DNA from: Roseiarcus fermentans
GTDB lineage: Bacteria > Pseudomonadota > Alphaproteobacteria > Rhizobiales > Beijerinckiaceae
Direction of reading: 5' to 3'
Length of the DNA: 64,000 bases
NCBI RefSeq assembly: GCF_003315135.1
Contig: NZ_QNRK01000011.1
Location: 1 to 64,000 of the forward strand
Part shown: positions 1 to 64,000 of the stretch, piece by piece
Layout: each line of letters starts with the position of its first letter
Position numbering within the stretch: position 1 is the first letter of the stretch
Notes under the pieces: model-generated
Database searches by the model: none
Seen by the model: the letters and a program-made list of their open reading frames with translations, nothing else
What the model was told of the DNA's origin: nothing
Position numbers and translations under genes: made by a program

Positions 1-100
1 ACAACCATCCCCACCTTGACTCACGTTTCGCCCCGCCGCGTCTCGCAAAATCCGCCGCCACCCGACGAGCGCACCCAACCTGTGACAATTCGGACTCACC

Positions 101-116
101 CCGGCTTGGGAGTTAC
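101..116. repeat. solitary terminus of the GTAACTCCC MITE family
   Basis: The 16 bases CCGGCTTGGGAGTTAC are the exact reverse complement of the left end of the MITE copies at 27560 and 62360. Nothing further upstream matches the body of those copies, and no partner end is seen, so this is either a solo end or the end of a divergent element that continues past the left edge. It lies 15 bases before the start of the 53-residue gene. Confidence 0.5.
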
Positions 117-131
117 AATGAGGGAACCTTC

Positions 132-293
132 ATGCGCTATCTCGTTCTGCCCGCTGCGTTTCTCCTTGCGGCTTCGACCGCCGCCCTCGCGAGGGGCATC
201 CTCGTCGCCGCCCCGGCGCCGGGCATGGACCTCGGCGTCGCCGGCCTCGTCATGGTGGCGGGGGCCGCGTTGCTGGTCCGTTGGCGTCGCTGA
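132..293 (+). CDS. 53-residue secreted protein with PEP-CTERM-like sorting tail
   Basis: This is a 53-codon frame with an N-terminal hydrophobic signal segment (residues about 4-20, ending in ALA), a very short middle, then a PAPGMDLG motif, one hydrophobic helix (about 36-49) and a terminal RWRR. That tripartite end (proline/glycine motif, transmembrane helix, arginine cluster) is the layout of PEP-CTERM-type sorting signals handled by exosortases. An exosortase gene lies about 170 bases downstream on the same strand, which supports the pairing. A purine-rich GAGGGA stretch precedes the ATG, and third codon positions are strongly G/C as in neighbouring genes. The mature part would be only about 15 residues, so it could be a minimal exosortase substrate or a remnant of a larger surface protein. 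The pairing is inferred. Confidence 0.6.
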   Translation: MRYLVLPAAFLLAASTAALARGILVAAPAPGMDLGVAGLVMVAGAALLVRWRR

Positions 294-459
294 CCGTCAT
301 CGGAAGCGATGTTCCGGTCGAGGCCGAAGTCCGGCCCCAACCGGAGCGCGACCCATCTCTTGCGTCGTCGAACGGACGGACGCCGCGGCTCCGGTCGCTT
401 GCCCACGTCCGCCGACCGGAGCGGTGGGATCGAGCCTTGAGAACGCACGGCGAGCCCCG

Positions 460-1311
460 GTGACAGTCACCCAACCATCTGCCGCCGCCGCGCTCCGGCG
501 GGCGCGAGTCGGGGACCGCGAGATCGTCCTCGCTTTTGTCGTCGGCGTTGCGGTCGCGATCAGCTGGCGCAGCGTCGTCGCATGGTCGCACGGGGATTTT
601 TCAGCCGTCGCGCTGAGGGATCATTCCGGAGTGGGCGCCGGCGAGTTGCTCGCCCTCGGCGTGTTGGCCTATCTCGGCCTCGGGATTGGTCGCGACGACC
701 TGCTGACCCGATCCGATCTCGCCGTGATGGCGGCGTGCAGCCTCGCTTTCGCCTTTCCGATGAGGATGGCGGCGGCGGTTCCGCTGATCGTGGCCGGGTT
801 GAAGCTGCTTTTTCACAAGAATGCGCGAATCAGCTCGATCGGGCAGGTTCTCCTCGCCCTGGTCGGCTACGAATGGCTCGGACCGCTGCTGTTTCACCTC
901 GTCTCGCCGACCCTGCTCGAGATCGAGACCACCGTCGTCCAGGCGGCCCTGGCGCCCCTGAACGGCGGATTCGCGCGCGACGGCCTCGCAATTTCGGCGC
1001 CGACCTGGTCCGGCGTCGTCGTGGAGGAGGGATGCTCGGCCTTCCACAACATCTCGCTGTCGACGCTGATCTGGATTTCGCTGCTCAAGCTCCAGACGCT
1101 GACGATGAGAAGCGTCTACGTCCTGATCGCGCTCGCCATGGCCGCGGCGACCATTCTCTTGAACACCTTGCGAATCGTGCTGATGGCGCAATCGCCCGAG
1201 TTGTACGACTACTGGCACAACGGCGCCGGCGTGCCGATCGTGACCTTCGTCATGCTGGCGGTCGCCCTGGTTCTCTGCCTGGGCGGGATGAGACTGGCTG
1301 CGGCCCGTTGA
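460..1311 (+). CDS. exosortase/archaeosortase family membrane cysteine protease-transpeptidase
   Basis: This is a multi-pass inner-membrane protein of about 283 residues. It carries the exosortase triad in order: Cys192 in EEGCSAFHN, Arg238 in LNTLRIVLMA, and His253 in YWHNGAG. In this family the triad cleaves PEP-CTERM-like tails and passes the protein on for export or attachment. The GTG start at 460 is chosen because the conserved membrane region begins about 20 residues later; upstream codons in the same frame look non-coding. The start also forms a GTGA overlap with the stop of a weak 60-codon frame. There is no fused C-terminal protease domain, unlike exosortase E. The downstream gene overlaps the stop codon (TTGA), so the two are translationally coupled. 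The family call is firm; the start codon is uncertain. Confidence 0.85.
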   Translation: MTVTQPSAAAALRRARVGDREIVLAFVVGVAVAISWRSVVAWSHGDFSAVALRDHSGVGAGELLALGVLAYLGLGIGRDDLLTRSDLAVMAACSLAFAFPMRMAAAVPLIVAGLKLLFHKNARISSIGQVLLALVGYEWLGPLLFHLVSPTLLEIETTVVQAALAPLNGGFARDGLAISAPTWSGVVVEEGCSAFHNISLSTLIWISLLKLQTLTMRSVYVLIALAMAAATILLNTLRIVLMAQSPELYDYWHNGAGVPIVTFVMLAVALVLCLGGMRLAAAR

Positions 1312-1844
1312 CGGTCGGACCGGACCTCCTGCGCGCCACGGCGTTCGCGACGATCGGCCTGGCCGTGATCCTCGGGGTGACGACGCGAGTCGTCGCCCTG
1401 AAGCCGTTCGGTCCGGCCGCCGAGGCGTCCGCCGCGCCCATCGCGGCGCTTCGGGTCGGCCAGTCGCTCGGCGACGCGGCGATCGAAGGCGTCCCGGACG
1501 ACGACCAACCCGGGATCCGCATCCGCGCCGCGCACTGCGCCGAGCCGATCTTCGCCGCGCCGCTCCTGCTGACCGCGGTGGCGATTCCGCGGCTCGTCGA
1601 CAACGCCTACGGGACCAGGAGCGGCTACCAGAAGCTCGACGTCTACCGGGGGGAAATTCGCAACGAATTCTCGCGCCTTTCGCGGCTGCTGGCGCGCAGC
1701 CTGGCCGGGTCCTACAATTCGCCCGACGGGTTTTACGTCCGCTTCTACACGCCGAAGTCCTGCTCGATCTCCGACAGGGACTTCGCCGACTGGGCCGGCC
1801 GGATCGTGAGCGCGGCGTCGGCGGGCGAGCGCGGCGAGGATTGA
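1308..1844 (+). CDS. exosortase-linked membrane-anchored protein, unrecognised family
   Basis: A 178-residue protein starting at a TTG that overlaps the exosortase stop codon (TTGA), which argues for translational coupling. Residues about 8-28 form a single N-terminal membrane anchor or uncleaved signal; the rest is soluble and would face the periplasm. Exosortase genes are often followed by an exosortase-associated periplasmic protein such as EpsI/DUF3485, and the size and layout fit that role. I do not see a motif that proves the family. The last codons run into the 3' end of the convergent histidine kinase gene with about 60 bases between. The frame is real by codon use and coupling; the function is open. 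Confidence 0.65.
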   Translation: MTVGPDLLRATAFATIGLAVILGVTTRVVALKPFGPAAEASAAPIAALRVGQSLGDAAIEGVPDDDQPGIRIRAAHCAEPIFAAPLLLTAVAIPRLVDNAYGTRSGYQKLDVYRGEIRNEFSRLSRLLARSLAGSYNSPDGFYVRFYTPKSCSISDRDFADWAGRIVSAASAGERGED

Positions 1845-1903
1845 TTCGCGAAAAGGGCCGGCGGGGCGCCCGGGTCGACGGCGCTCTTGCGCCGCGGCTC
1901 GGC

Positions 1904-4900
1904 CTATTGCGCCGCCTCGTCGCGCAGCGCGCTCATCCGGGCGAGCTGGGCGCGCAACGGCGCCGGCTTCAGCGGCTTGTGCAGGATCACGATGTCGTGG
2001 CGCGCCGCCTCGTCGCGCGCCTCGGGGCTGCGGTCGGCGGTGGCCAGGATCGCCGGCAGCGGAAGGCCGAGGTCCGCGCGCAAGGCCAGGATCGCCGCGA
2101 TCCCGTCGCTCTTGTCGAGGTGATAGTCGGCGATGACGAGGTCGGGCGGGCCGAAGCCGCCGAGCGCCTCGCGCGCCTCGGCGAGGCCGTTCGCCGTGAC
2201 GACCAGGCATCCCCAGCGGCCGAGCAGCGTCCGCATGCCGTCGAGCACGCGCGGCTCGTTGTCGATCGCCAGAATCTTGAGCCCGCTCAGCGGCTCGCCG
2301 GCGACCGCGGCCGGGACGACGTCGGCGGCCTCGGGCCGGGCGGGCGCGGCGGCGGCGAGCGGGGCGGTGACGTGGAACACGGAGCCCGCGCCCGGTCGCG
2401 AAGCAAGGCCGACGGGATGGTCGAGCACCCGGCCGAGCCGCTCGACGATGCTGAGGCCGAGGCCGAGGCCGCGCGCGATCCGGGCGCCCTGGTCGAGCCG
2501 CTGGAACTCCTCGAACACCACGCGCTGCCGGTCGGCCGGGATGCCGAGGCCGGTGTCCCACACTTCGATGCGCAGCGCGCCCGGCACGCGCCGGCAGCCG
2601 ACCAGGACTTTTCCGCGCACCGTGTACTTGACGGCGTTGGAGACCAGATTCTGCAACAGGCGGCGCATCAGCCGGCGATCGGTGCGGACCGCGAGCCGGG
2701 TCGGAACCATCCGAAGCGCGAGCCCCTTCGACAGCGCCAGCGGCGCGAACTCGACCTCCAGCATGCGCATGAGATCGGCGACCGGCGTATCGGACAGCTC
2801 GGGCCGGGTGGCGCCGGCGTCGAGGCGGGAGATGTCGAGCAGCGCGCCGAGAATCTCCTCCACCGCCTCGAGCGACATGTCGACCTTGCGCGCCAGATCG
2901 GCGCGGTCGTCGCCGCCTCTCGCGGCGCCCTCGACGAGCGAACTGGCGTAGAGGCGGGCGGCGTTCAGGGGTTGGAGAATGTCGTGGCTGGCGGCGGCGA
3001 GGAAGCGCGTCTTGGACAAATTCGCTTCTTCCGCCACGGTCTTGGCGGCGGCGAGCTCGGCGTTCAGGCGCTGCAGTTCGGCCGTGCGCTCGTCGACCCG
3101 TCTTTCCAGGAACTCGTTGGCGGCCTCCAGCGCCTCCTCGGTCTGCACGGTCTGGGTGATGTCGGTGTAGGTGGTGACGATGCCGCCGTCCGGCAGCCGG
3201 GCCGAGCGGATCTCGATCACCCGGTGGGTGGAGAACAGCCTCAGGCGCGTCGGCTGGTCGTCGTAGAGGAGCGAGGCGACGCGCTCGGCGACGAAATCCT
3301 CGGAATCGCCCGGGCCGTAGGCGCCGCGCGCGGCGTTGAAGCGGACGATCTCGTCGAGCCCGACGCCGTGGCGAAGCAGCGCCTGGGGAAGGTCGAACAG
3401 GTCGGCGAACTCGCGGTTCCAGGCGGTGAGCGCCAGGTTGGAATCGAACACCGTGACGCCCTGGCGGGCGTGGTCGAGCGCGTGCTGAAGCTGGTCGCGG
3501 CTCGACTGGATCGCCGCCGAAGCCTCGTCGATCAGCTTCAGCGCCGACTGGGTCGAGACGGCGCGGGGCCGCAGCAGCAGCGACAGGACCTGCCGCGAGG
3601 TCGAAGCGCCGATGGCGGGCGAGAGCAGGAACTCGGCGTGCCGGATCAGCTGCGCGCTCGCCTCCTGCTCGGGGTCGTAATCCTGCCCGCGCTCGCGCAC
3701 GAAGGCGGCGAAGGCGCGCCGCGCCCGCGCCGCGCCGAGGTAGCGGGCGACGGCGGCCTCGAGCTCGCCGGCTGTGGTCGACGAGCGCCACAGGCGAAAC
3801 GCCTGCGGCTTGCCGCCGGCGCCGGCGAAGGCGTTCGCCTGCGCCCGCTCGAGCGCGGTCGGCTGGCGCAGCAGGGAGAAGGCGACGAAGGCCGCGAGAT
3901 TGAGGCCGAGCGAGACGACGACGCCGCCGACGAGCGGGCTCGGGGCGAAGGCGGTCAGCCCGGTCGGACTGAGCCAGGCGATCGCCAGCGGCCCGTGCTC
4001 CAGATAGGCCGCGATCGCCGCGTGCGACCCGAGCGAGGGCAAGAGCAGCAGGTAGAGCCAGGCCAACGATCCCGCCGCCATGCCGGCGAGCGCGCCGCGC
4101 GCGGTGCCGCGCCGCCAGAACAGGCCGCCGATGAAGGCCGGGCCGATCTGGGCGACGGCGGCGAACGAGAGCAGCCCGATCGACACCAGCGCCGTTTCGC
4201 TGGTCAGGCGCTCGTAGGCGAAGCCGAGCCCGAGCACGCCCAGGATCGACAGCCTGCGCACCCAGAGCGCCAGCGCGCCGATGTCGCCCGCCGCCGCGCC
4301 TTGCGTCGGGATCGCCTTGCGGCGCAGCAGCAGCGGCATCACCAGATCGTTGGAGATGGTGATCGCCAGCGCCAGGCTGTCGACCACGATCATGCCGGTC
4401 GCCGCCGACAGCCCGCCGATCATGGTGAACAGCGCGAGGCCGTGGGCGTGGGCGGCCAGCGGCAGCGCCAGCACCGTCAGGTCGCGATCGATCGCGCCGT
4501 CGGGGAACATCGTCAGGCCGGCGATGGCGAGCGGCGCGACGAACAGATTGATCAGCACCAGATAGGCCGGAAACAGCCAGGACGCCGTGCGGATGTCCGC
4601 CCGGTCGTGATTCTCGACCACCGCCACGTGGAATTGCCGCGGCAGCAGCAGAATCGCGAAAGCCGACAGCAGCGTGGTCACGCCCCACACCGCCGGGTCC
4701 GGCCGCGTCTGGACCACGGCGGCGATCTTCGGGTTCGACAGCGCCGCCTGCGTCAGGTCGGCGAGGCCGCCGTTCATCCCCCACACGACGAAGACGCCGA
4801 CGGCGAGGAACGCCGCCAGCTTGACGATCGACTCGACCGCGATCGCCAGGATCAGCCCCTCCTGGCGCTCCTTCGGGTTGAGCCGGCGCGTGCCGAAGGC

Positions 4901-5428
4901 GATGGCGAACACGGCGAGCACGAGCGCGATCGCGAGCGAGAACGGCGCCGACGGCCTGCCCGCGACCAGCGCGGGCTTGTCGAGCGAAGCGACCACGGTC
5001 AGCAGCGTGGTCGACACCGCCTTGAGCTGCAGGGCCACGTAAGGCGCCGAGCCGACGAGCGCGATCAGCGCCGCGACCGCCGCGACCCGCTGCGACTTGC
5101 CGTAGCGCGCGGAGACGAAGTCGGCGACCGTCGTCAGGTTCTGCGCCCGCGCCAGACTGGCGATCCGCCCGACGAACGCTGAGCCGAGCCCGATGACCAG
5201 GATCGGCCCGATGTAGATCGGCAGGAAGTCGAGGCCGCGCGACGAGGCGAGGCCGACCGAGCCGTAATAGGTCCAGGAGGTGCAATAGACGGCGAGGCTC
5301 AGCGCATAGACGACCGCCCGCGGCCCGCCAGCGATGAACCGTCTGCCGCCCCTGTCGCCCCACCAGGCGATGAGGAAGAGAAAGAGGACGTATCCGATCG
5401 CCGCGATGGCAGCCGTGGCGCCGTTCAT
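1904..5428 (-). CDS. hybrid sensor histidine kinase with N-terminal sodium/solute symporter-like domain
   Basis: The protein has 1174 residues. Residues 1-520 form about 13 membrane helices of the SSS (PutP-like) symporter family. A PAS-like domain spans about 640-760 and a coiled coil about 762-800. The HisKA domain has its phospho-acceptor His815 in AASHDILQPL; the HATPase domain has an N-box near Asn931 and G-boxes around 960-990. A C-terminal receiver domain spans about 1050-1165 with Asp1101 as the likely phosphorylation site. Kinases with this layout (CbrA-, NahK- and ErcS'-like groups) couple sensing of a solute or metabolic state to phosphorelay. No separate response regulator is adjacent, so the output partner lies elsewhere or the built-in receiver passes phosphate to a histidine phosphotransferase. 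The large open frame in the opposite register is a GC-driven shadow. Confidence 0.92.
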   Translation of the reverse strand: MNGATAAIAAIGYVLFLFLIAWWGDRGGRRFIAGGPRAVVYALSLAVYCTSWTYYGSVGLASSRGLDFLPIYIGPILVIGLGSAFVGRIASLARAQNLTTVADFVSARYGKSQRVAAVAALIALVGSAPYVALQLKAVSTTLLTVVASLDKPALVAGRPSAPFSLAIALVLAVFAIAFGTRRLNPKERQEGLILAIAVESIVKLAAFLAVGVFVVWGMNGGLADLTQAALSNPKIAAVVQTRPDPAVWGVTTLLSAFAILLLPRQFHVAVVENHDRADIRTASWLFPAYLVLINLFVAPLAIAGLTMFPDGAIDRDLTVLALPLAAHAHGLALFTMIGGLSAATGMIVVDSLALAITISNDLVMPLLLRRKAIPTQGAAAGDIGALALWVRRLSILGVLGLGFAYERLTSETALVSIGLLSFAAVAQIGPAFIGGLFWRRGTARGALAGMAAGSLAWLYLLLLPSLGSHAAIAAYLEHGPLAIAWLSPTGLTAFAPSPLVGGVVVSLGLNLAAFVAFSLLRQPTALERAQANAFAGAGGKPQAFRLWRSSTTAGELEAAVARYLGAARARRAFAAFVRERGQDYDPEQEASAQLIRHAEFLLSPAIGASTSRQVLSLLLRPRAVSTQSALKLIDEASAAIQSSRDQLQHALDHARQGVTVFDSNLALTAWNREFADLFDLPQALLRHGVGLDEIVRFNAARGAYGPGDSEDFVAERVASLLYDDQPTRLRLFSTHRVIEIRSARLPDGGIVTTYTDITQTVQTEEALEAANEFLERRVDERTAELQRLNAELAAAKTVAEEANLSKTRFLAAASHDILQPLNAARLYASSLVEGAARGGDDRADLARKVDMSLEAVEEILGALLDISRLDAGATRPELSDTPVADLMRMLEVEFAPLALSKGLALRMVPTRLAVRTDRRLMRRLLQNLVSNAVKYTVRGKVLVGCRRVPGALRIEVWDTGLGIPADRQRVVFEEFQRLDQGARIARGLGLGLSIVERLGRVLDHPVGLASRPGAGSVFHVTAPLAAAAPARPEAADVVPAAVAGEPLSGLKILAIDNEPRVLDGMRTLLGRWGCLVVTANGLAEAREALGGFGPPDLVIADYHLDKSDGIAAILALRADLGLPLPAILATADRSPEARDEAARHDIVILHKPLKPAPLRAQLARMSALRDEAAQ

Positions 5429-5561
5429 CGAGTTTTGCGCGCCCTCGCCGTTCGGTCCTGCTTCAGGATGCTCTTAGGGGGAGGCGGGAGCGGATGGCGA
5501 CCTCGCTCCCGCCGTCGCGCGCTGAAGGACCCGGAGGAAAGGACCTCGCCATCCGAAGCGA

Positions 5562-5924
5562 TCATGGGGCGCCCGCGCTGTCGCCACGGGCGGCGAGAGC
5601 AAGCCTCGCGACTTCGACGGTCGGGGGGATCGACTTCATCGCGGTGGCCCACGGGATCCCGTGATCGACGGAATGGTATCCGTGGCTCAGACGGTTGCGG
5701 GCGGAATACGCGTCCGACAGCCGAAGGTTGGGAAAGCGCGATTCCAGCCTGACGATTTGTCCCGCCGCTTCGCCGATGGCCTCGACACATTTGGCGACGG
5801 CGTCCTGGACCATCTCGTCGTCCATGAACACGCCTTTCGAAACCCCATCCGGATGACGCGCCAGTCGCTCGCCATAGCGAACGACGTCGCGCAGCCAGGC
5901 GTCGACCGGCCTTGGACGCCTCAC
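5562..5924 (-). CDS. hepT: HepT-like HEPN ribonuclease toxin
   Basis: A 120-residue all-alpha HEPN-domain protein. The catalytic R-x4-H-x-Y motif is seen at Arg76, His81 and Tyr83 (RNRLSHGY), the active site of HepT toxins. The GTG start overlaps the stop of the upstream nucleotidyltransferase gene by four bases (GTGA), the usual tight coupling of MntA/HepT (MNT-HEPN) toxin-antitoxin pairs. In characterised systems HepT cleaves RNA and is silenced when its MNT partner AMPylates a tyrosine of this motif. All three key residues are present, so the toxin looks intact. The pair sits between the transporter-fused kinase and leuD. Confidence 0.9.
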   Translation of the reverse strand: MRRPRPVDAWLRDVVRYGERLARHPDGVSKGVFMDDEMVQDAVAKCVEAIGEAAGQIVRLESRFPNLRLSDAYSARNRLSHGYHSVDHGIPWATAMKSIPPTVEVARLALAARGDSAGAP

Positions 5925-6214
5925 GGGAACGCCTTCAGATCGCGCCCGGCGGTTTCCGCGGCCTCAGCCGACAGCCCGCCGGGAGTCGTCACGTCGACCT
6001 TGCAGCCGAGGACCAACGAAAGTTCCCGTTCGAGTCGGGCGAGGTCGAACAATGTCAGGTCGTCGCCGGGGTCGACGAGGATGTCCAGATCGCTCTGCTC
6101 GTCATCTTCCGCTCGCGCGGCCGATCCGAAAATTCTGGGATTCTTCACGTCAAAGCGCGTCAGAATGGTCGCCACGCGCTCGGCGTTCTCGCTCAAGGCT
6201 CGTGATGGTCGCAT
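5921..6214 (-). CDS. mntA: MntA-like nucleotidyltransferase antitoxin
   Basis: A 97-residue minimal nucleotidyltransferase. The signature GS-x10-D-x-D is present (Gly30, Ser31, Asp42, Asp44), and a third acidic residue near the end of the fold (DVTT) is plausible. In MNT-HEPN systems this enzyme transfers AMP to the toxin and so acts as an antitoxin. It is the first gene of the pair and overlaps hepT by four bases. The region from 6215 to leuD (217 bp) holds no gene and could carry the promoter. The call rests on the motif, size and partner. Confidence 0.9.
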   Translation of the reverse strand: MRPSRALSENAERVATILTRFDVKNPRIFGSAARAEDDEQSDLDILVDPGDDLTLFDLARLERELSLVLGCKVDVTTPGGLSAEAAETAGRDLKAFP

Positions 6215-6431
6215 CTACCGCCTCCCGGAGCCTGCGTCGCCTCGGCCGCCTCGACCCTCATGATAAACCAGCGCCGCGCTCGCTGCTACGCGTCCCCCGG
6301 CCACTCCCGAGCCGCCGCCAGACCATCGCCCGTCGACCGGCGTGCGTCTTCCGGCGCCCCATTTGCGTCCAGGCGGAGCGCCCTCGCCCGTCCATGCGAA
6401 CCGGCCGCGGAGGGCGCGTTCGAAGCGTCGG

Positions 6432-7037
6432 CTACAGCCAGGGGCGCGCCTCGGCGGACTTGCGTTCGAAGCGATCGATCGCCGGGGCCTCGACCAGGGT
6501 CAGGCCGATGTCGTCGAGCCCCTCGAGCAGGCGCCGCTTGCGGAACGGGTCGATCTCGAACCGCACCACGCCGCCGTCCGGACCGCGGATCTCCTGCGCC
6601 GGGAGGTCGATCGACAAAGTGGCGTTGGCGCCCCGCTCGGCGTCGTCCATCAGCTTGCCGAGGTCTTCCCGCGACACCTTGACCGGCAGAATGCCGTTCT
6701 GGAAGCAGTTGTTGTAGAAGATGTCGGCGAAATCGGTCGAAATCACGCAGCGGATGCCGAAATCGAGCAGCGCCCACGGCGCGTGCTCGCGCGACGAGCC
6801 GCAGCCGAAATTGTCGCCGGCCACCAGAATCGACGCCTTGCGGTATTGCGGCTTGTTGAGCACGAAATCGGGGTTCTCCGAGCCGTCGTCGCGGAACCGC
6901 ATCTCGGCGAACAGGCCCGCCCCGAGCCCGGTGCGCTTGATCGTCTTCAGATATTGCTTGGGAATGATCATGTCCGTGTCGATGTTGTCGATCGGCAACG
7001 GGGCCGCCACTCCGGTCAGGGTCGTGAACTTGTCCAT
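6432..7037 (-). CDS. leuD: 3-isopropylmalate dehydratase small subunit
   Basis: A 201-residue LeuD. With LeuC it isomerises 2-isopropylmalate to 3-isopropylmalate in leucine synthesis in the cytoplasm. The swivel-domain signatures are clear: [13 protein letters not shown] near the N-terminus, [17 protein letters not shown] and [13 protein letters not shown]. The start at 7037 is chosen because [10 protein letters not shown] is the usual beginning of this family and a GTGGAAAC purine stretch precedes it; the longer open frame upstream is not conserved-looking. leuC is not in the window, which is common in alphaproteobacteria where the two genes are split. Confidence 0.96.
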
Positions 7038-7133
7038 CGTTTCCACGGTCTCATGGGCTTTGAGGCCGGCCGCCGCCGGCCGGACTCTCGTCTTCGAGGC
7101 TCTAGCAAATGGCGCAGCGGTCGGCAAACCCGG

Positions 7134-7736
7134 TCAGAGATCCTGCTCGAGTTCGCGCGCGACCTCCTCCGGCGGGCGGTCGAGGTTGAGCGGGCGGGAG
7201 AAGCCGCCGGCCTTGTTCATGACGTAGACGATCGAGCTGTGGTCCATCGCATAGTCGCCGTCGGGCCCGACCGGACCTTTTCGCGCATACACCCGGTAGG
7301 CCTTCTCGACCGCGCCGATCGCCTGCGGGCTGCCCGAGAGGCCGATGATCGGGGCGCTGAAGCTCGAGGCGTAATCCTGCATCACCTTCGGCGTGTCGCG
7401 CTCGGGATCGACCGTGATGAACAGCGCCGGGATCGCCTTGTCGCCCATTTTCGCCAGCACGTCGGCGACGCGGGCGAGTTCGGTCGGGCAGACGTCGGGG
7501 CAATGGGTGTAGCCGAAATAGACCAGGAACGGCCGCCCGCGCAGGCTGTCGCTGGTGATCGTCCGCCCGTCGCCGTCGGAAAGCGCGAACGGGCCGCCGA
7601 TCAGCGAGGGGGTTGCGCCCCGCTCCGGCGTCAGCGCGAGCCACGCCGCGATCGCCAGCACGGCCGCCGCGCCGATGGCGAGGGCGACGAGCCCGGGGCG
7701 CGCTGGAGGTCGGGAACCGGTTCGGCTGTTCGGCAT
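7134..7736 (-). CDS. SCO1/SenC/PrrC-family copper chaperone
   Basis: A 200-residue protein with an N-terminal membrane anchor (about 16-36) and a periplasmic thioredoxin-like domain. The copper-binding CxxxC is Cys79 and Cys83 (HCPDVCP) and the third ligand is His166 (MDHSS), as expected for SCO proteins that deliver copper to the CuA site of cytochrome c oxidase or act in thiol-redox signalling (PrrC). The start at 7736 gives a compact positively charged N-terminus before the anchor. It lies 96 bp upstream of leuD on the same strand. No oxidase genes are adjacent, so the client is unknown. Confidence 0.93.
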   Translation of the reverse strand: MPNSRTGSRPPARPGLVALAIGAAAVLAIAAWLALTPERGATPSLIGGPFALSDGDGRTITSDSLRGRPFLVYFGYTHCPDVCPTELARVADVLAKMGDKAIPALFITVDPERDTPKVMQDYASSFSAPIIGLSGSPQAIGAVEKAYRVYARKGPVGPDGDYAMDHSSIVYVMNKAGGFSRPLNLDRPPEEVARELEQDL

Positions 7737-8035
7737 GATCTCGTCTCTCGGCGATTCTGGCGACTGAATAGCGGATCGGACGCCGTCATACCACGCGCGG
7801 ACGGCGAAAGGAGCGGCGCCGGGAGGCCGCGCCGGGCCGCGCCGGGTCCGGGCTTGCTCGCCGGCCATTCCTTCCTATGATCGCGCCGCGACGCGCTTTC
7901 GATCCCCGTCCGCGCGCCTGAGCATGAGGGAGCCGGCCGTTGCCGTCGAGCCGAGCCATGAGCGCCGGGCGTCAAACGGGCGGGCGCCCGGACCCCGCCG
8001 GCGCGCTCCCGACTCGGGTCTGAGGGCGTTTCGCG

Positions 8036-10108
8036 ATGCCGCGCTGGCGCCCGCCCGATTTCACCCGAATGCTGGTCGGCCAGCACATCGTCAACGGCGT
8101 CAGCGTCGGCGCCGGCGTGCTGATGATCGCGCTCGCCGCCTCGGCGATCTTCGGCTTCGCCGCCGGCCAGCCGGCGACGCTGGGCGCGATTTCGGCGAGC
8201 ATCTCGGACATGCCGTCGTCCTGGCGGGAGAAGGCGCGCACGCTGTCGTTCGGGTTCGCCCTCGCCCTGATCTCGACCTCCGCGATCCAGCTCGCCTTGC
8301 CATGGCCGCCGGTCGCGCTCGCCACCATCGGACTCATCGCCTTCCTGAGCGGCATGATCACCGGCTGGGGCCGCTGGGCGGTCGCGCTCGGCATGCAGAT
8401 GCTGATCCCGCTGGTGTTCGTGCTCGGCTTTCCCCGCGAGACTCCGGCGGTCGCGCTCAAGATCCAGGCGCTGTTCGCGCTCGGCGGCCTCGTCTACATC
8501 GCCTTCGCGCTGCTCGCGACCATCGTCACCGATGCGAGCGCGCGCAGGCTGGTGGCGAGCGAGACGATTCGCGAACTGGCGATCTACCTGCGCGCGGTCG
8601 CCGCCGTGTTCGATCCGGACGCGGACTTCGAACAGGCCTACGGGTCGGCGATCCGCCAGCAGGCCATGCTGTCGGAGCAGCTGCAGTCGGCGCGCTCGGC
8701 GCTGCTCGACCGCCCCCCGCCGGGCTCCGAGCGGATGCGCCTCGCCGCCACCATCGGCGTTCTGCTCGACGCCTTCGACGCGCTGGTCGCCGCGCAGAGC
8801 GAGGTGACCAAGGTCCGCGCCGCGCCCGGGTCGGCGCCCCTGCTGACGCAGATCGGCGAAGCGTTGCGGGTCGGCGCGCTCGACCTGACCCATCTGAGCC
8901 TCGAGATCCTGACCACCGACCGGCCGACGCTGCCGCCGGACCACCAGCGCGCGATCGACGCCATGCGCCGCGAGGCCGAGCGGCAGCGCGAGCCGGAGGC
9001 CGCCCACGCCGAGGCGTGGGCGGCGCTGACAGCCGCGACCGAGCGTCTCGCGCTGGCGCTCGGCCACATTCGCAGGCTCGAACGGACGCTGTCCGACGAC
9101 CGGGCGGCGGAGGCGGCGATCGGCGGCGTCGACCTCGCCGCGTTTCTGCCCCGGCGCTCCTACGCCTGGTCCACCCTGCGGCAGCATGTCCGCATCGCTT
9201 CGCCGGTGCTCCGCTATTCGGTCCGCCTGGCGCTCGCGATGATGGCGGGCGCGGTGGTCGCGCAATTCCTGGGCGACTCCGGCCACGGCAACTGGGTGCT
9301 GCTGACCATCGCCGTGGTGATGCGCGCCAATTACGGATTGACCAAGACGCGGCGCGACGACCGCGTGATCGGCACGCTGATCGGCTGCGTCGTCGCGGCG
9401 GGCGCGGTCGCCTGGGCGCCGGCCGGAGTCCTGGTCGCCGTGCAGGGCCTCGCGGTGGTGGTCATCCACAGCTTCGTGCGCCTGAATTACCGCCTGTCCT
9501 CGGTCGGCGCGTCGGTGATGGCGCTGGTGTCCCTGCACCTGATCCAGCCGGACCTTCCAGCGCCGATCGTCGCCCGTCTCGCCGACACGCTGGTCGGGGC
9601 GGCGATCGCGGAATTGTTCAGCTTCGTCTGGCCGTCGTGGGAGTTCGTCGACGCGCCCGGCATCGCGCGCCGCCTTCTGGCGAGGCTCGCCTCGTTCACC
9701 GACGTGGCGCTGAACGCCGCCGCCCCCACCCAGGACTACCGCCTGGCGCGCAAGAACGTGATCGAGGCGATCGCCGCGCTGTCCGATTCCGCCGGCCGCA
9801 TGAGCGTCGAGCCGGTCGCGGCGCGCAAGGGGCTCGAGGAGATGGCGGCGCTGCTGATGGCTGCGCACGGCTACATCGCCCGCCTGTCGGCGGCGCGGCT
9901 CGACATCCGGGCGGGCGCGCCGCCGCCGGACGCGCAGACGCGCGCCCGCCTGCAACGGCTGCTCGCGCTGAAGGGCGGCGAGGCGCCGCCGGACGCGCCC
10001 GAGGCGGCGGCGCCGCTGGTCATAGCCGCCCTCGCCGTCGTCGCGGCGGCCGGGGTCTACCAGCGGGCGGCGAGGAGCGGACGCGACGAGCGGAAAGCGG
10101 ACGCATAA
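8036..10108 (+). CDS. FUSC (YccS/YhfK-like) inner-membrane protein
   Basis: A 690-residue protein with two membrane blocks of several helices each (about 15-170 and 395-550). They are separated by a cytoplasmic helical region (about 175-390) and followed by a C-terminal soluble region. This duplicated layout is that of the fusaric acid resistance / aromatic acid exporter (FUSC) family. The second block holds the typical GNWVLLTIAVVMR-like segment after a glycine-rich helix. No membrane-fusion or outer-membrane partner is next to it, so the transported compound is unknown. The ATG at 8036 lies in a 300-bp gap after the divergent SCO gene. Confidence 0.85.
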   Translation: MPRWRPPDFTRMLVGQHIVNGVSVGAGVLMIALAASAIFGFAAGQPATLGAISASISDMPSSWREKARTLSFGFALALISTSAIQLALPWPPVALATIGLIAFLSGMITGWGRWAVALGMQMLIPLVFVLGFPRETPAVALKIQALFALGGLVYIAFALLATIVTDASARRLVASETIRELAIYLRAVAAVFDPDADFEQAYGSAIRQQAMLSEQLQSARSALLDRPPPGSERMRLAATIGVLLDAFDALVAAQSEVTKVRAAPGSAPLLTQIGEALRVGALDLTHLSLEILTTDRPTLPPDHQRAIDAMRREAERQREPEAAHAEAWAALTAATERLALALGHIRRLERTLSDDRAAEAAIGGVDLAAFLPRRSYAWSTLRQHVRIASPVLRYSVRLALAMMAGAVVAQFLGDSGHGNWVLLTIAVVMRANYGLTKTRRDDRVIGTLIGCVVAAGAVAWAPAGVLVAVQGLAVVVIHSFVRLNYRLSSVGASVMALVSLHLIQPDLPAPIVARLADTLVGAAIAELFSFVWPSWEFVDAPGIARRLLARLASFTDVALNAAAPTQDYRLARKNVIEAIAALSDSAGRMSVEPVAARKGLEEMAALLMAAHGYIARLSAARLDIRAGAPPPDAQTRARLQRLLALKGGEAPPDAPEAAAPLVIAALAVVAAAGVYQRAARSGRDERKADA

Positions 10109-10219
10109 AAAAGCCGCCCTGGCGTGAGACAGACCACGAACCTCGCTCGACGGGGGAACCCGTACGCGTCGAGGACGTTGAAGGGGCTGGGCCTGCACCT
10201 GATGCGGAGGACAACCCGG

Positions 10220-10663
10220 ATGTCTAGCGTCGACTTTCATTACCCCGCCGAACGCGCTGTTCGTTATCTGAACGCCAACCCGCTGATCGAGGCGCTGCGT
10301 TTCCAGCCGGAAGATTTCGAATTGAAGCACGGCTGGCTGAACCACGCGCCGAGCCGGCATCGGTTCCAGTTCGAACGGTCTGGAAAGGTGACGATCGAAG
10401 CCAATTGCAGCTGCGCCGTCATGTCGATCAGACCCGAGCAGAAGCAGGAGCTGATCGCCATGTTCCACACCTGGCGCAGCGAATATTGGGTTCCGCTGCA
10501 GACGAACCAAGAGTTCGCCTCCCACTTCGCCCGACCGAACGCGTGGGTGCGGCTCGTCCGGGACATCCGCATGGCGTTCCGCCGCTTCGTGCGCCGTGAG
10601 GAGCCCGCCGGGCTTCCCGCCGCCGACGTCCTCGCGCCGAGGCGTGCGACGGCGGCTGAATAA
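10220..10663 (+). CDS. hypothetical protein, possible metal- or redox-site protein
   Basis: A 147-residue cytoplasmic protein that I do not recognise. It begins MSSVDFHYPAERAV after a GCGGAGGAC ribosome-binding sequence, which is why 10220 is preferred over the ATG at 10202. It has a CSC pair (ANCSCAVMSI), several tryptophans, and a basic C-terminal stretch (RMAFRRFVRREE). It follows the FUSC gene by about 110 bases on the same strand. Codon use matches its neighbours. Confidence 0.6.
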   Translation: MSSVDFHYPAERAVRYLNANPLIEALRFQPEDFELKHGWLNHAPSRHRFQFERSGKVTIEANCSCAVMSIRPEQKQELIAMFHTWRSEYWVPLQTNQEFASHFARPNAWVRLVRDIRMAFRRFVRREEPAGLPAADVLAPRRATAAE

Positions 10664-10831
10664 GCCGCCCGGGCGGCTTGTCCGCCCCGATTCCCGAACG
10701 GCTGGTCGGCGAGGCTCGCCTTGCCGATCTCGCCCTTGGCGCGGGCCGATGGACGACCCCGTTTCGGCCGCTTCCCACACGCGATGCGATCGGTCTAAGG
10801 TCCGCCTCGAATTTCGGGGAGGCTACGGACC

Positions 10832-12211
10832 ATGGGCCACGGCGTCGCGGTGTTCGATGTCGGCAAGACCAACGTCAAGCTCATCGTCTTCGACCGCGAG
10901 GGAAACGTCCTCGCCGAACGCTCGCAACCGAACGGGTCGCTGCCGCCGGACGCGCGCTGGCCCTATCTTCGCCTCGACACCGAGCGCGCCTGGGCCTTCC
11001 TGCTGGCGGCGCTGAAGGACATCGGCCGCGCCGTTCCGATCGCGGCTTTGTCGATTTCCGCCCATGGCGCGGCCGGCGCGCTGGTGACGGAGGACGGCCT
11101 CGCCGCGCCGCCGGTCGACTACGAATTCGACGGATTCGACGGAATCGACGCCGATTACGATGCGATCCGCCCGTCCTTCGAGGAGTGCCTGTCGCCGCGT
11201 CTGCCGCGCGGCCTCAACCTCGGGCGGCAGATCTTTTTCGTCGAGCGCGCCTGCCCGCGGGCCTTCGCCTCCGCCCGGGCGTTTCTCGCCTATCCGCAAT
11301 ACTGGTCCTGGCGGCTCTCGGGCGTCATGGCGACGGAAGCCACGGCGCTCGGCGCGCACACCGACCTGTGGCGGCCGAACGAGGGGCGGCTGTCGAGCCT
11401 GGTCGAGCGGGCGGGCTGGTCGGGCCTGTTCCCGCCGCCGCGCAAGGCCTGGGAGACGCTCGGGCCGCTCACGGCCGAGGTCGCGGCCGCGACCGGACTG
11501 CCGGCGGGCGTGCGGGTGATCTGCGGCGCGCACGATTCGAACGCCTCGCTCGTCCCTCACCTCGCGGCGCGCACGGACCCGTTCACCGTCGTCTCGACCG
11601 GGACCTGGGTGATCATCATGGCGGTCGGCGGCACGGGGAAGCTCGACCCGAGGGCGGACATGCTCGCCAACGTCGACGTCCTCGGCCGTCCGGCGCCGAC
11701 CGCGCGGCTGATGGGCGGGCGCGAGTTCGCGGCGATCGCGGGCGAACGGCCGGCGGAAGCGCGCGAACCGGACGTGGCGGCGATCGTCGCCGCGGGGATC
11801 CTGGCGATGCCGTCCTTCAGCGACCAGGGCGGCCCGTTCGCCGGCCGCAAGGGCTGGATCGAGGGGGCCGAGCCGGCGACGCCGGCGGCGCGCGCGGCGC
11901 TGGCGACGCTCTATTGCGCGCTCATGACCGCCCATGCGCTGGAGCGCCTCGACGCGCCCGGCGACATCATCGTCGAGGGCGGATTCAACCGGACGCCGGC
12001 CTTTTCCGGCCTGCTCGCCGCGCTGACGCCGGGGCGGACGGTCCTCGTGGCGCCGGCCTCGGGCGCGGCGGAAGGCGCGGCGATGCTCGCCCTTTGGGGC
12101 GAGCCGCACGCGCCGCCCAAGTGTGCGCGCGCGACGCCCTGGGACGTTCCCGGCCTCGCGGGCTACGCCGAGCGCTGGCGGCGGGGGCTGTCGCGGTCCG
12201 CGCCGGCCTGA
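10832..12211 (+). CDS. FGGY-family carbohydrate kinase
   Basis: A 459-residue two-domain kinase of the FGGY family (L-fuculokinase/rhamnulokinase-like group) that phosphorylates a sugar or polyol with ATP. Domain I begins with the phosphate-binding loop FDVGKTNVKL (residues about 8-17) and has SISAHGAAG as a substrate-side motif. Domain II carries STGTWVIIM and a glycine-rich VEGGFNRTPAF adenosine-binding segment. The sugar cannot be told from sequence. A decayed copy of its last ~310 bases lies at 14874-15165, beyond the formate channel and cytochrome genes. No sugar transporter or isomerase is adjacent. Confidence 0.88.
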   Translation: MGHGVAVFDVGKTNVKLIVFDREGNVLAERSQPNGSLPPDARWPYLRLDTERAWAFLLAALKDIGRAVPIAALSISAHGAAGALVTEDGLAAPPVDYEFDGFDGIDADYDAIRPSFEECLSPRLPRGLNLGRQIFFVERACPRAFASARAFLAYPQYWSWRLSGVMATEATALGAHTDLWRPNEGRLSSLVERAGWSGLFPPPRKAWETLGPLTAEVAAATGLPAGVRVICGAHDSNASLVPHLAARTDPFTVVSTGTWVIIMAVGGTGKLDPRADMLANVDVLGRPAPTARLMGGREFAAIAGERPAEAREPDVAAIVAAGILAMPSFSDQGGPFAGRKGWIEGAEPATPAARAALATLYCALMTAHALERLDAPGDIIVEGGFNRTPAFSGLLAALTPGRTVLVAPASGAAEGAAMLALWGEPHAPPKCARATPWDVPGLAGYAERWRRGLSRSAPA

Positions 12212-12336
12212 CGGCCCGCGAGGGCGATCGGGCGGATTTCCGCGGGCGCCGGCCCTTGTCGGCGGGCCCGGCGCCCGGCCGCCGGCCGTGTCTGCGACGA
12301 CGTTCGCGATCCGCCCCGCCGGCGCACGCGTCCCGC

Positions 12337-13188
12337 TCACGCCTGCAATTCGGGGGCGAGCGGCGCGTGATTGAGCAGCGCGACGAGCGCGACCCCGCCG
12401 AGCGTATTGCCGATGATGGTCGGGACGAAGAAGCCGACGAGATAGTCGCGGATCGAGGCGTGACCGCCGAAGACGGCGAACGCCGCCTCGACCGAGCCCG
12501 CGATGATGTGCGAAAAGCCGCCGATGGCGACCACATAGGTCAGCAGCATGATGACCAGCAGACGGGCGGAGCGCGCGCTCGGCAAGAGCCAGATCATCAG
12601 CGCGATCAGCCAGCCGGCGAACACGGACTTGATCGCGGTCGGCCAGAACGGGCCGGCGACGGCTTCGCCTGCGATCGCGTCCAGCGCCGCGCGGACCGGG
12701 CCCGGGAACAGGCCGTCGATCGCCAGCAGGCGCGCGAAAACCACCGTGCCCAGAATGTTTGCGCTGAGCACGACCGCCCAGAACCGGACCAGCGCCAGCC
12801 AGGTCGCCCGGTCGCGCCGGACCAGCAGGGGCAGCACGGCCGTCAGCGTGCTCTCGGTGAAGAGCTCCTGCCGCCCGAGGACGACGATCACGAAGCCGAG
12901 GCAATAGCCGGGGCCCGCCAGCAGCCGTTGCGACGGCCCGTCCGGCAGTCCGCTGCGGATCAGCGCCAGCGCGAGAAACGAGAAGCCCATCGACAGCCCC
13001 GCCGCCAGACCCGACCAGAAGGTCGCGCCGGCGCGGCGCGCCAGTTCCGCCTCGCCGTCCTTGCGCAGGATTTCGTGGATCACCACCGCTTGCGGCGCCG
13101 AATGCTCGGCGGCCTGGGTCTTCTCCGCCGGGTCGAGATTGCGGGACGAGTCGAATGGTCCCGCGCCGGCGCTTCCGCCGGACGCCAT
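12337..13188 (-). CDS. formate/nitrite transporter (FNT) family channel
   Basis: A 283-residue protein with an N-terminal cytoplasmic stretch of about 50 residues, then six membrane helices of the FNT family, which form pentameric channels for small monovalent anions (formate, nitrite, hydrosulfide). Helix-breaking segments LGRQELFTEST and the later IAGSVEAAF correspond to the family's loop regions. The ATG at 13188 overlaps the stop of the upstream cytochrome c by one base (TGATG), so the two are translated together. That coupling suggests a small-anion respiratory function, but the substrate is not proven. Confidence 0.88.
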   Translation of the reverse strand: MASGGSAGAGPFDSSRNLDPAEKTQAAEHSAPQAVVIHEILRKDGEAELARRAGATFWSGLAAGLSMGFSFLALALIRSGLPDGPSQRLLAGPGYCLGFVIVVLGRQELFTESTLTAVLPLLVRRDRATWLALVRFWAVVLSANILGTVVFARLLAIDGLFPGPVRAALDAIAGEAVAGPFWPTAIKSVFAGWLIALMIWLLPSARSARLLVIMLLTYVVAIGGFSHIIAGSVEAAFAVFGGHASIRDYLVGFFVPTIIGNTLGGVALVALLNHAPLAPELQA

Positions 13189-14738
13189 CACTCGGTCCCT
13201 TTGGCGACGAGTTCGCCATAGACGAGCGACGTGAACCGGTTGAGTCGATCGCGTCCGTTCGGCTTGCGGAACCCGGCCTTTCGCGCCTCGAGCCGGCAAT
13301 AGGCGAGCGCCAGGCCGTTGACGATGTCGGCCTGTTTCTCATCGGGCGCGATCTGGCGGACGCGCTGGATCAGCGGGGGAATCGCCTGAAGCATCGTCGC
13401 GTCGGTGAGTCCGGACAGGGCCTGGTCGATCTGAGGATCGTTGAATGTGGGGACGCTTTGCGAGTCGGGGCCGACCATGCAGGGGTCGTTATGCTCTTCG
13501 GTCGCCCCGGGACCGGCGAGCGTGCTGATGGTCTTGGCGCGGATCTTGCCCACAAGTCCGGTCTGCGCAATGACGGGCGCCCTGTTGGACCAGGCGTTGC
13601 GCACGTAATCGGTGACGTCGGCGATCTCTTGGTCCGTCAGGGTCGCCCCGACCGCGGGCATCGGCGCATAGCTTCCGGTTGCGAGATGGCCTCCGAGGAT
13701 TTGGCGGATCACGTCTTCCGGGCCCCTCGCGGTGACGACTTCATTGCCGGCGAGCGCGGGAATGCGGCCCGGCTGGCCTTTGCCGTCAGGCTGGTGGCAG
13801 AAAGCGCACTGGGTCAGGTAGACGCCCTCGCCCGAGGCATGCGGTCCGATCTCCCCGGAGGGGCGCGACGGCGTCGCTTCCGCGATCGGCGCGAGGTCCT
13901 TCAAGTAGATGGCGATCGCGTGCAGGTCGCTATCGTTGAGATAGGCGAGGCTCTCGTGGACGACCTGGGCCATCGGTCCGCCGGCGACGCGGCCGCCCGC
14001 GCTCGACCCGGTCTTGAGGTACTGGACGAGGTCGTCTTCCGACCATCCGCCGATCCCGTGGACGGGGTCGGAAGTCACGTTGGGCGCATACCAGTCGTCG
14101 ACGTCGCCGCCGGCGAAGGGCTTCGAGGTCTCGGGCTCCATGGCGACGCCCTTGGGCGTATGGCAGTCGCCGCAATGGCCGAGTCCCTCGACCAGGTAAG
14201 CGCCGCGATTCCACGGATTACCCTTCGCGGGATCGGGCTTGAATTCGCCGGGACGGAAATAGAGCGCGTTCCACGCCGTAAGGCCGGCCCTGATGTCGAA
14301 CGGGAACATCAAGTGTGACGGTTTGGACTTTTCGCTCGACGGCGGGACCGTGTTGAGGAAGGCGCGGATCGCGAGCACGTCGTCGCGGGTCACTTTGGTG
14401 AACCACTGATAAGGGAAGGCCGGATAGAGGTTGCGCCCGTGGTCGTCGATTCCCTCATGCAACGCGCGGTAAAACTGCTCGTCGCTCCAGGCGCCGATGC
14501 CGTTGGTCTTGTCGGGCGTGATGTTGGGGGCGTAAAGCGGTCCATAAGGCGAGTGGATCGCCGCGCCCCCGGCGTAGGGCGCGCCCCCGGGCGTGGTATG
14601 GCAGGCCTCGCAATCGCCGGCGCGGGCGAGATAGCCGCCTCTCTGCGCGAGCGACGGATCGGCCCCGTCGGATGCGGCTGTGGTGACGACTGCGATGAGG
14701 ATTGCGCCGATCGCGGCCGAGGCTTTGGCCTGCTGCAT
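13188..14738 (-). CDS. secreted three-haem cytochrome c with long C-terminal extension
   Basis: A 516-residue periplasmic protein with a signal peptide (about 1-23) and three CxxCH haem sites: Cys43/Cys46/His47, Cys189/Cys192/His193 and Cys311/Cys314/His315. This three-haem layout, with YLARAGDCEACHT and YLVEGLGHCGDCHTPK, is that of the cytochrome subunits of membrane alcohol/aldehyde/gluconate dehydrogenases. After the third domain, about 130 residues follow that are not part of the usual family. They contain two isolated cysteines and no haem site. It is the first gene of a two-gene unit with an FNT channel and has no dehydrogenase subunit beside it, so its electron donor is unknown. Confidence 0.9.
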   Translation of the reverse strand: MQQAKASAAIGAILIAVVTTAASDGADPSLAQRGGYLARAGDCEACHTTPGGAPYAGGAAIHSPYGPLYAPNITPDKTNGIGAWSDEQFYRALHEGIDDHGRNLYPAFPYQWFTKVTRDDVLAIRAFLNTVPPSSEKSKPSHLMFPFDIRAGLTAWNALYFRPGEFKPDPAKGNPWNRGAYLVEGLGHCGDCHTPKGVAMEPETSKPFAGGDVDDWYAPNVTSDPVHGIGGWSEDDLVQYLKTGSSAGGRVAGGPMAQVVHESLAYLNDSDLHAIAIYLKDLAPIAEATPSRPSGEIGPHASGEGVYLTQCAFCHQPDGKGQPGRIPALAGNEVVTARGPEDVIRQILGGHLATGSYAPMPAVGATLTDQEIADVTDYVRNAWSNRAPVIAQTGLVGKIRAKTISTLAGPGATEEHNDPCMVGPDSQSVPTFNDPQIDQALSGLTDATMLQAIPPLIQRVRQIAPDEKQADIVNGLALAYCRLEARKAGFRKPNGRDRLNRFTSLVYGELVAKGTE

Positions 14739-14873
14739 GTCCCCTCTCCGTCAAGACGCCGCTACGCCTGCGGCCACCGTCAACGCGGCGCGACACGGGG
14801 AAGTTCCACGGCGATTTCCTGTCCGGTTCGAGCGCGTCCCGCCGTGACGTCGGTCGTCGCCCCCCTGTTGGCC

Positions 14874-15165
14874 CGCTGGCGACGCTCAATTGCGCGCTCA
14901 TGACCGCCCAGCGCTGGAGCGCCCCGACGCCCCGGGCGACATCATCGCCGAGGGGCGGATTCGACCGGACGCCGGCCTTTTCCGGCCTGCCCGCCGCGCT
15001 GACGCCGGGGCGGACGATCCTCATGGCCCCGGCCTCGGGCGCGGCGACGCTCGCGCTTTGGGGCGAGCCGCATGCGCCGCCGAACCTTGGCTCGGCGCGG
15101 GCATGGGACGTCCCCGGGCTTGCGGCCTATGCGCAGAGGTGGCGGCGAGGGCTGCCGCGCGCTAA
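14874..15165 (+). pseudogene. decayed duplicate of the FGGY kinase 3' end
   Basis: About 290 bases match the last part of the kinase gene at roughly 11897-12211. The conceptual protein reads LATLNCALMTA, then shifts frame, then GGFDRTPAFSG, ALTPGRT and WGEPHAPP, parallel to the intact kinase. Two small indels, near 14912 and 14950, break and restore the frame, and there is no start region. It lies on the same strand as the intact kinase, with the FNT/cytochrome unit between the two copies. This is a remnant of a duplication, not a gene. Confidence 0.88.
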
Positions 15166-15244
15166 GCCGGAAGCGCGACGTCGCCCGCCCAGCGATCGCC
15201 GCTCAATTGGGGCGCATCCTTCCGCAATCGGGCAGAGGCATCCT

Positions 15245-16168
15245 TTGGCGCAAACGTTCGCCGACTTTGATACGGGGCTGCTGCTGGCGCTGGACGCCCT
15301 CTTGAGGGACCAGAACGTCACCCATGCGGCGACGCGACTCAACATCACGCAGTCGGCCCTCTCGGCGCGGCTGACGCGTCTTCGCCAGCTCCTCAACGAT
15401 CCCTTGTTCATTCCGGCGGCCTCCGGTCGCGGAATGACGCCGACGCCCCACGCGAGCGCGCTTCAGCCCGAGCTGACGGCGCTCCTCGACAGGCTGAGCG
15501 ACTTCCTCAACGCCGCCCATATTTTCGACCCGCAAACCACAACCCGTGTGTTCCGGATTGCTGCGACCGACAATCCGGCCGCGATCCTCGCGCCGGACCT
15601 GATTCCGATCATCAAGAGCGCCGCCCCGCGGGCGAAGATTGCTTTCACGTTTCCGGACAAGGCGAAGATCGCGGCTCACCTCGAGACCGGTTCGGTCGAT
15701 CTGTTCGTTGGCACGGCGGAAGACGGATCGAATGACCTGATCTCGACGACATTGTTCGAAGATCAGTTCGTGACCGCCCAGCGGGTCGGACACCCGCGCG
15801 GCAAACTGCCGATCACGCTCGAGGAATTCTGTTCGGCGGATCATCTCTTGATTTCGACCCGCGGCGGCCAGTTCCAGGGCATGATCGACGCGGCGCTCGC
15901 CGACCTGGGTCGTGAACGCTCGGTAACGATCTCGATTCAGAGCTACGCTCTGGCGCCGCTCGTCTTGAGCAACAGCGACTGCCTGTGCACATTGCCGAGC
16001 CGGTTCCTGGAGCGGTTCAAGGCCGTGCTCGAGATCTACCCCCCGCCGCTCGCCCTTGCGCGTTTTGAGATGAGACTGTTTTGGCATGCGAGAATGCGGT
16101 CCGACCCTGCTCATGCATGGCTGCGCAAGCAGGTCGTGCAGGCCATCAAAGAGCGACGCGCGGGGTAG
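15245..16168 (+). CDS. LysR-family transcriptional regulator
   Basis: A 307-residue LysR regulator. The winged helix-turn-helix is at about residues 18-75 (HAATRLNITQSALSARLTRL), and the effector-binding domain follows from about 100. The TTG at 15245 is chosen because it gives the standard family length and has AGAGG six bases upstream; upstream codons belong to the kinase remnant. The gene is convergent with the GST gene at 16255-16932, a pairing mirrored by a second LysR/GST locus at 50-52 kb. The effector domain is of the NodD/NahR-like length; the ligand is unknown. Confidence 0.88.
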   Translation: MAQTFADFDTGLLLALDALLRDQNVTHAATRLNITQSALSARLTRLRQLLNDPLFIPAASGRGMTPTPHASALQPELTALLDRLSDFLNAAHIFDPQTTTRVFRIAATDNPAAILAPDLIPIIKSAAPRAKIAFTFPDKAKIAAHLETGSVDLFVGTAEDGSNDLISTTLFEDQFVTAQRVGHPRGKLPITLEEFCSADHLLISTRGGQFQGMIDAALADLGRERSVTISIQSYALAPLVLSNSDCLCTLPSRFLERFKAVLEIYPPPLALARFEMRLFWHARMRSDPAHAWLRKQVVQAIKERRAG

Positions 16169-16254
16169 GCCTTTGCCGCGGTCCGCCCGCCGAGCGTTTT
16201 CACTCGGCGGGCGCCGCTGTCGGTCAGAACGACCAACAGGCCGGATTGCGCCGA

Positions 16255-16932
16255 CTACGCGGCGACGTTTTGCGGGAACATCGCCCGCCGCGCCTGTTCG
16301 TCGAGATCGGCCTTGAACGTATGGCGTGACTTCAGTTGCAGGGCGCGAGCGACGGGGGCCCGCGCGGTCATCTCGGCGACGAAGCGCGCCACGTGGGGGT
16401 AGTCTCCCAGGCCCTTCTCGCCGAAAATGAAACCTGCGGAGGCCGCCCAACCGAACAGAGCGATGTCGGCGATGGTGTAATCGGCGCCCGCGAGGAATTT
16501 CGCCTCCGACAGTCGCTCGTCAACGACGCGGTAGTGCCGCTCGACCTCTCGGATGTAGCGGTTCTTCGCGTAAGGAATATCTTCCGGAGCGTAGTGAAGG
16601 AAGTGGGCGGCCTGACCGGAGAATGGCGACAGGCCCGAGGCGACAAATTCGAGCCAGGAAAAGGTCGCCGCCCGGGCCGCTCGCTGCCGGGGTAGAAACT
16701 TTTCATGCTTGTCGGCGAGGTAGAGCAAAATCGCGTGAGAATCGAACACGTTTACGCCGTCGTCGGTAATCGCCGGCACCTTCGCGTTTGGGTTCACCTT
16801 GCGAAATTCCTCGGCGTGCTGCTCGCCTTTCATGATGTCGACTGGGATCACTTCATATGGCAATTCAAGCTCTTCGAGGAGCACAGCAACTTTTGTCGAA
16901 TTCGGAGTGGGGTGATAGTACAAGGTCAGCAT
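16255..16932 (-). CDS. glutathione S-transferase
   Basis: A 225-residue cytosolic GST. The N-terminal thioredoxin-like domain (about 1-80) has PNSTKV with a candidate catalytic serine or threonine, NPNAKVPAI with the cis-proline, and a glutathione-binding DSHAI. The C-terminal helical domain has a TIADIALFGW N-capping segment. The start at 16932 matches the MLTLYYHP family beginning and has GGAAAGA upstream. It is transcribed towards the LysR gene. The substrate class cannot be read from sequence. Confidence 0.93.
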   Translation of the reverse strand: MLTLYYHPTPNSTKVAVLLEELELPYEVIPVDIMKGEQHAEEFRKVNPNAKVPAITDDGVNVFDSHAILLYLADKHEKFLPRQRAARAATFSWLEFVASGLSPFSGQAAHFLHYAPEDIPYAKNRYIREVERHYRVVDERLSEAKFLAGADYTIADIALFGWAASAGFIFGEKGLGDYPHVARFVAEMTARAPVARALQLKSRHTFKADLDEQARRAMFPQNVAA

Positions 16933-17319
16933 TGCTGTCTTTCCGTGTTGTTGCGTACGTTCCGATCCCTGGATATTTGGTCCCAATCCAAGGCAGTCCA
17001 CGCCGTGTCAGTAGCGCTGGACAATGCGATCATGCAGCCTCGACGTCGGTTTCACTAATCAATCCGATCGATAGGAGCTAATGTTCCGGCGACTGTGTGC
17101 AAGCGAGGGCTGACGTTGAAACGCCTATCGACGCCGATGAAGGGGTTTTCCAGCTCCATCCGTCGATCGCCCGGGAACCCGCTGAGCTCACGGTGCGCTT
17201 CGAGTCCGAGTTGGACCTTCCTCCGACGGAGCGCTCCGAGCTTCGATTTCTCCTACGCCTTGCCGCCACCGCGCCGGCTTGCTTAGGTGAGCGCAACGGA
17301 CTCGAAAGGGGAAACGTCC
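16933..17319. other. intergenic region, no gene seen
   Basis: This 387-bp gap separates the divergent GST and acyl-CoA synthetase genes and must hold both promoters. It contains short open frames on both strands that lack ribosome-binding sequences and family-like features. An AAAGGGGA ribosome-binding sequence lies just before the ATG at 17320. No repeat or RNA gene was recognised. Confidence 0.6.
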
Positions 17320-19122
17320 ATGGCTTACGGCTACACGCCGGCCGAGCGCGCCGAGCTGGATGCGCGCGCGCGCGTCATCCTCGACGCCTGCCCGGACGTC
17401 GGCAGCTTCATCCGGCGCAGTCTTTCGCCCGACCCCGGTCACGAGACACTGGTCTACCTGCGAACCGCCCTCGATCCCGATCCGGTCGTCACGCGCGCGG
17501 GCGCGTTTCTCGGGCTCGTCGAAGCGGCCCGGCTCTGGTTGCGGCGCAACGGCGTCGGGCCGCAGGACGTGGTCGCCATCCTCGCCCCGAACGTCACGGC
17601 CGTTTCGATCGCCGCCTGGGCGGCGATGAGCCATGCCGTCGTCCAGCCGCTCAACCTGCTGTTCAGCCGCGAAGCGATCGCCGCGCAACTCGCCGCCGTT
17701 GACGCGAAGGTGGTGTTCGTCCCTCCGCCCGGCAGCCCGGGCGGACTTTACGAAAAGGTCGCGGACCTCGGCGCGCTCGCCCCGAGCCTCGAAACAATCG
17801 TCATCCTGCCGATGGACGGGCGGGTCGCCTTCGGCGACGAGCCGCTCGCGCCGGCCTTGCCCCCGGCGCGCCCCGAGACGGCCAGGCCGGACGCGGTCGC
17901 CGCGCTCCTGCCGACCGGCGGGACGACCGGGGCGCCCAAGGTCGTCCCGCTCACCCACCGCAACATCGTCGCCTCCGCGACCGCTTCGATGCTGGCGCTG
18001 GACGTGAGGGCGGACGATCGCATCGTGATCGCGCTGCCGCTGTTCCATGTCGGCGGCGCCTTCTGCACGAGCCTGTCGGCGCTCGGGGCGGGCGCGACCA
18101 TGATCCTCCCGACCGCCGGAGGATTTCGCAATCCCGAGGTCGTCGCCAATTACTGGCGCATCCTCGACAGGCAGCGCGCCACCATCGGCGGCCTGGTTCC
18201 GACCGGGCTCGCGGCCGCAGCCGAAGCGCCGGCCGAAGGCTGCGACCGCTCGCGCCTGCGCCTGTTCGCCACCGGCGCCTCCGTCTGTCCGCCGGAGATC
18301 GAGCGCCGGTTCCTGCGCGTCTGGCCGGGCGACTGCGTGCGCCAGATCTACGGCATGACCGAGTTCGCCGGCGCGATCACACAGACCCCCTCCGATCGCG
18401 CGCAGCGGCCGGGCTCGGTCGGGCTGCCCGCCGCGCTGGTCGAGGTCGCGGTGCTCGCGGGCGACACGATCCATCGCGGGGCCTCGCCGGTCGGCGAAAT
18501 TCTCGCGCGCGGGCCGCAGATGTTCGCCGGCTATCTCGACCCACGCCAGCACGGCGCGAGCTTCCACGACGGCTGGCTGCGCTCCGGCGATCTCGGGCGA
18601 ATCGGCGACGACGGCGAGGTCTATGTCACGGGACGCGCCAAGGACGTCATCATCCGCGGCGGCCACAACATCGACCCGACGGCGATCGAGGACGTCGCGA
18701 TGCGCTTTCCGGGCGTGGGGCTCGCGGCCGCGGTCGGGCGTCCCGACGCCTACGCCGGCGAGACGCCGATGCTGTTCGTCACCCCATCGCCGGGCGCGGC
18801 GATCGACCCGGAAGGACTGGCGCGCTTCGTCGCGGCGGGCGTGATCGAGGGGCCGGCCCGCCCGCGCGCGATCGTCGCGATCGCCGACATGCCGATGACC
18901 CCGGTCGGCAAAATCTACAAGCCGCGCCTGCGCGAGCTCGCCGCCGAGGCGGCGGCGGGCGAGGCGCTCGCCGCCGCCCTGTGCGGCGCCGCATTCGAGG
19001 TTTCGGCCGGCCACCGCGACGGCGTCCTCGTCGTGACCGCGCGCGTCCCGGCCCCCCTGGTCGAGGACGCGCGCGCGGCGCTGGGGCGGTTCCCGTTCGG
19101 TTTCGACACGCTCCCCCTCTGA
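17320..19122 (+). CDS. acyl-CoA synthetase (AMP-forming)
   Basis: A 600-residue member of the ANL adenylating superfamily that activates a carboxylic acid to acyl-AMP and then acyl-CoA. Visible motifs are the phosphate-binding loop LLPTGGTTGAPKVVP (about 196-210), the YGMTEFAG aromatic/adenine motif, the RSGDLGRIGDDG hinge region, RAKDVIIRGGHNIDP, and the C-terminal catalytic lysine in TPVGKIYKP. The start at 17320 has AAAGGGGA upstream. The last ~70 residues after the usual end are an unexplained extension. The chain-length preference is unknown. The DUF1003 gene ends three bases away on the opposite strand. Confidence 0.92.
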   Translation: MAYGYTPAERAELDARARVILDACPDVGSFIRRSLSPDPGHETLVYLRTALDPDPVVTRAGAFLGLVEAARLWLRRNGVGPQDVVAILAPNVTAVSIAAWAAMSHAVVQPLNLLFSREAIAAQLAAVDAKVVFVPPPGSPGGLYEKVADLGALAPSLETIVILPMDGRVAFGDEPLAPALPPARPETARPDAVAALLPTGGTTGAPKVVPLTHRNIVASATASMLALDVRADDRIVIALPLFHVGGAFCTSLSALGAGATMILPTAGGFRNPEVVANYWRILDRQRATIGGLVPTGLAAAAEAPAEGCDRSRLRLFATGASVCPPEIERRFLRVWPGDCVRQIYGMTEFAGAITQTPSDRAQRPGSVGLPAALVEVAVLAGDTIHRGASPVGEILARGPQMFAGYLDPRQHGASFHDGWLRSGDLGRIGDDGEVYVTGRAKDVIIRGGHNIDPTAIEDVAMRFPGVGLAAAVGRPDAYAGETPMLFVTPSPGAAIDPEGLARFVAAGVIEGPARPRAIVAIADMPMTPVGKIYKPRLRELAAEAAAGEALAAALCGAAFEVSAGHRDGVLVVTARVPAPLVEDARAALGRFPFGFDTLPL

Positions 19123-19124
19123 CG

Positions 19125-19652
19125 TCAGGCGCCGGGCTCCCTGTGCGCCGCCTCGATCGCGCCGAGAACCAGGCTCGGATCGGCGGGCTCGGCGAGGGCT
19201 TCGGCGATCTCGTCGCGACGATTCTCCAGGTCCGGGACGCTGCGGCGCAGCTCTTCGAGCAGCGCGATCAGCTTGGCGGTCTTCTGCTCCGAGAGGATGG
19301 CGAGTTCGAGGGTCAGCTGGTCGCGCAGGGTCGAGAGTTCGTCGTCGTGTCGCTGTGCGATCAGAATCATCGCGGCGAGCAGGAAGCCCCCCGCCGAAAC
19401 GGTCAGCGAGAGGAACGCGTACGGGTACGGGTCGGGCGCGACCCGGCCGGTCGCCGTCAGCCACGTGTTGAGGGCGACCCAGACCGTCACGGCGACGGCG
19501 ATCACGGCCAGCGTCGCGGGCCTCGCGACCGCCGCGGTCGTGGTTGAGATGACCCTCTGCGCCCGACCCGCCCGGCGGAAATGCGACCGGTGCAGCTCGA
19601 CGATCGCCGCCACCGATTGCTCGACGTGCGGCGGGACGCTCGGTTCGTCCAT
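19125..19652 (-). CDS. DUF1003-family membrane protein
   Basis: A 175-residue protein with two closely spaced membrane helices (about 45-65 and 80-102) linked by a short loop containing PYPYAFLSL. They are followed by the QRHDDELSTLRDQL motif and a helical tail. This is the hallmark arrangement of DUF1003 proteins, inner-membrane proteins of unknown role, sometimes linked to the CcmE/redox or metal context. The gene is convergent with the acyl-CoA synthetase and divergent from ilvE. Confidence 0.82.
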   Translation of the reverse strand: MDEPSVPPHVEQSVAAIVELHRSHFRRAGRAQRVISTTTAAVARPATLAVIAVAVTVWVALNTWLTATGRVAPDPYPYAFLSLTVSAGGFLLAAMILIAQRHDDELSTLRDQLTLELAILSEQKTAKLIALLEELRRSVPDLENRRDEIAEALAEPADPSLVLGAIEAAHREPGA

Positions 19653-19872
19653 TGGCGTTCGGCCCCTCGCGCTGGCGGCGGGGCGAGCCGCGCCAGATTG
19701 CGTTCAACGTTCGAGTCGGCCAGGAGGTCCAAATTTATTTTCACGGTTCTCGCGGCCGGCGCCGCCGTTCGCGCGCCAGTGGCGCCGCGCGCGCCCCGGG
19801 TCTAAAGAGGGCGGAAAGTCGGGAACGCAAACCGGCGCCGGCCGGTTCACCGAGATGAAGGAAAAAAGCGCC

Positions 19873-20967
19873 ATGAACGCCGAGAACGGTCCTTTCTTCA
19901 CCCGCCGTCAGCACCCTTCGCCCGTCGCGGCGAACGTGCGCGCGACGCTGCTGGAGGACCCGGGTTTCGGGCGGGTGTTCACCGACCACATGGCGACCAT
20001 TCGCTGGACGCAGGACGAGGGCTGGCGCGACGCCGAGATCCGGCCGCGGGAGCCGTTCCTGATCGACCCGGCCGCCGCCGTGCTGCATTACGCCCAGGAG
20101 ATTTTCGAGGGGCTCAAGGCCTACCGCCTGAGCGACGGCGGCGTCGCCCTGTTCCGCCCGGAGCAGAACGCCCGGCGCTTCCAGGCCTCCGCCGAGCGGC
20201 TCGCGATGCCGGCGCTGCCGGAGGCCGCGTTCCTGAAGTCGATCGAGGAACTGATCGAGGCCGACGTCGCGTGGGTCCCCGGCGGCGACGGCAGCCTCTA
20301 CCTGCGCCCCTTCATGTTCGCGGCCGAGCCGTTCCTCGGCGTCAGGCCGGCGGCGGAATACTGGTACGTGGTGATCGCCTCCCCGGTCGGCGCCTATTTC
20401 AAGGGCGGCAAGAAGGCCGTGACGGTGTGGCTCTCGGACGATTACACGCGCGCCGCGCCGGGTGGCACGGGCGCGGCCAAATGCGGCGGCAACTACGCCG
20501 CCAGCCTCGTCGCCCAGGCCGAAGCGATGAAGCACGGCTGCGATCAGGTCGTGTTCCTCGACGCCGCGGAGCGCAAATACGTCGAGGAGCTCGGCGGCAT
20601 GAACGTGTTCCTGGTGTACGAGGACGGGTCGCTGCAGACGCCGCCGCTCGGCGGCACCATTCTGCCGGGCGTCACGCGCGACGCGATCATCACGCTGGCG
20701 AAGGCGGAAGGCCGCGCCGTGCGCGAGGAGCGGTTCAGCTTCGCGCAATGGAAGGCCGACGCTGAGGCCGGCAAGATCCGCGAGTCGTTCGCCTGCGGCA
20801 CCGCCGCGGTGGTCACGCCGATCGGCGAGATCAAGGCGGCGGAGGGCGGCTTCGTGATCGGCAACGGCGGCGGCGGCGCGGTGGCGGAGGCCTTGCGGGC
20901 GAAGCTCGTCGGCATCCAGCGTGGCGACGTTCCCGACACGCACGGCTGGGTGCGGCGGGTGCTGTAG
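19873..20967 (+). CDS. ilvE: branched-chain amino acid aminotransferase
   Basis: A 364-residue class II-type BCAT (fold type IV PLP enzyme) that interconverts leucine, isoleucine and valine with their 2-oxo acids. The likely PLP lysine is Lys203 in AAKCGGNYAAS. GGMNVFLVY and the LPGVTRDAIITLA phosphate-binding segment are also present. The ATG at 19873 has AAGGAAAA upstream; an in-frame ATG at 19855 would add six residues but has a poorer ribosome-binding site. It works in the same pathway as leuD in this window but is not linked to it. Confidence 0.94.
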   Translation: MNAENGPFFTRRQHPSPVAANVRATLLEDPGFGRVFTDHMATIRWTQDEGWRDAEIRPREPFLIDPAAAVLHYAQEIFEGLKAYRLSDGGVALFRPEQNARRFQASAERLAMPALPEAAFLKSIEELIEADVAWVPGGDGSLYLRPFMFAAEPFLGVRPAAEYWYVVIASPVGAYFKGGKKAVTVWLSDDYTRAAPGGTGAAKCGGNYAASLVAQAEAMKHGCDQVVFLDAAERKYVEELGGMNVFLVYEDGSLQTPPLGGTILPGVTRDAIITLAKAEGRAVREERFSFAQWKADAEAGKIRESFACGTAAVVTPIGEIKAAEGGFVIGNGGGGAVAEALRAKLVGIQRGDVPDTHGWVRRVL

Positions 20968-21302
20968 CCGCGAGCGCTGACCGAGGCCACGCGGGGCGGA
21001 CCCGGCGGAAGTCCGGGGCCGCGGCCGATGCGCGCGAGGCGCCGCAGACAGGACGCTGAAGACCGAGACCCCGGCGCGCGTCGCCGACCCGCCGGAACGG
21101 GCGGAGACCCTGAGAAAGCGGCCGCGGGCGGCGAGCAGGCGCGGATTCGGTCCATTCGGCCTCGACCAGGCTTGGGCAGGCCCGCAGGCCTTGCCGCTCC
21201 CGAAGCCGACGCGGCCGCCAGCGGCGCCGGGGATGGACGAGCTGAAAATGGACACGTTTCGCGTCCGGGTTTACGTTCGATCAGCCCGGCCCGACGCCAT
21301 CG
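20968..21302. other. intergenic region, no gene seen
   Basis: This 335-bp stretch lies between ilvE and the CxxCH protein. Its open frames are arginine- and alanine-rich shadows without ribosome-binding sequences. No hairpin with a T-tract, repeat or RNA gene was recognised. Confidence 0.5.
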
Positions 21303-22673
21303 TTGATCGGAGCGCGTCACGCTTTCCAAGGAAGCCCATCGTCAAGGCGCCATGTTCGGATTTGGAGAACTGCGTTGGTTCTTCGATGGCGATCGATCCC
21401 GGCTCTTTGTGGACTTCTGTGGTCCGCCTGGACCGCGCCGGCCGCCGAACCGCCTGATCCGACCTTCGAGAGTTTTCGCGAGATCCTGCTGCGAGAACGG
21501 CCGGTCTCGATCGCCGAAGCGATTCAGGCCATGCAACGGCGGTTTCCGTCGTATCTGTCTCATCACACGCTGGTTTACCGTAGTCTCAGCCTGCACGGAT
21601 CGGACTACGAAAATCCCCGGGCGATCGTATTCGGAAGCACGGGCGACTTCATTCTTACGTTCAACGGCAATCCGAAGCACCGCGGCTACGGCTCGATCGA
21701 AGCGATGGCGTTCTCTCCCACTCGAGGCTACGCTTTTCGGCTCATCTCATTCGCGCAGGAGCCGAAGAACGCGGCTGATTTGATCGATGCCGACGAGATC
21801 GAATTGCGGACCGCGAATCTTCTGATCTCGAAACCAAATCCCCGTATCTGTACGAGTTGTCACGATGAGATCAATCCACGGCCGATCTGGGAGCCGTTCG
21901 CGGTCTGGCCGGGCGTTTATGGCAGCGCCGACGATCGGCTGTTTCGCTTTCTGTTCGATTCCGAGGGGCGGTCGCTTCCGTCCGGCGTGTCGTCGGCGCC
22001 GGACCTGGCCGGACCGGACAGCGAGAAGGACGGATTTGTCCGATATCTCGCCAACAGACCCCGGCACGCCCGCTACAGGTTGCTTCCGCTCCCGCAAGGT
22101 CTCGCGATCGAAGGCTTCGAAAGCGAGCCGACGCAGGGGGCGGAGAACCGGCCCAACCTCGCGCTGACGAAGCTGTTCTCCATTCAGGCGGCCAAATTGA
22201 TCGCACGCGATGCAGGCGTGGGGCCGGACAGCCGCAGAAAACTGGTTCTGCTGGCCGCGACCGAATGCCTGCGCGGTCAACCGAGCGGACCGCCCCCCGC
22301 CGCCCTGAAGGAGATTGTCGCGGACGCAGACGTTTGGCGGCAAACCTTCAAAAGGGACATTGCCGGGCAGATGAAGCGAAATTTGAACCGGATGCAGGAA
22401 TATTTCGACAACAATCTGCGTCTGATCGATTCCGCACTCCCTGAAGAGCGCGAGTCGTACAAATTATACTATCTGGCGTCGGCGCTTGAGCGAATAGGAA
22501 TGAATATCGAGGATTATTCAATTAACGTGAATAGAGTCAATAGCTATGAAGACGGAGGGCATGGCTTCTTTGCGCTGGGACTGATTCTGCGCGAAACGCT
22601 GCAGGAGCGGCTGCAACTCGATCATATCCCTTCCTGCGCGGAGGTTTATGGCGTGCTCGAGTCCGGACGCTAA
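21303..22673 (+). CDS. putative secreted mono-haem (CxxCH) protein of unknown family
   Basis: About 456 residues. The N-terminus has a basic stretch and a hydrophobic segment ending in TAPAAE (about 33-49), fitting a signal peptide, so the true start may be an internal codon nearer residue 24. One CxxCH site is seen (Cys183, Cys186, His187 in RICTSCHDE), followed by INPRPIWEPF. The rest has no recognised domain, and a distal methionine or histidine ligand cannot be assigned. The 3' third is clearly less G/C-rich than its neighbours, with ATA, TTA and AAT codons rare elsewhere here, which suggests recent acquisition. It is flanked by ilvE and the convergent phaC. Confidence 0.75.
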   Translation: MIGARHAFQGSPSSRRHVRIWRTALVLRWRSIPALCGLLWSAWTAPAAEPPDPTFESFREILLRERPVSIAEAIQAMQRRFPSYLSHHTLVYRSLSLHGSDYENPRAIVFGSTGDFILTFNGNPKHRGYGSIEAMAFSPTRGYAFRLISFAQEPKNAADLIDADEIELRTANLLISKPNPRICTSCHDEINPRPIWEPFAVWPGVYGSADDRLFRFLFDSEGRSLPSGVSSAPDLAGPDSEKDGFVRYLANRPRHARYRLLPLPQGLAIEGFESEPTQGAENRPNLALTKLFSIQAAKLIARDAGVGPDSRRKLVLLAATECLRGQPSGPPPAALKEIVADADVWRQTFKRDIAGQMKRNLNRMQEYFDNNLRLIDSALPEERESYKLYYLASALERIGMNIEDYSINVNRVNSYEDGGHGFFALGLILRETLQERLQLDHIPSCAEVYGVLESGR

Positions 22674-22784
22674 CGGACACGGCCCGAACGCTTCGGCGCC
22701 GACTCGCGGCGACGCTCCGCCCTCTTCCGCCGCTCCCGCGCCCTTGCGCTGGCGCGCCCGGGCTGACGGCGGCGCCCGCCGCCC

Positions 22785-24656
22785 TCACCCTCTCACGTAG
22801 TTCCCAGGCGCGTCGCAGAGCGGCGGCAGGCCGGCCTCGGTCGCGCCCATGCGCGGCGGCGGCGCGTCGTCGCCCGAGCCCGCCGCGCGCAGCCACGCTT
22901 CCCAGGCCGGCCACCACGAGCCCTGATAGGACGGCGCGGCGGCGACCCAGGTGTCCGGCTCGACATAGCGCTCGCTACGTCCCATCGTCATGAGTTGATA
23001 CGAGCTGCGCTTGCCGTTCGGCGGGTTGACGATGCCGACGTTGTGGCCGCCCGACGCCAGCGTGAAGGTGACGTCGGTGTCGGTGAACAGACAGATCTTG
23101 TAGACCGATTTCCAGGGGGCGATGTGGTCGCGCGCCATGCCGACGACGAAGATCGGCGCGCGGATGTCGCGCAGCGCGATCTTGCGCCCGTCGACCGCGT
23201 AGCGGCCGGAGGTGAGGCGGTTCTCGAGGTAGAGGCCGTGCAGGTACTGGCTGTGCATGCGCGCGGGCATGCGGGTCTGGTCGGCGTTCCAGGCCATCAG
23301 CGCCGACATCTCGTCGCGCTCGCCGAGCACGTATTCACGGATACACTTGCCCCAGATCAGCTCGTCCGAGCGCAACGCCTGGAAGGCGCCGGCCATCTGC
23401 CGGCTGTCGAGAAAGCCCTGGTCCCACATCAGGTCGTCGAGCAGCATGATCTGCCCTTCGTCGAGGAACAGCATGATCTCGCCGGCTTCGGCGAAATCCG
23501 TCTGCGAGGCGAACAGGGTCATGCTCGCGATCCGGTCGTCGCCGTCGCGCGCCAGCGTCGCCGCGGCGATCGCGAGGATCGTTCCGCCGAGGCAATATCC
23601 GCAGGTATGGACCTTTCGGTCGGGAACGATGGCCGAGACCGCGTCGAGCGCGGCCTCGACGCCGAGGCGGCGGTAGTCGTCGAGGCCGACGTTGCGGTCG
23701 CGCGCGTCCGGGTTCTTCCACGACACCATAAACACCGTGTGGCCGCGCTCGACCAGCCAGCGCGCCAGCGAGGTCTTCGGCTCGAGGTCGAGGATGTAGT
23801 ATTTCATGATCCAGGCCGGGATGATCAGGATCGGCTCGGCCGACACCCTGGCCGTCGTCGGCTCGTACTGGATCAACTCCATGAGGTCGTTGCGGAACAC
23901 GACCTTGCCGGGGGTGATCGCCACGTCGCGGCCGACCTGGAAATTCTCGGCGCCGACCGGCGGCCGGCCGGCGAGCATGCGGTCGAAATCCTCGAGCCAG
24001 TTGGCCGCGCCGCGCGCGAGGTTCTGCCCGCCCTCGTTGATTGTCTTGGCGATGCTGACCGGGTTCATCCACGGGATGTTGCTCGGCGACACGACATCGA
24101 CCGCCGCGCGCGCCATGAAGGCGGCCTCGGCCTCGCGCTCGCGCGCCAGACCCGGCACGTCACGGGTCGCGTCCGCCCACCACGCCTCGGCGCCGAGGAA
24201 GTTCTGGACGAACACGTTGAACGGCCATTGCGACCAGCCGGGATCGGCGAAGCGGTGGTCGGTCTGCGCCGGCGCGAAGGGCGCCGAGTGGCGACCGTCG
24301 GCGACGGAATAGGGATACCACATCGCCAGCCGCGCCGCGGTCATCGCCGCGGTCTGGGCGAGCTCGGCGCGCTTGCCGGGCGCCTGCGCCAAATGCAGCA
24401 TCCAGTCGGCGACCGTCTGGACGAGCGCGTCGGGAGAAATTCCCTGGGTGGCGCGCGCCATCAGGGCGCGGGCCATCCGGTCCAGGGTGCGATAATCGGG
24501 CTGGGCGCCGCCGGGCTGCTGCGGCCGGGGAAACGGCGCGACGCCCGGCGCCTTGGCGCGCTCAAGCACCGGGGAAGCGAGAGCGACCGCGGTCGCCTGC
24601 GTCCGCTCGTGCGCCGGAAGGAGCTCGGCGCTCTTGTCAGTCGGTCTGTCGTCCAT
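22785..24656 (-). CDS. phaC: class I poly(3-hydroxyalkanoate) synthase
   Basis: A 623-residue PhaC that polymerises (R)-3-hydroxyacyl-CoA into PHA granules. The lipase-like box is GYCLGG with the catalytic Cys355; the other triad members are Asp510 (GMARDH) and His538 (SGGHNVGIV). Class I signatures PAWIMKYYILDL and FVQNFLGAEAWW are present. The N-terminal ~55 residues are longer and more proline/alanine-rich than usual. No phaA, phaB or phasin gene is adjacent. An FNR/FixK-like box lies about 90 bases upstream of the ATG, which fits induction at low oxygen. Confidence 0.95.
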   Translation of the reverse strand: MDDRPTDKSAELLPAHERTQATAVALASPVLERAKAPGVAPFPRPQQPGGAQPDYRTLDRMARALMARATQGISPDALVQTVADWMLHLAQAPGKRAELAQTAAMTAARLAMWYPYSVADGRHSAPFAPAQTDHRFADPGWSQWPFNVFVQNFLGAEAWWADATRDVPGLAREREAEAAFMARAAVDVVSPSNIPWMNPVSIAKTINEGGQNLARGAANWLEDFDRMLAGRPPVGAENFQVGRDVAITPGKVVFRNDLMELIQYEPTTARVSAEPILIIPAWIMKYYILDLEPKTSLARWLVERGHTVFMVSWKNPDARDRNVGLDDYRRLGVEAALDAVSAIVPDRKVHTCGYCLGGTILAIAAATLARDGDDRIASMTLFASQTDFAEAGEIMLFLDEGQIMLLDDLMWDQGFLDSRQMAGAFQALRSDELIWGKCIREYVLGERDEMSALMAWNADQTRMPARMHSQYLHGLYLENRLTSGRYAVDGRKIALRDIRAPIFVVGMARDHIAPWKSVYKICLFTDTDVTFTLASGGHNVGIVNPPNGKRSSYQLMTMGRSERYVEPDTWVAAAPSYQGSWWPAWEAWLRAAGSGDDAPPPRMGATEAGLPPLCDAPGNYVRG

Positions 24657-24743
24657 GGCTCGGTTCCCCGGCGCCCGGGCTTTGCGCGCCCGAAACCCCG
24701 TCTCGGGGCGAGCGATGCTTAGCGCGGGAGGCGCGGCTCCGCG

Positions 24744-24757
24744 TTGATCCCCCTCAA
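24744..24757 (-). promoter_or_regulatory. FNR/FixK-like box upstream of phaC
   Basis: TTGATCCCCCTCAA matches the TTGA-N6-TCAA core recognised by FNR/FixK regulators. Its centre is about 94 bases from the phaC ATG. Class II spacing would put transcription start near 24709, with a TAAGCA-like -10 in place. Confidence 0.5.
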
Positions 24758-24764
24758 CTGGAGC

Positions 24765-25013
24765 TTACTTTCCGCACGCAGGCGGGGCCTCGACCCGGCC
24801 GAGGTCGAGTTGGAGGTGGAAGTCGCCCGCGTCTACACGACGTGGAAACGCGCCTCTCGAGAGAGGAACGACCCCAGCTAGCGCGGCGATGAGCGCGATC
24901 ACGGGCGGGAGCCGGATGATAGCAAGCGCGACGATTGCCCTCGTCCCCCGCCCGGTGAACCGGAAGCGCCCCCAATCGATCTTGAACTCGTTCCCTGGCT
25001 CGTTCGGCGTCAT
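24765..25013 (-). CDS. small membrane protein, hypothetical
   Basis: An 82-residue frame that begins MTPNEPGNEFKIDWGRFRF, then has a single hydrophobic helix (about 27-50) and a short tail with an HLQLDLGR segment. I do not recognise the family. It has a GGGAACAGGG ribosome-binding stretch, and the bases before its ATG resemble those before phaC (CGCCGGGGAAC followed by GGGCC or CGAGCC). Like phaC it has an FNR/FixK-like box about 100 bases upstream. It may be a small protein co-regulated with PHA synthesis. The gene is likely, the role unknown. Confidence 0.55.
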   Translation of the reverse strand: MTPNEPGNEFKIDWGRFRFTGRGTRAIVALAIIRLPPVIALIAALAGVVPLSRGAFPRRVDAGDFHLQLDLGRVEAPPACGK

Positions 25014-25043
25014 GGCCCTGTTCCCCGGCGCGCACCGCGCGCG

Positions 25044-25077
25044 CCCAAAGCCTCAGTGAGGTAAAGCCTCACTTGGG
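25044..25077 (-). promoter_or_regulatory. stem-loop in the leader of the small membrane protein
   Basis: The arms AGTGAGG and CCTCACT (25055-25073) pair perfectly around TAAAG, extended by outer CCCAA/TTGGG pairs. The hairpin lies where class II activation from the box at 25111 would start the transcript (about 25076), so it would form the mRNA 5' end or act as an operator. Confidence 0.4.
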
Positions 25078-25110
25078 ATTGAAAAGGTACAAGTAAGACT
25101 GTGTGGCGCG

Positions 25111-25124
25111 TTGATCAGGGTCAA
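25111..25124 (-). promoter_or_regulatory. FNR/FixK-like box upstream of the small membrane protein
   Basis: TTGATCAGGGTCAA is a TTGA-N6-TCAA palindrome. Its centre is about 104 bases before the ATG of the 82-residue gene. It also lies 35 bp downstream of the end of the helicase gene, so it belongs to the small gene or phaC rather than to the helicase. Confidence 0.5.
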
Positions 25125-25158
25125 AGCGGCGCGTCGCCTTTCGCGCTCCCGTCGCGGG

Positions 25159-26487
25159 TCAGCGGACGATGGTCAGCCGTTTCGCCGCCCGGGTCAGGCC
25201 GGTGTAGAGCCAGCGCGCGCGATGCTCGCGGAAGGCGAAGCTCTCGTCGAACAGCAGCACGTCGTCCCACTGCGAGCCCTGCGCCTTGTGCACGGTCAGC
25301 GCGTAACCGTAGTCGAACTCGTCGGATTCCCGCCGCAGCGGCCAGGCGAGTTCGCCCTCGGTTCCCTCGAAGAACGCCTTGAGCACGGCCACCTTGACGG
25401 ATTTCGCCGCCGCGTCGTCCTCCGCGCGCACGGTCATGCGGACGAAATCCTTGACCACCCCGCCGAGCGCCTCGACCCGCCACAGCGAGCCGTTGATCAG
25501 CCCCTTGGCGCGGTCGTTGCGCAGGCAGACGAGCCGGTCGCCGGCGGCCGGCAGCGGCTGCTTCAGGCCCTCGAGTTCGCGGATGCGCTGGTTGTAGGCG
25601 CGCCGCGTCCGGTTGACGCCCACCAGCACCTGATCGGCGGCCAGAACCTGCGCCGCGTCGACGCTCGAGCGGCGGATGACGCGGCTCTCGCCGTAGGCCC
25701 CGTCCTTCAGGTCGCCTCCGGCGCGCACGATCTGGCTCAGTCGGATGATCGGATTGTCCTCGGCCTGACGGTGGATCTCGGTCAGCATCACGTCCGGCGG
25801 GCTTTCGGTGAAATAGCCGCCGCCCTTGACCGGCGGCAGCTGGAACGGGTCGCCGAGCACCAGAATCGGCTTGCCGAACGACAGGAGGTCGCGCGCCAGT
25901 TCGGCGTCGACCATCGAGCACTCGTCGATCACGATCAGGCTCGCGCGCGAGGCGGCGCCGTCCTCGTTGATGGTGAAGGTCGGCGCTCCGTCGGCGCCCT
26001 CGGCGGCGCGGTAGATCAGCGCGTGAATGGTGGTCGCGCCGGCGCAGCCGTGCGCGCGCATCACCATCGCCGCCTTGCCGGTGAAGGCGGCGAAGGCCGT
26101 TTCCCCGTCCGCCCCCTCGGCGACGTGGCGGGCGAGCGTCGTCTTGCCGACGCCGGCGTAGCCGAACAGGCGGAAGACCTGCGGTTCGCCCGCCTTCAGC
26201 CACGCGCCGACCCTGTCGATCGCCGCGGCTTGCTCGCGCGTCCACTCGCGCCCCGACCTTTTTTCGCGCGCCGGCGTGGGCGCGGGCGTGGGCGCAGGCG
26301 GCGCGGCCGGTTTTTTCGCGCGGCCAGCCGCAGGCGGCGCCGCAACCGCCGCGGCCGCCGCCGGCGCCGCCTTCGGCTCGACCCGCGCGCCGCAGCGCGA
26401 GCAGGTCGGCGGCTTGCGGCCGAGATCGTAGAATTTGGCGCCGCAGGCGAGGCACTGGCGCTTGGTCCCGAGCCTGCCGATCGCCAT
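25159..26487 (-). CDS. FYDLN-type zinc ribbon fused to RecD/Dda-like superfamily 1 helicase
   Basis: 442 residues. Residues 1-34 form a four-cysteine ribbon (Cys12, Cys15, Cys29, Cys32) with GTKRQC and KFYDLG. This closely resembles the start of the small alphaproteobacterial FYDLN_acid proteins (TIGR02300). A proline/alanine linker (35-75) follows. Then comes an SF1 helicase core: Walker A GYAGVGKTT at 109-117, Walker B VIDECSMVD around Asp188-Glu189, GDPFQLPPV at 212-220, TVHKAQGSQW near 398 and LYTGLTRA near 428. It is short for RecD2 (no long N-terminal OB/HhH regions) and resembles stand-alone Dda/Pif1-like ATPases. The start at 26487 is taken from the ribbon; it lacks a strong ribosome-binding sequence. 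The function is probably single-strand DNA translocation or repair. Confidence 0.85.
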   Translation of the reverse strand: MAIGRLGTKRQCLACGAKFYDLGRKPPTCSRCGARVEPKAAPAAAAAVAAPPAAGRAKKPAAPPAPTPAPTPAREKRSGREWTREQAAAIDRVGAWLKAGEPQVFRLFGYAGVGKTTLARHVAEGADGETAFAAFTGKAAMVMRAHGCAGATTIHALIYRAAEGADGAPTFTINEDGAASRASLIVIDECSMVDAELARDLLSFGKPILVLGDPFQLPPVKGGGYFTESPPDVMLTEIHRQAEDNPIIRLSQIVRAGGDLKDGAYGESRVIRRSSVDAAQVLAADQVLVGVNRTRRAYNQRIRELEGLKQPLPAAGDRLVCLRNDRAKGLINGSLWRVEALGGVVKDFVRMTVRAEDDAAAKSVKVAVLKAFFEGTEGELAWPLRRESDEFDYGYALTVHKAQGSQWDDVLLFDESFAFREHRARWLYTGLTRAAKRLTIVR

Positions 26488-26621
26488 TCTGGTCGTGGAC
26501 AAAGGGTCTACCCGCGGCTTCGGACACGCCGTGCGGCGAATCAACGATTGCTTCAGAATTTCAGAGCAGCCTTTTACCAGAATTGCCGGGATGCGCCGAA
26601 CCGTCGCGTCGCAGGAGCGGG

Positions 26622-26649
26622 GTTGAACGGCCGCGCCCCGGGCCTATAT
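26622..26649 (+). promoter_or_regulatory. putative heat-shock (RpoH-type) promoter for hsp20
   Basis: GTTGAAC at 26622 and CCTATAT at 26643-26649 give a GTTG-N17-CCTATAT arrangement that resembles alphaproteobacterial sigma-32 promoters. It lies about 110 bases before the hsp20 ATG. The match is by eye and the first base differs from the usual C. Confidence 0.4.
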
Positions 26650-26757
26650 GCCCCATCGGTCGGTCCGCGGTTCGGGCCGGCGACAGAACAGACGACGCGG
26701 CCGGGGCGCTTCCTCCTGAAGGCCTCAGGGTCCGTGAAGCGCCTCGAGGGGGCTTCC

Positions 26758-27186
26758 ATGGTGCGAGTGACGGCTTTGAGTTCGCCCTTCCTGCTCGGCT
26801 TCGACGACATCGAGCGCGCGCTCGACAAGGTCACGAAGTCGTCCGCCGACGGCTATCCGCCGTACAACATCGAGCGGGTCGCCGCATCGGCGGCCGAGCC
26901 CGAGAAGCTGCGAATCACGTTGGCGGTGGCGGGGTTCGGGCGCGACCAGATCGAAGTCACGATCGAGGAGAACCAGCTGACGATCCGCGGCCGCCAGCAG
27001 GAGGACAAGACGCGCGAGTACCTGCACCGCGGCATCGCCGCCCGGCAGTTCCAGCGCAGCTTCCTGCTCGCCGAAGGCATGCAGGTTCTGGGGGCCGATC
27101 TGTCCCAGGGCCTGCTTTCGATCGACCTCGTCCGGCCGCAGCCGGAGCGGATCGTGAAGAAGATCGACATCGTGGCGCGCGACTGA
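26758..27186 (+). CDS. small heat-shock protein, Hsp20/IbpA type
   Basis: A 142-residue alpha-crystallin-domain chaperone that holds unfolding proteins. The N-terminus has the IbpA-like SSPFLLGFDDIERALDKV and YPPYNIERV; the crystallin domain spans about 38-130 with RITLAVAGF and GLLSIDLVR. The C-terminal I-x-I/V anchor is weak (IVKKIDIVA). GAGGGGG precedes the ATG. It is followed 48 bases later by the DUF1150 gene, the usual partner in alphaproteobacteria, and preceded by a possible RpoH promoter. Confidence 0.94.
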   Translation: MVRVTALSSPFLLGFDDIERALDKVTKSSADGYPPYNIERVAASAAEPEKLRITLAVAGFGRDQIEVTIEENQLTIRGRQQEDKTREYLHRGIAARQFQRSFLLAEGMQVLGADLSQGLLSIDLVRPQPERIVKKIDIVARD

Positions 27187-27234
27187 CCTCGGCGTCGCCG
27201 GCGGGTTTCGACAACCGCCGGACAGGAGGGAATG

Positions 27235-27495
27235 ATGAACAACGCAACCGACAAGCCCATCCCGCTGACGCCGCACGAATTCGCCCATCTCGGCGACGGC
27301 GCGCTCGCCTACGTCAAGCCGATCAACTCGGAAGACGTCGTGCGGCTGTTTCCCCAGGCGCCCGCGCTGAAACCCGGCATGCGCCTGTTCGCCCTCCTCG
27401 GCGCCGACGGCTCGCCGATCATGCTGACCGACTCCCGCGACGCGGCGCTCGCCAACGCCTGGGAGCACGAGCTTCAGACGGTCAGCCTGCACTGA
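27235..27495 (+). CDS. DUF1150-family protein
   Basis: An 86-residue small protein of the DUF1150 family, almost always found next to Hsp20 genes in alphaproteobacteria. Signature segments are LTPHEFAHLG, ALAYVKPI and LFALLGADGSPIMLTDSR. A strong AGGAGGG lies just before the double ATG; the second ATG is chosen for better spacing, the first would add one residue. It is probably co-transcribed with hsp20 and so heat-induced. The molecular role is not known. Confidence 0.92.
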   Translation: MNNATDKPIPLTPHEFAHLGDGALAYVKPINSEDVVRLFPQAPALKPGMRLFALLGADGSPIMLTDSRDAALANAWEHELQTVSLH

Positions 27496-27505
27496 GCGCC
27501 GATTG

Positions 27506-27559
27506 ACCACAAAGGTCACGAAGAGACACGAAGCCTTCGTGGCGCTTCGTGACCTTGGT
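27506..27559. terminator. long hairpin after the hsp20-DUF1150 operon
   Basis: The arms AAGGTCACGAAG and CTTCGTGACCTT pair perfectly, with an inner CACGAAG/CTTCGTG stem. There is no T-tract. It could end transcription or be a REP-type repeat. Its right edge forms the target-site duplication of the adjoining MITE. Confidence 0.5.
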
Positions 27560-27764
27560 GTAACTCCCAAGCCGGCAGCGAACAGCGCCGTCATCGCGAG
27601 CGAAGCGAAGCGATCCAGGGCCGCTGGGCCGCTGTTGCGCCCTCTGATCGTCCCGCCGCCCTTCGTTGCGAGCAGAAGACGGAGCGATTTTTTCCGCAGG
27701 AGGCAAGCGGCGGCATGGGTTGCTTCGTCGCTTCGCTCCTCGCAATGACGGGGTTGGCAGTTAC
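27560..27764. mobile_element. MITE copy 1, 205 bp, GTAACTCCC ends
   Basis: The left end is GTAACTCCCAAGCCGG and the right end is GGGGTTGGCAGTTAC. It is flanked by ACCTTGGT (27552-27559) and ACCCTGGT (27765-27772), an 8-bp duplication with one mismatch. Subterminal inverted repeats are CGTCATCGCGAG near the left and CTCGCAATGACG near the right. It has no coding capacity and ends 92 bp before thyA. Confidence 0.85.
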
Positions 27765-27856
27765 ACCCTGGTGGTGAACTTCGTTCGGAACCGGAGGCGG
27801 CAGGGGCGCGAATCTGCTAGGAATCGCAGTTCGTCCTTCACGAGACCCAATGCCCC

Positions 27857-28648
27857 ATGCGCGCCTATCTCGATCTCATGCGCGACGCTCTCGAAAACGG
27901 CGCCGTCAGGGGCGACCGCACCGGAACCGGGGTGCGCTCGCTGTTCGGGCGGCAGATCCGCTTCGACCTCAACGCGGGATTCCCGCTCGTCACCACCAAG
28001 AAGCTGCACCTGAAGTCGATCGTGCGCGAGCTGATCTGGTTCCTGCGCGGCGACACCAACATCGCCTGGCTCAAGGCGCACGGGGTGTCGATCTGGGACG
28101 AATGGGCCGACGCCAATGGCGACCTCGGGCCGGTCTACGGCAAGCAGTGGCGCGCCTGGGAGGGGCCGGACGGCCGCACTTACGATCAAATCGAGTGGCT
28201 TCTCAATGAGATCCGCCGCAACCCCAATTCGCGCCGGCTGATCGTCTCGGCCTGGAACGTGCCCGACATCGAGCGGATGAAGCTGCCGCCCTGTCACTGC
28301 CTGTTCCAGTTCTACGTCTCGGAGGGCAAGCTGTCCTGCCAGCTCTACCAGCGCTCGGCCGACCTTTTCCTCGGCGTGCCGTTCAACATCGCGAGCTACG
28401 CCCTCCTCACCCACCTCGTCGCGCGCGAGACGTCCTTGAGCGTCGGCGACTTCGTCCACACGTTCGGCGACGCGCATCTCTACCGCAATCACGAGGCCCA
28501 GGCGCGCGAACAGCTTTCGCGCCAACCGCGCCCGCTGCCGAGGCTGGTCCTCGGCGACGTCGGCTCGCTCCTCGACCTGAACGCCGACGCCGTTTCCTTC
28601 GAGGGCTACGACCCCTGGCCGGCGATCAAGGCGCCGGTGGCGGTGTGA
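27857..28648 (+). CDS. thyA: thymidylate synthase
   Basis: A 263-residue ThyA that makes dTMP from dUMP with 5,10-methylene-tetrahydrofolate. The catalytic cysteine is Cys146 in [18 protein letters not shown]-like RGDRTGTGV (phosphate and folate site), [12 protein letters not shown] and NIASYALL are all present. The ATG at 27857 gives the usual MRAYLDLM beginning. The stop overlaps the GTG of folA (GTGTGA), so dTMP synthesis and dihydrofolate recycling are translated together. A MITE separates it from the preceding heat-shock operon. Confidence 0.97.
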
Positions 28649-29160
28649 TCCGCCTCCCCCTTCTGATCGTCGCAGCGGTCGCCCGCAATCGCGTGATCGG
28701 CGCGGACAACCGGCTGCTGTGGCGACTGTCGAGCGACCTCAAACGCTTCAAGGCGCTCACCCTCGGCAAGCCGCTGGTGATGGGCCGAAAAACCTTTCAG
28801 GCGATCGGGCGGCCGTTGCCGGGGCGCGAGACGATCGTCGTGACCCGCGATCCCGGATTCCGGGCCGACGGCGTCCTCGTCGCCCACGGCCTCGAGGCGG
28901 CGCTGGCGCTGGCGGAAGCCCGCGCGGCGGCGATGGGCGCGGACGCGATCGTGATCGCCGGCGGCGGCGAACTCTATGCGCAGACCCTTTCCCGCGCCGA
29001 CCGCCTCGCGCTCACCGAGGTGGCGCTCGCGCCCGATGGCGACGCGGTCTTTCCCGCCGTCGACCCGGCGCTGTGGCGCGAGGTCCGGCGCGAGCCGGGC
29101 GTGCGCGGACCGAATGACGAGGCGGATTTCGCCTTCGTGGATTACGAGCGGGCGACATAG
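28645..29160 (+). CDS. folA: dihydrofolate reductase
   Basis: A 171-residue DHFR that regenerates tetrahydrofolate after thymidylate synthesis. It shows the [18 protein letters not shown] segment (Met20-type loop and the active-site Asp), VMGRKTF, and [12 protein letters not shown] for NADPH binding. The GTG start overlaps the thyA stop codon by three bases. The residue before the conserved Trp is Leu rather than the common Pro, a minor variation. Standard folate-pathway partner of thyA. Confidence 0.95.
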
Positions 29161-29225
29161 CGCGGGGCGTCGGCGCCGCCGCGCTCGGCGAGCACGGCGA
29201 CAGGGGCGCAGACGTCGCGAGAAAG

Positions 29226-29255
29226 CCTCTCCCGGGCCGCGCCGAGGGGGAGAGG
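29226..29255. terminator. hairpin downstream of folA
   Basis: CCTCTCCC and GGGAGAGG pair around a G/C-rich loop, 66 bases after the folA stop. No T-tract follows, so termination is only a guess; it could also be a REP-type palindrome. Confidence 0.35.
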
Positions 29256-29354
29256 AGACGAATCCGATGCGCTGGACTCGCGCGCCCTGTTTGTTATCGC
29301 TCTTGTCGACGGGTTTCCTGGCCGCGGGCCGCGGGGATATGGGACGGAGGGCAG

Positions 29355-30041
29355 ATGGGGCCGATTCGCGCGCTGATTTTCGATGTCGACGGCACGCTGG
29401 CCGAAACCGAGGAGGCGCACCGCGCAGCGTTCAACGCGGTGTTCGCGAACGAAAAGCTCGGCTGGACCTGGGACGTCGACCGTTACCGCGACCTCCTGCG
29501 CACGACCGGCGGCAAGGAGCGCATCGCCCGCTACCTCGCCGAGGAAGGGCTGGGGCTGCCGCCCGAGCGCATCGCCGCGCTGCACCGGATGAAGAACGAT
29601 GTTTATATGGAGATCGTGCGCGGCGGCGGCGCGCCGCTGCGGCCGGGGGTCGCGGACCTGATCGCCGAGGCGCGCGACGCCGGCTTGAGGCTCGCCATCT
29701 GCACCACGACCTCCCGGGTGAATGTCGAGACGCTGCTCGACGTCGCGCTCGGGCCGGACGAGCGGGCGCTGTTCTCGCCGATCGTGGCCGGCGAGGACGT
29801 CGCGGCCAAGAAGCCGGCGCCCGACGCCTATGTGCTGGCGGTTGCGCGGCTCGGGCTTCCGGCCGCGCAATGTCTGGCGCTCGAGGATTCGCGCAACGGC
29901 GTCCTGGCGGCGGTCGCCGCCGGCGTTGCGGTGGTCGCCTGCCCGAGCCTCTACACCGCGCAGGAGACCTTCGTCGGCGCGCTCGCGGTCGTCGACGACT
30001 GGCGCAGGCTCGACTGGCGCAGCCTCGCACAGAGCCGGTAG
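29355..30041 (+). CDS. cbbY: HAD hydrolase of the CbbY group
   Basis: A 228-residue haloacid dehalogenase-type phosphatase. The nucleophile motif is FDVDGTLAETEE (Asp10, Asp12), followed by HRAAFN and a TTGGKERI segment typical of CbbY. Motif II is in ICTTTS, motif III in KKPAPDAY and motif IV in ALEDSRNG. Characterised CbbY enzymes dephosphorylate xylulose-1,5-bisphosphate, an inhibitor of Rubisco, but no other Calvin-cycle gene is in the window, so the role here may be general sugar-phosphate housekeeping. The ATG at 29355 has GGAGGGC upstream. Confidence 0.85.
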   Translation: MGPIRALIFDVDGTLAETEEAHRAAFNAVFANEKLGWTWDVDRYRDLLRTTGGKERIARYLAEEGLGLPPERIAALHRMKNDVYMEIVRGGGAPLRPGVADLIAEARDAGLRLAICTTTSRVNVETLLDVALGPDERALFSPIVAGEDVAAKKPAPDAYVLAVARLGLPAAQCLALEDSRNGVLAAVAAGVAVVACPSLYTAQETFVGALAVVDDWRRLDWRSLAQSR

Positions 30042-30254
30042 CGCGACCGCCGGCGTCGTTCCCGCATTTCGACGTCCGCGGCGGCGCGGGCGCAGCGGCG
30101 CCGTTCGCCGGCTCGCGCGGCAAGGCGGCGGATGCGTCCGGGAAATCGACACGCCGAAACAAAATATTGTCAAAAACGGAAATCTCTATCATAATGTTCA
30201 AATGGCGGAGCAGCGTTCCGGCGCGATCCCGGCCGGCTGTTTGACATCTCGAAT

Positions 30255-30381
30255 CCGCAACGCCGGGGCGAGCGCGGCGGTCGCGCCGCTCGACGGAAGG
30301 CGCCCGTCCCCGGGCGGCCGGACGCCGTCCTTCCCGCGGCGCCCTGTCCGGCTCCTGGCGAACGGCCGCCTCGGGAGGCGC
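30255..30381. repeat. degenerate relative of the 142-bp MITE
   Basis: In opposite orientation it shares GCCCTGTCCGGCTCCT and CCTCGGGAG with the element at 49730-49871, with looser similarity elsewhere. The outer end reads GGCGC instead of TTAC and is followed by AAAGTGAG. The exact left border is uncertain. Confidence 0.45.
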
Positions 30382-30620
30382 AAAGTGAGAAGGTGACGCA
30401 AGCGCCACGAAAATGGCATGGCTGACGAGATCGACATGCACGCTTCATGGGGTCGTCGTCGGGCGATCCTCGATCCCTCTCCCTCAGGAAGAGGACAGGC
30501 CGCGAAGCGGCCAGGTGAGGGGTGGCCACGCCGCCCCCGGTGTTCCGCGCCCTCGCCCTGCCGGGCTTCGCCCGGCGTTCCGTCTGCCGAAGGCGAGGGA
30601 GGCGCCGGCTTGGCAGCGGC

Positions 30621-30651
30621 AAAGTGAAAAGTGACAAAGTGACAAAGTGAC
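30621..30651. repeat. tandem AAAGTGAC octamers
   Basis: Three perfect head-to-tail copies of AAAGTGAC (30628-30651) are preceded by a partial copy. The same octamer, as GTCACTTT, is the target-site duplication of the MITE cluster at 49254. The bases before it, CCGGCTTGGCAG, resemble a decayed MITE end. Confidence 0.7.
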
Positions 30652-30876
30652 AGGTTTGGACGCCCAAGTCTCTGAAAGGATAGGTCGCCTGCCAGAACGG
30701 CGCGCTGGCCGCCGCGAGCCTGACCAGCCAATTGGCCGGCGACGACAATGACCGTGACTCCCGGGCCGGTCGTATCAGGAGGGCGCCTGTCCCGGGCGGT
30801 GGCCGCCCCCGTTCGTTCGTCCGCGGACCCGGCTTCGGCGGAGGGGCGGACGGACGAAGGGAACCGGAATGTCCCG

Positions 30877-31446
30877 CTACGCCGCCGGCGCGCCCCGCGC
30901 GGCTTCCGTCAGCGCCGCGGCGAGCCACGGCGAGAACGAGCGCCAGACCTCGATCCGGAAGTCGGTCTCGCCGCGCCGCCACAGCGTGATGTCGACCTTG
31001 TCGAACAGGGTGCGGGTCGCCATGCCGACCGGAAAGCTCTTCGTCCGCAGGTCGAGCGGGCAGCCGGCCGAAAGGACGCGGGCCGCGTCCCTTCCGGTGA
31101 CCTCGAGCGCCACCTGCCGGTGCGACACGTCGACGAGGGCGTGAGAGACGTCCGCGAGGCCGGCCTCGATCGCCGCGGCCACGGTCTCGGCCGACTCTCC
31201 CTCGGCGAGCAACAACCATTCGTCGGGGCCGAGCCAGAGCGCGGCGCGCTCGCCGGCGCTCCCGGCCGCCCCGAGCGCCTTCGGCAGCGCGACGCCGAAG
31301 GCCGTCGAACAGGCCGCGCGCGCCGCCTCGGCCCCTCTGAAGACGAAGCGCGCGGCGGGGGGCATGTCGGCGAGCGCGAATTTGTCTCCCACGGGGAGGG
31401 ACAGGTCGTCGAGCGGCGAGCGGGGGGTCAGCCAGGGATCAGCCAT
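30877..31446 (-). CDS. soxG: sarcosine oxidase subunit gamma
   Basis: A 189-residue gamma subunit of heterotetrameric sarcosine oxidase. It has the LGPDEWLLL segment and the VDVSHRQVALEVTGRDAARVLSAGCPLDL core typical of this GcvT-related small subunit. It overlaps the end of soxA by eight bases and is the last gene of soxBDAG. With the other subunits it oxidises sarcosine to glycine and passes the methyl carbon to tetrahydrofolate. Confidence 0.95.
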   Translation of the reverse strand: MADPWLTPRSPLDDLSLPVGDKFALADMPPAARFVFRGAEAARAACSTAFGVALPKALGAAGSAGERAALWLGPDEWLLLAEGESAETVAAAIEAGLADVSHALVDVSHRQVALEVTGRDAARVLSAGCPLDLRTKSFPVGMATRTLFDKVDITLWRRGETDFRIEVWRSFSPWLAAALTEAARGAPAA

Positions 31447-34444
31447 GGAGGCGCTTTCCGTCCGGGTCGAAGAAGCAGGGCGCCGTCACGATCGCTGCGA
31501 CAGCCCCGGCCGCGGTCGAGGCGAACAGCTTTTCGCCCACGCGCGCCCGTCCGCCGGCGACCAGCGCGAGCGCGATCGACCGGCCGAGCGTCGCGCTCGG
31601 GTAGGACGAGGTGATATGGCCGAGCGCGCTGGAGCCGGTCGGCGGCGTCGCCGTCGCCGTCACCTGCGCGCCCTCCTCGAGCACGACGGTCGGGTCCTCG
31701 GTGAGGAGGCCGACGAGCTGCTTGCGGCCTTCGCGCGCGGGCTCCGCAAGCCTGAGCGAGCGCTTGCCGACGAAGTCGGCCTTGGCCTTGCCGATCGCCC
31801 AGTCGAGCCCGAGATCGGCCAGCGTCACCGTCCCGTCGGTCTCCTGGCCGACGATCACGTAGCCCTTCTCGGCGCGCAGCACGTGCATCGTCTCGGTGCC
31901 GTAGGCGCAGCCGCCGTGCTTCTCCGCTTCCGCGAACAGAGCCTTCCAGACGTCGAGCCCGTAAGCCGAGCCGACGTTGATCTCGTAGCCGAGTTCGCCG
32001 GAAAAGCTCACCCGCATCACCCGGGCGGGAACCCCGCAGGCTTTGCCGTCGCGCACGCTCATGTGCGGAAAGGCCGCGTTGGAAAGGTCCAGCCCTTCTA
32101 CGAACGGCGCGATCGTGTCCCGCGCGCGCGGCCCCTGCACGGCGATCGTCGCCCATTGCTCGGTGGTCGAGGTCAGCCACACCTCGAGGTCGGTGAACTC
32201 GGTCTGGAGATAATCCTCCATCTGGGCGAGGACGCGCGCGGCGCCGCCGGTCGTGGTGGTGACGTGGAAACGGTCCGGCGCCAGCCGGCCGATCACGCCG
32301 TCGTCCATGAGGTAGCCGGTCTCGGTCAGCATCAGCCCGTAGCGGCAGCGGCCGACCTCGAGCTTCTTGAAGGCGTTGGCGTACATGCGCTCGAGGAAGA
32401 GCGCGGCGTCGCGCCCGACGACTTCGATCTTGCCCAGCGTCGAGGCGTCGAACAGGCCGACGCCCGCGCGCACCGTGCGGCCTTCGCGCGCCACCGCCGC
32501 GCGCATCCCTTCGCCGCGCCGCGGAAAATACCAGGCGCGCTTCCATTGCCCGACATCCTCGAAGGCCGCGCCCCGTTCGGCGGCCCAGGCGTGGATCGGC
32601 GTCCTGCGCGCGGGATCGAACAGGTCGTCGCGCGCCGGGCCGGCGAAGGCGCCGAAGGTCACCGGCATATAGGGCGGCCGGAAGGTGGTCAGCCCGACCT
32701 CGGGGATCGACGTGCGCCGCACGGCCGCCGCGATGGCGAGCGCGTTCATGTTGGAGAGCTTGCCCTGGTCGGTCGCCATGCCGGTCGTGGTGTAGCGCTT
32801 GACGTGCTCGATCGAGCGGTAGCCTTCCTGGATCGCCAGTTCGACGTCCTTGACGCAGACGTCGTTCTGGAAATCGACGAAGGCGCGCGCATGCCGGTCG
32901 CCGAGCACGTGCAGGGGCGCGCCGAGGGTCCCGCCGGCGGCGGGCGGCGCGCCTTCGACGGGAATCGCGCGTGGGTCCGGCGGCGAACGGCCCGCGGCCT
33001 CGGCGGCGGCGCGTCCGGCCGCGTCGCCCTCGGCGAGCGCCTCCTGAAGTCCGAACGTCGCGTTGCAGGCGCCGGCGGAGCGCTGGCGCGCGACCGGCGG
33101 TCCCGGCCGGAACGCCTCGAGGCCTGCGTCGAAGGCGAGCTTGCCGCGCGCCTGCGAGAACAGATGCACCGATGGCGTCCAGCCGCCCGACATCAGCAGC
33201 GCGTCGCAGGCGAGCGTCCGCATGCCCCCCGGATGCGCCGCGAGCCGCACCGCTTCGATCCGTCCGCGGCCCCTGATCGCGTGGACGGACGCCTTGACCG
33301 CGACCTCGATGCCCGCGGCGCGCGCGGCCTGCGGCAGCGGCCCGGACGCTTCGTCGCGCAGATCGGCGATCAGCGCGACGGCGACGCCGGCGCTCGCGAG
33401 GTCGAGCGCGGCGCGGTAGGCGCTGTCGTGCGCGGTGACGACGACGACGCGCTCGCCGACCTTGACGCCGTAGAGATTGAGGTAGCGACGGGCGGATTCG
33501 GCGAGCAGGATTCCCGGCCGGTCGTTGTCGGCGAACACCAGCGGGCGCTCGATCGCGCCGGCGGCCAGCACCACCTCGCGGGCGCGCATCTGCCACAGTC
33601 TTTCACGCGGAAGTGTGGGGTCGGCGATCAGGGCGGGTTCGGGGAGGCGTTCGCTCAACCCGACGAAATTCTGCGCATAGCAGCCGAAGGCCTGGGTGCG
33701 GGTCAGGATGCGGACGTTCGCCGCCGCGCCCAGCGCCTGAAGGGTCTCGGCCAGCCAGTCGCGCGCCGGCCGCCCCTCGATCGTGGCCCGCGTCTCGGCC
33801 AGCAGCGAGCCGCCGGGGGCGGCGGCCTCGTCGCACAGCACGACGTCGGCGCCGCTGTCCGCCGCCGCCCGCGCCGCGGCGAGGCCGGCGGCGCCGGCGC
33901 CGACGACCAGCACATCGCAATGATCGAAATAACGCGCGTAGCGGTCGGGGTCGGGGGCGGTCGGCGCCGTCCCGAGGCCGGCGGCGCGGCGCACAACCGG
34001 CTCGTAGACCCGCTTCCAGGCCCAGTTCGGACCGAGCCAGTTCGGGCCCATGAAGGTCTTGTAGTAGAAACCGGCGCCGAACAAGGGCGCGAGGAGATCG
34101 CTGATCGCGCCGATATCGAAGCGCAGCGACGGCCAGCGGTTCTGGCTGGTCGCGACGAGGCCGTCGGTGAGCTCGACCTCGGTCGCCCGCAGGTTGGGGG
34201 TGAACCGGCCGGGGCCGCGCGCGACGCCGACGAGCGCGTTCGGCTCCTCGGGACCGGCGGACACGATGCCGCGCGGGCGGTGGTACTTGTACGACCGGCC
34301 GACGATCCGGACCCCGTTGGCGAGCAGGGCGGAGGCGAGCGTGTCGCCCTCGTAGCCGGCGTAAGCGACGCCGTCGAAGGTGAAGGAGATCGGCCGGGCG
34401 CGGTCGAGCGCGACGCCGCCGGGGACGCGAAACGCCTGGCTCAT
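31439..34444 (-). CDS. soxA: sarcosine oxidase subunit alpha
   Basis: A 1001-residue alpha subunit. The N-terminal ~100 residues form a 2Fe-2S ferredoxin-like fold without cluster cysteines (SFTFDGVAYAGYEGDTLASALLANG). The NAD-binding dinucleotide fold begins at DVLVVGAGAAGLAAAR, followed by further FAD/NAD regions. The C-terminal ~400 residues are a GcvT-like aminomethyltransferase domain that binds tetrahydrofolate. The ATG at 34444 overlaps the soxD stop (ATGA) and gives the family start MSQAFRVPGG. Product: 5,10-methylene-THF, which thyA in this window could use. Confidence 0.97.
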   Translation of the reverse strand: MSQAFRVPGGVALDRARPISFTFDGVAYAGYEGDTLASALLANGVRIVGRSYKYHRPRGIVSAGPEEPNALVGVARGPGRFTPNLRATEVELTDGLVATSQNRWPSLRFDIGAISDLLAPLFGAGFYYKTFMGPNWLGPNWAWKRVYEPVVRRAAGLGTAPTAPDPDRYARYFDHCDVLVVGAGAAGLAAARAAADSGADVVLCDEAAAPGGSLLAETRATIEGRPARDWLAETLQALGAAANVRILTRTQAFGCYAQNFVGLSERLPEPALIADPTLPRERLWQMRAREVVLAAGAIERPLVFADNDRPGILLAESARRYLNLYGVKVGERVVVVTAHDSAYRAALDLASAGVAVALIADLRDEASGPLPQAARAAGIEVAVKASVHAIRGRGRIEAVRLAAHPGGMRTLACDALLMSGGWTPSVHLFSQARGKLAFDAGLEAFRPGPPVARQRSAGACNATFGLQEALAEGDAAGRAAAEAAGRSPPDPRAIPVEGAPPAAGGTLGAPLHVLGDRHARAFVDFQNDVCVKDVELAIQEGYRSIEHVKRYTTTGMATDQGKLSNMNALAIAAAVRRTSIPEVGLTTFRPPYMPVTFGAFAGPARDDLFDPARRTPIHAWAAERGAAFEDVGQWKRAWYFPRRGEGMRAAVAREGRTVRAGVGLFDASTLGKIEVVGRDAALFLERMYANAFKKLEVGRCRYGLMLTETGYLMDDGVIGRLAPDRFHVTTTTGGAARVLAQMEDYLQTEFTDLEVWLTSTTEQWATIAVQGPRARDTIAPFVEGLDLSNAAFPHMSVRDGKACGVPARVMRVSFSGELGYEINVGSAYGLDVWKALFAEAEKHGGCAYGTETMHVLRAEKGYVIVGQETDGTVTLADLGLDWAIGKAKADFVGKRSLRLAEPAREGRKQLVGLLTEDPTVVLEEGAQVTATATPPTGSSALGHITSSYPSATLGRSIALALVAGGRARVGEKLFASTAAGAVAAIVTAPCFFDPDGKRLHG

Positions 34445-34737
34445 CGGCGCGCCTCGACAGGCGCGGCCGGCCGCGGCTCGCCCGCCCTGTAGGACGCCAG
34501 GATCCGGTCGCTCACCGTGTCGCGCACGACGTTGAAGAACCGGCCGCAGCCCGAGACATGCCGCCAGCGCTCGGCGTAGACGCCCTTGGGGTTCGAGCGG
34601 AAGTACAGATAGTCGGTCCACGCCTCGTCGGTGACGGCGGAAGGATCGGGCGGGCGGACGACATGCGCCTCGCCGCCGTGGCGGAACTCGATCTCCGGCC
34701 TTTCCATGCCGCAGTAGGGACAGGGGATCAGGAGCAT
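34441..34737 (-). CDS. soxD: sarcosine oxidase subunit delta
   Basis: A 98-residue zinc-binding delta subunit. Zinc ligands are expected among Cys6 and Cys9 (IPCPYCG), His60 and Cys64 (RHVSGCGRFF). The DYLYFRSNPKGVYAERWRH segment is strongly conserved in the family. It overlaps soxA by four bases and follows soxB by seven. Confidence 0.97.
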   Translation of the reverse strand: MLLIPCPYCGMERPEIEFRHGGEAHVVRPPDPSAVTDEAWTDYLYFRSNPKGVYAERWRHVSGCGRFFNVVRDTVSDRILASYRAGEPRPAAPVEARR

Positions 34738-34744
34738 CGCGGCC

Positions 34745-35995
34745 TCAGTGCGCCACCGCCGCCGCGGCGGCCTCGTCGATCAGGCGTCCCGACCGGAAGC
34801 GGTCGAGGGCGAAGGGCGCGGCGAGCCGGTGCGGCTCGCCGCGGGCGATGGTGTGGGCGAACACGTGGCCCGAGCCCGGCGTCGCCTTGAAGCCGCCGGT
34901 GCCCCAGCCGCAATTGACGTAGAGGCCGGGAACCGCGGTCAGCCCGATGATCGGCGAGCGGTCGGGCGTGACGTCGACGATGCCGCCCCAGTTGCGCAGC
35001 ATACGCAGGCGGCGCACCGCCGGAAACAGTTCGCAGATCGCTTCCAGGGTGTGGTTGGCGATGTGGAGCCCGCCGGTCTGGGAATAGGAATTGTAGGCGT
35101 CGGTGCCGGCGCCGATCACCATCTCGCCCTTGTCCGACTGCGACATGTAGGCGTGGATCGTGTTCGACATCACGACGCAGGGCATCATCGGCTTGACCGG
35201 TTCCGAGACCAGCGCCTGAAGCGGGTAGCTGTCGAGCGGCATGCGCACCCCGGCCATCGCCATGACGACCGAACTGTGTCCGGCCGCGACGACGCCGACT
35301 TTCCGCGCGGCGATCGGCCCGCGCGTCGTCTCGACGCCGGCCACGGCGCCGGCCGCGTCGCGGCGGATCCCCGTCACCTCGCAATTCTGGATGATGTCCA
35401 CCCCGCGCGCGGAGGCCCCGCGCGCGTAGCCCCAGGCGACCGCGTCGTGACGCGCGGTTCCCCCGCGCCGTTGCAGCGCCGCGCCGACGATCGGATAGCG
35501 GATGTCGGGCGAAATGTTGAGGATCGGGCAGAAGGCCTTGACCTCGTCCGGGGTCAGCCACGCGTTGTCGACGCCGGCGAGACGGTTGGCGTGGACGTGG
35601 CGGCGAATGACCTGGACGTCATGGACGTTGTGGGCGAGCATCATCACGCCGCGCGCCGAATACATGACGTTGTAATTCAGCTCGGCCGACAGGCCTTCCC
35701 AGAGCTTCAGCGCATGTTCGTAGAGAGCAGCCGACTCCTCCCAGAGGTAGTTCGAGCGGAGGATCGTGGTGTTGCGGCCGGTGTTGCCGCCGCCGAGCCA
35801 GCCCTTCTCGAGCACCGCGACATTCGCCACGCCGAGTTGGCTGGCGAGGTAGTAGGCGGTCGCGAGGCCGTGACCGCCCCCGCCGACGATGACGACGTCG
35901 TAAGCCGCCTTCGGCTCGGGACTGGCCCACTGCTCCGGCCAGCCCTCGTTGTTGGACAGCGCCTGCCGAACGACGTTGAGAAAGGAGAACCGCAC
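34745..35995 (-). CDS. soxB: sarcosine oxidase subunit beta
   Basis: A 416-residue flavoprotein beta subunit, the site of sarcosine oxidation. The dinucleotide-binding motif is [17 protein letters not shown] (about 35-51). The likely covalent FMN-binding histidine is His183 in [13 protein letters not shown]. The GTG start at 35995 is chosen because [14 protein letters not shown] then WASPEPK matches the normal family beginning; the longer open frame upstream is not coding-like. It is the first gene of soxBDAG; the divergent gene upstream is a glycosyltransferase. No serine hydroxymethyltransferase or formyl-THF deformylase gene, common neighbours elsewhere, is present. Confidence 0.96.
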
Positions 35996-36196
35996 CGCCA
36001 AGCCTCGACTCCACGCGGGCGACCTTTTGAAGGGTTTGGCGTCCGATTGCGAGCGCAAATTGGAACCGCCGCAGAAATTCCCCCTCGCCGGCGAGCGTCG
36101 AAAGACGTCCTCGGCGACCGGGCGCGCGGTCGCCGCGGCTTGCGAACAGGCGTTGCGTCCGTGTGTCGCGAGGGAGGTCCGCGCCTGTAAACGTCC

Positions 36197-36223
36197 TTGA
36201 CATCGTAAGCATACGGCAATAAT
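36197..36223 (+). promoter_or_regulatory. putative sigma-70 promoter for the glycosyltransferase
   Basis: TTGACA at 36197-36202 and AATAAT at 36218-36223 are separated by 15 bases, slightly short, in a locally A/T-rich stretch 33 bases before the ATG. Confidence 0.35.
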
Positions 36224-36255
36224 CGGTACATTCGCTATTTCGTATCGGCTCCGCC

Positions 36256-37251
36256 ATGACCCATGTTCTCTCCCCCCTCGGTGCAACCAGCGCAGACGGC
36301 GGGGTCGATCCAGCGGTCTCGGTCATTATCCCGCACTACAACGACCTGAAAAACCTCGAACGGTGCATCGGACTCCTTGCGGCGCAGACATTGCCGCGCG
36401 ATCAATTCGAGGTCGTGGTGGCCGACAACAACTCGCGCTGCGGACTCGAGGCGGTTCGTCGGGTTTGCGGGGCCTTCGCCCGGGTCGTACCCGCGCCGAT
36501 CCAGGGCGCCGGACCGGCGCGCAACGCGGCTGTGGCCGCATCCCGGGGCGCCGTCCTCGCGTTCATCGATTCCGACTGCCGTCCGACGTCGACGTGGCTC
36601 GAGCGCGGGCTCGCCGCGCTGACGAAAGCCCCGTTGGTCGGCGGCCGGGTCGACGTCGATTACGAGGACCCCGCGCGCCCCACCGACGTCGAGACGTTCG
36701 AGCGCGTGTTCGCCTTCAACTTCAAGACCTACATCGAGGTCGAGGGCTACGCCGGGTCGGGCAACATGTTCGTTCCGCGGGCGATCTTCGACGCAGTCGG
36801 CGGCTTCCGGGCGCAGGTGCAGGAAGACGTCGACTGGGGCAAGCGCGCGCTCGCCGCCAACTACCGGTTCAGCTACGCCGACGATGTCGTCCTGTCCCAC
36901 CCGGGGCGGCGGAACTGGACCGAACTGACGCAGAAGTGGGACAAGGAGACCCGGCAGGCCTATGCCGCCGCGATCGAAAAGCCGCACGGGCGACTGAAGT
37001 GGTTCCTGCGCGGCTTCGCCGTTCTGGCGTCGCCGTTCGTTCATTGGACGAAGATCGCCCGCTCGCCCAAGCTCGACTCGATCAGTCAGCGGCTCATGGC
37101 GACGGGCGTGCTGTTCCGCATCCGTTTTTGGCGTTTCGTGGAAAGCAACCGTCTGCTGCTCGCCGACCTGCGGACCGGGGCCGCGACGGCGCCGGGCGCG
37201 CCGTCGGCGAAAGCCGGGGCCGGACCGTCGGGCGATCGCGGGCCGGCCTGA
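36256..37251 (+). CDS. family 2 glycosyltransferase
   Basis: A 331-residue GT-A fold enzyme that would transfer a sugar from a nucleotide donor in the cytoplasm. [18 protein letters not shown] opens the fold, DSD (Asp105, Asp107) is the metal-binding DxD, and the acceptor-side motif is [13 protein letters not shown] hydrophobic, basic C-terminal region (about 250-300) may contact the membrane. It stands alone between soxB and the 116-residue hypothetical, so the glycan is unknown. Confidence 0.88.
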
Positions 37252-37723
37252 CCGAGCGCATCGGACCGTTGCGGCCGGCGAGCCTGCGCTCCGGTTCGCA
37301 GCCGATCGCCGGCCCGAAAAACTGCGCCGCGTGCGCTCGACCGGCCAAGGCGCGGGCTGCCGGGTCGACGCGAACGCCGGGACATCCTCGCAATCGACAC
37401 GACGGCGACGGTTCGAACCGTCGCGCGCGCTGCGCCCCGGTGGCCGGAGTCGAGCGCCCGGGGCGGCGAGGAGTCCGTCGAGGATGCTTACTCAACCGTC
37501 CTGAATAATTCTTTCGAGGCCAGACGCCATGTTGATCGCGCAATGCTGGCCTTGATATGTTGCAACGCATAAAATTAACTCTGCTGGATCAATGACAAGT
37601 CGTAGTTTAATGCTTGCATGCGCCGAAAAGCGACGATAACGCTATTCGAAATGAGGCGGGCGTCACGCTCAAGCCAAACTTCTTGGGCAGGAATCGCCAA
37701 AGCCACGCCAAGCGAGGACAGCC
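37252..37723. other. 472-bp intergenic region, A/T-rich in its second half
   Basis: No gene is supported. Bases 37490-37660 are unusually A/T-rich for this chromosome. They include TTGATATGTTGCAA at 37552-37565, which fits a relaxed TTGA-N6-GCAA FNR/FixK core, about 160 bases before the next ATG. Confidence 0.5.
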
Positions 37724-38074
37724 ATGATCGTCCGTGAAATCATCGACACCTGCGCCAATCCCCATGTGGCGCGCGCGGCGGTTCTTTCGATCGGCGGAGA
37801 CTTTGCGCGGCGCCTGTCCCGCGACGCGGCGGGCCGCAATGTCACGAGCGGCCTGCTGGCGTCGAAACTGGTGCGCGAATTCGCCTGTCAGGCGGGCGAG
37901 GGCGACTGGGAGCGCCTGGACGACGCGATCCGCGGCGCCGACATGCCGATTTTGTCCGGGCTGCGCCACATCATCGAGCGTTCGGCCGGGCTGAAGGGGC
38001 GGGAAGCGCAGGCGGCCGCGCGCCCGGTCCCGGCGTCGGCGGCGTGGAGCCAGCCGGACCCGGGAATGGCCTGA
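37724..38074 (+). CDS. hypothetical protein
   Basis: A 116-residue predicted cytoplasmic, mostly helical protein that I do not recognise. It begins MIVREIIDTCANPHVARA after a GCGAGGAC ribosome-binding sequence and ends in a low-complexity alanine/proline tail. It lies 48 bp before the xylulokinase gene on the same strand. Codon use is like its neighbours. Confidence 0.6.
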   Translation: MIVREIIDTCANPHVARAAVLSIGGDFARRLSRDAAGRNVTSGLLASKLVREFACQAGEGDWERLDDAIRGADMPILSGLRHIIERSAGLKGREAQAAARPVPASAAWSQPDPGMA

Positions 38075-38122
38075 ACTCTTTCCCGATTGCGGACGCGCCG
38101 TCGATAGCGCATCGTCGATCTC

Positions 38123-39589
38123 ATGTTTCTCGGGTTGGACTGTGGCACCTCGGGGCTGAAGGCGTTGCTCGTCGACGAGCGCGGCGGGGCGGTCGCGAGC
38201 GCCTCGCGCGCCTATCTCCCGGACCGTCCGCGGCCGGGGTGGTCCGAGCAGAACCCCGACGTCTGGCGCGCCGCGATGGCCGGCGCGATTACCGACCTTC
38301 GCGCCGCGGCCCCGGAAGCCGTCGGCGCGGTGAAGGCGATCGGGTTTTCCGGGCAGATGCATGGCGCGGTCCTGCTCGACGCCGCGGACCGTCCGCTGCG
38401 TCCGGCGATCCTGCACAACGACGGCCGGGCTCACGCGGAGGCGGCGGACCTCGCCCGTGAGCACCCCCGCCTCGCCGCCGTTGTCGGCGTCAAGCCGATG
38501 CCGGGCTTCACGGGGCCCAAGCTCCTGTGGCTCGCCCGCCACGAGCCGGAGATTCGCAGCCGGATCGGCTGCGTGCTCGCTCCCAAGGACTATCTGCGTC
38601 TCGCGCTGACCGGCGAGCGAGGAACGGACATGAGCGACGCGGCCGGCCAGTGGCTGCTCGACGAGGCGCAGCGACGATGGTCGCCGGAAGCGTTCGCCGC
38701 CTGCCGCGCCGACGCCGCCTGGGCGCCCCGCCTCCACGAGGGGTCGGACGCGGTTGGATCGCTCCGCCGGGCGGCGGCCGAGGATTTCCGCCTGCCGGCC
38801 GGCGCGATCGTCGCCGCGGGCGGAGGGGACGCCGCGGTCGGCGCGATCGGACTCGGCGCGATCGCGGCCGGCGAGGCCTTCATCTCGCTCGGCACGGCGA
38901 CCCAACTCGTGGTCGCGACCGAACGCTACCTCGCTGCGCCGGAAAGACTGGTCCACAGCTTCGCCCACGCGCTGCCGAGCCGCTGGTACGCCATGGCGGC
39001 GATGCTGAACGGCGCCGGCGCCCTCGCCTTCGCGGCGCGCCTCGTCGGCTCCTCGCCCGAGGCGCTCGAGCGCGAGGCGGCGGACAGCTATCTCGGTCCG
39101 GCCGAACTGATGTTCCTGCCCTACCTATCGGGCGAGCGGACGCCGCTCGACGACCCCGACGCGCGCGGCGTGCTGTTCGGCATGACCGAGACGACTTCTC
39201 GGGCCGACGTCGCCCGCGCCGTCATGGAGGGCGTGGCGCTGACGCTTGCCGAGGCGCGCGACTGCCTCTGCGCCGCGAGCGCCTCAGTCGGGCGCGTCAG
39301 CCTGATCGGCGGCGGCGCGAAGAGCGCGCTGTGGGCGAGGATGATCGCGGCGGCGACCGGCTTCACGGTCGTGCGCAGGAAGGGCGGAGAGACCGGCCCG
39401 GCCTTCGGCGCGGCGCGCCTCGCCCGACTCGCGGCGACTGGCGAAGCGCCCGGGGAGGTGTGCAGGCCGCCCGAGGTCGCCGACGTGACCGAACCCGATC
39501 CCCGCCTCGCAGAGGCGTTCGCGCGGCAGCGCGAGCGGTTCAAGGCGCTGTATTCGGCGGTCAAGCCGGAGTTCCAGCGGCGCGGCTGA
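38123..39589 (+). CDS. xylB: xylulokinase
   Basis: A 488-residue FGGY kinase that phosphorylates D-xylulose to xylulose 5-phosphate. XylB-type features are FLGLDCGTSGLKALL at the start, GFSGQMHGAVLLD (substrate loop with Met-His-Gly), LAPKDYLRLALTG, the first FGGY signature region around FTGPKLLWL, and the second around LIGGGAKSALWARMIAAATG. No xylose isomerase or transporter is adjacent; an SDR resembling bacterial xylose dehydrogenases is at 48.4-49.2 kb. Confidence 0.93.
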   Translation: MFLGLDCGTSGLKALLVDERGGAVASASRAYLPDRPRPGWSEQNPDVWRAAMAGAITDLRAAAPEAVGAVKAIGFSGQMHGAVLLDAADRPLRPAILHNDGRAHAEAADLAREHPRLAAVVGVKPMPGFTGPKLLWLARHEPEIRSRIGCVLAPKDYLRLALTGERGTDMSDAAGQWLLDEAQRRWSPEAFAACRADAAWAPRLHEGSDAVGSLRRAAAEDFRLPAGAIVAAGGGDAAVGAIGLGAIAAGEAFISLGTATQLVVATERYLAAPERLVHSFAHALPSRWYAMAAMLNGAGALAFAARLVGSSPEALEREAADSYLGPAELMFLPYLSGERTPLDDPDARGVLFGMTETTSRADVARAVMEGVALTLAEARDCLCAASASVGRVSLIGGGAKSALWARMIAAATGFTVVRRKGGETGPAFGAARLARLAATGEAPGEVCRPPEVADVTEPDPRLAEAFARQRERFKALYSAVKPEFQRRG

Positions 39590-39746
39590 GCGCTTTTCGC
39601 CCGGGGCCTCGCGCGCGAAAAGCCCGATGCCGCCGGACGGGTCCGCGTCGGCGCCGCCCCGGCGGACAAAAGCTCCGCCGTCCCTTGCTTGTAACCCGCC
39701 CCCCGGACGACTAGCTTTGTAGCACCTGAGCCGAGTTCGAATCCCC

Positions 39747-42059
39747 TTGTCCAAACCTGTCCCGCACCGGAGGCCCCCGGTGCCCCCGAGAAGCGCGTTG
39801 CCGTCGCGCGAGGAGGTGATCGCCTTCATCGGCGGCGCCCCGGCGCCCAACGGCGAGAAGCCGCCCGCGCGGGTGACCAAGCGCGACATCGCGCGCGCCT
39901 TCGGCGTCACGGGCGAGGCGAAGGCCGGGCTGAAGCTCCTGATCAAGGATCTGCAGAGCGAGGGCGCGATCGCGCGCGGCCGCAAGAGCCTGCAGGCGCA
40001 GGGGCGGCTGCCGTCGCTCGTGGTCGCGGACGTCGCCGAGCGCGACCGCGACGGCGAACTTGTGGCCAAACCCGTCGAATGGGACGACGAGGGGCCGGCG
40101 CCGCGCATCCTGATCCGCCGTTCGCGGGTGAAACGCGATTCCGCGCCCGCGCCCGGCCTCGGCGCCCGCGTGCTGATGCGGATCGAGTTCAACCCCGACG
40201 CGACGGGCAAGGAACCGGCCTATACCGGGCGCGTCGTCAAGATTCTGGAGAAGCTGAAGGCGCGCACCTTCGCCGTGTTCCGCCGGGCGGAGGACGGCTC
40301 GGGGCGGGCGCTGCCGGTCGAGAAGCGGGCGGCGCAGCGCGAGTTCTTCGTGCCGGCCGCTTTCGCGGAAGGGGCTGAGGACGGCGATCTCGTCGCCATC
40401 GAGCCGCTGCGGGCCACGCGCTTCGGTCCTCCCAACGCGCGCGTTGTCGAATCGATCGGCTCGGTCAAATCGGAAAAGGCGGTGAGCCTGATCGCGCTCG
40501 CCCAGCATCACATCCCGTTCGTGTTTTCCCCCGCGGCGCTGAACGAGGCCGAGACCGCCCGTCCGGTCCGGCTCGAAGCCCCGCGCGAAGACTGGCGGAG
40601 CCTGCCGCTCGTCACCATCGACCCGCCCGACGCCAAGGACCATGACGACGCCGTTCACGCCGCGCCGGACCCCGATCCGGCCAACGCCGGCGGCTTCGTC
40701 GTCACCGTCGCCATCGCCGATGTCGCGGCCTACGTCCGGCCCGGCGCAGCGCTCGACCGCGACGCGCTCGAGCGCGGCAACTCGGTGTATTTCCCCGATC
40801 GCGTCGTGCCGATGCTGCCCGAGCGCATCTCAAACGACCTCTGCTCGCTGCGTCCGCTCGAGGACCGGCCGGCGCTCGCGGTGCGGATGATCCTCGGCGC
40901 CGACGGGCGGAAGCGCTCGCACCGCTTTCATCGCGTCATGATGCGGTCGGCGGCGAAGCTCTCCTACGAGCAGGCGCAGGCGGCGATCGACGGGCGGACG
41001 GACGAGACGACGGCGCCCCTGCTCGACCCGGTCCTGAAGCCGCTCTGGGCGGCGCACGCCGCGGTGAAGATCGAGCGCGAGCGGCGCGATCCGCTCGATC
41101 TCGACCTGCCCGAGCGCAAACTCCTGCTCGACGCGCAGGGTCGGCTCGCCTCGGTGCGCTGGCCGGAACGGCTCGACGCCCACCGGCTGATCGAGGAGTT
41201 CATGATCCTCGCCAACGTCGCCGCCGCGGAGACGCTGGAAGCGCAGCATTCGCCTCTGCTGTACCGCGCCCATGACTCGCCGAGCGTCGAGAAGCTCAAC
41301 GATCTCGTCGAGTTCCTCGGCACCATCGGGGTCAAGCTGGCGCGCGGCGACCGGGTCCGCCCCTCCCACTTCAACGGCGTGCTCGGCCGGGTGAAGGGCC
41401 AGGGAGTCGAGGCGCTGGTCAACGAGGTCGTGCTGCGCGCCCAGGCGCAGGCCGAATACAGTCACGAGAACTACGGCCATTTCGGATTGAACCTCAGGCG
41501 TTACGCCCATTTCACCTCGCCGATCCGCCGCTACGCCGATCTCGTGGCGCACCGGGCGCTGATCCGCGCGCTGGGTCTCGGCGAGGGCGGGCTTCAGGAC
41601 ATGCGCGCCGGAGAACTGGCGCAGATCGCCGAGCACATCTCCGCGGCCGAGCGGCGCGCCATGGCGGCCGAGCGCGAGACGGTCGACCGGCTGGTGGCGG
41701 CGCATCTCGCCGACCGGGTCGGCGCCGTGTTCGAGGCCCGCGTCGCCGGGGTCACCCGCGTCGGCCTGTTCGTCAAGCTCGCCGAATCCGGGGCCGACGG
41801 CTTCGTCCCGGCGGCCACCCTCGGCGACGACTATTTTCGCTTCGAGGAGGGGATCCGGGCGCTGGTCGGGACGCGCAGCGGCGTGACCTACCGGCTCGGC
41901 GACACGGTGCGCGCCCGCCTCGTCGAGGCGGCGCCCTTCGCCGGGGCGCTGCGCTTCGAGATCGTCGCCGCCGGGGGCGAGGAGGCGCCGCGGCGATTGC
42001 GCCGCGCGCGCAGCGAACCGAGCGAGCGCAAGCCCGTCCGCCGGGGCGCACGGCGATGA
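39747..42059 (+). CDS. rnr: ribonuclease R
   Basis: A 770-residue 3'-5' exoribonuclease that degrades structured RNA. Order: N-terminal winged-helix domain (about 20-90, VTKRDIARAFGV), cold-shock domains, and the RNB catalytic domain with Asp292, Asp298, Asp300 and Asp301 in DPPDAKDHDDAV. Further features are NLRRYAHFTSPIRRYADLVAHRAL, an S1 domain (about 650-735) and a basic tail. The start is either TTG at 39747 or GTG at 39780; both precede the conserved LPSREEVIAFI. The stop overlaps the DUF983 start (ATGA). Confidence 0.95.
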   Translation: MSKPVPHRRPPVPPRSALPSREEVIAFIGGAPAPNGEKPPARVTKRDIARAFGVTGEAKAGLKLLIKDLQSEGAIARGRKSLQAQGRLPSLVVADVAERDRDGELVAKPVEWDDEGPAPRILIRRSRVKRDSAPAPGLGARVLMRIEFNPDATGKEPAYTGRVVKILEKLKARTFAVFRRAEDGSGRALPVEKRAAQREFFVPAAFAEGAEDGDLVAIEPLRATRFGPPNARVVESIGSVKSEKAVSLIALAQHHIPFVFSPAALNEAETARPVRLEAPREDWRSLPLVTIDPPDAKDHDDAVHAAPDPDPANAGGFVVTVAIADVAAYVRPGAALDRDALERGNSVYFPDRVVPMLPERISNDLCSLRPLEDRPALAVRMILGADGRKRSHRFHRVMMRSAAKLSYEQAQAAIDGRTDETTAPLLDPVLKPLWAAHAAVKIERERRDPLDLDLPERKLLLDAQGRLASVRWPERLDAHRLIEEFMILANVAAAETLEAQHSPLLYRAHDSPSVEKLNDLVEFLGTIGVKLARGDRVRPSHFNGVLGRVKGQGVEALVNEVVLRAQAQAEYSHENYGHFGLNLRRYAHFTSPIRRYADLVAHRALIRALGLGEGGLQDMRAGELAQIAEHISAAERRAMAAERETVDRLVAAHLADRVGAVFEARVAGVTRVGLFVKLAESGADGFVPAATLGDDYFRFEEGIRALVGTRSGVTYRLGDTVRARLVEAAPFAGALRFEIVAAGGEEAPRRLRRARSEPSERKPVRRGARR

Positions 42060-42469
42060 ACGACATGTCCGGCTTCCGCGCCTTCGGTCCGCCGCGCCGG
42101 CAGCGCCGGCTCGGCGAGGCGGTCAAGCGCGGACTTCTCGGGCGTTGCCCGGCCTGCGGGCGCGGTCGCCTGTTCCGCGGCTATCTCGCGCTCGACACGA
42201 CCTGCAGGGTGTGCGGCGAAGACCTGAGCCACGCCCGCGCCGACGACGCGCCGGCCTATCTGACCCTGCTGATCGTATGCCACGTGGCCGGCGCCGGAAT
42301 CCTGATGTCGGACGACGTCTGGCCGGGCGCGTCGCTGACGGCGACCATCCTGGTCTGGCTCGCCGTCGCCACGGCGACGAGCCTCGCGCTGCTGCCGCGG
42401 ATGAAGGGCGCCGTGGTCGGTTCGCAGTGGGCGCTGGGCATGCATGGGTTCGGGGGCGAGGAGACGTGA
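42056..42469 (+). CDS. DUF983-family membrane protein
   Basis: A 137-residue protein with a zinc-ribbon-like pair of CxxC motifs (Cys31/Cys34, Cys50/Cys53) followed by two membrane helices (about 65-85 and 90-112). GRCPACGRGRLFRGYL is the DUF983 signature. It overlaps rnr and the NUDIX gene by four bases on either side, so rnr-DUF983-NUDIX is one translation-coupled unit, a conserved alphaproteobacterial arrangement. The function is unknown. Confidence 0.9.
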   Translation: MNDMSGFRAFGPPRRQRRLGEAVKRGLLGRCPACGRGRLFRGYLALDTTCRVCGEDLSHARADDAPAYLTLLIVCHVAGAGILMSDDVWPGASLTATILVWLAVATATSLALLPRMKGAVVGSQWALGMHGFGGEET

Positions 42470-43173
42470 GTTCGAGCGCCGGTTCGGGACGGGGGCTGCG
42501 TCCGCGCGACGCGGCGACCCTGATCATCGTCGATTCCGAAGGGTCCGAGCCGAAGGTGCTGATGGGCCGTCGGCACGACGGCCACGCCTTCATGCCGGGC
42601 AAGTTCGTCTTCCCGGGCGGCCGGGTCGAGCCCGAGGACCGGCGCATGGCGGCGGCCGGCGCGCTCGACCCGTTCGTCGAGGAGAAGCTCAACCTGCGCG
42701 TGCCCCGCCCGTCGCCGGCGTTTGCGCGCGCGATCGCCCTCGCGGCGATCCGCGAGACCTTCGAGGAGACGGGACTCGCGGTCGGCGTCGGCGATTGGGG
42801 CGCCCCGGAGGACCCGCCGCCGGGCGCCTGGGCGCGCTTCGCCGAGGCCGGAGTCTATCCGGCGCTGGACGCGATCGATTTCCTGGCGCGCGCGATCACC
42901 CCGCCCGGGCGGACGCGGCGCTTCGACGCGCGCTTCCTGGTCGTCGACGCGGGCGCGGTCGCGCGGCGCGTCGAGGGCGTCGTCCATCCGGAGGCCGAGC
43001 TGGTGGAACTGGTCTGGACGCCTCTGGCGCAGGCCCGCGACCTGGACCTGCCGCAGATCACCCGGCTGGCGCTCGACGACCTGACCGCGGCGCTCGAAAC
43101 CGGCCTCGACCGCCGGCGCCCGCGTCCATTTTATCGCGAGTTGCGCGGCAAGCGGCTGCGCGAGGAACTGTGA
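42466..43173 (+). CDS. NUDIX hydrolase
   Basis: A 235-residue NUDIX enzyme that hydrolyses a nucleoside-diphosphate-linked compound. The core is GRRHDGHAFMPGKFVFPGG then AAIRETFEETG, with the REx2EExG residues at Arg96, Glu97, Glu100, Glu101 and Gly103. An insert of about 20 residues separates the GG of the box start from this helix, as in the NUDT19/CoA-diphosphatase-like long group. The GTG start overlaps the DUF983 stop (GTGA). The substrate is unknown. Confidence 0.88.
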   Translation: MSSSAGSGRGLRPRDAATLIIVDSEGSEPKVLMGRRHDGHAFMPGKFVFPGGRVEPEDRRMAAAGALDPFVEEKLNLRVPRPSPAFARAIALAAIRETFEETGLAVGVGDWGAPEDPPPGAWARFAEAGVYPALDAIDFLARAITPPGRTRRFDARFLVVDAGAVARRVEGVVHPEAELVELVWTPLAQARDLDLPQITRLALDDLTAALETGLDRRRPRPFYRELRGKRLREEL

Positions 43174-43201
43174 GCGGAATCGGACGGCCCCGTGCGCCAG
43201 A

Positions 43202-43588
43202 TCACGCCGCGGCGCGAACCGCCGGCCGCAGCCGGCGGGCGACCTCCGCCAGCGCGAGGCGATAGGCGGTCGCCGTGCGCTGCGACCGGGTGTAGCGCGA
43301 GTCGACGACGTCGATGAGCTCGGTCATGATCTCCGCGTCGACCCAGGCGAGATGGTCGCCGACGAGGCCCGCTTCGCGCAGCGCCGGCGCGAGCGCCGCG
43401 CGCAGGGCCTCGAACGCGGGCATGTCTCCGGCGATCAGGGCGCGCCAGACCGGGGCATGAAGGCGCGCCAGGCGATGGGCGAGCGCACCGTCCGTCAGCA
43501 GCCTGCCATACGCCGCCGACAGGCGGTCGTAGATGAGGGGCTCGGACCACTGCTGCAGTCCCGAGAATGCTTCATTCGTCAACAGCAT
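43202..43588 (-). CDS. hypothetical helical protein
   Basis: A 128-residue, predicted all-helical cytoplasmic protein of unknown family, beginning MLLTNEAFSGLQQWSEPL and rich in Ala, Leu and Arg, with RSQRTATAYRLALAEVARRL at the end. The start at 43588 precedes an A/T-rich promoter region (43640-43690) that is unusual for this chromosome. It is convergent with the NUDIX gene and lies upstream of nothing obviously related. Confidence 0.6.
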   Translation of the reverse strand: MLLTNEAFSGLQQWSEPLIYDRLSAAYGRLLTDGALAHRLARLHAPVWRALIAGDMPAFEALRAALAPALREAGLVGDHLAWVDAEIMTELIDVVDSRYTRSQRTATAYRLALAEVARRLRPAVRAAA

Positions 43589-43778
43589 CGCGGCAATCCC
43601 GGCTCGATCCTGCCGCAGCCCGGAGGCTGCGGAATTGCAGACACGAAACGCAACTGACTTTGATTCGTTATCATTAACACAAAGTAAACAGACGCCCAAA
43701 TGGATCCGCGGCCATTCCGCGGCCAATGCGCGAGACGTGTGACGCAGCAGACAATTCGATCGCCGCGGCCCGGTCCGG

Positions 43779-44249
43779 CTAGCGGTTCGGCGCGAATTCC
43801 GCCGGGCGCGTCTGCCGCGCGAGCGCATCGAGAACCGCGTTGATCATGCCGCACTCGTCCGGCCCGAAGAAGGCCGCGGCGACGTCGACATATTCCGTGA
43901 CGACGACGCGCGCGGGCACGTCGCTCCGGCTGCGCAGCTCGTAGTACGCCGCGCGCAGAATGGCCCGCATCAGCGCTTCCACCCGGCGCAACGGCCAGCC
44001 GGCGGCCAGCGTCTGATCGAGACCGCGGTCGATCGGCTGCTGCTCGCGCAGCACCCCCGAGACGACGTCGCGGAAGAATTCCAGCTCGGCCGGATTGTAG
44101 GCGTCGCCTTCGATCTCCTGTCCGATCCAGTGCGCCTCGAACTCGGCGAGGATGTCGTTGATCCCCTTCTCGGCCACCTCCATCTGATAGAGCGCCTGGG
44201 AGGCCGCGAGGCGCGCCGCCGAGCGGAGGTCGGACTTCCTGAGCTTCAT
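43779..44249 (-). CDS. nusB: transcription antitermination factor NusB
   Basis: A 156-residue all-helical NusB that binds boxA RNA with NusE and supports rRNA antitermination. It shows [16 protein letters not shown] at the N-terminus, then [13 protein letters not shown] and [27 protein letters not shown]. It overlaps ribH by four bases (ATGA), the standard ribH-nusB order. Confidence 0.97.
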
Positions 44250-44737
44250 TGTCCCGCCGCCCTCCGCCTGAGGAGGGCCAGTCCGATCGCCGCGCGGGCG
44301 GCGTCGCCGCCCTTGTCGCCGCGCGCCGGATCGGCGCGCTCGTGGGCCTGGGCGAGAGTCTCGGTGGTGAGGATGCCGTTGCCGAGCGCGAGCTTGCGTT
44401 GCACGGACAGATCCATCAGCGCCCGGGACGATTCGCCCGCGACGATCTCGAAGTGAAAGGTCTCTCCGCGCACGACGCAGCCGAGCGCGATCGCGCCGTC
44501 GTAGGGACGGCCGGCGGAAGCGGCGGCGTCGAACGCAATGGCGAGGCCGGTCGGAATCTCGAGCGCGCCCGCCACGCTCACGAGGTCGTAGGACGCGCCG
44601 GCGGCGTCGAGGGCGCGGGTGGCGCCCGCGAGAAGCTCCGCGCTGACGGCGTCGTAGAACCGCGCCTCGACGATCAGGAAGCGCCCGCCTTCGATACGGG
44701 GCGCGGATGCGGATGCGGCGCGGCTGGGCTCGGCCAT
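44246..44737 (-). CDS. ribH: 6,7-dimethyl-8-ribityllumazine synthase
   Basis: A 163-residue RibH that joins 5-amino-6-ribitylaminouracil with dihydroxybutanone phosphate in riboflavin synthesis. Motifs: [47 protein letters not shown] with the catalytic His, and [17 protein letters not shown]. The start at 44737 is chosen by family length. It is coupled to nusB. ribBA and ribD are not in the window. Confidence 0.97.
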
Positions 44738-44808
44738 GCTGAACGGTCTCTCTTGCCTGTCGGAATGCCGCCCGTCCTTAAAGGCCGGACGCCGCCGAGG
44801 CAAGGCGC

Positions 44809-45108
44809 TCACGCGCAGCGGAAGCGCCAGCGCCCGTACGCCCATGGCCGCGCCCACGAGGCGCCGGCGGGAATCGTCTGCGGAATCGGGTCGAAGCCCG
44901 AACCGCCCCAGGGGTGGCAGCGGCAGATGCGCGCGGTTCCCATCCAGGCCCCTGCCCACAGGCCGTGACGGGCGATCGCCTCGTCGGCGTACGACGAGCA
45001 GGTGGGAAGGTAGCGGCACTGCCGGCCGAAGAGACTCGACAGCGTGAGCTGGTAGAACCGGATCGCCGCGTGCGCCGCCCGCCGCGGCGCAAGCGCGAGC
45101 GCCGTCAT
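44809..45108 (-). CDS. yidD: membrane protein insertion efficiency factor YidD
   Basis: A 99-residue YidD. The signature [29 protein letters not shown] and [17 protein letters not shown] are complete. It assists YidC-dependent insertion of inner-membrane proteins. The ATG overlaps the stop of the NifU-like gene by four bases (ATGA). It lies 71 bp upstream of ribH on the same strand. Confidence 0.96.
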
Positions 45109-45557
45109 GGCGCCGCGGCCGCCGCGGCGGCCTTGCGCGCGATCTGGCCGAGGGCGTCGGCGACCGCGTCGAAAGTGAGAAGCGTCGAGGCGTGGCGCGC
45201 GCGATAGGCGCGCACCGGCTCGAGCGCGGCGAAGTCCGCCCACGCGCCGTCCGGCGGCGGCCCGTTCTGCTTCAGCATCCGGGTCATGGTGTCGCGCAGC
45301 GCCAGCAGGTCCTCGGTCGTCGCGCCGATCACGTGACGCGCCATCAGCGACGCGGAGGCCTGTCCGAGGGCGCAGGCCCTCACGTCGTGGGCGAAGTCGA
45401 CCACCCGGCCGTGCTCGACCACGAGGTCGACGACGACCGTCGACCCGCACAACCGCGAGTGCGCCTTGGCGGTCGCGTCGGGAGCGGGGAGCCGGCCGAG
45501 CCGGGGAATGTCGGCGGCGAGTTCCAGCACGCGCCGGCTGTAGATGTCGTCCAGCAT
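45105..45557 (-). CDS. SufU/NifU-N-like iron-sulfur scaffold-family protein
   Basis: A 150-residue protein with the NifU N-terminal/SufU fold. Two of the three cluster-site cysteines are present (Cys37 in RLCGST, Cys62 in ACALGQAS), but the third position reads RHASTLLTF with His122 instead of Cys. It begins [18 protein letters not shown]. Alphaproteobacterial homologues sit, as here, before yidD and opposite folE. With one ligand changed, classical scaffold function is doubtful; a zinc or sulfur-transfer role is possible. The gap to the divergent folE is 101 bp. Confidence 0.88.
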
Positions 45558-45658
45558 GATGGGTTGACAGGGTGGCGCAGGTTCGGTTCCATTCTATATA
45601 GGGTCGAAGCCGCGCGGAAGCGAGCCTCGAGCTCGGTCGCGCCGCCAAGGAATCGCTG

Positions 45659-46285
45659 ATGTACGAGGTCGTCAAATTGAAGCCGGCCGCGACCGCTCCG
45701 GCGCATCCGGCCGGGCGCCCGAGTCGAGAACAGGCGGAGGCGGCGGTCAGGACCCTGATCGCCTGGGCCGGCGACGACCCGGACCGCGAGGGGCTGATCG
45801 ACACGCCGCGCCGCGTCGCCAAGGCCTACGAGGAACTGTTCGGGGGCTACCGCGAGGATGCGGTCAAGCCCCTGAAGCGGGTGTTCCGCGAGGTGTCGGG
45901 CTACAAGGACCTGGTCCTCGTCCGCGACATCGCCTTCGTTTCGCACTGCGAGCACCATATCCTGCCGGTCTTCGGCAAGGCGCACATCGGCTATTACCCC
46001 AAGGGCGGGGTGGTCGGCCTGTCGAAGTTCGCGCGCATCGTCGACACCTTCGCCCGGCGGCTGCAGACCCAGGAGGCGCTGTCGGCCCAGATCGTCGAGG
46101 CGATCGAGGAGACGCTGGAGACGCGCGGCGTCGCGGTGATGCTCGAGGCCGAGCACACCTGCATGGCGATGCGCGGCGTGCGCAAGCACGGGACGTCCAC
46201 CGTGACCACCCAGTTCGGCGGCGTGTTCCGCGACGACCCGGACCAGCAGACCCGCTTCCTCGGCCTGCTGCGCGGCGCGAGGTGA
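45659..46285 (+). CDS. folE: GTP cyclohydrolase I
   Basis: A 208-residue FolE (type IA) that converts GTP to 7,8-dihydroneopterin triphosphate, the first step to folate. Zinc ligands are Cys97, His100 (SHCEHHILP) and Cys168 ([11 protein letters not shown]). [17 protein letters not shown] and [11 protein letters not shown] complete the signature. The stop overlaps the GTG of hisI (GTGA). Together with thyA, folA and soxBDAG this adds to the folate content of the window. Confidence 0.97.
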
Positions 46286-46695
46286 GCCCCGCCTCGAGCG
46301 GAGCCCACGATCGCGAAGAGGGTCTCGCCTTCCAGCCGAAATTCGGCGCCGACGGGCTCGCGACCTGCGTGACGATCGACGCCGGGCGGGGCGAGGTGCT
46401 GATGGTCGCGCACATGAACGCCGAGGCGCTCGCGGCGACGCTCGCGACCGGCGTGGTGCATTACTGGTCGCGTTCGCGCGGCGCCTTGTGGCGCAAGGGC
46501 GACACCTCCGGCCAGACGCAGCGGCTGATCGAGATGCGGGTCGACTGCGATCAGGACGCCTTTCTGGCCTTCGTCGCGGTCGGGGGCGACGGCGGCGCCT
46601 GCCACACCGGACGGCGCTCGTGCTTCTATCGAAGGATCGAGACCGGCCCCGCCGGTCCGCGCCTGACCTTCGTCGGGACGACCGGAAGCGGTTGA
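46282..46695 (+). CDS. hisI: phosphoribosyl-AMP cyclohydrolase
   Basis: A 137-residue stand-alone PRA-CH of histidine biosynthesis. Metal ligands are Asp88, Cys89, Asp90 and Asp92 (RVDCDQDAF), then Cys107 and Cys114 (ACHTGRRSC). [10 protein letters not shown] and [18 protein letters not shown] are typical. The GTG start overlaps folE by four bases. There is no fused HisE domain, the usual alphaproteobacterial form. Confidence 0.96.
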
Positions 46696-46850
46696 AATCC
46701 GCCGATTCGGCTGGAACTGACGCCGACGCCGCAGGGCGACCGGCGAGGGAATCGCGCGGCGCGAATTTTCTGGTGAAACTCCGGGCGCGGCCGTACGTTT
46801 TGGGAGAGAGGCCGAGGGGGCTGTCGAAATCTGTCTCGGGGCCGCCGGCA

Positions 46851-47846
46851 ATGATCTGGACCCAGTACTGGAAGAGCGAATCCGAGCCCGTCGTGACGAC
46901 CGCGGCGCGCGGCCGGGCGGCGAAAATCGGCCTCGTGCTCGGAGCGGGGGCGGCGCGCGGCTGGGCGCACATCGGCGCGCTTCAGGAACTCGCCGCCATC
47001 GGGATCGTCCCGGAGATCGTGGTCGGATCCTCCATCGGCGCGCTGGTCGGCGGCTGCTACGCCTCGGGCAGGCTTCCCATGCTCGAGGACTTCGCCCGGT
47101 CGCTGACCCGGCGGCGCATGCTCGGTCTGATCGATGTCTCGTTCGTCGGCGGAGGCCTGATCGGCGGCGAGCGCCTGCGCGCCAAGCTCGAGGCGGAACT
47201 CGGCGGCGTTCGCATCGAGGATCTGCCGATCCGCTTCGCCGCCGTCGCGACCGAGATCGGCGGCGGACACGAGATCTGGCTGCAGCGCGGCCTGCTCACC
47301 GAGGCGATCCGGGCGTCCTACGCGCTCCCCGGCGTGTTCGAGCCGGTGCGGGTCGAAGGCCGCTGGCTGTTCGACGGCGCGATCGTCAATCCGGTGCCGG
47401 TCAGCGTCGCCAGGGCGCTCGGCGCCGAGCGGGTGATCGCGTTCAACATCTCGAGCGACAGCGCGGGACGCGGCACCGCCATCCAGCATCCGTTCGGGCA
47501 GGTGGAGCCGCACCCGGCGCTCGCCGAACCCGCCAACGACGCCGGCGGCGTCATCGCGCGATGGTGGCGCAGCGCCCCCCGCGCATCCGATCCCGAAGCC
47601 GCGCCGCCCGGCCTGATGACCGTGATGGTCAACGCCTTCGACATCCTGCAGGACCGCATCATGCGCTCGCGCCTCGCCGGCGACCCGCCCGACGCGCTCG
47701 TGCAGCTCAAGGTCGGCAAGATCGGCATGTTCGAGTTCAACCGCGCCGACGAGCTGATCGCGATCGGCCGCGAGGCCGTACGCAAGGCGGCGGCCGAGAT
47801 CGCCGAGCGCATCGAAACCCCGCGGATCGAGACGCCGGCGACCTGA
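46851..47846 (+). CDS. patatin-like phospholipase/esterase
   Basis: A 331-residue cytoplasmic patatin-family hydrolase. The oxyanion loop is GLVLGAGAARGWAHIG; the nucleophile is Ser61 in GSSIG; the catalytic Asp175 lies in LFDGAIVNPVP. This RssA/YchK-like layout lacks a signal peptide or barrel. The ATG at 46851 begins MIWTQYWK; a 155-bp gap separates it from hisI. The C-terminal ~40 residues are helical and charged. The lipid substrate is unknown. Confidence 0.9.
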   Translation: MIWTQYWKSESEPVVTTAARGRAAKIGLVLGAGAARGWAHIGALQELAAIGIVPEIVVGSSIGALVGGCYASGRLPMLEDFARSLTRRRMLGLIDVSFVGGGLIGGERLRAKLEAELGGVRIEDLPIRFAAVATEIGGGHEIWLQRGLLTEAIRASYALPGVFEPVRVEGRWLFDGAIVNPVPVSVARALGAERVIAFNISSDSAGRGTAIQHPFGQVEPHPALAEPANDAGGVIARWWRSAPRASDPEAAPPGLMTVMVNAFDILQDRIMRSRLAGDPPDALVQLKVGKIGMFEFNRADELIAIGREAVRKAAAEIAERIETPRIETPAT

Positions 47847-47859
47847 CCGCCCGCGCGCC

Positions 47860-48291
47860 TCAGGGCGTCGCGATATATTGGCGCAGCGCCTGCCGCTCGC
47901 CGTCGATCGCGCTGATGTGGCGCTTGACCACGTCGCCGATCGACACGATGCCGATCAGCCGTCCGTCCTCGACCACCGGGAGATGGCGGAAACGGCCTTC
48001 CGTCATGATCTCCATGATCTGGTCGATGCTGGCCTCGCGTCCGACGGTGGTGACCTTCAGCGTCATGTGGCGCGACGCGGGGTCGTCGAGGGCGGCCGCG
48101 CCGTGGCGAGCCAGCGCCCGCACGATGTCGCGTTCCGACAGGATGCCCAGCACGCTCATCGCGGCGTCGGCGACGACCACCGCGCCGACGCCTTTCTCGG
48201 CGAGGGTTTCGACCGTCTCGCGAAGCGTGCGGTGGGGCGGAGTCGTGAAGACCTCGCGCCCCTTTTCGGCGAGAATGCGCGCGACTGTCAT
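47860..48291 (-). CDS. CBS-domain pair protein
   Basis: A 143-residue protein made of two CBS motifs (about 8-65 and 75-132) that form one Bateman module, which in other proteins binds adenine nucleotides. GVGAVVVADAAMSVLGILSERDIVRAL and FRHLPVVEDGRLIGIVSIGDVVK are clear. There is no catalytic domain. A perfect FNR/FixK box lies 67-80 bases upstream of the ATG, suggesting induction at low oxygen. It is convergent with the patatin gene. Confidence 0.93.
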   Translation of the reverse strand: MTVARILAEKGREVFTTPPHRTLRETVETLAEKGVGAVVVADAAMSVLGILSERDIVRALARHGAAALDDPASRHMTLKVTTVGREASIDQIMEIMTEGRFRHLPVVEDGRLIGIVSIGDVVKRHISAIDGERQALRQYIATP

Positions 48292-48357
48292 TCCGTTCTC
48301 CCTTGAAGGCGGCCTTGTGTTCGGCCCTTGCCCGGGAGGATGCGACGGCGACGAAAT

Positions 48358-48371
48358 TTGATCAAGATCAA
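48358..48371 (-). promoter_or_regulatory. FNR/FixK box upstream of the CBS-domain gene
   Basis: TTGATCAAGATCAA is a perfect TTGAT-N4-ATCAA palindrome, the consensus anaerobox. Its centre is about 73 bases before the CBS ATG, so class II spacing would give a leader of about 30 bases. Confidence 0.75.
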
Positions 48372-48404
48372 ATCGGGCGCCGATTCGTGCGGATCGACTT
48401 TGCG

Positions 48405-49166
48405 TCAGCGCAAGCCGCCGTCGACCAGAAAGCATTGCTTGGTGATCATCGCGCTGTCGTCGGCGGACAGGAACAGCGCCATCCGCGCCACGTCCTCGGC
48501 GACGAGCGAACGCTTCAGACACTGGCGCGCGCGGTAGTCGGCGATGTCCTGTTCGTTCATCCACAGGCGGCGCTGCCGCTCGGTGATGACGGCGCCGGGC
48601 GCGATCGCGTTGACGCGGATGTTGTCGGGCCCGAACTCGCGGGCGAGACTCTTGGTCAGTCCGACCACCGCCGCCTTCGCGGTGGCATAGACCGACAGGC
48701 CGTTGACGCCGATCATCCAGGCGCTCGACGAGAAGTTGACGATCGCCCCGCCGCCGATCTCGCGCATCGACCGGCGCGCGATCTGGGCGGCGAAGAACTG
48801 GTGCTTGAGATTGACCGCCATCGTGCGGTCCCAGTCCTCCTCGCTCACCTCGTCGGCGTCCTGGCGCTGGTCGTTGGCGGCGTTGTTGATCAGCACCGAG
48901 ATCGGGCCGAGCCGCTGCCGCGCCTCCTCCATCGCCGCCTCGAGCGCATTGAGGTCGGTCAGGTCGCACGGGATGAACAGCGGGGCTTGTCCGGAAGCAG
49001 CGAGCCGCGCCGCGAGCGCCCTGGACGGCTCGACCTGAACGTCGACGAAGGCGACGTTGGCCTTCTGCACGACGAAGGCCTCGACCATCGCCGCCCCGAT
49101 TCCCGACCCGCCGCCGGTGATGAACACGACCTTGTCGAGCAGCGAGGGATAACGGGCGTAGGGCAT
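48405..49166 (-). CDS. short-chain dehydrogenase, sugar-dehydrogenase-like
   Basis: A 253-residue SDR. Cofactor motif GGGSGIG (about 18-24), NNAAN, and the Ser-Tyr-Lys site with Tyr160 and Lys164 (YATAK). The beginning MPYARYPSLLDKVVFITGGGSG, the CDLTDLNAL segment and the QCLKRSLVAEDVA segment resemble Caulobacter-type NAD-dependent D-xylose dehydrogenase and related aldose dehydrogenases, recalled from family knowledge, not searched. The conserved Asp after the second strand (FVDVQ) suggests NAD preference. It could oxidise a pentose and so connect with the xylulokinase. Confidence 0.85.
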   Translation of the reverse strand: MPYARYPSLLDKVVFITGGGSGIGAAMVEAFVVQKANVAFVDVQVEPSRALAARLAASGQAPLFIPCDLTDLNALEAAMEEARQRLGPISVLINNAANDQRQDADEVSEEDWDRTMAVNLKHQFFAAQIARRSMREIGGGAIVNFSSSAWMIGVNGLSVYATAKAAVVGLTKSLAREFGPDNIRVNAIAPGAVITERQRRLWMNEQDIADYRARQCLKRSLVAEDVARMALFLSADDSAMITKQCFLVDGGLR

Positions 49167-49261
49167 TGGGGGTCTCGTCCTCGGGAGAAGAAGTCGGGGA
49201 TGCGCGGTCCTGGCGCCGGCCGGGTTCTTACAACGGGTTAGGTGTCGAATCCTGTCACTTT

Positions 49262-49487
49262 GTAACTCCCAAGCCGGCAGCGAACAGCGCCGTCATCGCG
49301 AGCGACCCCCGGGTCGAAGAGCCCGGGGGGAAGCGATCCAGGGCCGCTGGGCCGCTGTTGCGCCCTCTGATCGTCCCGCCGCCCTTCGTTGCGAGCAGAA
49401 GACGGAGCGATTTTTTCCGCAGGAGCCAAGCGGCGGCATGGGTTGCTTCGTCGCTTCGCTCCTCGCAATGACGGGGTTGGGAGTAAC
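49262..49487. mobile_element. MITE copy 2, 226 bp
   Basis: The ends are GTAACTCCCAAGCCGG and GGGGTTGGGAGTAAC, with GTCACTTT on both sides (49254-49261 and 49488-49495). It differs from copy 1 by an internal palindromic insert of about 20 bp near 49306-49331 (CCCCCGGG and CCCGGGGGG). Confidence 0.88.
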
Positions 49488-49495
49488 GTCACTTT

Positions 49496-49721
49496 GTAAC
49501 TCCCGAGCCGGCAGCGAACAGCGCCGTCATCGCGAGCGACCCCCGGGTCGAAGAGCCCGGGGGGAAGCGATCCAGGGCCGCTGGGCCGCTGTTGCGCCCT
49601 CTGATCGTCCCGCCGCCCTTCGTTGCGAGCAGAAGACGGAGCGATTTTTTCCGCAGGAGCCAAGCGGCGGCATGGGTTGCTTCGTCGCTTCGCTCCTCGC
49701 AATGACGGGGTTGGGAGTAAC
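49496..49721. mobile_element. MITE copy 3, 226 bp, tandem with copy 2
   Basis: Near-identical to copy 2 (AAGCCGG becomes GAGCCGG), and flanked by GTCACTTT on both sides (49488-49495 and 49722-49729). The repeat period is exactly 234 bp, the element plus one octamer. Confidence 0.88.
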
Positions 49722-49729
49722 GTCACTTT

Positions 49730-49871
49730 GTAACTCCCGAGGTGGCTGTCCGCGAGGAGCCGGACAGGGCGCGCGCTGGGACGAGCGGCGTTCCGCCGCC
49801 CGGGCGCGCGAGGCGCGCACCCTCCCGTTGAGCGCAGCGATCGCCGCTCGTGCGCCCGACTTGGAAGATAC
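49730..49871. mobile_element. 142-bp MITE-like element of a second type
   Basis: It begins GTAACTCCCGAGGTGG and ends CTTGGAAGATAC, an imperfect inverted pair. GTCACTTT precedes it and GTCACGTT follows it (7 of 8). The interior differs from copies 1-3 but shares blocks with 30255-30381. The right border is inferred from the octamer. Confidence 0.6.
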
Positions 49872-49879
49872 GTCACGTT

Positions 49880-50224
49880 TTCATGTCGGCGACGCAAGTC
49901 TCTTGTGTAATTTAACATTTCATATAAGTCATACAATGACGAGAGCACGACGGTCCTCTCCGGACTTCCGTGTTAGCATATTTCCGAATCACAGAAAAGA
50001 CATTGTCGTATTCGCCGGCCGCATCAACCGCCCGGCCCCGGGATGGCCGATGGCGTCGCAGTCGGGCGGAAGGCGGAGGGACGGTCAACGGCGGGACCGG
50101 GCGGGGTAAGCGGGCCTCGAAGCTCGCGCCGCCAGGGGCGGTGACGCGAACGTTTGGGAATTGGAAGGGTTAGCGGACCCTCCCTGCGAGGTCGTGAGCC
50201 GCCCAAGTGCGCGTAGCCTGTGCA
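49880..50224. other. intergenic region, no gene seen
   Basis: This 345-bp stretch follows the MITE cluster. Its first half (49880-50010) is A/T-rich for this chromosome; the second half is ordinary. No open frame with a ribosome-binding site or family-like features was found. Confidence 0.5.
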
Positions 50225-51109
50225 TCAATTCGAAATATGCGCGATGAAGGCGTCGATCTTCTTCACGTTCTTGCGATGGGCGGGATAGACGGCATGGATC
50301 GGGGTCGTGCGGCTCCGCCACGCCGGCAACAAGGCCGTCAGTTCGCCCGAAGCGAGTTCTTCCCGCAACAGCCAGTCCGGCGCGTGGCAGATTCCAAGGC
50401 CCGCGAGCGCCGCCGCGCGGATCGCTTCGGAAGAGTTGGTCTGAAGCGTCCCGGCCACGCGCACGCGCGCGACGTCGCCGCCTGCGCCGACGAATTCCCA
50501 GATGTTCCGGCTCGCGGCCTCCGTGTAGACGATGCAATTATGCGCTGCCAACTCGCGCGGATGTGTGAGCGGCGGCCCTCCGTCGGGTAGCGCCGAGAAA
50601 TAGCCGGGATGCGCGACGAGCACGCGCCGCCACCCGCCGATCTTGCGCGCGACGAGCCCGCTGTCGGGGAGGTCGCCCAAGCGCACGCCGACGTCGACGC
50701 CCTGCTCGATGAGATCGGCGAAGCCGTCGTTGAGCCGGAGGTCGATGCGCAAGTCGGGGTGCAGTGCGAGAAAGCTTCGCACCCTCGGCATGAGAACCAG
50801 CCGGCCATAGGCCACGGAAGCGGCGACGCGGAGCCAGCCGGTCAGCCGCGTCCCGCCGCGCAGCCGCTGCTCCGCCGCCTCGACGTCGGCGACCACCCTT
50901 CGCGCTTCGGGGAAGAAGGCCTCGCCCTCCTCGGTCAGCGAGAGCGCGCGGGTCGAACGGCTCAGCAGCTTGACGCCGAGATGCGCTTCCAGCGCCGCGA
51001 CCTGCTTGCTGACGGCGCTCTGGGTCGTCGCGCTTTCCCTGGCGACGCCGGAGAACGAGCCGGCCTCGACCACCCGCACGAAGACCTTCATGGCGGCGAG
51101 CCGGTCCAT
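50225..51109 (-). CDS. LysR-family transcriptional regulator
   Basis: A 294-residue LysR regulator of the CrgA/AaeR-like group. The DNA-binding domain (about 3-60) reads MKVFVRVVEAGSFSGVARESATTQSAVSKQVAALE; the effector domain follows from about 90. It is divergent from the AhpD-like/GST pair with 116 bp between starts, the classic arrangement for a regulator of the neighbouring genes. A candidate T-N11-A operator lies in that gap. The inducer is unknown, perhaps an oxidant or electrophile given the targets. Confidence 0.92.
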   Translation of the reverse strand: MDRLAAMKVFVRVVEAGSFSGVARESATTQSAVSKQVAALEAHLGVKLLSRSTRALSLTEEGEAFFPEARRVVADVEAAEQRLRGGTRLTGWLRVAASVAYGRLVLMPRVRSFLALHPDLRIDLRLNDGFADLIEQGVDVGVRLGDLPDSGLVARKIGGWRRVLVAHPGYFSALPDGGPPLTHPRELAAHNCIVYTEAASRNIWEFVGAGGDVARVRVAGTLQTNSSEAIRAAALAGLGICHAPDWLLREELASGELTALLPAWRSRTTPIHAVYPAHRKNVKKIDAFIAHISN

Positions 51110-51158
51110 AACGTCATTCCTCGCTGGAATATATGTTAGGCGACCCTGCCGAGTATTT

Positions 51159-51171
51159 TTCCAAAATGGAA
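51159..51171. promoter_or_regulatory. candidate LysR operator (T-N11-A palindrome)
   Basis: TTCCAAAATGGAA is a perfect 5-bp inverted repeat around AAA with T-N11-A geometry, between the divergent LysR and AhpD-like genes. Confidence 0.5.
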
Positions 51172-51225
51172 GGGCTAGCCTGGTCCTGTTCTCCGGCGCG
51201 TCCCGCGCCCCTTCAGGAGCCAGCC

Positions 51226-51765
51226 ATGACCCGCTTCAGCGTCCCCACCCGCGACCAGGTGTCCCCCGACAATCAGGCGCTCTTCGACAATCTCAAGACA
51301 ATGCTGTCGTTCGTCCCCAATCTCTACGCAACCTTCGCCCATTCGGCGACGGCTCTGGGGACCTATCTCACGCTGCAGAGCGCCAAGTCCTCGCTGAACG
51401 CCAAGCAGCGCGAGGTCGTCAATCTCGTCGTCAGCCAGGTCAACGATTGCGAATATTGCCTCGCCGCCCACACCGCCGTGGGCAAGATGGTCGGCTTCAC
51501 CGACGCGCAGATCCTCGAGATCCGGCACGGCCGCGCGAGCTTCGATCCCAAGCTCGACGCGCTCGCCCGCTTCGTGCGCGAGGTCGCGGAAAAGCGCGGC
51601 CATGTCGCGGCCGCCGACACCGAGGCGTTCCTCGACGCCGGCTGGAGCGAAGGCGCGGTCGTCGATGTCATCGTGGTCGTCGGCGACAAGATCATCACCA
51701 ATTATCTGCATGGCGTCACCAAGGTCGCGGTCGACTTTCCCGCGGCTTCGAAGCTCGCCGCCTGA
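51226..51765 (+). CDS. AhpD-like (carboxymuconolactone decarboxylase family) protein
   Basis: A 179-residue all-helical protein. The redox site is Cys75 and Cys78 in NDCEYCLAAH with His82 and the conserved acidic Glu63, as in AhpD-type peroxidase/disulfide reductases. CAGGAG precedes the ATG. It is followed 58 bp later by a GST gene, and both are probably controlled by the divergent LysR gene. A role in reducing peroxides or electrophiles is likely but inferred. Confidence 0.92.
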   Translation: MTRFSVPTRDQVSPDNQALFDNLKTMLSFVPNLYATFAHSATALGTYLTLQSAKSSLNAKQREVVNLVVSQVNDCEYCLAAHTAVGKMVGFTDAQILEIRHGRASFDPKLDALARFVREVAEKRGHVAAADTEAFLDAGWSEGAVVDVIVVVGDKIITNYLHGVTKVAVDFPAASKLAA

Positions 51766-51823
51766 TCGGTCCAACCCGAGGCGGGCGCCCTCCGCGCCCG
51801 CTCCCTCCCCGGAGAGCGCGCCC

Positions 51824-52444
51824 ATGATCGACCTCTACGCCTTCGCGACCCCGAATTCCGTCAAGGTTCCCGTCATGCTCGAAGAGGTCGGCGCCGCGTA
51901 CCGCCTGATCAAAGTGAACATCCGCGCCGGAGAGCAGAAGACGCCCGAATTCCTCGCCCTCAATCCCAACGGCAAGGTCCCGGTGATCGTCGACCCGCAA
52001 GGCCCGCATGGGGCGCCGGTGACGATCACGGAATCGGCCGCGATCCTCATTTATCTCGGCGAGAAATTCGGCAGGCTGATTCCCGCCGATCCGGTGGGCC
52101 GCATCCGCATGTTCGAGTGGATGTTCTTCCACGCCTCCGGCCTCGGCCCGGCTTTCGGCCAGTCCGGCTATTTCCAGAAACTCGCGCCCACCCCTGCGCC
52201 GCTCGCGATCGAACGCTTCTCGACCGAGGCCCGTCGGACGCTCGCCGTGCTCGACCGCCGGTTGCGCGACGCCGAATATCTCGCCGGCGAATATTCCGTT
52301 GCCGACATCGTCAACTTCGGCTGGATCTGGCGGCGCGAATTCGCCGGCGTCGATTTCTCGGAAACGCCGAATGTCGCGCGCTGGTATGCGAGCCTCGAGC
52401 AGCGGCCGGCCGTGTCGAGGGCCATCGCCAAACTGTCGGCTTAA
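51824..52444 (+). CDS. glutathione S-transferase, YghU/YfcG-like
   Basis: A 206-residue GST. The N-terminal TPNSVKVPVMLEE and NPNGKVPVI with ESAAILIYLGEK are the glutathione site. The first strand followed by TPN resembles the disulfide-bond oxidoreductases YghU/YfcG. The C-terminal domain has FGQSGYF and YSVADIVNFGW. A GGAGAG ribosome-binding sequence precedes the ATG. The stop is followed at once by a MITE. Same LysR/AhpD unit as above. Confidence 0.92.
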   Translation: MIDLYAFATPNSVKVPVMLEEVGAAYRLIKVNIRAGEQKTPEFLALNPNGKVPVIVDPQGPHGAPVTITESAAILIYLGEKFGRLIPADPVGRIRMFEWMFFHASGLGPAFGQSGYFQKLAPTPAPLAIERFSTEARRTLAVLDRRLRDAEYLAGEYSVADIVNFGWIWRREFAGVDFSETPNVARWYASLEQRPAVSRAIAKLSA

Positions 52445-52453
52445 GCTAAATTG

Positions 52454-52669
52454 GTAACTGCCAAGGTGGACGCCGAAGAACGCCGTCATCGCGAGCGAAG
52501 CGAAGCGACCCAGGGGCCGCTGGGCTGCTGTTGCGGCTCGTGGACCGCCGCGCCGTCCCTCGAGCTTCGTTGCGAGCAGAAGACGGAGCAATCCTTGCAA
52601 AATGGACGCAAACTGCGTCGTGGATCGCTTCGTCGCTTTGCTCCTCGCAAGGACGGGGTTGGGAGTTAC
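52454..52669. mobile_element. MITE copy 4, 216 bp, divergent
   Basis: The ends are GTAACTGCCAAGG and GGTTGGGAGTTAC, bounded by exact CTAAATTG octamers at 52446-52453 and 52670-52677. The interior is the most divergent of the family, but keeps CGTCATCGCGAGCGAAG near the left and the matching inverted block near the right. It starts 10 bases after the GST stop. The remaining 220 bp to 52898 hold no gene. Confidence 0.88.
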
Positions 52670-52898
52670 CTAAATTGTATGGGTGGCAGTCTCGGGTTGA
52701 AGACGAACTCATGCGAGATTGACCGATCCTGCCGCTGACGCCCGCTCGTGGTCGGACACGAGCGTTCGCCGAGTGGTCGGATAAAGACCGCAATTTGCGC
52801 ACTCCGGCCGTCGCCGACCAGGGGCCGAAAGTGCACACCCGGCGCACAGCGTCCTTTGCCCTAAAGCGCAATGTCCGGCGGAGACCGCGCCTTCCGGC

Positions 52899-53402
52899 TC
52901 AGCCCATCAGCGCCAGCAGGCCGCGCATCAGCGCCGCCGGGCTCGGCGGGCAGCCGGGGATGACGAGGTCGACCGGCAGGACCGCGGCGACGCCGCCCGC
53001 GACCGCGTAGCTGCCGGCGAACGCGCCGCCGTCGGCAGCGCAGGCGCCCGAGGCCACCACCCACTTCGGCGCCGGCGTCGCGTCGAAGGTGCGGCGCAGC
53101 GCCTCGCGCATGTTCAGCGTCACCGGCCCGGTGACCAGCAGCACGTCGGCGTGGCGGGGCGAGGCGACGAAGCGGAAGCCGAACCGCTCGATGTCGTAGA
53201 AGGCGTTGCCGAGCGCATGGATCTCGAGCTCGCAGCCGTTGCACGAGCCCGCGTCGACGTGCCGAATGGCGAGGCTGCGCCCGAGCGTGCGCGCGGCGGC
53301 GTCCTTGACCGCCGCGGCCAGCGCCGCGAGCTCGGGATCGTCGGCGGCGGGGGCGGCCTCGGTCAGCGGCGGCAAGAGGCCCTGAAGCAGCGTGTCGCGC
53401 AC
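52899..53402 (-). CDS. hyfI: HyfI/NuoB-like iron-sulfur subunit
   Basis: A 167-residue small subunit of the hydrogenase-4/complex-I superfamily. All four cysteines of the N2-type 4Fe-4S cluster are seen: Cys54 and Cys57 (GSCNGCELE), Cys121 and Cys151 (IPGCPPSP). The CxxC pair rather than adjacent cysteines places it with hydrogenase-type subunits. The GTG start overlaps the hyfG stop by one base (TAGTG). Last gene of the hyfBCEFGI-like operon. Confidence 0.9.
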   Translation of the reverse strand: MRDTLLQGLLPPLTEAAPAADDPELAALAAAVKDAAARTLGRSLAIRHVDAGSCNGCELEIHALGNAFYDIERFGFRFVASPRHADVLLVTGPVTLNMREALRRTFDATPAPKWVVASGACAADGGAFAGSYAVAGGVAAVLPVDLVIPGCPPSPAALMRGLLALMG

Positions 53403-54859
53403 TAGAGGTCGACTCCCGAGTAGGAACCGTTGAACGACTTGTTGCACAGGGGGAAGTCGGCGACGATGTTGCCCTCGATCGCCGCCTCGAGCAGCGGCCA
53501 CTGCAGCCACGACGGGTCGCGCAGATGGCAGCGGGCGATGGTTCCGTCCGCGGCGAGGCGAAGATGCGCGAACACGTCGCCGCGGAAACCTTCGACCAGC
53601 GCCCACCCCTCCCCCGGGCCGCCGCCGGGGGCGAGGGCGCGCCGGACCGGGCCGTCCGGCAGCCGCGCCAGCATCGTCTCGATCAGGTCGAGGCTTTCGC
53701 CGACCTCCAGAATTCGCACCCAGATGCGGGCGTCGACGTCACCGGCCTTGCGCGTCGGGACGGCGAAGGTCAGCGCGTCGTAGGGCGGATAGGCGTGATC
53801 GCGGCGCGCGTCGACGTCGCGGGCCGAGGCGCGCCCGACCACCCCGCCAGCGCCGAACCGGCTCGCGAGATCCGCCGCGAGCACGCCGGTCCCGACCGTG
53901 CGCTCCTGCAGCGAAGCGGTGTTGTCGTAAAGCCGCACCAGCTTCGGGAAGGTCGAGCGCGCTTCGGCCACGAGCGCCCGGATCGCCGCGATCCCGTCGG
54001 GGGCGAGGTCGACCGCCGCGCCCCCGGGGACGACGACGTCCATCATCAGGCGATGGCCGAAGGCGGTTTTCGCCGCGCGCAGAGTCCGCTCCCTCAGGAT
54101 CCCGCAATGGGCGAGCATGAGGGCGAAGGCGGCGTCGTTGCAGATCGCGCCGATGTCGCCGAAGTGATTCGCCAGTCGCTCCATCTCCGCCATGATTCCG
54201 CGCAGCCAATGGGCGCGGGGCGGGGCGTCGGCGCCGAGGGCGGCCTCGGCGGCGCGGGCGAAGGCGACGGCGTAGGCGACGGTCGAGTCGCCGCTGACGC
54301 GACCGGCGAGTTCCGCGCCGCGCGCGAGGTTCGCGCCGCGCATCAGCGCGTCGATCCCCTTGTGGGTGTAGCCGAGCCGCTCCTCGAGCCGCACCACCGC
54401 TTCGCCGCCGGCGTGGAAGCGGAAGTGGCCCGGCTCGATGATCCCGGCGTGGACGGGGCCGACGGGAATCTGGTGCACGCCCGGCCCCCTCGCCTCGAGG
54501 AAGGCGTATGGGTCCGCGGCGCCGTCGTGGGGCGCGCGCCGCCCGAGCGGATGGCGCAAGGGCCAGCGGCCGTGGTCGAGCCAGCGGCGGCCGTCCGGCG
54601 CGCCGAGGGCGAGGAAGCCGTAGAGGTCGCAGGCGGCGCGCTCGAGCCGGCTCGCCGGGGCGTGCAACGCCGCGATCGAGGGAAACGCGCCGCGGTCGAC
54701 CGCCATGTCGACGACCGCGAGCCCGCCGTCGGCCTCGCGCAGGCAGAGGCGCATGCGGCCCTCGTCGCCCCACAGGCTGACGAGACTGGCCTCACCCGCC
54801 GCCATGCGCCGGCCGGCGTCGAACCAGTCGGCTTCGCCGGAGAGGAGACGGGAGGTCAT
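53402..54859 (-). CDS. hyfG: HyfG/NuoCD-like large subunit lacking [NiFe] ligands
   Basis: A 485-residue protein with a NuoC-like N-terminal domain (about 1-115) and a NuoD/hydrogenase large-subunit domain. In [NiFe] enzymes two CxxC pairs bind nickel. Here the proximal site reads AGRVSGDSTVAYA (about 186-198) and the C-terminus ends FPLCNKSFNGSYSGVDL; none of the six cysteines forms a CxxC pair. It therefore cannot hold a NiFe centre and belongs with the energy-converting-hydrogenase-related (Ehr) type complexes. The reaction is unknown. A REP-like insertion separates it from hyfF. Confidence 0.9.
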   Translation of the reverse strand: MTSRLLSGEADWFDAGRRMAAGEASLVSLWGDEGRMRLCLREADGGLAVVDMAVDRGAFPSIAALHAPASRLERAACDLYGFLALGAPDGRRWLDHGRWPLRHPLGRRAPHDGAADPYAFLEARGPGVHQIPVGPVHAGIIEPGHFRFHAGGEAVVRLEERLGYTHKGIDALMRGANLARGAELAGRVSGDSTVAYAVAFARAAEAALGADAPPRAHWLRGIMAEMERLANHFGDIGAICNDAAFALMLAHCGILRERTLRAAKTAFGHRLMMDVVVPGGAAVDLAPDGIAAIRALVAEARSTFPKLVRLYDNTASLQERTVGTGVLAADLASRFGAGGVVGRASARDVDARRDHAYPPYDALTFAVPTRKAGDVDARIWVRILEVGESLDLIETMLARLPDGPVRRALAPGGGPGEGWALVEGFRGDVFAHLRLAADGTIARCHLRDPSWLQWPLLEAAIEGNIVADFPLCNKSFNGSYSGVDL

Positions 54860-54914
54860 GGGCGCGCCCCGACGGCGTCTTCACTCCGCGACCGGAGATC
54901 GACGCGGGCCGATT

Positions 54915-55184
54915 TCCCCTTCTCCGCGAAGCGGGGAAGGTGGCCCGAAGGGCCGGATGGGGTGTGGGCCGCACTATCAACGTCGACCCGGGGGCACGGA
55001 GGTCCCCGCCAAGGCAGGCGGTCCGGGAGGCGCTGCGAGGCGACACGGACCGACCGATGGCGATGCTTCCCACAAGGCTGATGGCATGACCGAAGGCGGC
55101 GCCAAGCCTTCGCCAGCGGCGTCCTGCTTTCCACACCCCGTCCGGCGCTTCGCGCCACCTTCGCCAGCAAGCCGGGGAAGGAGT
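54915..55184. repeat. pair of inverted REP-like palindromes inside the hyf operon
   Basis: The left unit (54915-54967: CCTTCTCCGCGAAGCGGGGA, GGCCGGATGGGGTGTGG) and the right unit (55131-55184: CCACACCCCGTCCGGCGCTT, CCGGGGAAGG) are inverted relative to each other with about 160 bp between. The whole 383-bp hyfG-hyfF gap contains no gene. Confidence 0.65.
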
Positions 55185-55242
55185 CGCGCGCCGCCCGGCG
55201 TCGTTTGGGCTCGAGACTCGGCCGACCCATCGCTCTCTCCCC

Positions 55243-56688
55243 CTACCGCAGCAATTGCGCGACGTGCTGGAACCACGCCACGAGCGGCGGCGGCAGCCAC
55301 ACGCCCGCGATCAGCACCAGCGCGAAATGCGACAGCATCGGCAGGGCGGAGGCTTTCGCCGGCGCGGTCGGGCCGACCGGCGCGCCGAAGGCCATGCCCT
55401 GCATCCTGAGCACGAGCGCCCCGAGCGCCAGCAGGACGCCGGCGGCGAGCGTGAGCGCGAGCCACGGCGCCCGCTCGAAGGCCGAACTGACGATCAGGAA
55501 CTCGCTCATGAACACGCCCATCGGCGGCAGGCCGACGATGGCGAACACGCCGAACACGAGGCTCCAGCCGAGCAGCGGATGCGACACGGTCAGGCCGCGG
55601 ATTTCGGCGATCTGCTGCGTGCCCTTGACCTGGGCGATCTGGCCGACGGCGTAGAAGATCGCCGATTTGGTCAGGCTGTGCATCGCCATATGCAGGAGGC
55701 CGGCGAAATTGGCGAGCGGCCCGCCGACGCCGAAGGCGAACACGATGATCCCCATGTGTTCAATCGACGAATAGGCGAACATGCGCTTCACGTCGCGACG
55801 GCGGTACAGCATGAAGGCGGCGAACACGGTCGAGACGAGGCCGAGCGTCACCATCAGCGGTCCGGGCGCGAGCGCGCGCGCGTTGCCGTCGAGCAGCAGC
55901 TTGAAGCGCAGGACGGCGTAGAGGGCGACGTTGAGCAGCAGGCCGGAGAGCACCGCCGAGATCGGCGTCGGCCCTTCGGCGTGGGCGTCGGGCAGCCAGG
56001 CGTGCAACGGCGCGAGGCCGACCTTGGTGCCGTAGCCGAGCAGCAGGAAGACGAAGGCGAGGTCGAGGAGGGTCTCGTCGAACTGCGGCGCGTGTTCGAT
56101 CAGGGTGGTCCACAGCATCGCCGGCACGCCCTCGCCGACCACCGGCTGCGCCGCCATGTAGATCAGGATCGTGCCGAACAAGGCGAGCGCGATGCCGACG
56201 CTGCCGAGGATGAAGTATTTCCACGCCGCCTCGATCGCCGCCTGCGTGCGGTAGATCCCGACCATCAGCACCGTGGTCAGCGTCGCCAGCTCGATCGCCA
56301 CCCACATGAGGCCGATGTTGTTGGCGATCAGCGCCAGATTCATGGCGAACAGCAGGAACTGATACATCGCGTGATAGAAGCGCAGATGGGTCGCCCCGAG
56401 CCGGCCGGTGTCGATCTCGTGGGCGATGTAGGTGGCGCTGAACACGCTGGCGGTGAAGCCGACGAAGGTGTTGAGCACGATGAAGACGACGTTGAGATCG
56501 TCGATCACAATGTAGGCGTTGGGGCGCGGCGCCGCGACGAACAGGGACGCTGCGGCGAGGAAGGCGGCGAAGGCGGCGGCGACGTTCAGCGCCGCCGACA
56601 GGCGATACGACGGCAGGACGGCGAGCAGCGCAGACGCGGCCAGCGGCACGGCGAGGAGGACGACGGTCGCGTCCGGCGCGAGGCTCAT
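55243..56688 (-). CDS. hyfF: HyfF/NuoN-like antiporter-type membrane subunit
   Basis: A 481-residue protein with about 14 membrane helices of the Mrp/NuoL-M-N antiporter family. Conserved charged positions are seen in WVAIELATLTT (Glu) and GYGTKVGLAPLHAWLPDAHAEGPTPISA (Lys on a broken helix), plus AYSSIEHMGIIV. It would form part of an ion-pumping membrane arm. It overlaps hyfE by four bases (ATGA). The start at 56688 is chosen by that overlap. Confidence 0.92.
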   Translation of the reverse strand: MSLAPDATVVLLAVPLAASALLAVLPSYRLSAALNVAAAFAAFLAAASLFVAAPRPNAYIVIDDLNVVFIVLNTFVGFTASVFSATYIAHEIDTGRLGATHLRFYHAMYQFLLFAMNLALIANNIGLMWVAIELATLTTVLMVGIYRTQAAIEAAWKYFILGSVGIALALFGTILIYMAAQPVVGEGVPAMLWTTLIEHAPQFDETLLDLAFVFLLLGYGTKVGLAPLHAWLPDAHAEGPTPISAVLSGLLLNVALYAVLRFKLLLDGNARALAPGPLMVTLGLVSTVFAAFMLYRRRDVKRMFAYSSIEHMGIIVFAFGVGGPLANFAGLLHMAMHSLTKSAIFYAVGQIAQVKGTQQIAEIRGLTVSHPLLGWSLVFGVFAIVGLPPMGVFMSEFLIVSSAFERAPWLALTLAAGVLLALGALVLRMQGMAFGAPVGPTAPAKASALPMLSHFALVLIAGVWLPPPLVAWFQHVAQLLR

Positions 56689-57347
56689 CGGCCCCGTTCC
56701 CGGAAACTGTCGAGCGCCTCGGCGTCGATCGAGTCGAACCGCTCGCTGATGCGGAACAGGAACACCCCGATCACCACCAGCGCCACCAACACCGAGAAGG
56801 CGACCGCGAATTCGACCACCAGCGGCATGCCCTTGGCGCCGGCCGCGGCGAGGATCAGCCCGTTCTCGAGCGACATGAAGCCGACCACCATCGACACCGC
56901 GTTGCGCCGCACCACCATCATCAGGAGGCCGAGCAGCACGACCGACAGCGCGAAGGCGAGGTCCTCGCGGGCGAGCACGTCGGCGCCGCCGGCGATGCGC
57001 AGCATCACCACCTCGGCCAGCGCCACCAGCGCGAGGCCGGCCAGCATCGTCGTCCCGGCGCCGACGACGTTCTCGACGTCGCGCTGAATGCCGAGCCGGG
57101 CGATGATCCGGTGCAGGGTCAGCGGGATGACGACGGCCTTGAACAGGAGCGCGATGAAGGCCGTCACGTAGAGGTGGCTCGCGTCCTGCACGAAGGCCTG
57201 CCACGCGACCGACAGCGACAGCACCACCGCCTGCAGCGAGTACATGTTGAGCAGGGCGTAGAGGCGGTTCTGATAGAGGAGCAGGAAGCTCGTCAGCACG
57301 AGGCCGCCGGCGAGCATGTGCGAGACGTCGAAGGCGAGACCCTTCAT
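56685..57347 (-). CDS. hyfE: HyfE-like membrane subunit
   Basis: A 220-residue protein with about six or seven membrane helices. The C-terminal half resembles NuoK/MrpC (VVGFMSLENGLILAAAG, with the membrane Glu), as in HyfE of hydrogenase-4. It overlaps hyfC upstream and hyfF downstream by four bases each. It is part of the proton/sodium-translocating arm of the Hyf-like complex. Confidence 0.88.
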   Translation of the reverse strand: MKGLAFDVSHMLAGGLVLTSFLLLYQNRLYALLNMYSLQAVVLSLSVAWQAFVQDASHLYVTAFIALLFKAVVIPLTLHRIIARLGIQRDVENVVGAGTTMLAGLALVALAEVVMLRIAGGADVLAREDLAFALSVVLLGLLMMVVRRNAVSMVVGFMSLENGLILAAAGAKGMPLVVEFAVAFSVLVALVVIGVFLFRISERFDSIDAEALDSFRERGR

Positions 57348-58297
57348 TTGAGCGTCCTCGACACGAACAAGAGCAGGGCGCCGAGGAAGCCGAGCATCAG
57401 CGCCGCGCCGACGAAATCCGGCACGCGGAACACCCGCATCTTGGCGATGCTGGTCTCGAAGACGCCCAGCGCGACGCCCGCCGCGAGCACCTTGGCGACG
57501 TAGACGCCGGCGCCGACGACACGGTCGGCCACGCTCGCGTCGGCGATCGCGGAGCCCCAGGGGACGAAGACGCAGATGATCAGCGAGACGTAGAGCGCGA
57601 GCTTCAGCATGGCGGCGAGTTCGATCACCGCCAGGTGGCGGCCGGAATATTCCAGGATCATCGCCTCGTGCACCATGGTGAGTTCGAGATGGGTCGCCGG
57701 GTTGTCGACGGGAATGCGTCCGTTCTCGGCGAGCGCGACGATGATGAAGGCGACCAGCGCCATGGCGAGCGTGACGCGCAGGCCGACGGCGCCGGAGGTC
57801 ATGAAGGCGGCGACCGTCGACAATTGGGTGGAGCCCGCGATCAGCGCGAGCGAGAACACGATCACGATCATCGCCGGCTCGGCGAGCGCGCCGAACAGGG
57901 ACTCGCGGCTCGAGCCCAGGCCGCCGAAACTCGTGCCGACGTCGAGCCCGGCGAGCGCCAGGAAGAAGCGCCCGGCGCCGAGCAGCGCGATGATCGCGAT
58001 CAGGTCCGCCGACCAGGAGAACAAGAGCCCGGTGGCGAAGGTCGGGATCAGCGCGGTCGCGACCCAGGTCGAGGCGAACACGATGTAGGGGGTCACGCGG
58101 AACAGCCACGAGGCGCTGTCGGCGACGATCGCCTCCTTGCGCGCGAGCCGGACGAGGTCGCGATAGGGCTGCACGAGCGGCGGGCCGCGGCGGCGGGTCA
58201 GGCGCGCCTTGGTCGCGCGCACCACCCCCGTCAGCAGCGGCGCGATCAGGATGACCAGCGTCACCTGCAGAAGCTGAAACACCAGTTCGACGATCAT
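57344..58297 (-). CDS. hyfC: HyfC/NuoH-like membrane subunit
   Basis: A 317-residue protein with about eight membrane helices, homologous to NuoH and HycD. Typical segments are RRGPPLVQPYRDLVRLARKE near the N-terminus and GRIPVDNPATHLELTMVHEAMILEYSGR in the middle, which contacts the hydrophilic arm. The ATG at 58297 gives an ATGA overlap with hyfB, like the other junctions here; an ATG two codons earlier (58303) is also possible. Confidence 0.92.
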   Translation of the reverse strand: MIVELVFQLLQVTLVILIAPLLTGVVRATKARLTRRRGPPLVQPYRDLVRLARKEAIVADSASWLFRVTPYIVFASTWVATALIPTFATGLLFSWSADLIAIIALLGAGRFFLALAGLDVGTSFGGLGSSRESLFGALAEPAMIVIVFSLALIAGSTQLSTVAAFMTSGAVGLRVTLAMALVAFIIVALAENGRIPVDNPATHLELTMVHEAMILEYSGRHLAVIELAAMLKLALYVSLIICVFVPWGSAIADASVADRVVGAGVYVAKVLAAGVALGVFETSIAKMRVFRVPDFVGAALMLGFLGALLLFVSRTLK

Positions 58298-60306
58298 GGC
58301 CATGTCGCGAGCACGACCAGAAGGGCGACCAGCGCGCCGAACACGACGCCGAGGTACTGCCGGATGGTGAGGAACTGCAGGCGGTTGAGCTGCACCGCGG
58401 CGCGCTCGACGGCGACGATCAGCGGCCGGTAGAGCGTGTTCCAGATCCGGTCGCCGAGCCTGAGTTCGAGACGCGCCGGGCGCGTCTCGCCCGGACGCGG
58501 CATGTCGATCCGCTCTTCGACGACGAAGGCGATCCGGCCGAACACCCGACGGATCGGCTGGCTGAAGCTTTCCCCGCTGTATTGCGTCGAGGGCGAGGAA
58601 TCGGGAAAGCCGCAGTCCCACGCCGGCGCGCGCCGCACCGCGCCGGAGGCGAAACGGTGGATGATCGTCGACGCCGTGGTCGCCGACATCAGGATGAAGA
58701 CGCCGACGAGCAGGCCGTTGTAGGAGCTGCGGCTCGCCGCCACCGGCGCGATCGACAGCCAGGGCATCGAGGACTGGCTGGGCATGTGCGCGCCGACCGC
58801 GAGATCGGTCGCGGCGGCGAGCGCGTCGATCGCCTGGCCGGGAAAGAGGCCGGCGACGAGGCAGAGCGCGGCGAGGACGGCCATCGCCGCGAGCGAGAAC
58901 CGGTCGACCTCCCCCGCCCGCTCGGCGGCCTCGCTGCGCGGACGGCCGAGGAACGGGATGCCGAAGGCGCGCACGAAGCAGGCGGCGGCCAGCGCCGCGG
59001 TCAGCGCGACCCCGGCGCCGACCGCAGGCGCGAGAATCTTCAGCGTCCATTGCGGAAAGCTCGGGCTCAGCAGCACCGACTGCAGGATCATCCACTCGGA
59101 AACGAAGCCGTTGAGCGGCGGCAGGGCCGAGATCGCCGCCGCGCCGACCAGCATGAAGAGCCCGGTCGCCGGCATGCGGTTGAGGAGTCCGCCGAGCTTG
59201 TCGAGCCTGCGCTCGCCGGTCGCCGACAGCACCGCGCCCGCGCCGAAAAACAGCAGGCTCTTGAACACGGCATGGTTGAAGGCGTGCAACAGCGCCGCGG
59301 TCATCGCCAGCGCCGCCGCCGCCGGAAAGCCGGCGGCGCGGAAGGCGTAAGCGAAGCCGAGGCCGACGAACACGAGGCCGATGTTCTCGATCGTGGAATA
59401 GGCGAGCACCCGCTTGAGGTCGTTGTCCATCAGCGCCTGCAGGACGCCGATGATGCCGCTCGCCGCGCCGACGATCAGCAGGGGAATGGCGAGGCGCCAG
59501 TCGGGGCTGCCGGCGAGGTCGAAGGCGATGCGAATGAAGGCGTAGACGGCGACCTTGGTCATCGCCCCGCTCATCATCGCCGAGACGTGGCTGGGCGCGG
59601 CGGGATGGGCGAGCGGCAGCCAGACGTGCAGCGGCGCGAGGCCGGCCTTGGAGCCCGCGCCGACGAGCGCGGCGAGAAAGGCGAGCGTCGCCGCCCCGGC
59701 CGCCGGCGGCGCGGCGCGCATGGCGGCGAAGGCGTAGTGGCCGTCGGGGCCGGCGAGCAGCGCGAAGGCGACCAGCAGAGCCAGCGTGCCGAAGCTCGCC
59801 ATCACCAGATAGACGTAGGCGGCGCGCGCGTTCTGCTCCTCGCGGTGATGCGCCATCACCAGCGCCCAGGACGCCAGCGACATGAACTCCCACGACAGGA
59901 GGAACGTATAGGCGTCGGCGGCGACGAGAACGAGGATCATGCCGGCGAGGAAGGCGGGGAAGAACGGCAGCACCCGCCCCGGATCACGCTCGTGACGGCC
60001 GTAGCCGAGGGCGTAGAGACTGGCCGCGGCGGCCGCGAGGCTGACGACGACGAGAAAGAACGCCGACAGCGGGTCGACGTGGAACCGCGCTCCGACCCAT
60101 GGCAGGCCGAGCGGCAGCATGAGCGTCTCGCCGGCCGCGCCGACCAGGAGCGCGTCGCCTGCGACCAGCAGCACGAGCAGCGACAGGGCCAACGTCCCGC
60201 CATAGACCAGCGCCCGGCCGAACGACGTCGCCGCGACGAACCCGCCCGCGAGCGCCAGCGCCAGCAACGTCGCCACGGCCGCGAGGCAGAGCGCGACGGC
60301 GGTCAT
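58294..60306 (-). CDS. hyfB: HyfB-like antiporter-type membrane subunit
   Basis: A 670-residue first gene of the operon, with about 16 membrane helices of the NuoL/M-like family. SWEFMSLASWALV (Glu), GAGSKAGLAPLHVWLPLAHPAAPSHVSAMMSG (Lys) and AYSTIENIGLVF are seen. The C-terminal ~100 residues (GDRIWNTLYRPL) match the extra HyfB tail. The order hyfB-C-E-F-G-I is that of hydrogenase-4 without the ferredoxin subunits HyfA and HyfH and without HyfD. No formate dehydrogenase or nickel maturation gene is present. Confidence 0.93.
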   Translation of the reverse strand: MTAVALCLAAVATLLALALAGGFVAATSFGRALVYGGTLALSLLVLLVAGDALLVGAAGETLMLPLGLPWVGARFHVDPLSAFFLVVVSLAAAAASLYALGYGRHERDPGRVLPFFPAFLAGMILVLVAADAYTFLLSWEFMSLASWALVMAHHREEQNARAAYVYLVMASFGTLALLVAFALLAGPDGHYAFAAMRAAPPAAGAATLAFLAALVGAGSKAGLAPLHVWLPLAHPAAPSHVSAMMSGAMTKVAVYAFIRIAFDLAGSPDWRLAIPLLIVGAASGIIGVLQALMDNDLKRVLAYSTIENIGLVFVGLGFAYAFRAAGFPAAAALAMTAALLHAFNHAVFKSLLFFGAGAVLSATGERRLDKLGGLLNRMPATGLFMLVGAAAISALPPLNGFVSEWMILQSVLLSPSFPQWTLKILAPAVGAGVALTAALAAACFVRAFGIPFLGRPRSEAAERAGEVDRFSLAAMAVLAALCLVAGLFPGQAIDALAAATDLAVGAHMPSQSSMPWLSIAPVAASRSSYNGLLVGVFILMSATTASTIIHRFASGAVRRAPAWDCGFPDSSPSTQYSGESFSQPIRRVFGRIAFVVEERIDMPRPGETRPARLELRLGDRIWNTLYRPLIVAVERAAVQLNRLQFLTIRQYLGVVFGALVALLVVLATWP

Positions 60307-60413
60307 TGCGCCGCGCCGTCAGGCCATGAGTCCGCTTCCCTGTTCACCGGCGCAAAAACCTACATGATTCGTTCGATATTTTCCGCGCCAGCGTAGCAGA
60401 AATTTGCCGCCAG

Positions 60414-61208
60414 TTAAGCCGCGCTCTTCAACAGCGCCAGAATTTCGCGGTGCATGATCTCGTTGCCGCCGCAGATCGAGCCGGTCTTCAGGTAGTCGGG
60501 ATCGCCGTCGGCGTCGGTGACGAAGCCGCCGGCTTCACGGATCAAGAGCGCGCCCGCCGCGATGTCCCAGGAATTGAGGCCGCGCTCCCAAAAGGCGTCG
60601 AACCGGCCGGCGGCGACATAGGCGAGATCGAGCGAAGCGCAGCCGAGGCGGCGCACGTTGACCACGCGCGCCATCACCGCGGCGAGCTCGGCCTTGAACA
60701 GCGGATGCTCGCGCGCCTTGCCGAGATGCGGCACGCCGCAGCCGATCAGCGCCTGCGACAGTTCGGTGCGCCCTGCCACGCGCAGGCGGCGGTTGCCGCC
60801 CCAGGCGCCCTGCCCCTTCTCGGTCACGTACATGTCGTCGTCGGCCGGGTTGTAGATGACGCCGGCGACGATCTGGCCCTCGCGCTCGAGCGCGATCGAG
60901 ATGGCGAAGATCGGGATCGCGTGCAGGAAGTTGGTGGTCGCGTCGAGCGGGTCGATGTGCCAGGTGTGGCTCTGGTCGGTTCCCTCGACCTGGCCGCTCT
61001 CCTCCATAACGAAGCCGTAGCCGGGGCGCGCCTTGGCGAGCTCCTCGTACAGCGTCTTTTCCGCCTTCTTGTCGGCGAGGCTGACGAAGTCGCCGGGCCC
61101 CTTCATCGACACCTGCAGATTGCCGATCTCGCCGAAATCCCGCTTGAGGCCCCGCCCGGCCTTGATCGCGGCGTTGGTCATGACGGTCATGAGCGCGGAA
61201 CGGATCAT
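60414..61208 (-). CDS. suhB: inositol monophosphatase family protein
   Basis: A 264-residue IMPase/SuhB-type lithium-sensitive phosphatase that removes phosphate from inositol-1-phosphate or related sugars. Metal sites are seen in GFVMEESG, in HIDPLDATTNFLH (the usual Gly after Asp is Ala here) and in NSWDIAAGALLIREAGG. The ATG at 61208 gives the MIRSALMTVMTNAAIKAGR start common in alphaproteobacteria. It lies 107 bp upstream of hyfB but is not coupled to it. Confidence 0.92.
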   Translation of the reverse strand: MIRSALMTVMTNAAIKAGRGLKRDFGEIGNLQVSMKGPGDFVSLADKKAEKTLYEELAKARPGYGFVMEESGQVEGTDQSHTWHIDPLDATTNFLHAIPIFAISIALEREGQIVAGVIYNPADDDMYVTEKGQGAWGGNRRLRVAGRTELSQALIGCGVPHLGKAREHPLFKAELAAVMARVVNVRRLGCASLDLAYVAAGRFDAFWERGLNSWDIAAGALLIREAGGFVTDADGDPDYLKTGSICGGNEIMHREILALLKSAA

Positions 61209-61554
61209 GGCGGGGGCCCCTGTTTTGAGAGAGGCGCTGCTTTAGGGGATGCGCCGGGGCGACGCAAATCGAGGGTTTCCGCCGATGGCGACGGAGGCTT
61301 GGGAGGCCGGGTTTCAGACCCTTGCGGGGATTGGCGGGTGAGCCTGGAACGGGCGTCTTGCTGAGGGGACCGCACGTTGGCCGAAGGAGAGACCGGCGGC
61401 ATGATGGGAAATTCCGGAAGCGCGCTCCGAATGAATCCGTTCGTACAAACCGTGGGCGAGGCCCATTTAGCACCGCGAAGCCCCACAGTGCTGCCTTTCA
61501 ATTTCCATTTCGGCAACATACAATTACGGCGGGTTGAAGGTTGGAAAAGCTGAG
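61209..61554. other. intergenic region, no gene seen
   Basis: This 346-bp stretch lies between divergent genes. Its open frames are shadows without family features. GC content falls towards the right, leading into the A/T-richer TrlF-like remnant. Confidence 0.5.
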
Positions 61555-62195
61555 ATGATCGTAGTTTCGCGCGGATCGGGATGGAACCGATGGGAGCCGC
61601 ACATCCACGCTCCGGGCACAGTTCTTGAGGACCATTATCCAGCATCCGGCATGGAAAACTACATTTCGGCCTTAGAGGCGGCGGTTCCGCCCCTGCGGGC
61701 GATCGGGGTGACGGACTATTGCATCACGCGGTCCTATGAGCGCGTGAAGGCGTTTAAAGAGTCCGGCCGCCTTAAGGCCTGCGATCTACTCTTTCCAAAC
61801 ATCGAGCTTCGTCTCGACACAGGCACCGTGAAAGGCAGCTTTGTCAACATCCACTTGTTAGTATGTCCAGACGACCCCAATCACGTCGTGGAACTAAATA
61901 GGTTTCTGGGCCAACTCCGCTTCACCAACAATTCGTTGAAATTCTGTGCTCGATCGAGGGCGTACCGCGCCTCATAGCGGAAATTGAGCGAGTTATTTTC
62001 GAAGCCCATTCATCACTTGACCGCGATGGAGCGATTGATTTTCAGGAACTGCTCGATCTTCGGGCGCACGAGTATCGCGACGCAAGGCGCATCGAAGAGG
62101 CACACGTGCGGCAGATGGCCTGCGACATTTTGGAAGGCGGCGAACTCGCATTTCGGGATCGAGCCCAACGCCTACGCATCGCGCTCGCCCGCTAA
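61555..62195 (+). pseudogene. remnant of a TrlF-like PHP-domain/ATPase gene
   Basis: The first frame (61555-61977) reads MIVVSRGSGWNRWEPHIHAPGT, then IGVTDYCITRSYERVKAFKESGRL and NIELRLDT. This is the N-terminal PHP-type metal-hydrolase part of large TrlF-family proteins, which continue into an SMC-like ATPase. It stops soon after LNRFLGQLRF. A second frame, open from 61902 to a TAA at 62195, has coding character (LIAEIERVIFEAHSSLD, IDFQELLDLRAHEYRDARRIEEAH) but no start. It probably derives from the middle of the same protein, joined by a deletion or frameshift near 61910-61940. The block is less G/C-rich than its surroundings, so it was likely acquired and then lost function. Confidence 0.7.
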
Positions 62196-62359
62196 TGGGT
62201 CGCGACATAAGCTGCTTCGACACCCGGGAGCGACGAAACGACAGCGAGGCCGCCCTTGTCCGATCCCCTCCGTCCGCCGTCGAGCCCCGTCCGCACGCCC
62301 CAGACGGCAGGGCCGGCTGGGCGGCGCGGGGAACGGCGGGAAGCCAAATTTGTTCGCCC

Positions 62360-62563
62360 GTAACTCCCAAGCCGGCAGCGAATAGCGCCGTCATCGCGAG
62401 CGAAGCGAAGCGATCTAGGGCCGCTGGGCCGCTGTCGCGCCCTCTGGTCGTCCCGCCGCCCTTCCTTGCGAGCAAAGACGGAGCGATTTTTTCCGCAGGA
62501 AGCAAGCGGCGGCATGGATTGCTTCGTCGCTTTGCTCCTCGCAATGACGGGGTTGGGAGTTAC
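62360..62563. mobile_element. MITE copy 5, 204 bp, with exact 8-bp target duplication
   Basis: The ends are GTAACTCCCAAGCCGG and GGGGTTGGGAGTTAC, flanked by GTTCGCCC at 62352-62359 and again at 62564-62571. It is nearly identical to copy 1 and has no internal gene. The surrounding 62196-62778 holds no gene. Confidence 0.92.
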
Positions 62564-62778
62564 GTTCGCCCCGCGGCGCCGCCGCAAACCTTTGAAAAGG
62601 CCCGCTTCGCGCGAGGGAATCCAAGAGAGACCAAATGTCCCGAAACCCCGTCTCCGCCGCCCGGCGCGGACGCCCGCGGCGCCGTTGCGGAAGGCGGCGG
62701 CGAAGCCAACTCCGCGCTAAAACTAATAGTGATTGTTATATCTTGTCCGGGCCGGGCCCTGCATCGCGCCGCCGCCCC

Positions 62779-63435
62779 TCAGTAGACCCACGGCACCAGC
62801 CGCCACGTCCGGGCGCGCCAAGCCGCATACTCGGCGCCGAAGGTTTCGCCGAGCAGCCGCTCCTCGGCGTTCATGCGCGCGACCAGGACGAGGGCGATCG
62901 CGCCCGTGAGGGCGAGCCCGACGATCGAGCGGAAGACAAGACTCCAGCCGACGCAGGTGACGAGCAATCCGAGATAGGACGGGTGGCGGATCACGCCATA
63001 GAGCCCGTCGGTGACGAGAACGTGGTCCGGCTGGATCGCGACGAGGCCGCTGAACCGGCGCCCGAGGACGAACACCGGCGCGAGGCGCAGGACGCCGCCG
63101 GCCGCATAGAGGGCGACGCCGAGCCAGCGCACGGCCTGGCCGCCGAAGGTCAGCGTGTCGAAGCGATCGCACAGCGGCGGCAGGAAGGCGAGCGCGACGC
63201 CGAGGACCGTGACCGCCGCGAGAACCCAGCGGTTGGAGCGGTCCTCGCGGACGCCCGGTCCGACATGGCCTCGGGTGAACAGGGCCGCGATCCCGAGCGC
63301 GATCGTGGCGAGCGTCACGGCGACGAACGGCGGCGAGGCGAAGAAACGCGCCGCACCGCCCTCCCCGGCCGCCGCGAGGCCGAGGAAGATCGCGAGGCTG
63401 ATCGTGGTGAGGAGCGCGATGCGAAGCGACGTCAT
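62779..63435 (-). CDS. isoprenylcysteine carboxyl methyltransferase (ICMT)-like membrane protein
   Basis: A 218-residue protein with about five membrane helices. The ICMT/phospholipid methyltransferase signature is complete: GLYGVIRHPSYLG, then ARMNAEERLLGETFGAEYAAWRART near the C-terminus, which form the S-adenosylmethionine site. Bacterial members methylate small or lipid-linked substrates that are mostly unknown. The ATG at 63435 is chosen because the upstream extension is arginine-rich and lacks a ribosome-binding site. Confidence 0.87.
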   Translation of the reverse strand: MTSLRIALLTTISLAIFLGLAAAGEGGAARFFASPPFVAVTLATIALGIAALFTRGHVGPGVREDRSNRWVLAAVTVLGVALAFLPPLCDRFDTLTFGGQAVRWLGVALYAAGGVLRLAPVFVLGRRFSGLVAIQPDHVLVTDGLYGVIRHPSYLGLLVTCVGWSLVFRSIVGLALTGAIALVLVARMNAEERLLGETFGAEYAAWRARTWRLVPWVY

Positions 63436-63612
63436 GAGCGGATGGTAAGCCCGCGCGCCGTCCCGGGCCAAGCGCCGACGCGCGCAGTGTAACATCAATG
63501 TCATGCTCAAACGTTAGATCGGAAGAAATAAGCACCATCAACAAATGCAAGGAAGCCATAGCGCAACGGGGCTGAGAAAAGGACAACGTCGGCTGACTGT
63601 TGTGCAACTCGA

Positions 63613-64000
63613 TGACGTTCATTGTTGAAGAGGGGCCAGTGGGCGAGTACAACGATCTCTACAGGCGAGCGGTCTATTACGATATCGTGTTCCGCCGCGA
63701 CGTGGACGCAGAGGTCGAATTTCTCCGCGCGCTGTTCGAAGCCTACAACCGCCGCCCGCCGCGCACGCTGGTCGACCTGGCCTGCGGCCCCGGGTACCAC
63801 GCGCGCGCATTCGCCCGCGAGGTCGGCGTCCACGCCATCGGTCTGGACATCCGTCCCGAGATGGCGGCGTTCGCCGAGGCGGAAGCGGCGCAGGAGGCGT
63901 TGGCCGGCCGACTCGACTGGATGGTCGGGGACATCCGGGACTTCACCTTGCCGGAGGCGGCGGACATCGCGCTCACCTCCTACGACAGCCTCGACTGCCT
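63613..64000 (+). CDS. SAM-dependent methyltransferase, truncated by the window edge
   Basis: The first 129 residues of a class I methyltransferase. Motif I is LVDLACGPGYHARAFA, followed by GLDIRPEMAAFAEAE (acidic end of the second strand) and VGDIRDFTLP. The ATG at 63613 gives MTFIVEEGPVGEYNDLY; a GTG at 63640 with GAGGGGCC upstream is an equally good start. The 3' end is outside the window, so the substrate domain cannot be judged. Confidence 0.85.

What the first reader, a model, noticed from the sequence alone, without database searches (positions are those of the whole stretch)
62352..62571. IS66-type MITE family with 8-bp target-site duplications
Seen directly: 204-226 bp units begin GTAACTCCC (or GTAACTGCC) and end GGGAGTTAC (or close variants). 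They are flanked by octamers GTTCGCCC (62 kb), CTAAATTG (52 kb), GTCACTTT (49 kb), all exact, and ACCTTGGT/ACCCTGGT (27 kb, 7 of 8). Each unit has a second, subterminal inverted block (CGTCATYGCGAG type) and no gene. Known: IS66-family transposons have GTAA ends and make 8-bp duplications. Inference: these are non-autonomous IS66-type MITEs moved by a transposase elsewhere in the genome.
Basis: partly seen in the sequence, partly recalled or inferred. Interest (0 to 1): 0.85.

Follow-up and report, generated by a model that had tools for sequence, protein, structure and literature searches.

The report
IS66 mini-transposons with a fixed-distance target
Short gene-less jumping DNA units, very probably moved by a larger IS66-type transposon whose end lies at the edge of this window, often land a fixed 13 bases from a short DNA motif that looks like a binding site for the DNA-bending protein IHF, and can stack up at the same spot.

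Summary
Window 62360-62563 is a 204-bp unit with inverted ends and an exact 8-bp duplication. In the parent genome 38 of 57 scored end pairs have identical flanking octamers and 49 of 57 differ by at most one base; shuffled flanks give 1.0 and 1.8.

The IS66 reading is supported. Window 1-116 is itself one end of an autonomous IS66-type element. The matching contig end (C43) carries the same octamer, AATGAGGG, and encodes an IS66 transposase C-terminus. The IS body is not assembled.

New: 29 of 52 insertions have an IHF-like motif (WATCAANNNNTTR, at most 3 mismatches of 9) at exactly -34 on one flank; each of 57 other offsets gives 0-3 of 52. A different unit in relative G010 repeats this at three of four sites with no mismatch. 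Sampled sites in G001 and G008, and IS66 elements outside the genus, do not. Because the motif stays beside one octamer copy, later insertions can reuse that octamer and build arrays of unlike units, as at 49 kb. The fixed-distance motif is firm; IHF itself and a newest-nearest-motif order are inferences.

The parts
62360..62563 (+). focal MITE, 204 bp
   Evidence: 45 near full-length copies among 47 listed genome matches (40 of 260 first-look candidates scored)
62352..62359 (.). target-site duplication GTTCGCCC, left copy
62564..62571 (.). target-site duplication GTTCGCCC, right copy
62585..62597 (-). IHF-like core TTTCAAAGGTTTG (1 mismatch of 9) at -34 from the MITE end
62389..62400 (+). subterminal inverted block CGTCATCGCGAG
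62538..62549 (-). subterminal inverted block, partner (CTCGCAATGACG on +)
1..116 (-). left end of the autonomous IS66-type element (contig breaks inside it)
   Evidence: same 116 bp at C25 and C48 ends (99%); resembles the end that lies 107 bp upstream of an IS66 transposase ORF in relative G004
117..124 (.). octamer AATGAGGG next to the IS end; the same octamer flanks the opposite IS end at C43:65697
27560..27764 (+). MITE, 205 bp
27552..27559 (.). octamer ACCTTGGT
27765..27772 (.). octamer ACCCTGGT (1 mismatch)
49228..49240 (+). IHF-like core TTACAACGGGTTA (2 mismatches of 9) beside the 49-kb array
49254..49261 (.). octamer GTCACTTT
49262..49487 (+). array unit 1, 226-bp MITE, nearest the motif
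49488..49495 (.). octamer GTCACTTT
49496..49721 (+). array unit 2, 226-bp MITE
49722..49729 (.). octamer GTCACTTT
49730..49871 (+). array unit 3, 142-bp unlike element with a decayed distal end
49872..49879 (.). octamer GTCACGTT (1 mismatch)
52454..52669 (+). MITE of a second subfamily, 216 bp
52446..52453 (.). octamer CTAAATTG
52670..52677 (.). octamer CTAAATTG
30628..30651 (-). three tandem GTCACTTT octamers without an element between them; candidate excision footprints
30665..30677 (-). IHF-like core TTTCAGAGACTTG (2 mismatches of 9) at the matching distance from the first octamer

Best explanation
These are non-autonomous IS66-type MITEs. A transposase of the single-ORF (ISBst12-like) IS66 subgroup, from an element present in several copies including one that begins at window position 116, recognises their ~16-bp ends and makes 8-bp duplications. 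In this lineage target choice is often directed. The element joins at a fixed place on one side of an IHF-like site: the 13-bp core, then 13 bp, then the 8-bp octamer that is duplicated. I infer that IHF (or a similar DNA-bending protein) bound at the core presents the octamer to the transposase. After insertion the core still lies beside one octamer copy, so the same octamer can be used again and the next unit lands between the core and the older one. That gives arrays of unlike units separated by the same octamer. Shown: ends, octamers, shared ends with an IS, fixed distance, arrays of unlike units. Inferred: IHF itself, transposition in trans, newest unit nearest the core.
For: Octamers: 38 of 57 pairs exact, 49 of 57 with at most 1 mismatch; shuffled 1.0 and 1.8. 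For 47 single-unit insertions alone, 32 exact and 9 with one mismatch. IS link: IS ends at 7 contig ends, 3 octamer-matched pairs, transposase C-terminus in frame at C43; a similar end 107 bp upstream of a transposase ORF in G004 that matches PF03050 and zf-IS66. Target: TCA at -32 in 41 of 142 flanks, other offsets 0-12; WATCAANNNNTTR with up to 3 of 9 mismatches at -34 in 29 of 52 insertions, 0-3 at each of 57 other offsets. Outside the recurrent octamer classes it is 9 of 28 against a mean of 0.65. Both element orientations occur. Three of the four IS copies (those at C13, C64 and C48) have TCA at -32. Other species: three of four G010 sites with 0 mismatches at -34 beside an unrelated MITE; a deleted G004 IS copy with 1 mismatch at -34. 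Arrays: some neighbouring units are identical to copies at other loci (C3, C4, C18), so they arrived separately.
Against: 23 of 52 insertions lack the motif at 3 or fewer mismatches, including window 27 kb and 52 kb; so does the IS copy at C43/C11. Many motif-bearing targets are copies of dispersed repeats and are not independent; only the 'other' class is. The three G010 targets share one context, and the fourth G010 site (one flank seen) lacks the motif. Sites seen in G008 (three; both flanks for one) and G001 (one flank) and one G004 site (one flank) lack it, and a G004 IS has the core shifted by 1 bp. Outside the genus: 0 of 11 elements and 0 of 11 flanks in Octadecabacter plasmids (one element is in both sets). 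The IS body is not in the assembly and a protein search with the G004 transposase finds nothing in this genome. At two arrays (C2, C34) the more decayed unit is nearest the motif. Whether the genome encodes IHF was not tested.
Confidence: 0.78

Rival explanations
1. The transposase itself, or another host protein, reads the conserved target (a dispersed ~55-bp intergenic repeat with direct repeats CCGGGCG...CCGGGCGA). IHF plays no part and the resemblance is accidental.
For: 57 copies of the repeat in this genome, 14 in G001, 8 in G008, 4 in G004. Conservation runs beyond the 13-bp core. A CAA-N4-TTG palindrome could also bind another dimer. By my rough estimate (no call), a consensus as close as that of the main class could arise by chance a few per cent of the time.
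Against: Targets outside the recurrent octamer classes keep the core at -34 (9 of 28 against 0.65), some closer to WATCAA than the repeat class, for example TATCAATGGCTTA with 0 mismatches. G010 has no copy of the repeat, yet three of its targets match with 0 mismatches.
Confidence: 0.28
2. Arrays arise by unequal recombination or slippage between octamers, not by repeated insertion.
For: Window units 1 and 2 at 49 kb are 99.6% identical to each other.
Against: Neighbouring units are often of different length or type, and some are identical to copies at other loci (one unit in C3, two in C4, one in C18, gap columns ignored). Unit 1 at 49 kb is equally close to a C6 copy.
Confidence: 0.12
3. 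REP/BIME-type repeats moved by a REP-associated (RAYT, HUH) enzyme rather than a DDE transposase.
For: The interior carries REP-like CGTCATTGCGAG...GCAATCC modules; the unit's DNA finds matches, in the best-listed rows mainly to that module, in 26 of 60 genomes (own included). It folds strongly (z -5.05).
Against: Units have precise inverted ends and 8-bp duplications, shared with IS66 elements. The exact end pattern occurs in 5 of 60 genomes (own included), far fewer than the module. RAYT enzymes make no such duplications (recalled). No RAYT search was made.
Confidence: 0.03
4. The true mobiliser is the other complete IS66 element found in this genome (C72, 3016 bp) or another transposase family with 8-bp duplications.
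For: C72 is a complete IS66 with octamer GTTCGAGT.
Against: Its ends are GTAACCGGTACGA, unlike the MITE. The element at C43/C11 shares 16 bp with the MITE left end, and its other copies share the target preference.
Confidence: 0.05

Closest known systems
IS66 family, single-ORF subgroup (ISBst12-like; ISGst1 as annotated in NC_010420)
   Same: GTAACT ends, 8-bp duplications, PF03050 transposase; ISGst1 has ends GTAACTATTCAG / GTAACTATTCAC with octamer AAAAGAAC
   Different: No motif at -34 in the elements sampled outside this genus; MITE families were not looked for there
Bacterial MITEs such as MITEPsy1 (PMC3189936, passages read) and Correia elements (PMC2229807, PMC10969869, passages read)
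   Same: Short, gene-less, terminal repeats, thought to be moved by a related IS
   Different: Correia elements carry an IHF site inside the element; here the IHF-like site is outside it, in the target
IS elements inserting in REP sequences (IS1397, IS621; PMC1525189, passages read)
   Same: Insertion directed to a dispersed extragenic repeat, with IHF discussed as a REP-binding host factor
   Different: IS66-type ends with 8-bp duplications at a fixed distance beside the motif
CRISPR spacer acquisition (recalled, analogy only)
   Same: IHF-marked, one-sided integration that duplicates a short repeat and stacks units in order
   Different: DDE transposase, transposon units, no Cas proteins, no common origin claimed

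Membership tests
IS66 family | 8-bp target duplication | tested here: met
   for MITEs; three octamer-matched IS end pairs
IS66 family | terminal repeats beginning GTAA | tested here: met
IS66 family | IS66-type DDE transposase in the autonomous element | tested here: inconclusive
   Only the C-terminus is present in this genome's assembly (judged by eye against L219 and G004 sequences, not scanned against a family library). Relative G004 has a 372-aa partial ORF with PF03050 at 1.2e-19 but 158.6 bits against the NCBIfam cut-off of 180
IS66 family | accessory tnpA and tnpB genes (classical members) | tested here: inconclusive
   Cannot be seen in the unassembled IS. Its complete relative L219 (1576 bp) has one large ORF, and the pairs found are 1454-1676 bp; absence in the ISBst12 subgroup is recalled
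MITE | short, gene-less, inverted ends, many copies, ends shared with an autonomous element | tested here: met
MITE | mobilised in trans by the related transposase | not testable with these tools
   Inferred from shared ends and target motif; identical copies at different loci suggest recent movement
REP/RAYT system | no target duplication (recalled) | tested here: not met
   8-bp duplications
REP/RAYT system | RAYT (HUH) enzyme in the genome | not tested
   no search made
IHF binding site | match to WATCAANNNNTTR | tested here: met
   with up to 3 mismatches of 9; consensus as quoted in PMC3281130
IHF binding site | bound by IHF | not testable with these tools
   needs gel shift or ChIP

The most novel reading that the evidence does not exclude
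A lineage of IS66 transposons has evolved IHF-guided, fixed-distance, one-sided integration. Each event duplicates the octamer next to the IHF site and leaves the landing pad intact, so insertions stack in time order like a fossil record (newest nearest the pad). Excision may leave countable octamer scars, as at window 30628-30651.
Probability: 0.45. Interest if true: 0.82.

Novelty: new variant of a known kind. Interest (0 to 1): 0.64.

Why it matters
How simple insertion sequences choose targets is mostly unresolved (recalled). Here the insertion point is set to the base, in over half of the insertions, by a short motif 13 bp away that looks like an IHF site, and the same spacing appears beside an unrelated unit in a second species. 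That makes the role of a host DNA-bending protein in IS target choice directly testable, suggests a site-directed integration tool, and explains how bacterial MITEs can form tandem stacks that share one duplication.

Tried and rejected
Complete autonomous IS in this genome: not found. A protein search with the G004 transposase gave 0 matches from 26 candidates in G000. PF03050 found C72, C12 and a weak C19 match, none with the MITE end pattern in the fetched flanks. The body seems missing from the assembly.

Generality: IHF-like spacing was sought in single-ORF IS66 elements outside the genus. Twelve of the 213 plasmid records with a match and five of eight viral loci were scanned. The scan accepted only ends starting GTA with octamers at most one base apart: 10 of 17 loci gave a pair, all with exact octamers, and 7 did not. 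With L219 that is 11 elements, 0 with 3 or fewer mismatches at -34. In Octadecabacter plasmids (four long stretches fetched) 0 of 11 flanks, scored with WATCARNNNNTTR. The classical IS66 C72 also lacks it. So the targeting is not claimed for the family.

Unoccupied copies of the target repeats were seen instead.

Excision footprints: 4 of 46 class targets without an element at the expected place have the octamer directly repeated, against 8 hits over 59 other offsets. In two of the four (L052, L086) an element follows the second octamer. A first script missed part of the GTCAC class and gave 2 of 28; the second replaced it. Suggestive only, and the fetched sample is biased towards loci with elements.

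Polarity: scored by hand; not a formal test. Ends were found by intact sequence, which can bias it.

Flank sets: 31 of 173 flanks were dropped as tandem by a crude pattern before one search's count of 142. The 52 insertions come from the 61 end pairs (53 distinct insertions or arrays, one without both flanks); unpaired ends are not in it. The 57 pairs include neighbours in arrays, which are not independent; one search gives single-unit insertions.

RNA role: no Rfam match in the window at gathering scores. The fold is strong, but that follows from the inverted ends and REP-like modules.

Papers: searches for IS66 with MITE, with integration host factor, for target specificity, ISBst12 and IHF target selection listed no title or abstract start that reports IHF-spaced IS66 insertion. 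Only seven of the listed papers were opened, by passages. A search for CGTCATTGCGAG gave one plant paper.

Full report
Check of the observation. The unit at 62360-62563 begins GTAACTCCCAAGCCGG, ends CGGGGTTGGGAGTTAC and has GTTCGCCC on both sides. The units at 27, 49 and 52 kb are as described. In the whole genome (6.79 Mb, 90 contigs; the window is C11:1-64000) GTAACTSCCRAGSYGG has 168 hits with up to 1 mismatch and the reversed control 3. A DNA search scored 40 of 260 candidates and listed 47 matches, 45 of them near full length.

Duplications. From fetched loci 61 end pairs were extracted. After removing one with a missing flank and three composite pairs, 57 remained: 38 have identical octamers, 11 differ by one base, 3 by two, 5 by four or more. 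Shuffling right against left octamers gives 0.99 exact and 1.8 with at most one mismatch. Counting only the 47 single-unit insertions, 32 are exact, 9 differ by one, 3 by two and 3 by more. The duplications are real.

The mobiliser. The exact end pattern GTAACTSCCAAGSYGG is genus-restricted in the sample searched: 97 hits in this genome, 7 in G010, 3 in G008, 2 in G004, 1 in G001 and none in the other 55 of 60 genomes. In G004 (its contig C415 is identical to CAIZGR010000415.1, an uncultured Rhizobiales bacterium) the end GTAACTGCCAAGCCGGGGTGAGTCCGAA lies 107 bp upstream of a transposase ORF that matches PF03050, DUF6444 and zf-IS66. Window 1-116, on the minus strand, begins GTAACTCCCAAGCCGGGGTGAGTCCGAA: it is the same kind of IS end, and it recurs (99%) at the ends of contigs C25 and C48. 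A search for its flanking octamer joined to an end found one exact place, C43:65689, at a contig end whose last 172 bp encode, on the opposite strand, what reads by eye as an IS66 transposase C-terminus. The same 172 bp (99-100%) end contigs C64, C16 and C13. Octamers pair three left with three right ends: C11/C43 AATGAGGG, C48/C16 GGGCGACC, C25/C13 AGCCGCCC; C64 has no partner. The body between is not assembled, and a protein search with the G004 transposase finds nothing in this genome.

Relatives of the IS. A complete relative in a Pseudorhodobacter MAG is 1576 bp with ends GTAACTGCCCAGCATG, exact octamers and one 486-aa ORF; it passes the NCBIfam IS66 cut-off (270 bits against 180). Of 17 plasmid and viral loci scanned for ends starting GTA, 10 gave end pairs, all with exact octamers; 9 of the 10 left ends fit GTAACTnnnnAG. 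An Octadecabacter element has ends GTAACTCCCAAG, the first 12 bases of the MITE. A classical IS66 in this genome (C72, 3016 bp) has different ends.

The target. In 142 distinct flanks (31 of 173 dropped as tandem) TCA lies exactly 32 bp outside the element end in 41; other offsets give 0-12. This is the core of the IHF consensus WATCAANNNNTTR (as quoted in PMC3281130, passages). At -34, 19 of 142 flanks match with at most 1 mismatch of 9 and 36 with at most 2, against window rates of 3e-5 and 5e-4 per position. By insertion (52 insertions or arrays with both flanks) 29 have at most 3 mismatches at -34 on one side; each of 57 other offsets gives 0-3. Split by octamer: GGGCG class 11 of 12, GTCAC class 8 of 10, TTCCG class 1 of 2, other 9 of 28, the last against a mean of 0.65 at other offsets. 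The end facing the motif reads AAGCC 16 times, AAGGT twice and AACCC 11 times, so both ends can face it and the motif belongs to the target, not the element. The focal MITE obeys the rule (core at 62585-62597) and so does the 49-kb array (core at 49228-49240); the 27-kb and 52-kb units do not. Of the four IS copies, those at C48/C16, C25/C13 and C64 have TCA at -32 on a seen flank; C11/C43 has not.

The rule in relatives. In G010 an unrelated MITE (GTAACTCCCAAGGTGGG) at three sites has AATCAATGGCTTG, 0 mismatches, at -34; the three contexts resemble each other, and a fourth site, with one flank seen, lacks it. In G004 an internally deleted IS copy has AGTCAATGGTTTA (1 mismatch) at -34 on one flank and a 3-mismatch core at -34 on the other, but its flanking octamers do not match. 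A second G004 copy has the core shifted by one base, and a third, with one flank seen, lacks it. Three G008 sites and one G001 site, mostly with one flank seen, lack it. Outside the genus the rule was not seen: 0 of 11 elements and 0 of 11 Octadecabacter flanks.

What the targets are. Many GGGCG-class targets are copies of a dispersed ~55-bp repeat (length judged by eye): 57 hits in this genome, 14 in G001, 8 in G008, 4 in G004, none in the other 7 of 11 genomes. Of 94 class targets in fetched DNA, a sample biased towards elements, 48 are followed at once by an element end (at most 3 of 9 mismatches) and 46 are not. Four of the 46 have the octamer directly repeated. One of these is at window 30628-30651, with three octamers and no element between; such repeats may be excision scars.

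Arrays. Reading from the motif, several sites show intact units first and decayed ones later, with the octamer decaying too: C38 205, 182 and 118 bp with 0, 1 and 2 octamer mismatches; C9 205 then 142 bp (0, 1); C3 193, 205 and 219 bp (0, 1, 1); window 226, 226 and 142 bp (0, 0, 1). By my hand count the more decayed unit or octamer is farther from the motif at seven sites (C38, C24, C3 at 25 kb, C13 by octamer only, C9, C26, window), nearer at two (C2, C34), and five are unclear (C14, C17, C18, C3 at 116 kb, C68). One unit of the C3 array, two of C4 and one of C18 are identical to copies at other loci (gap columns ignored), which argues for separate insertions.

Mechanism. Shown: IS66-type ends and duplications, an IS of the same ends in the genome, a fixed spacing core-13 bp-octamer, stacking of unlike units on one octamer. 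Inferred: the IS transposase moves the MITEs in trans; IHF binds the core and presents the octamer; stacking is ordered in time. An analogy with CRISPR spacer acquisition (IHF-marked, one-sided, repeat-duplicating) is recalled and meant only as analogy.

Literature. The passages read in PMC10969869, PMC2229807, PMC3189936, PMC9769881, PMC8024623, PMC1525189 and PMC3281130 touch on MITEs, IHF sites inside Correia elements, REP-directed IS elements and IS66 with 8-bp repeats; none of these passages describes IHF-spaced insertion beside the target. PMC11043490 (DNA-binding proteins and IS1/IS5 insertion upstream of bgl) was seen in the search listing only.

Noticed in passing
G000 contigs C1, C22, C32, C42, C55, C60, C66 and C9 (L034, L036, L037, L053-L061, L074): Another multi-copy element is inserted at the GCAATCC motif inside the REP-like module of MITE copies (read by eye at C1, C32, C42, C60, C66); 185 bp of its end are identical at seven contig ends. 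It looks like an IS that targets REP-like palindromes.
   Followed up: partly
window 30628-30677: Three tandem GTCACTTT octamers beside an IHF-like core without an intact element between: possible excision scars.
   Followed up: partly
G000:C2:29154-30315, C3:36481-36934, C21:120244-120592: The ~55-bp target repeat occurs in clusters, on C21 at a regular 159-bp spacing; its own function is unknown.
   Followed up: no
window 62360-62563, interior: The MITE interior holds REP-like CGTCATTGCGAG...GCAATCC modules; the unit's DNA finds short matches, in the listed rows mainly to that module, in 26 of 60 genomes, own included.
   Followed up: partly
L177 1-1724 (G004:C415): The IS in G004 sits 74 bp after the end of an ORF that looks like a biotin-dependent carboxylase subunit (judged by eye).
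   Followed up: no
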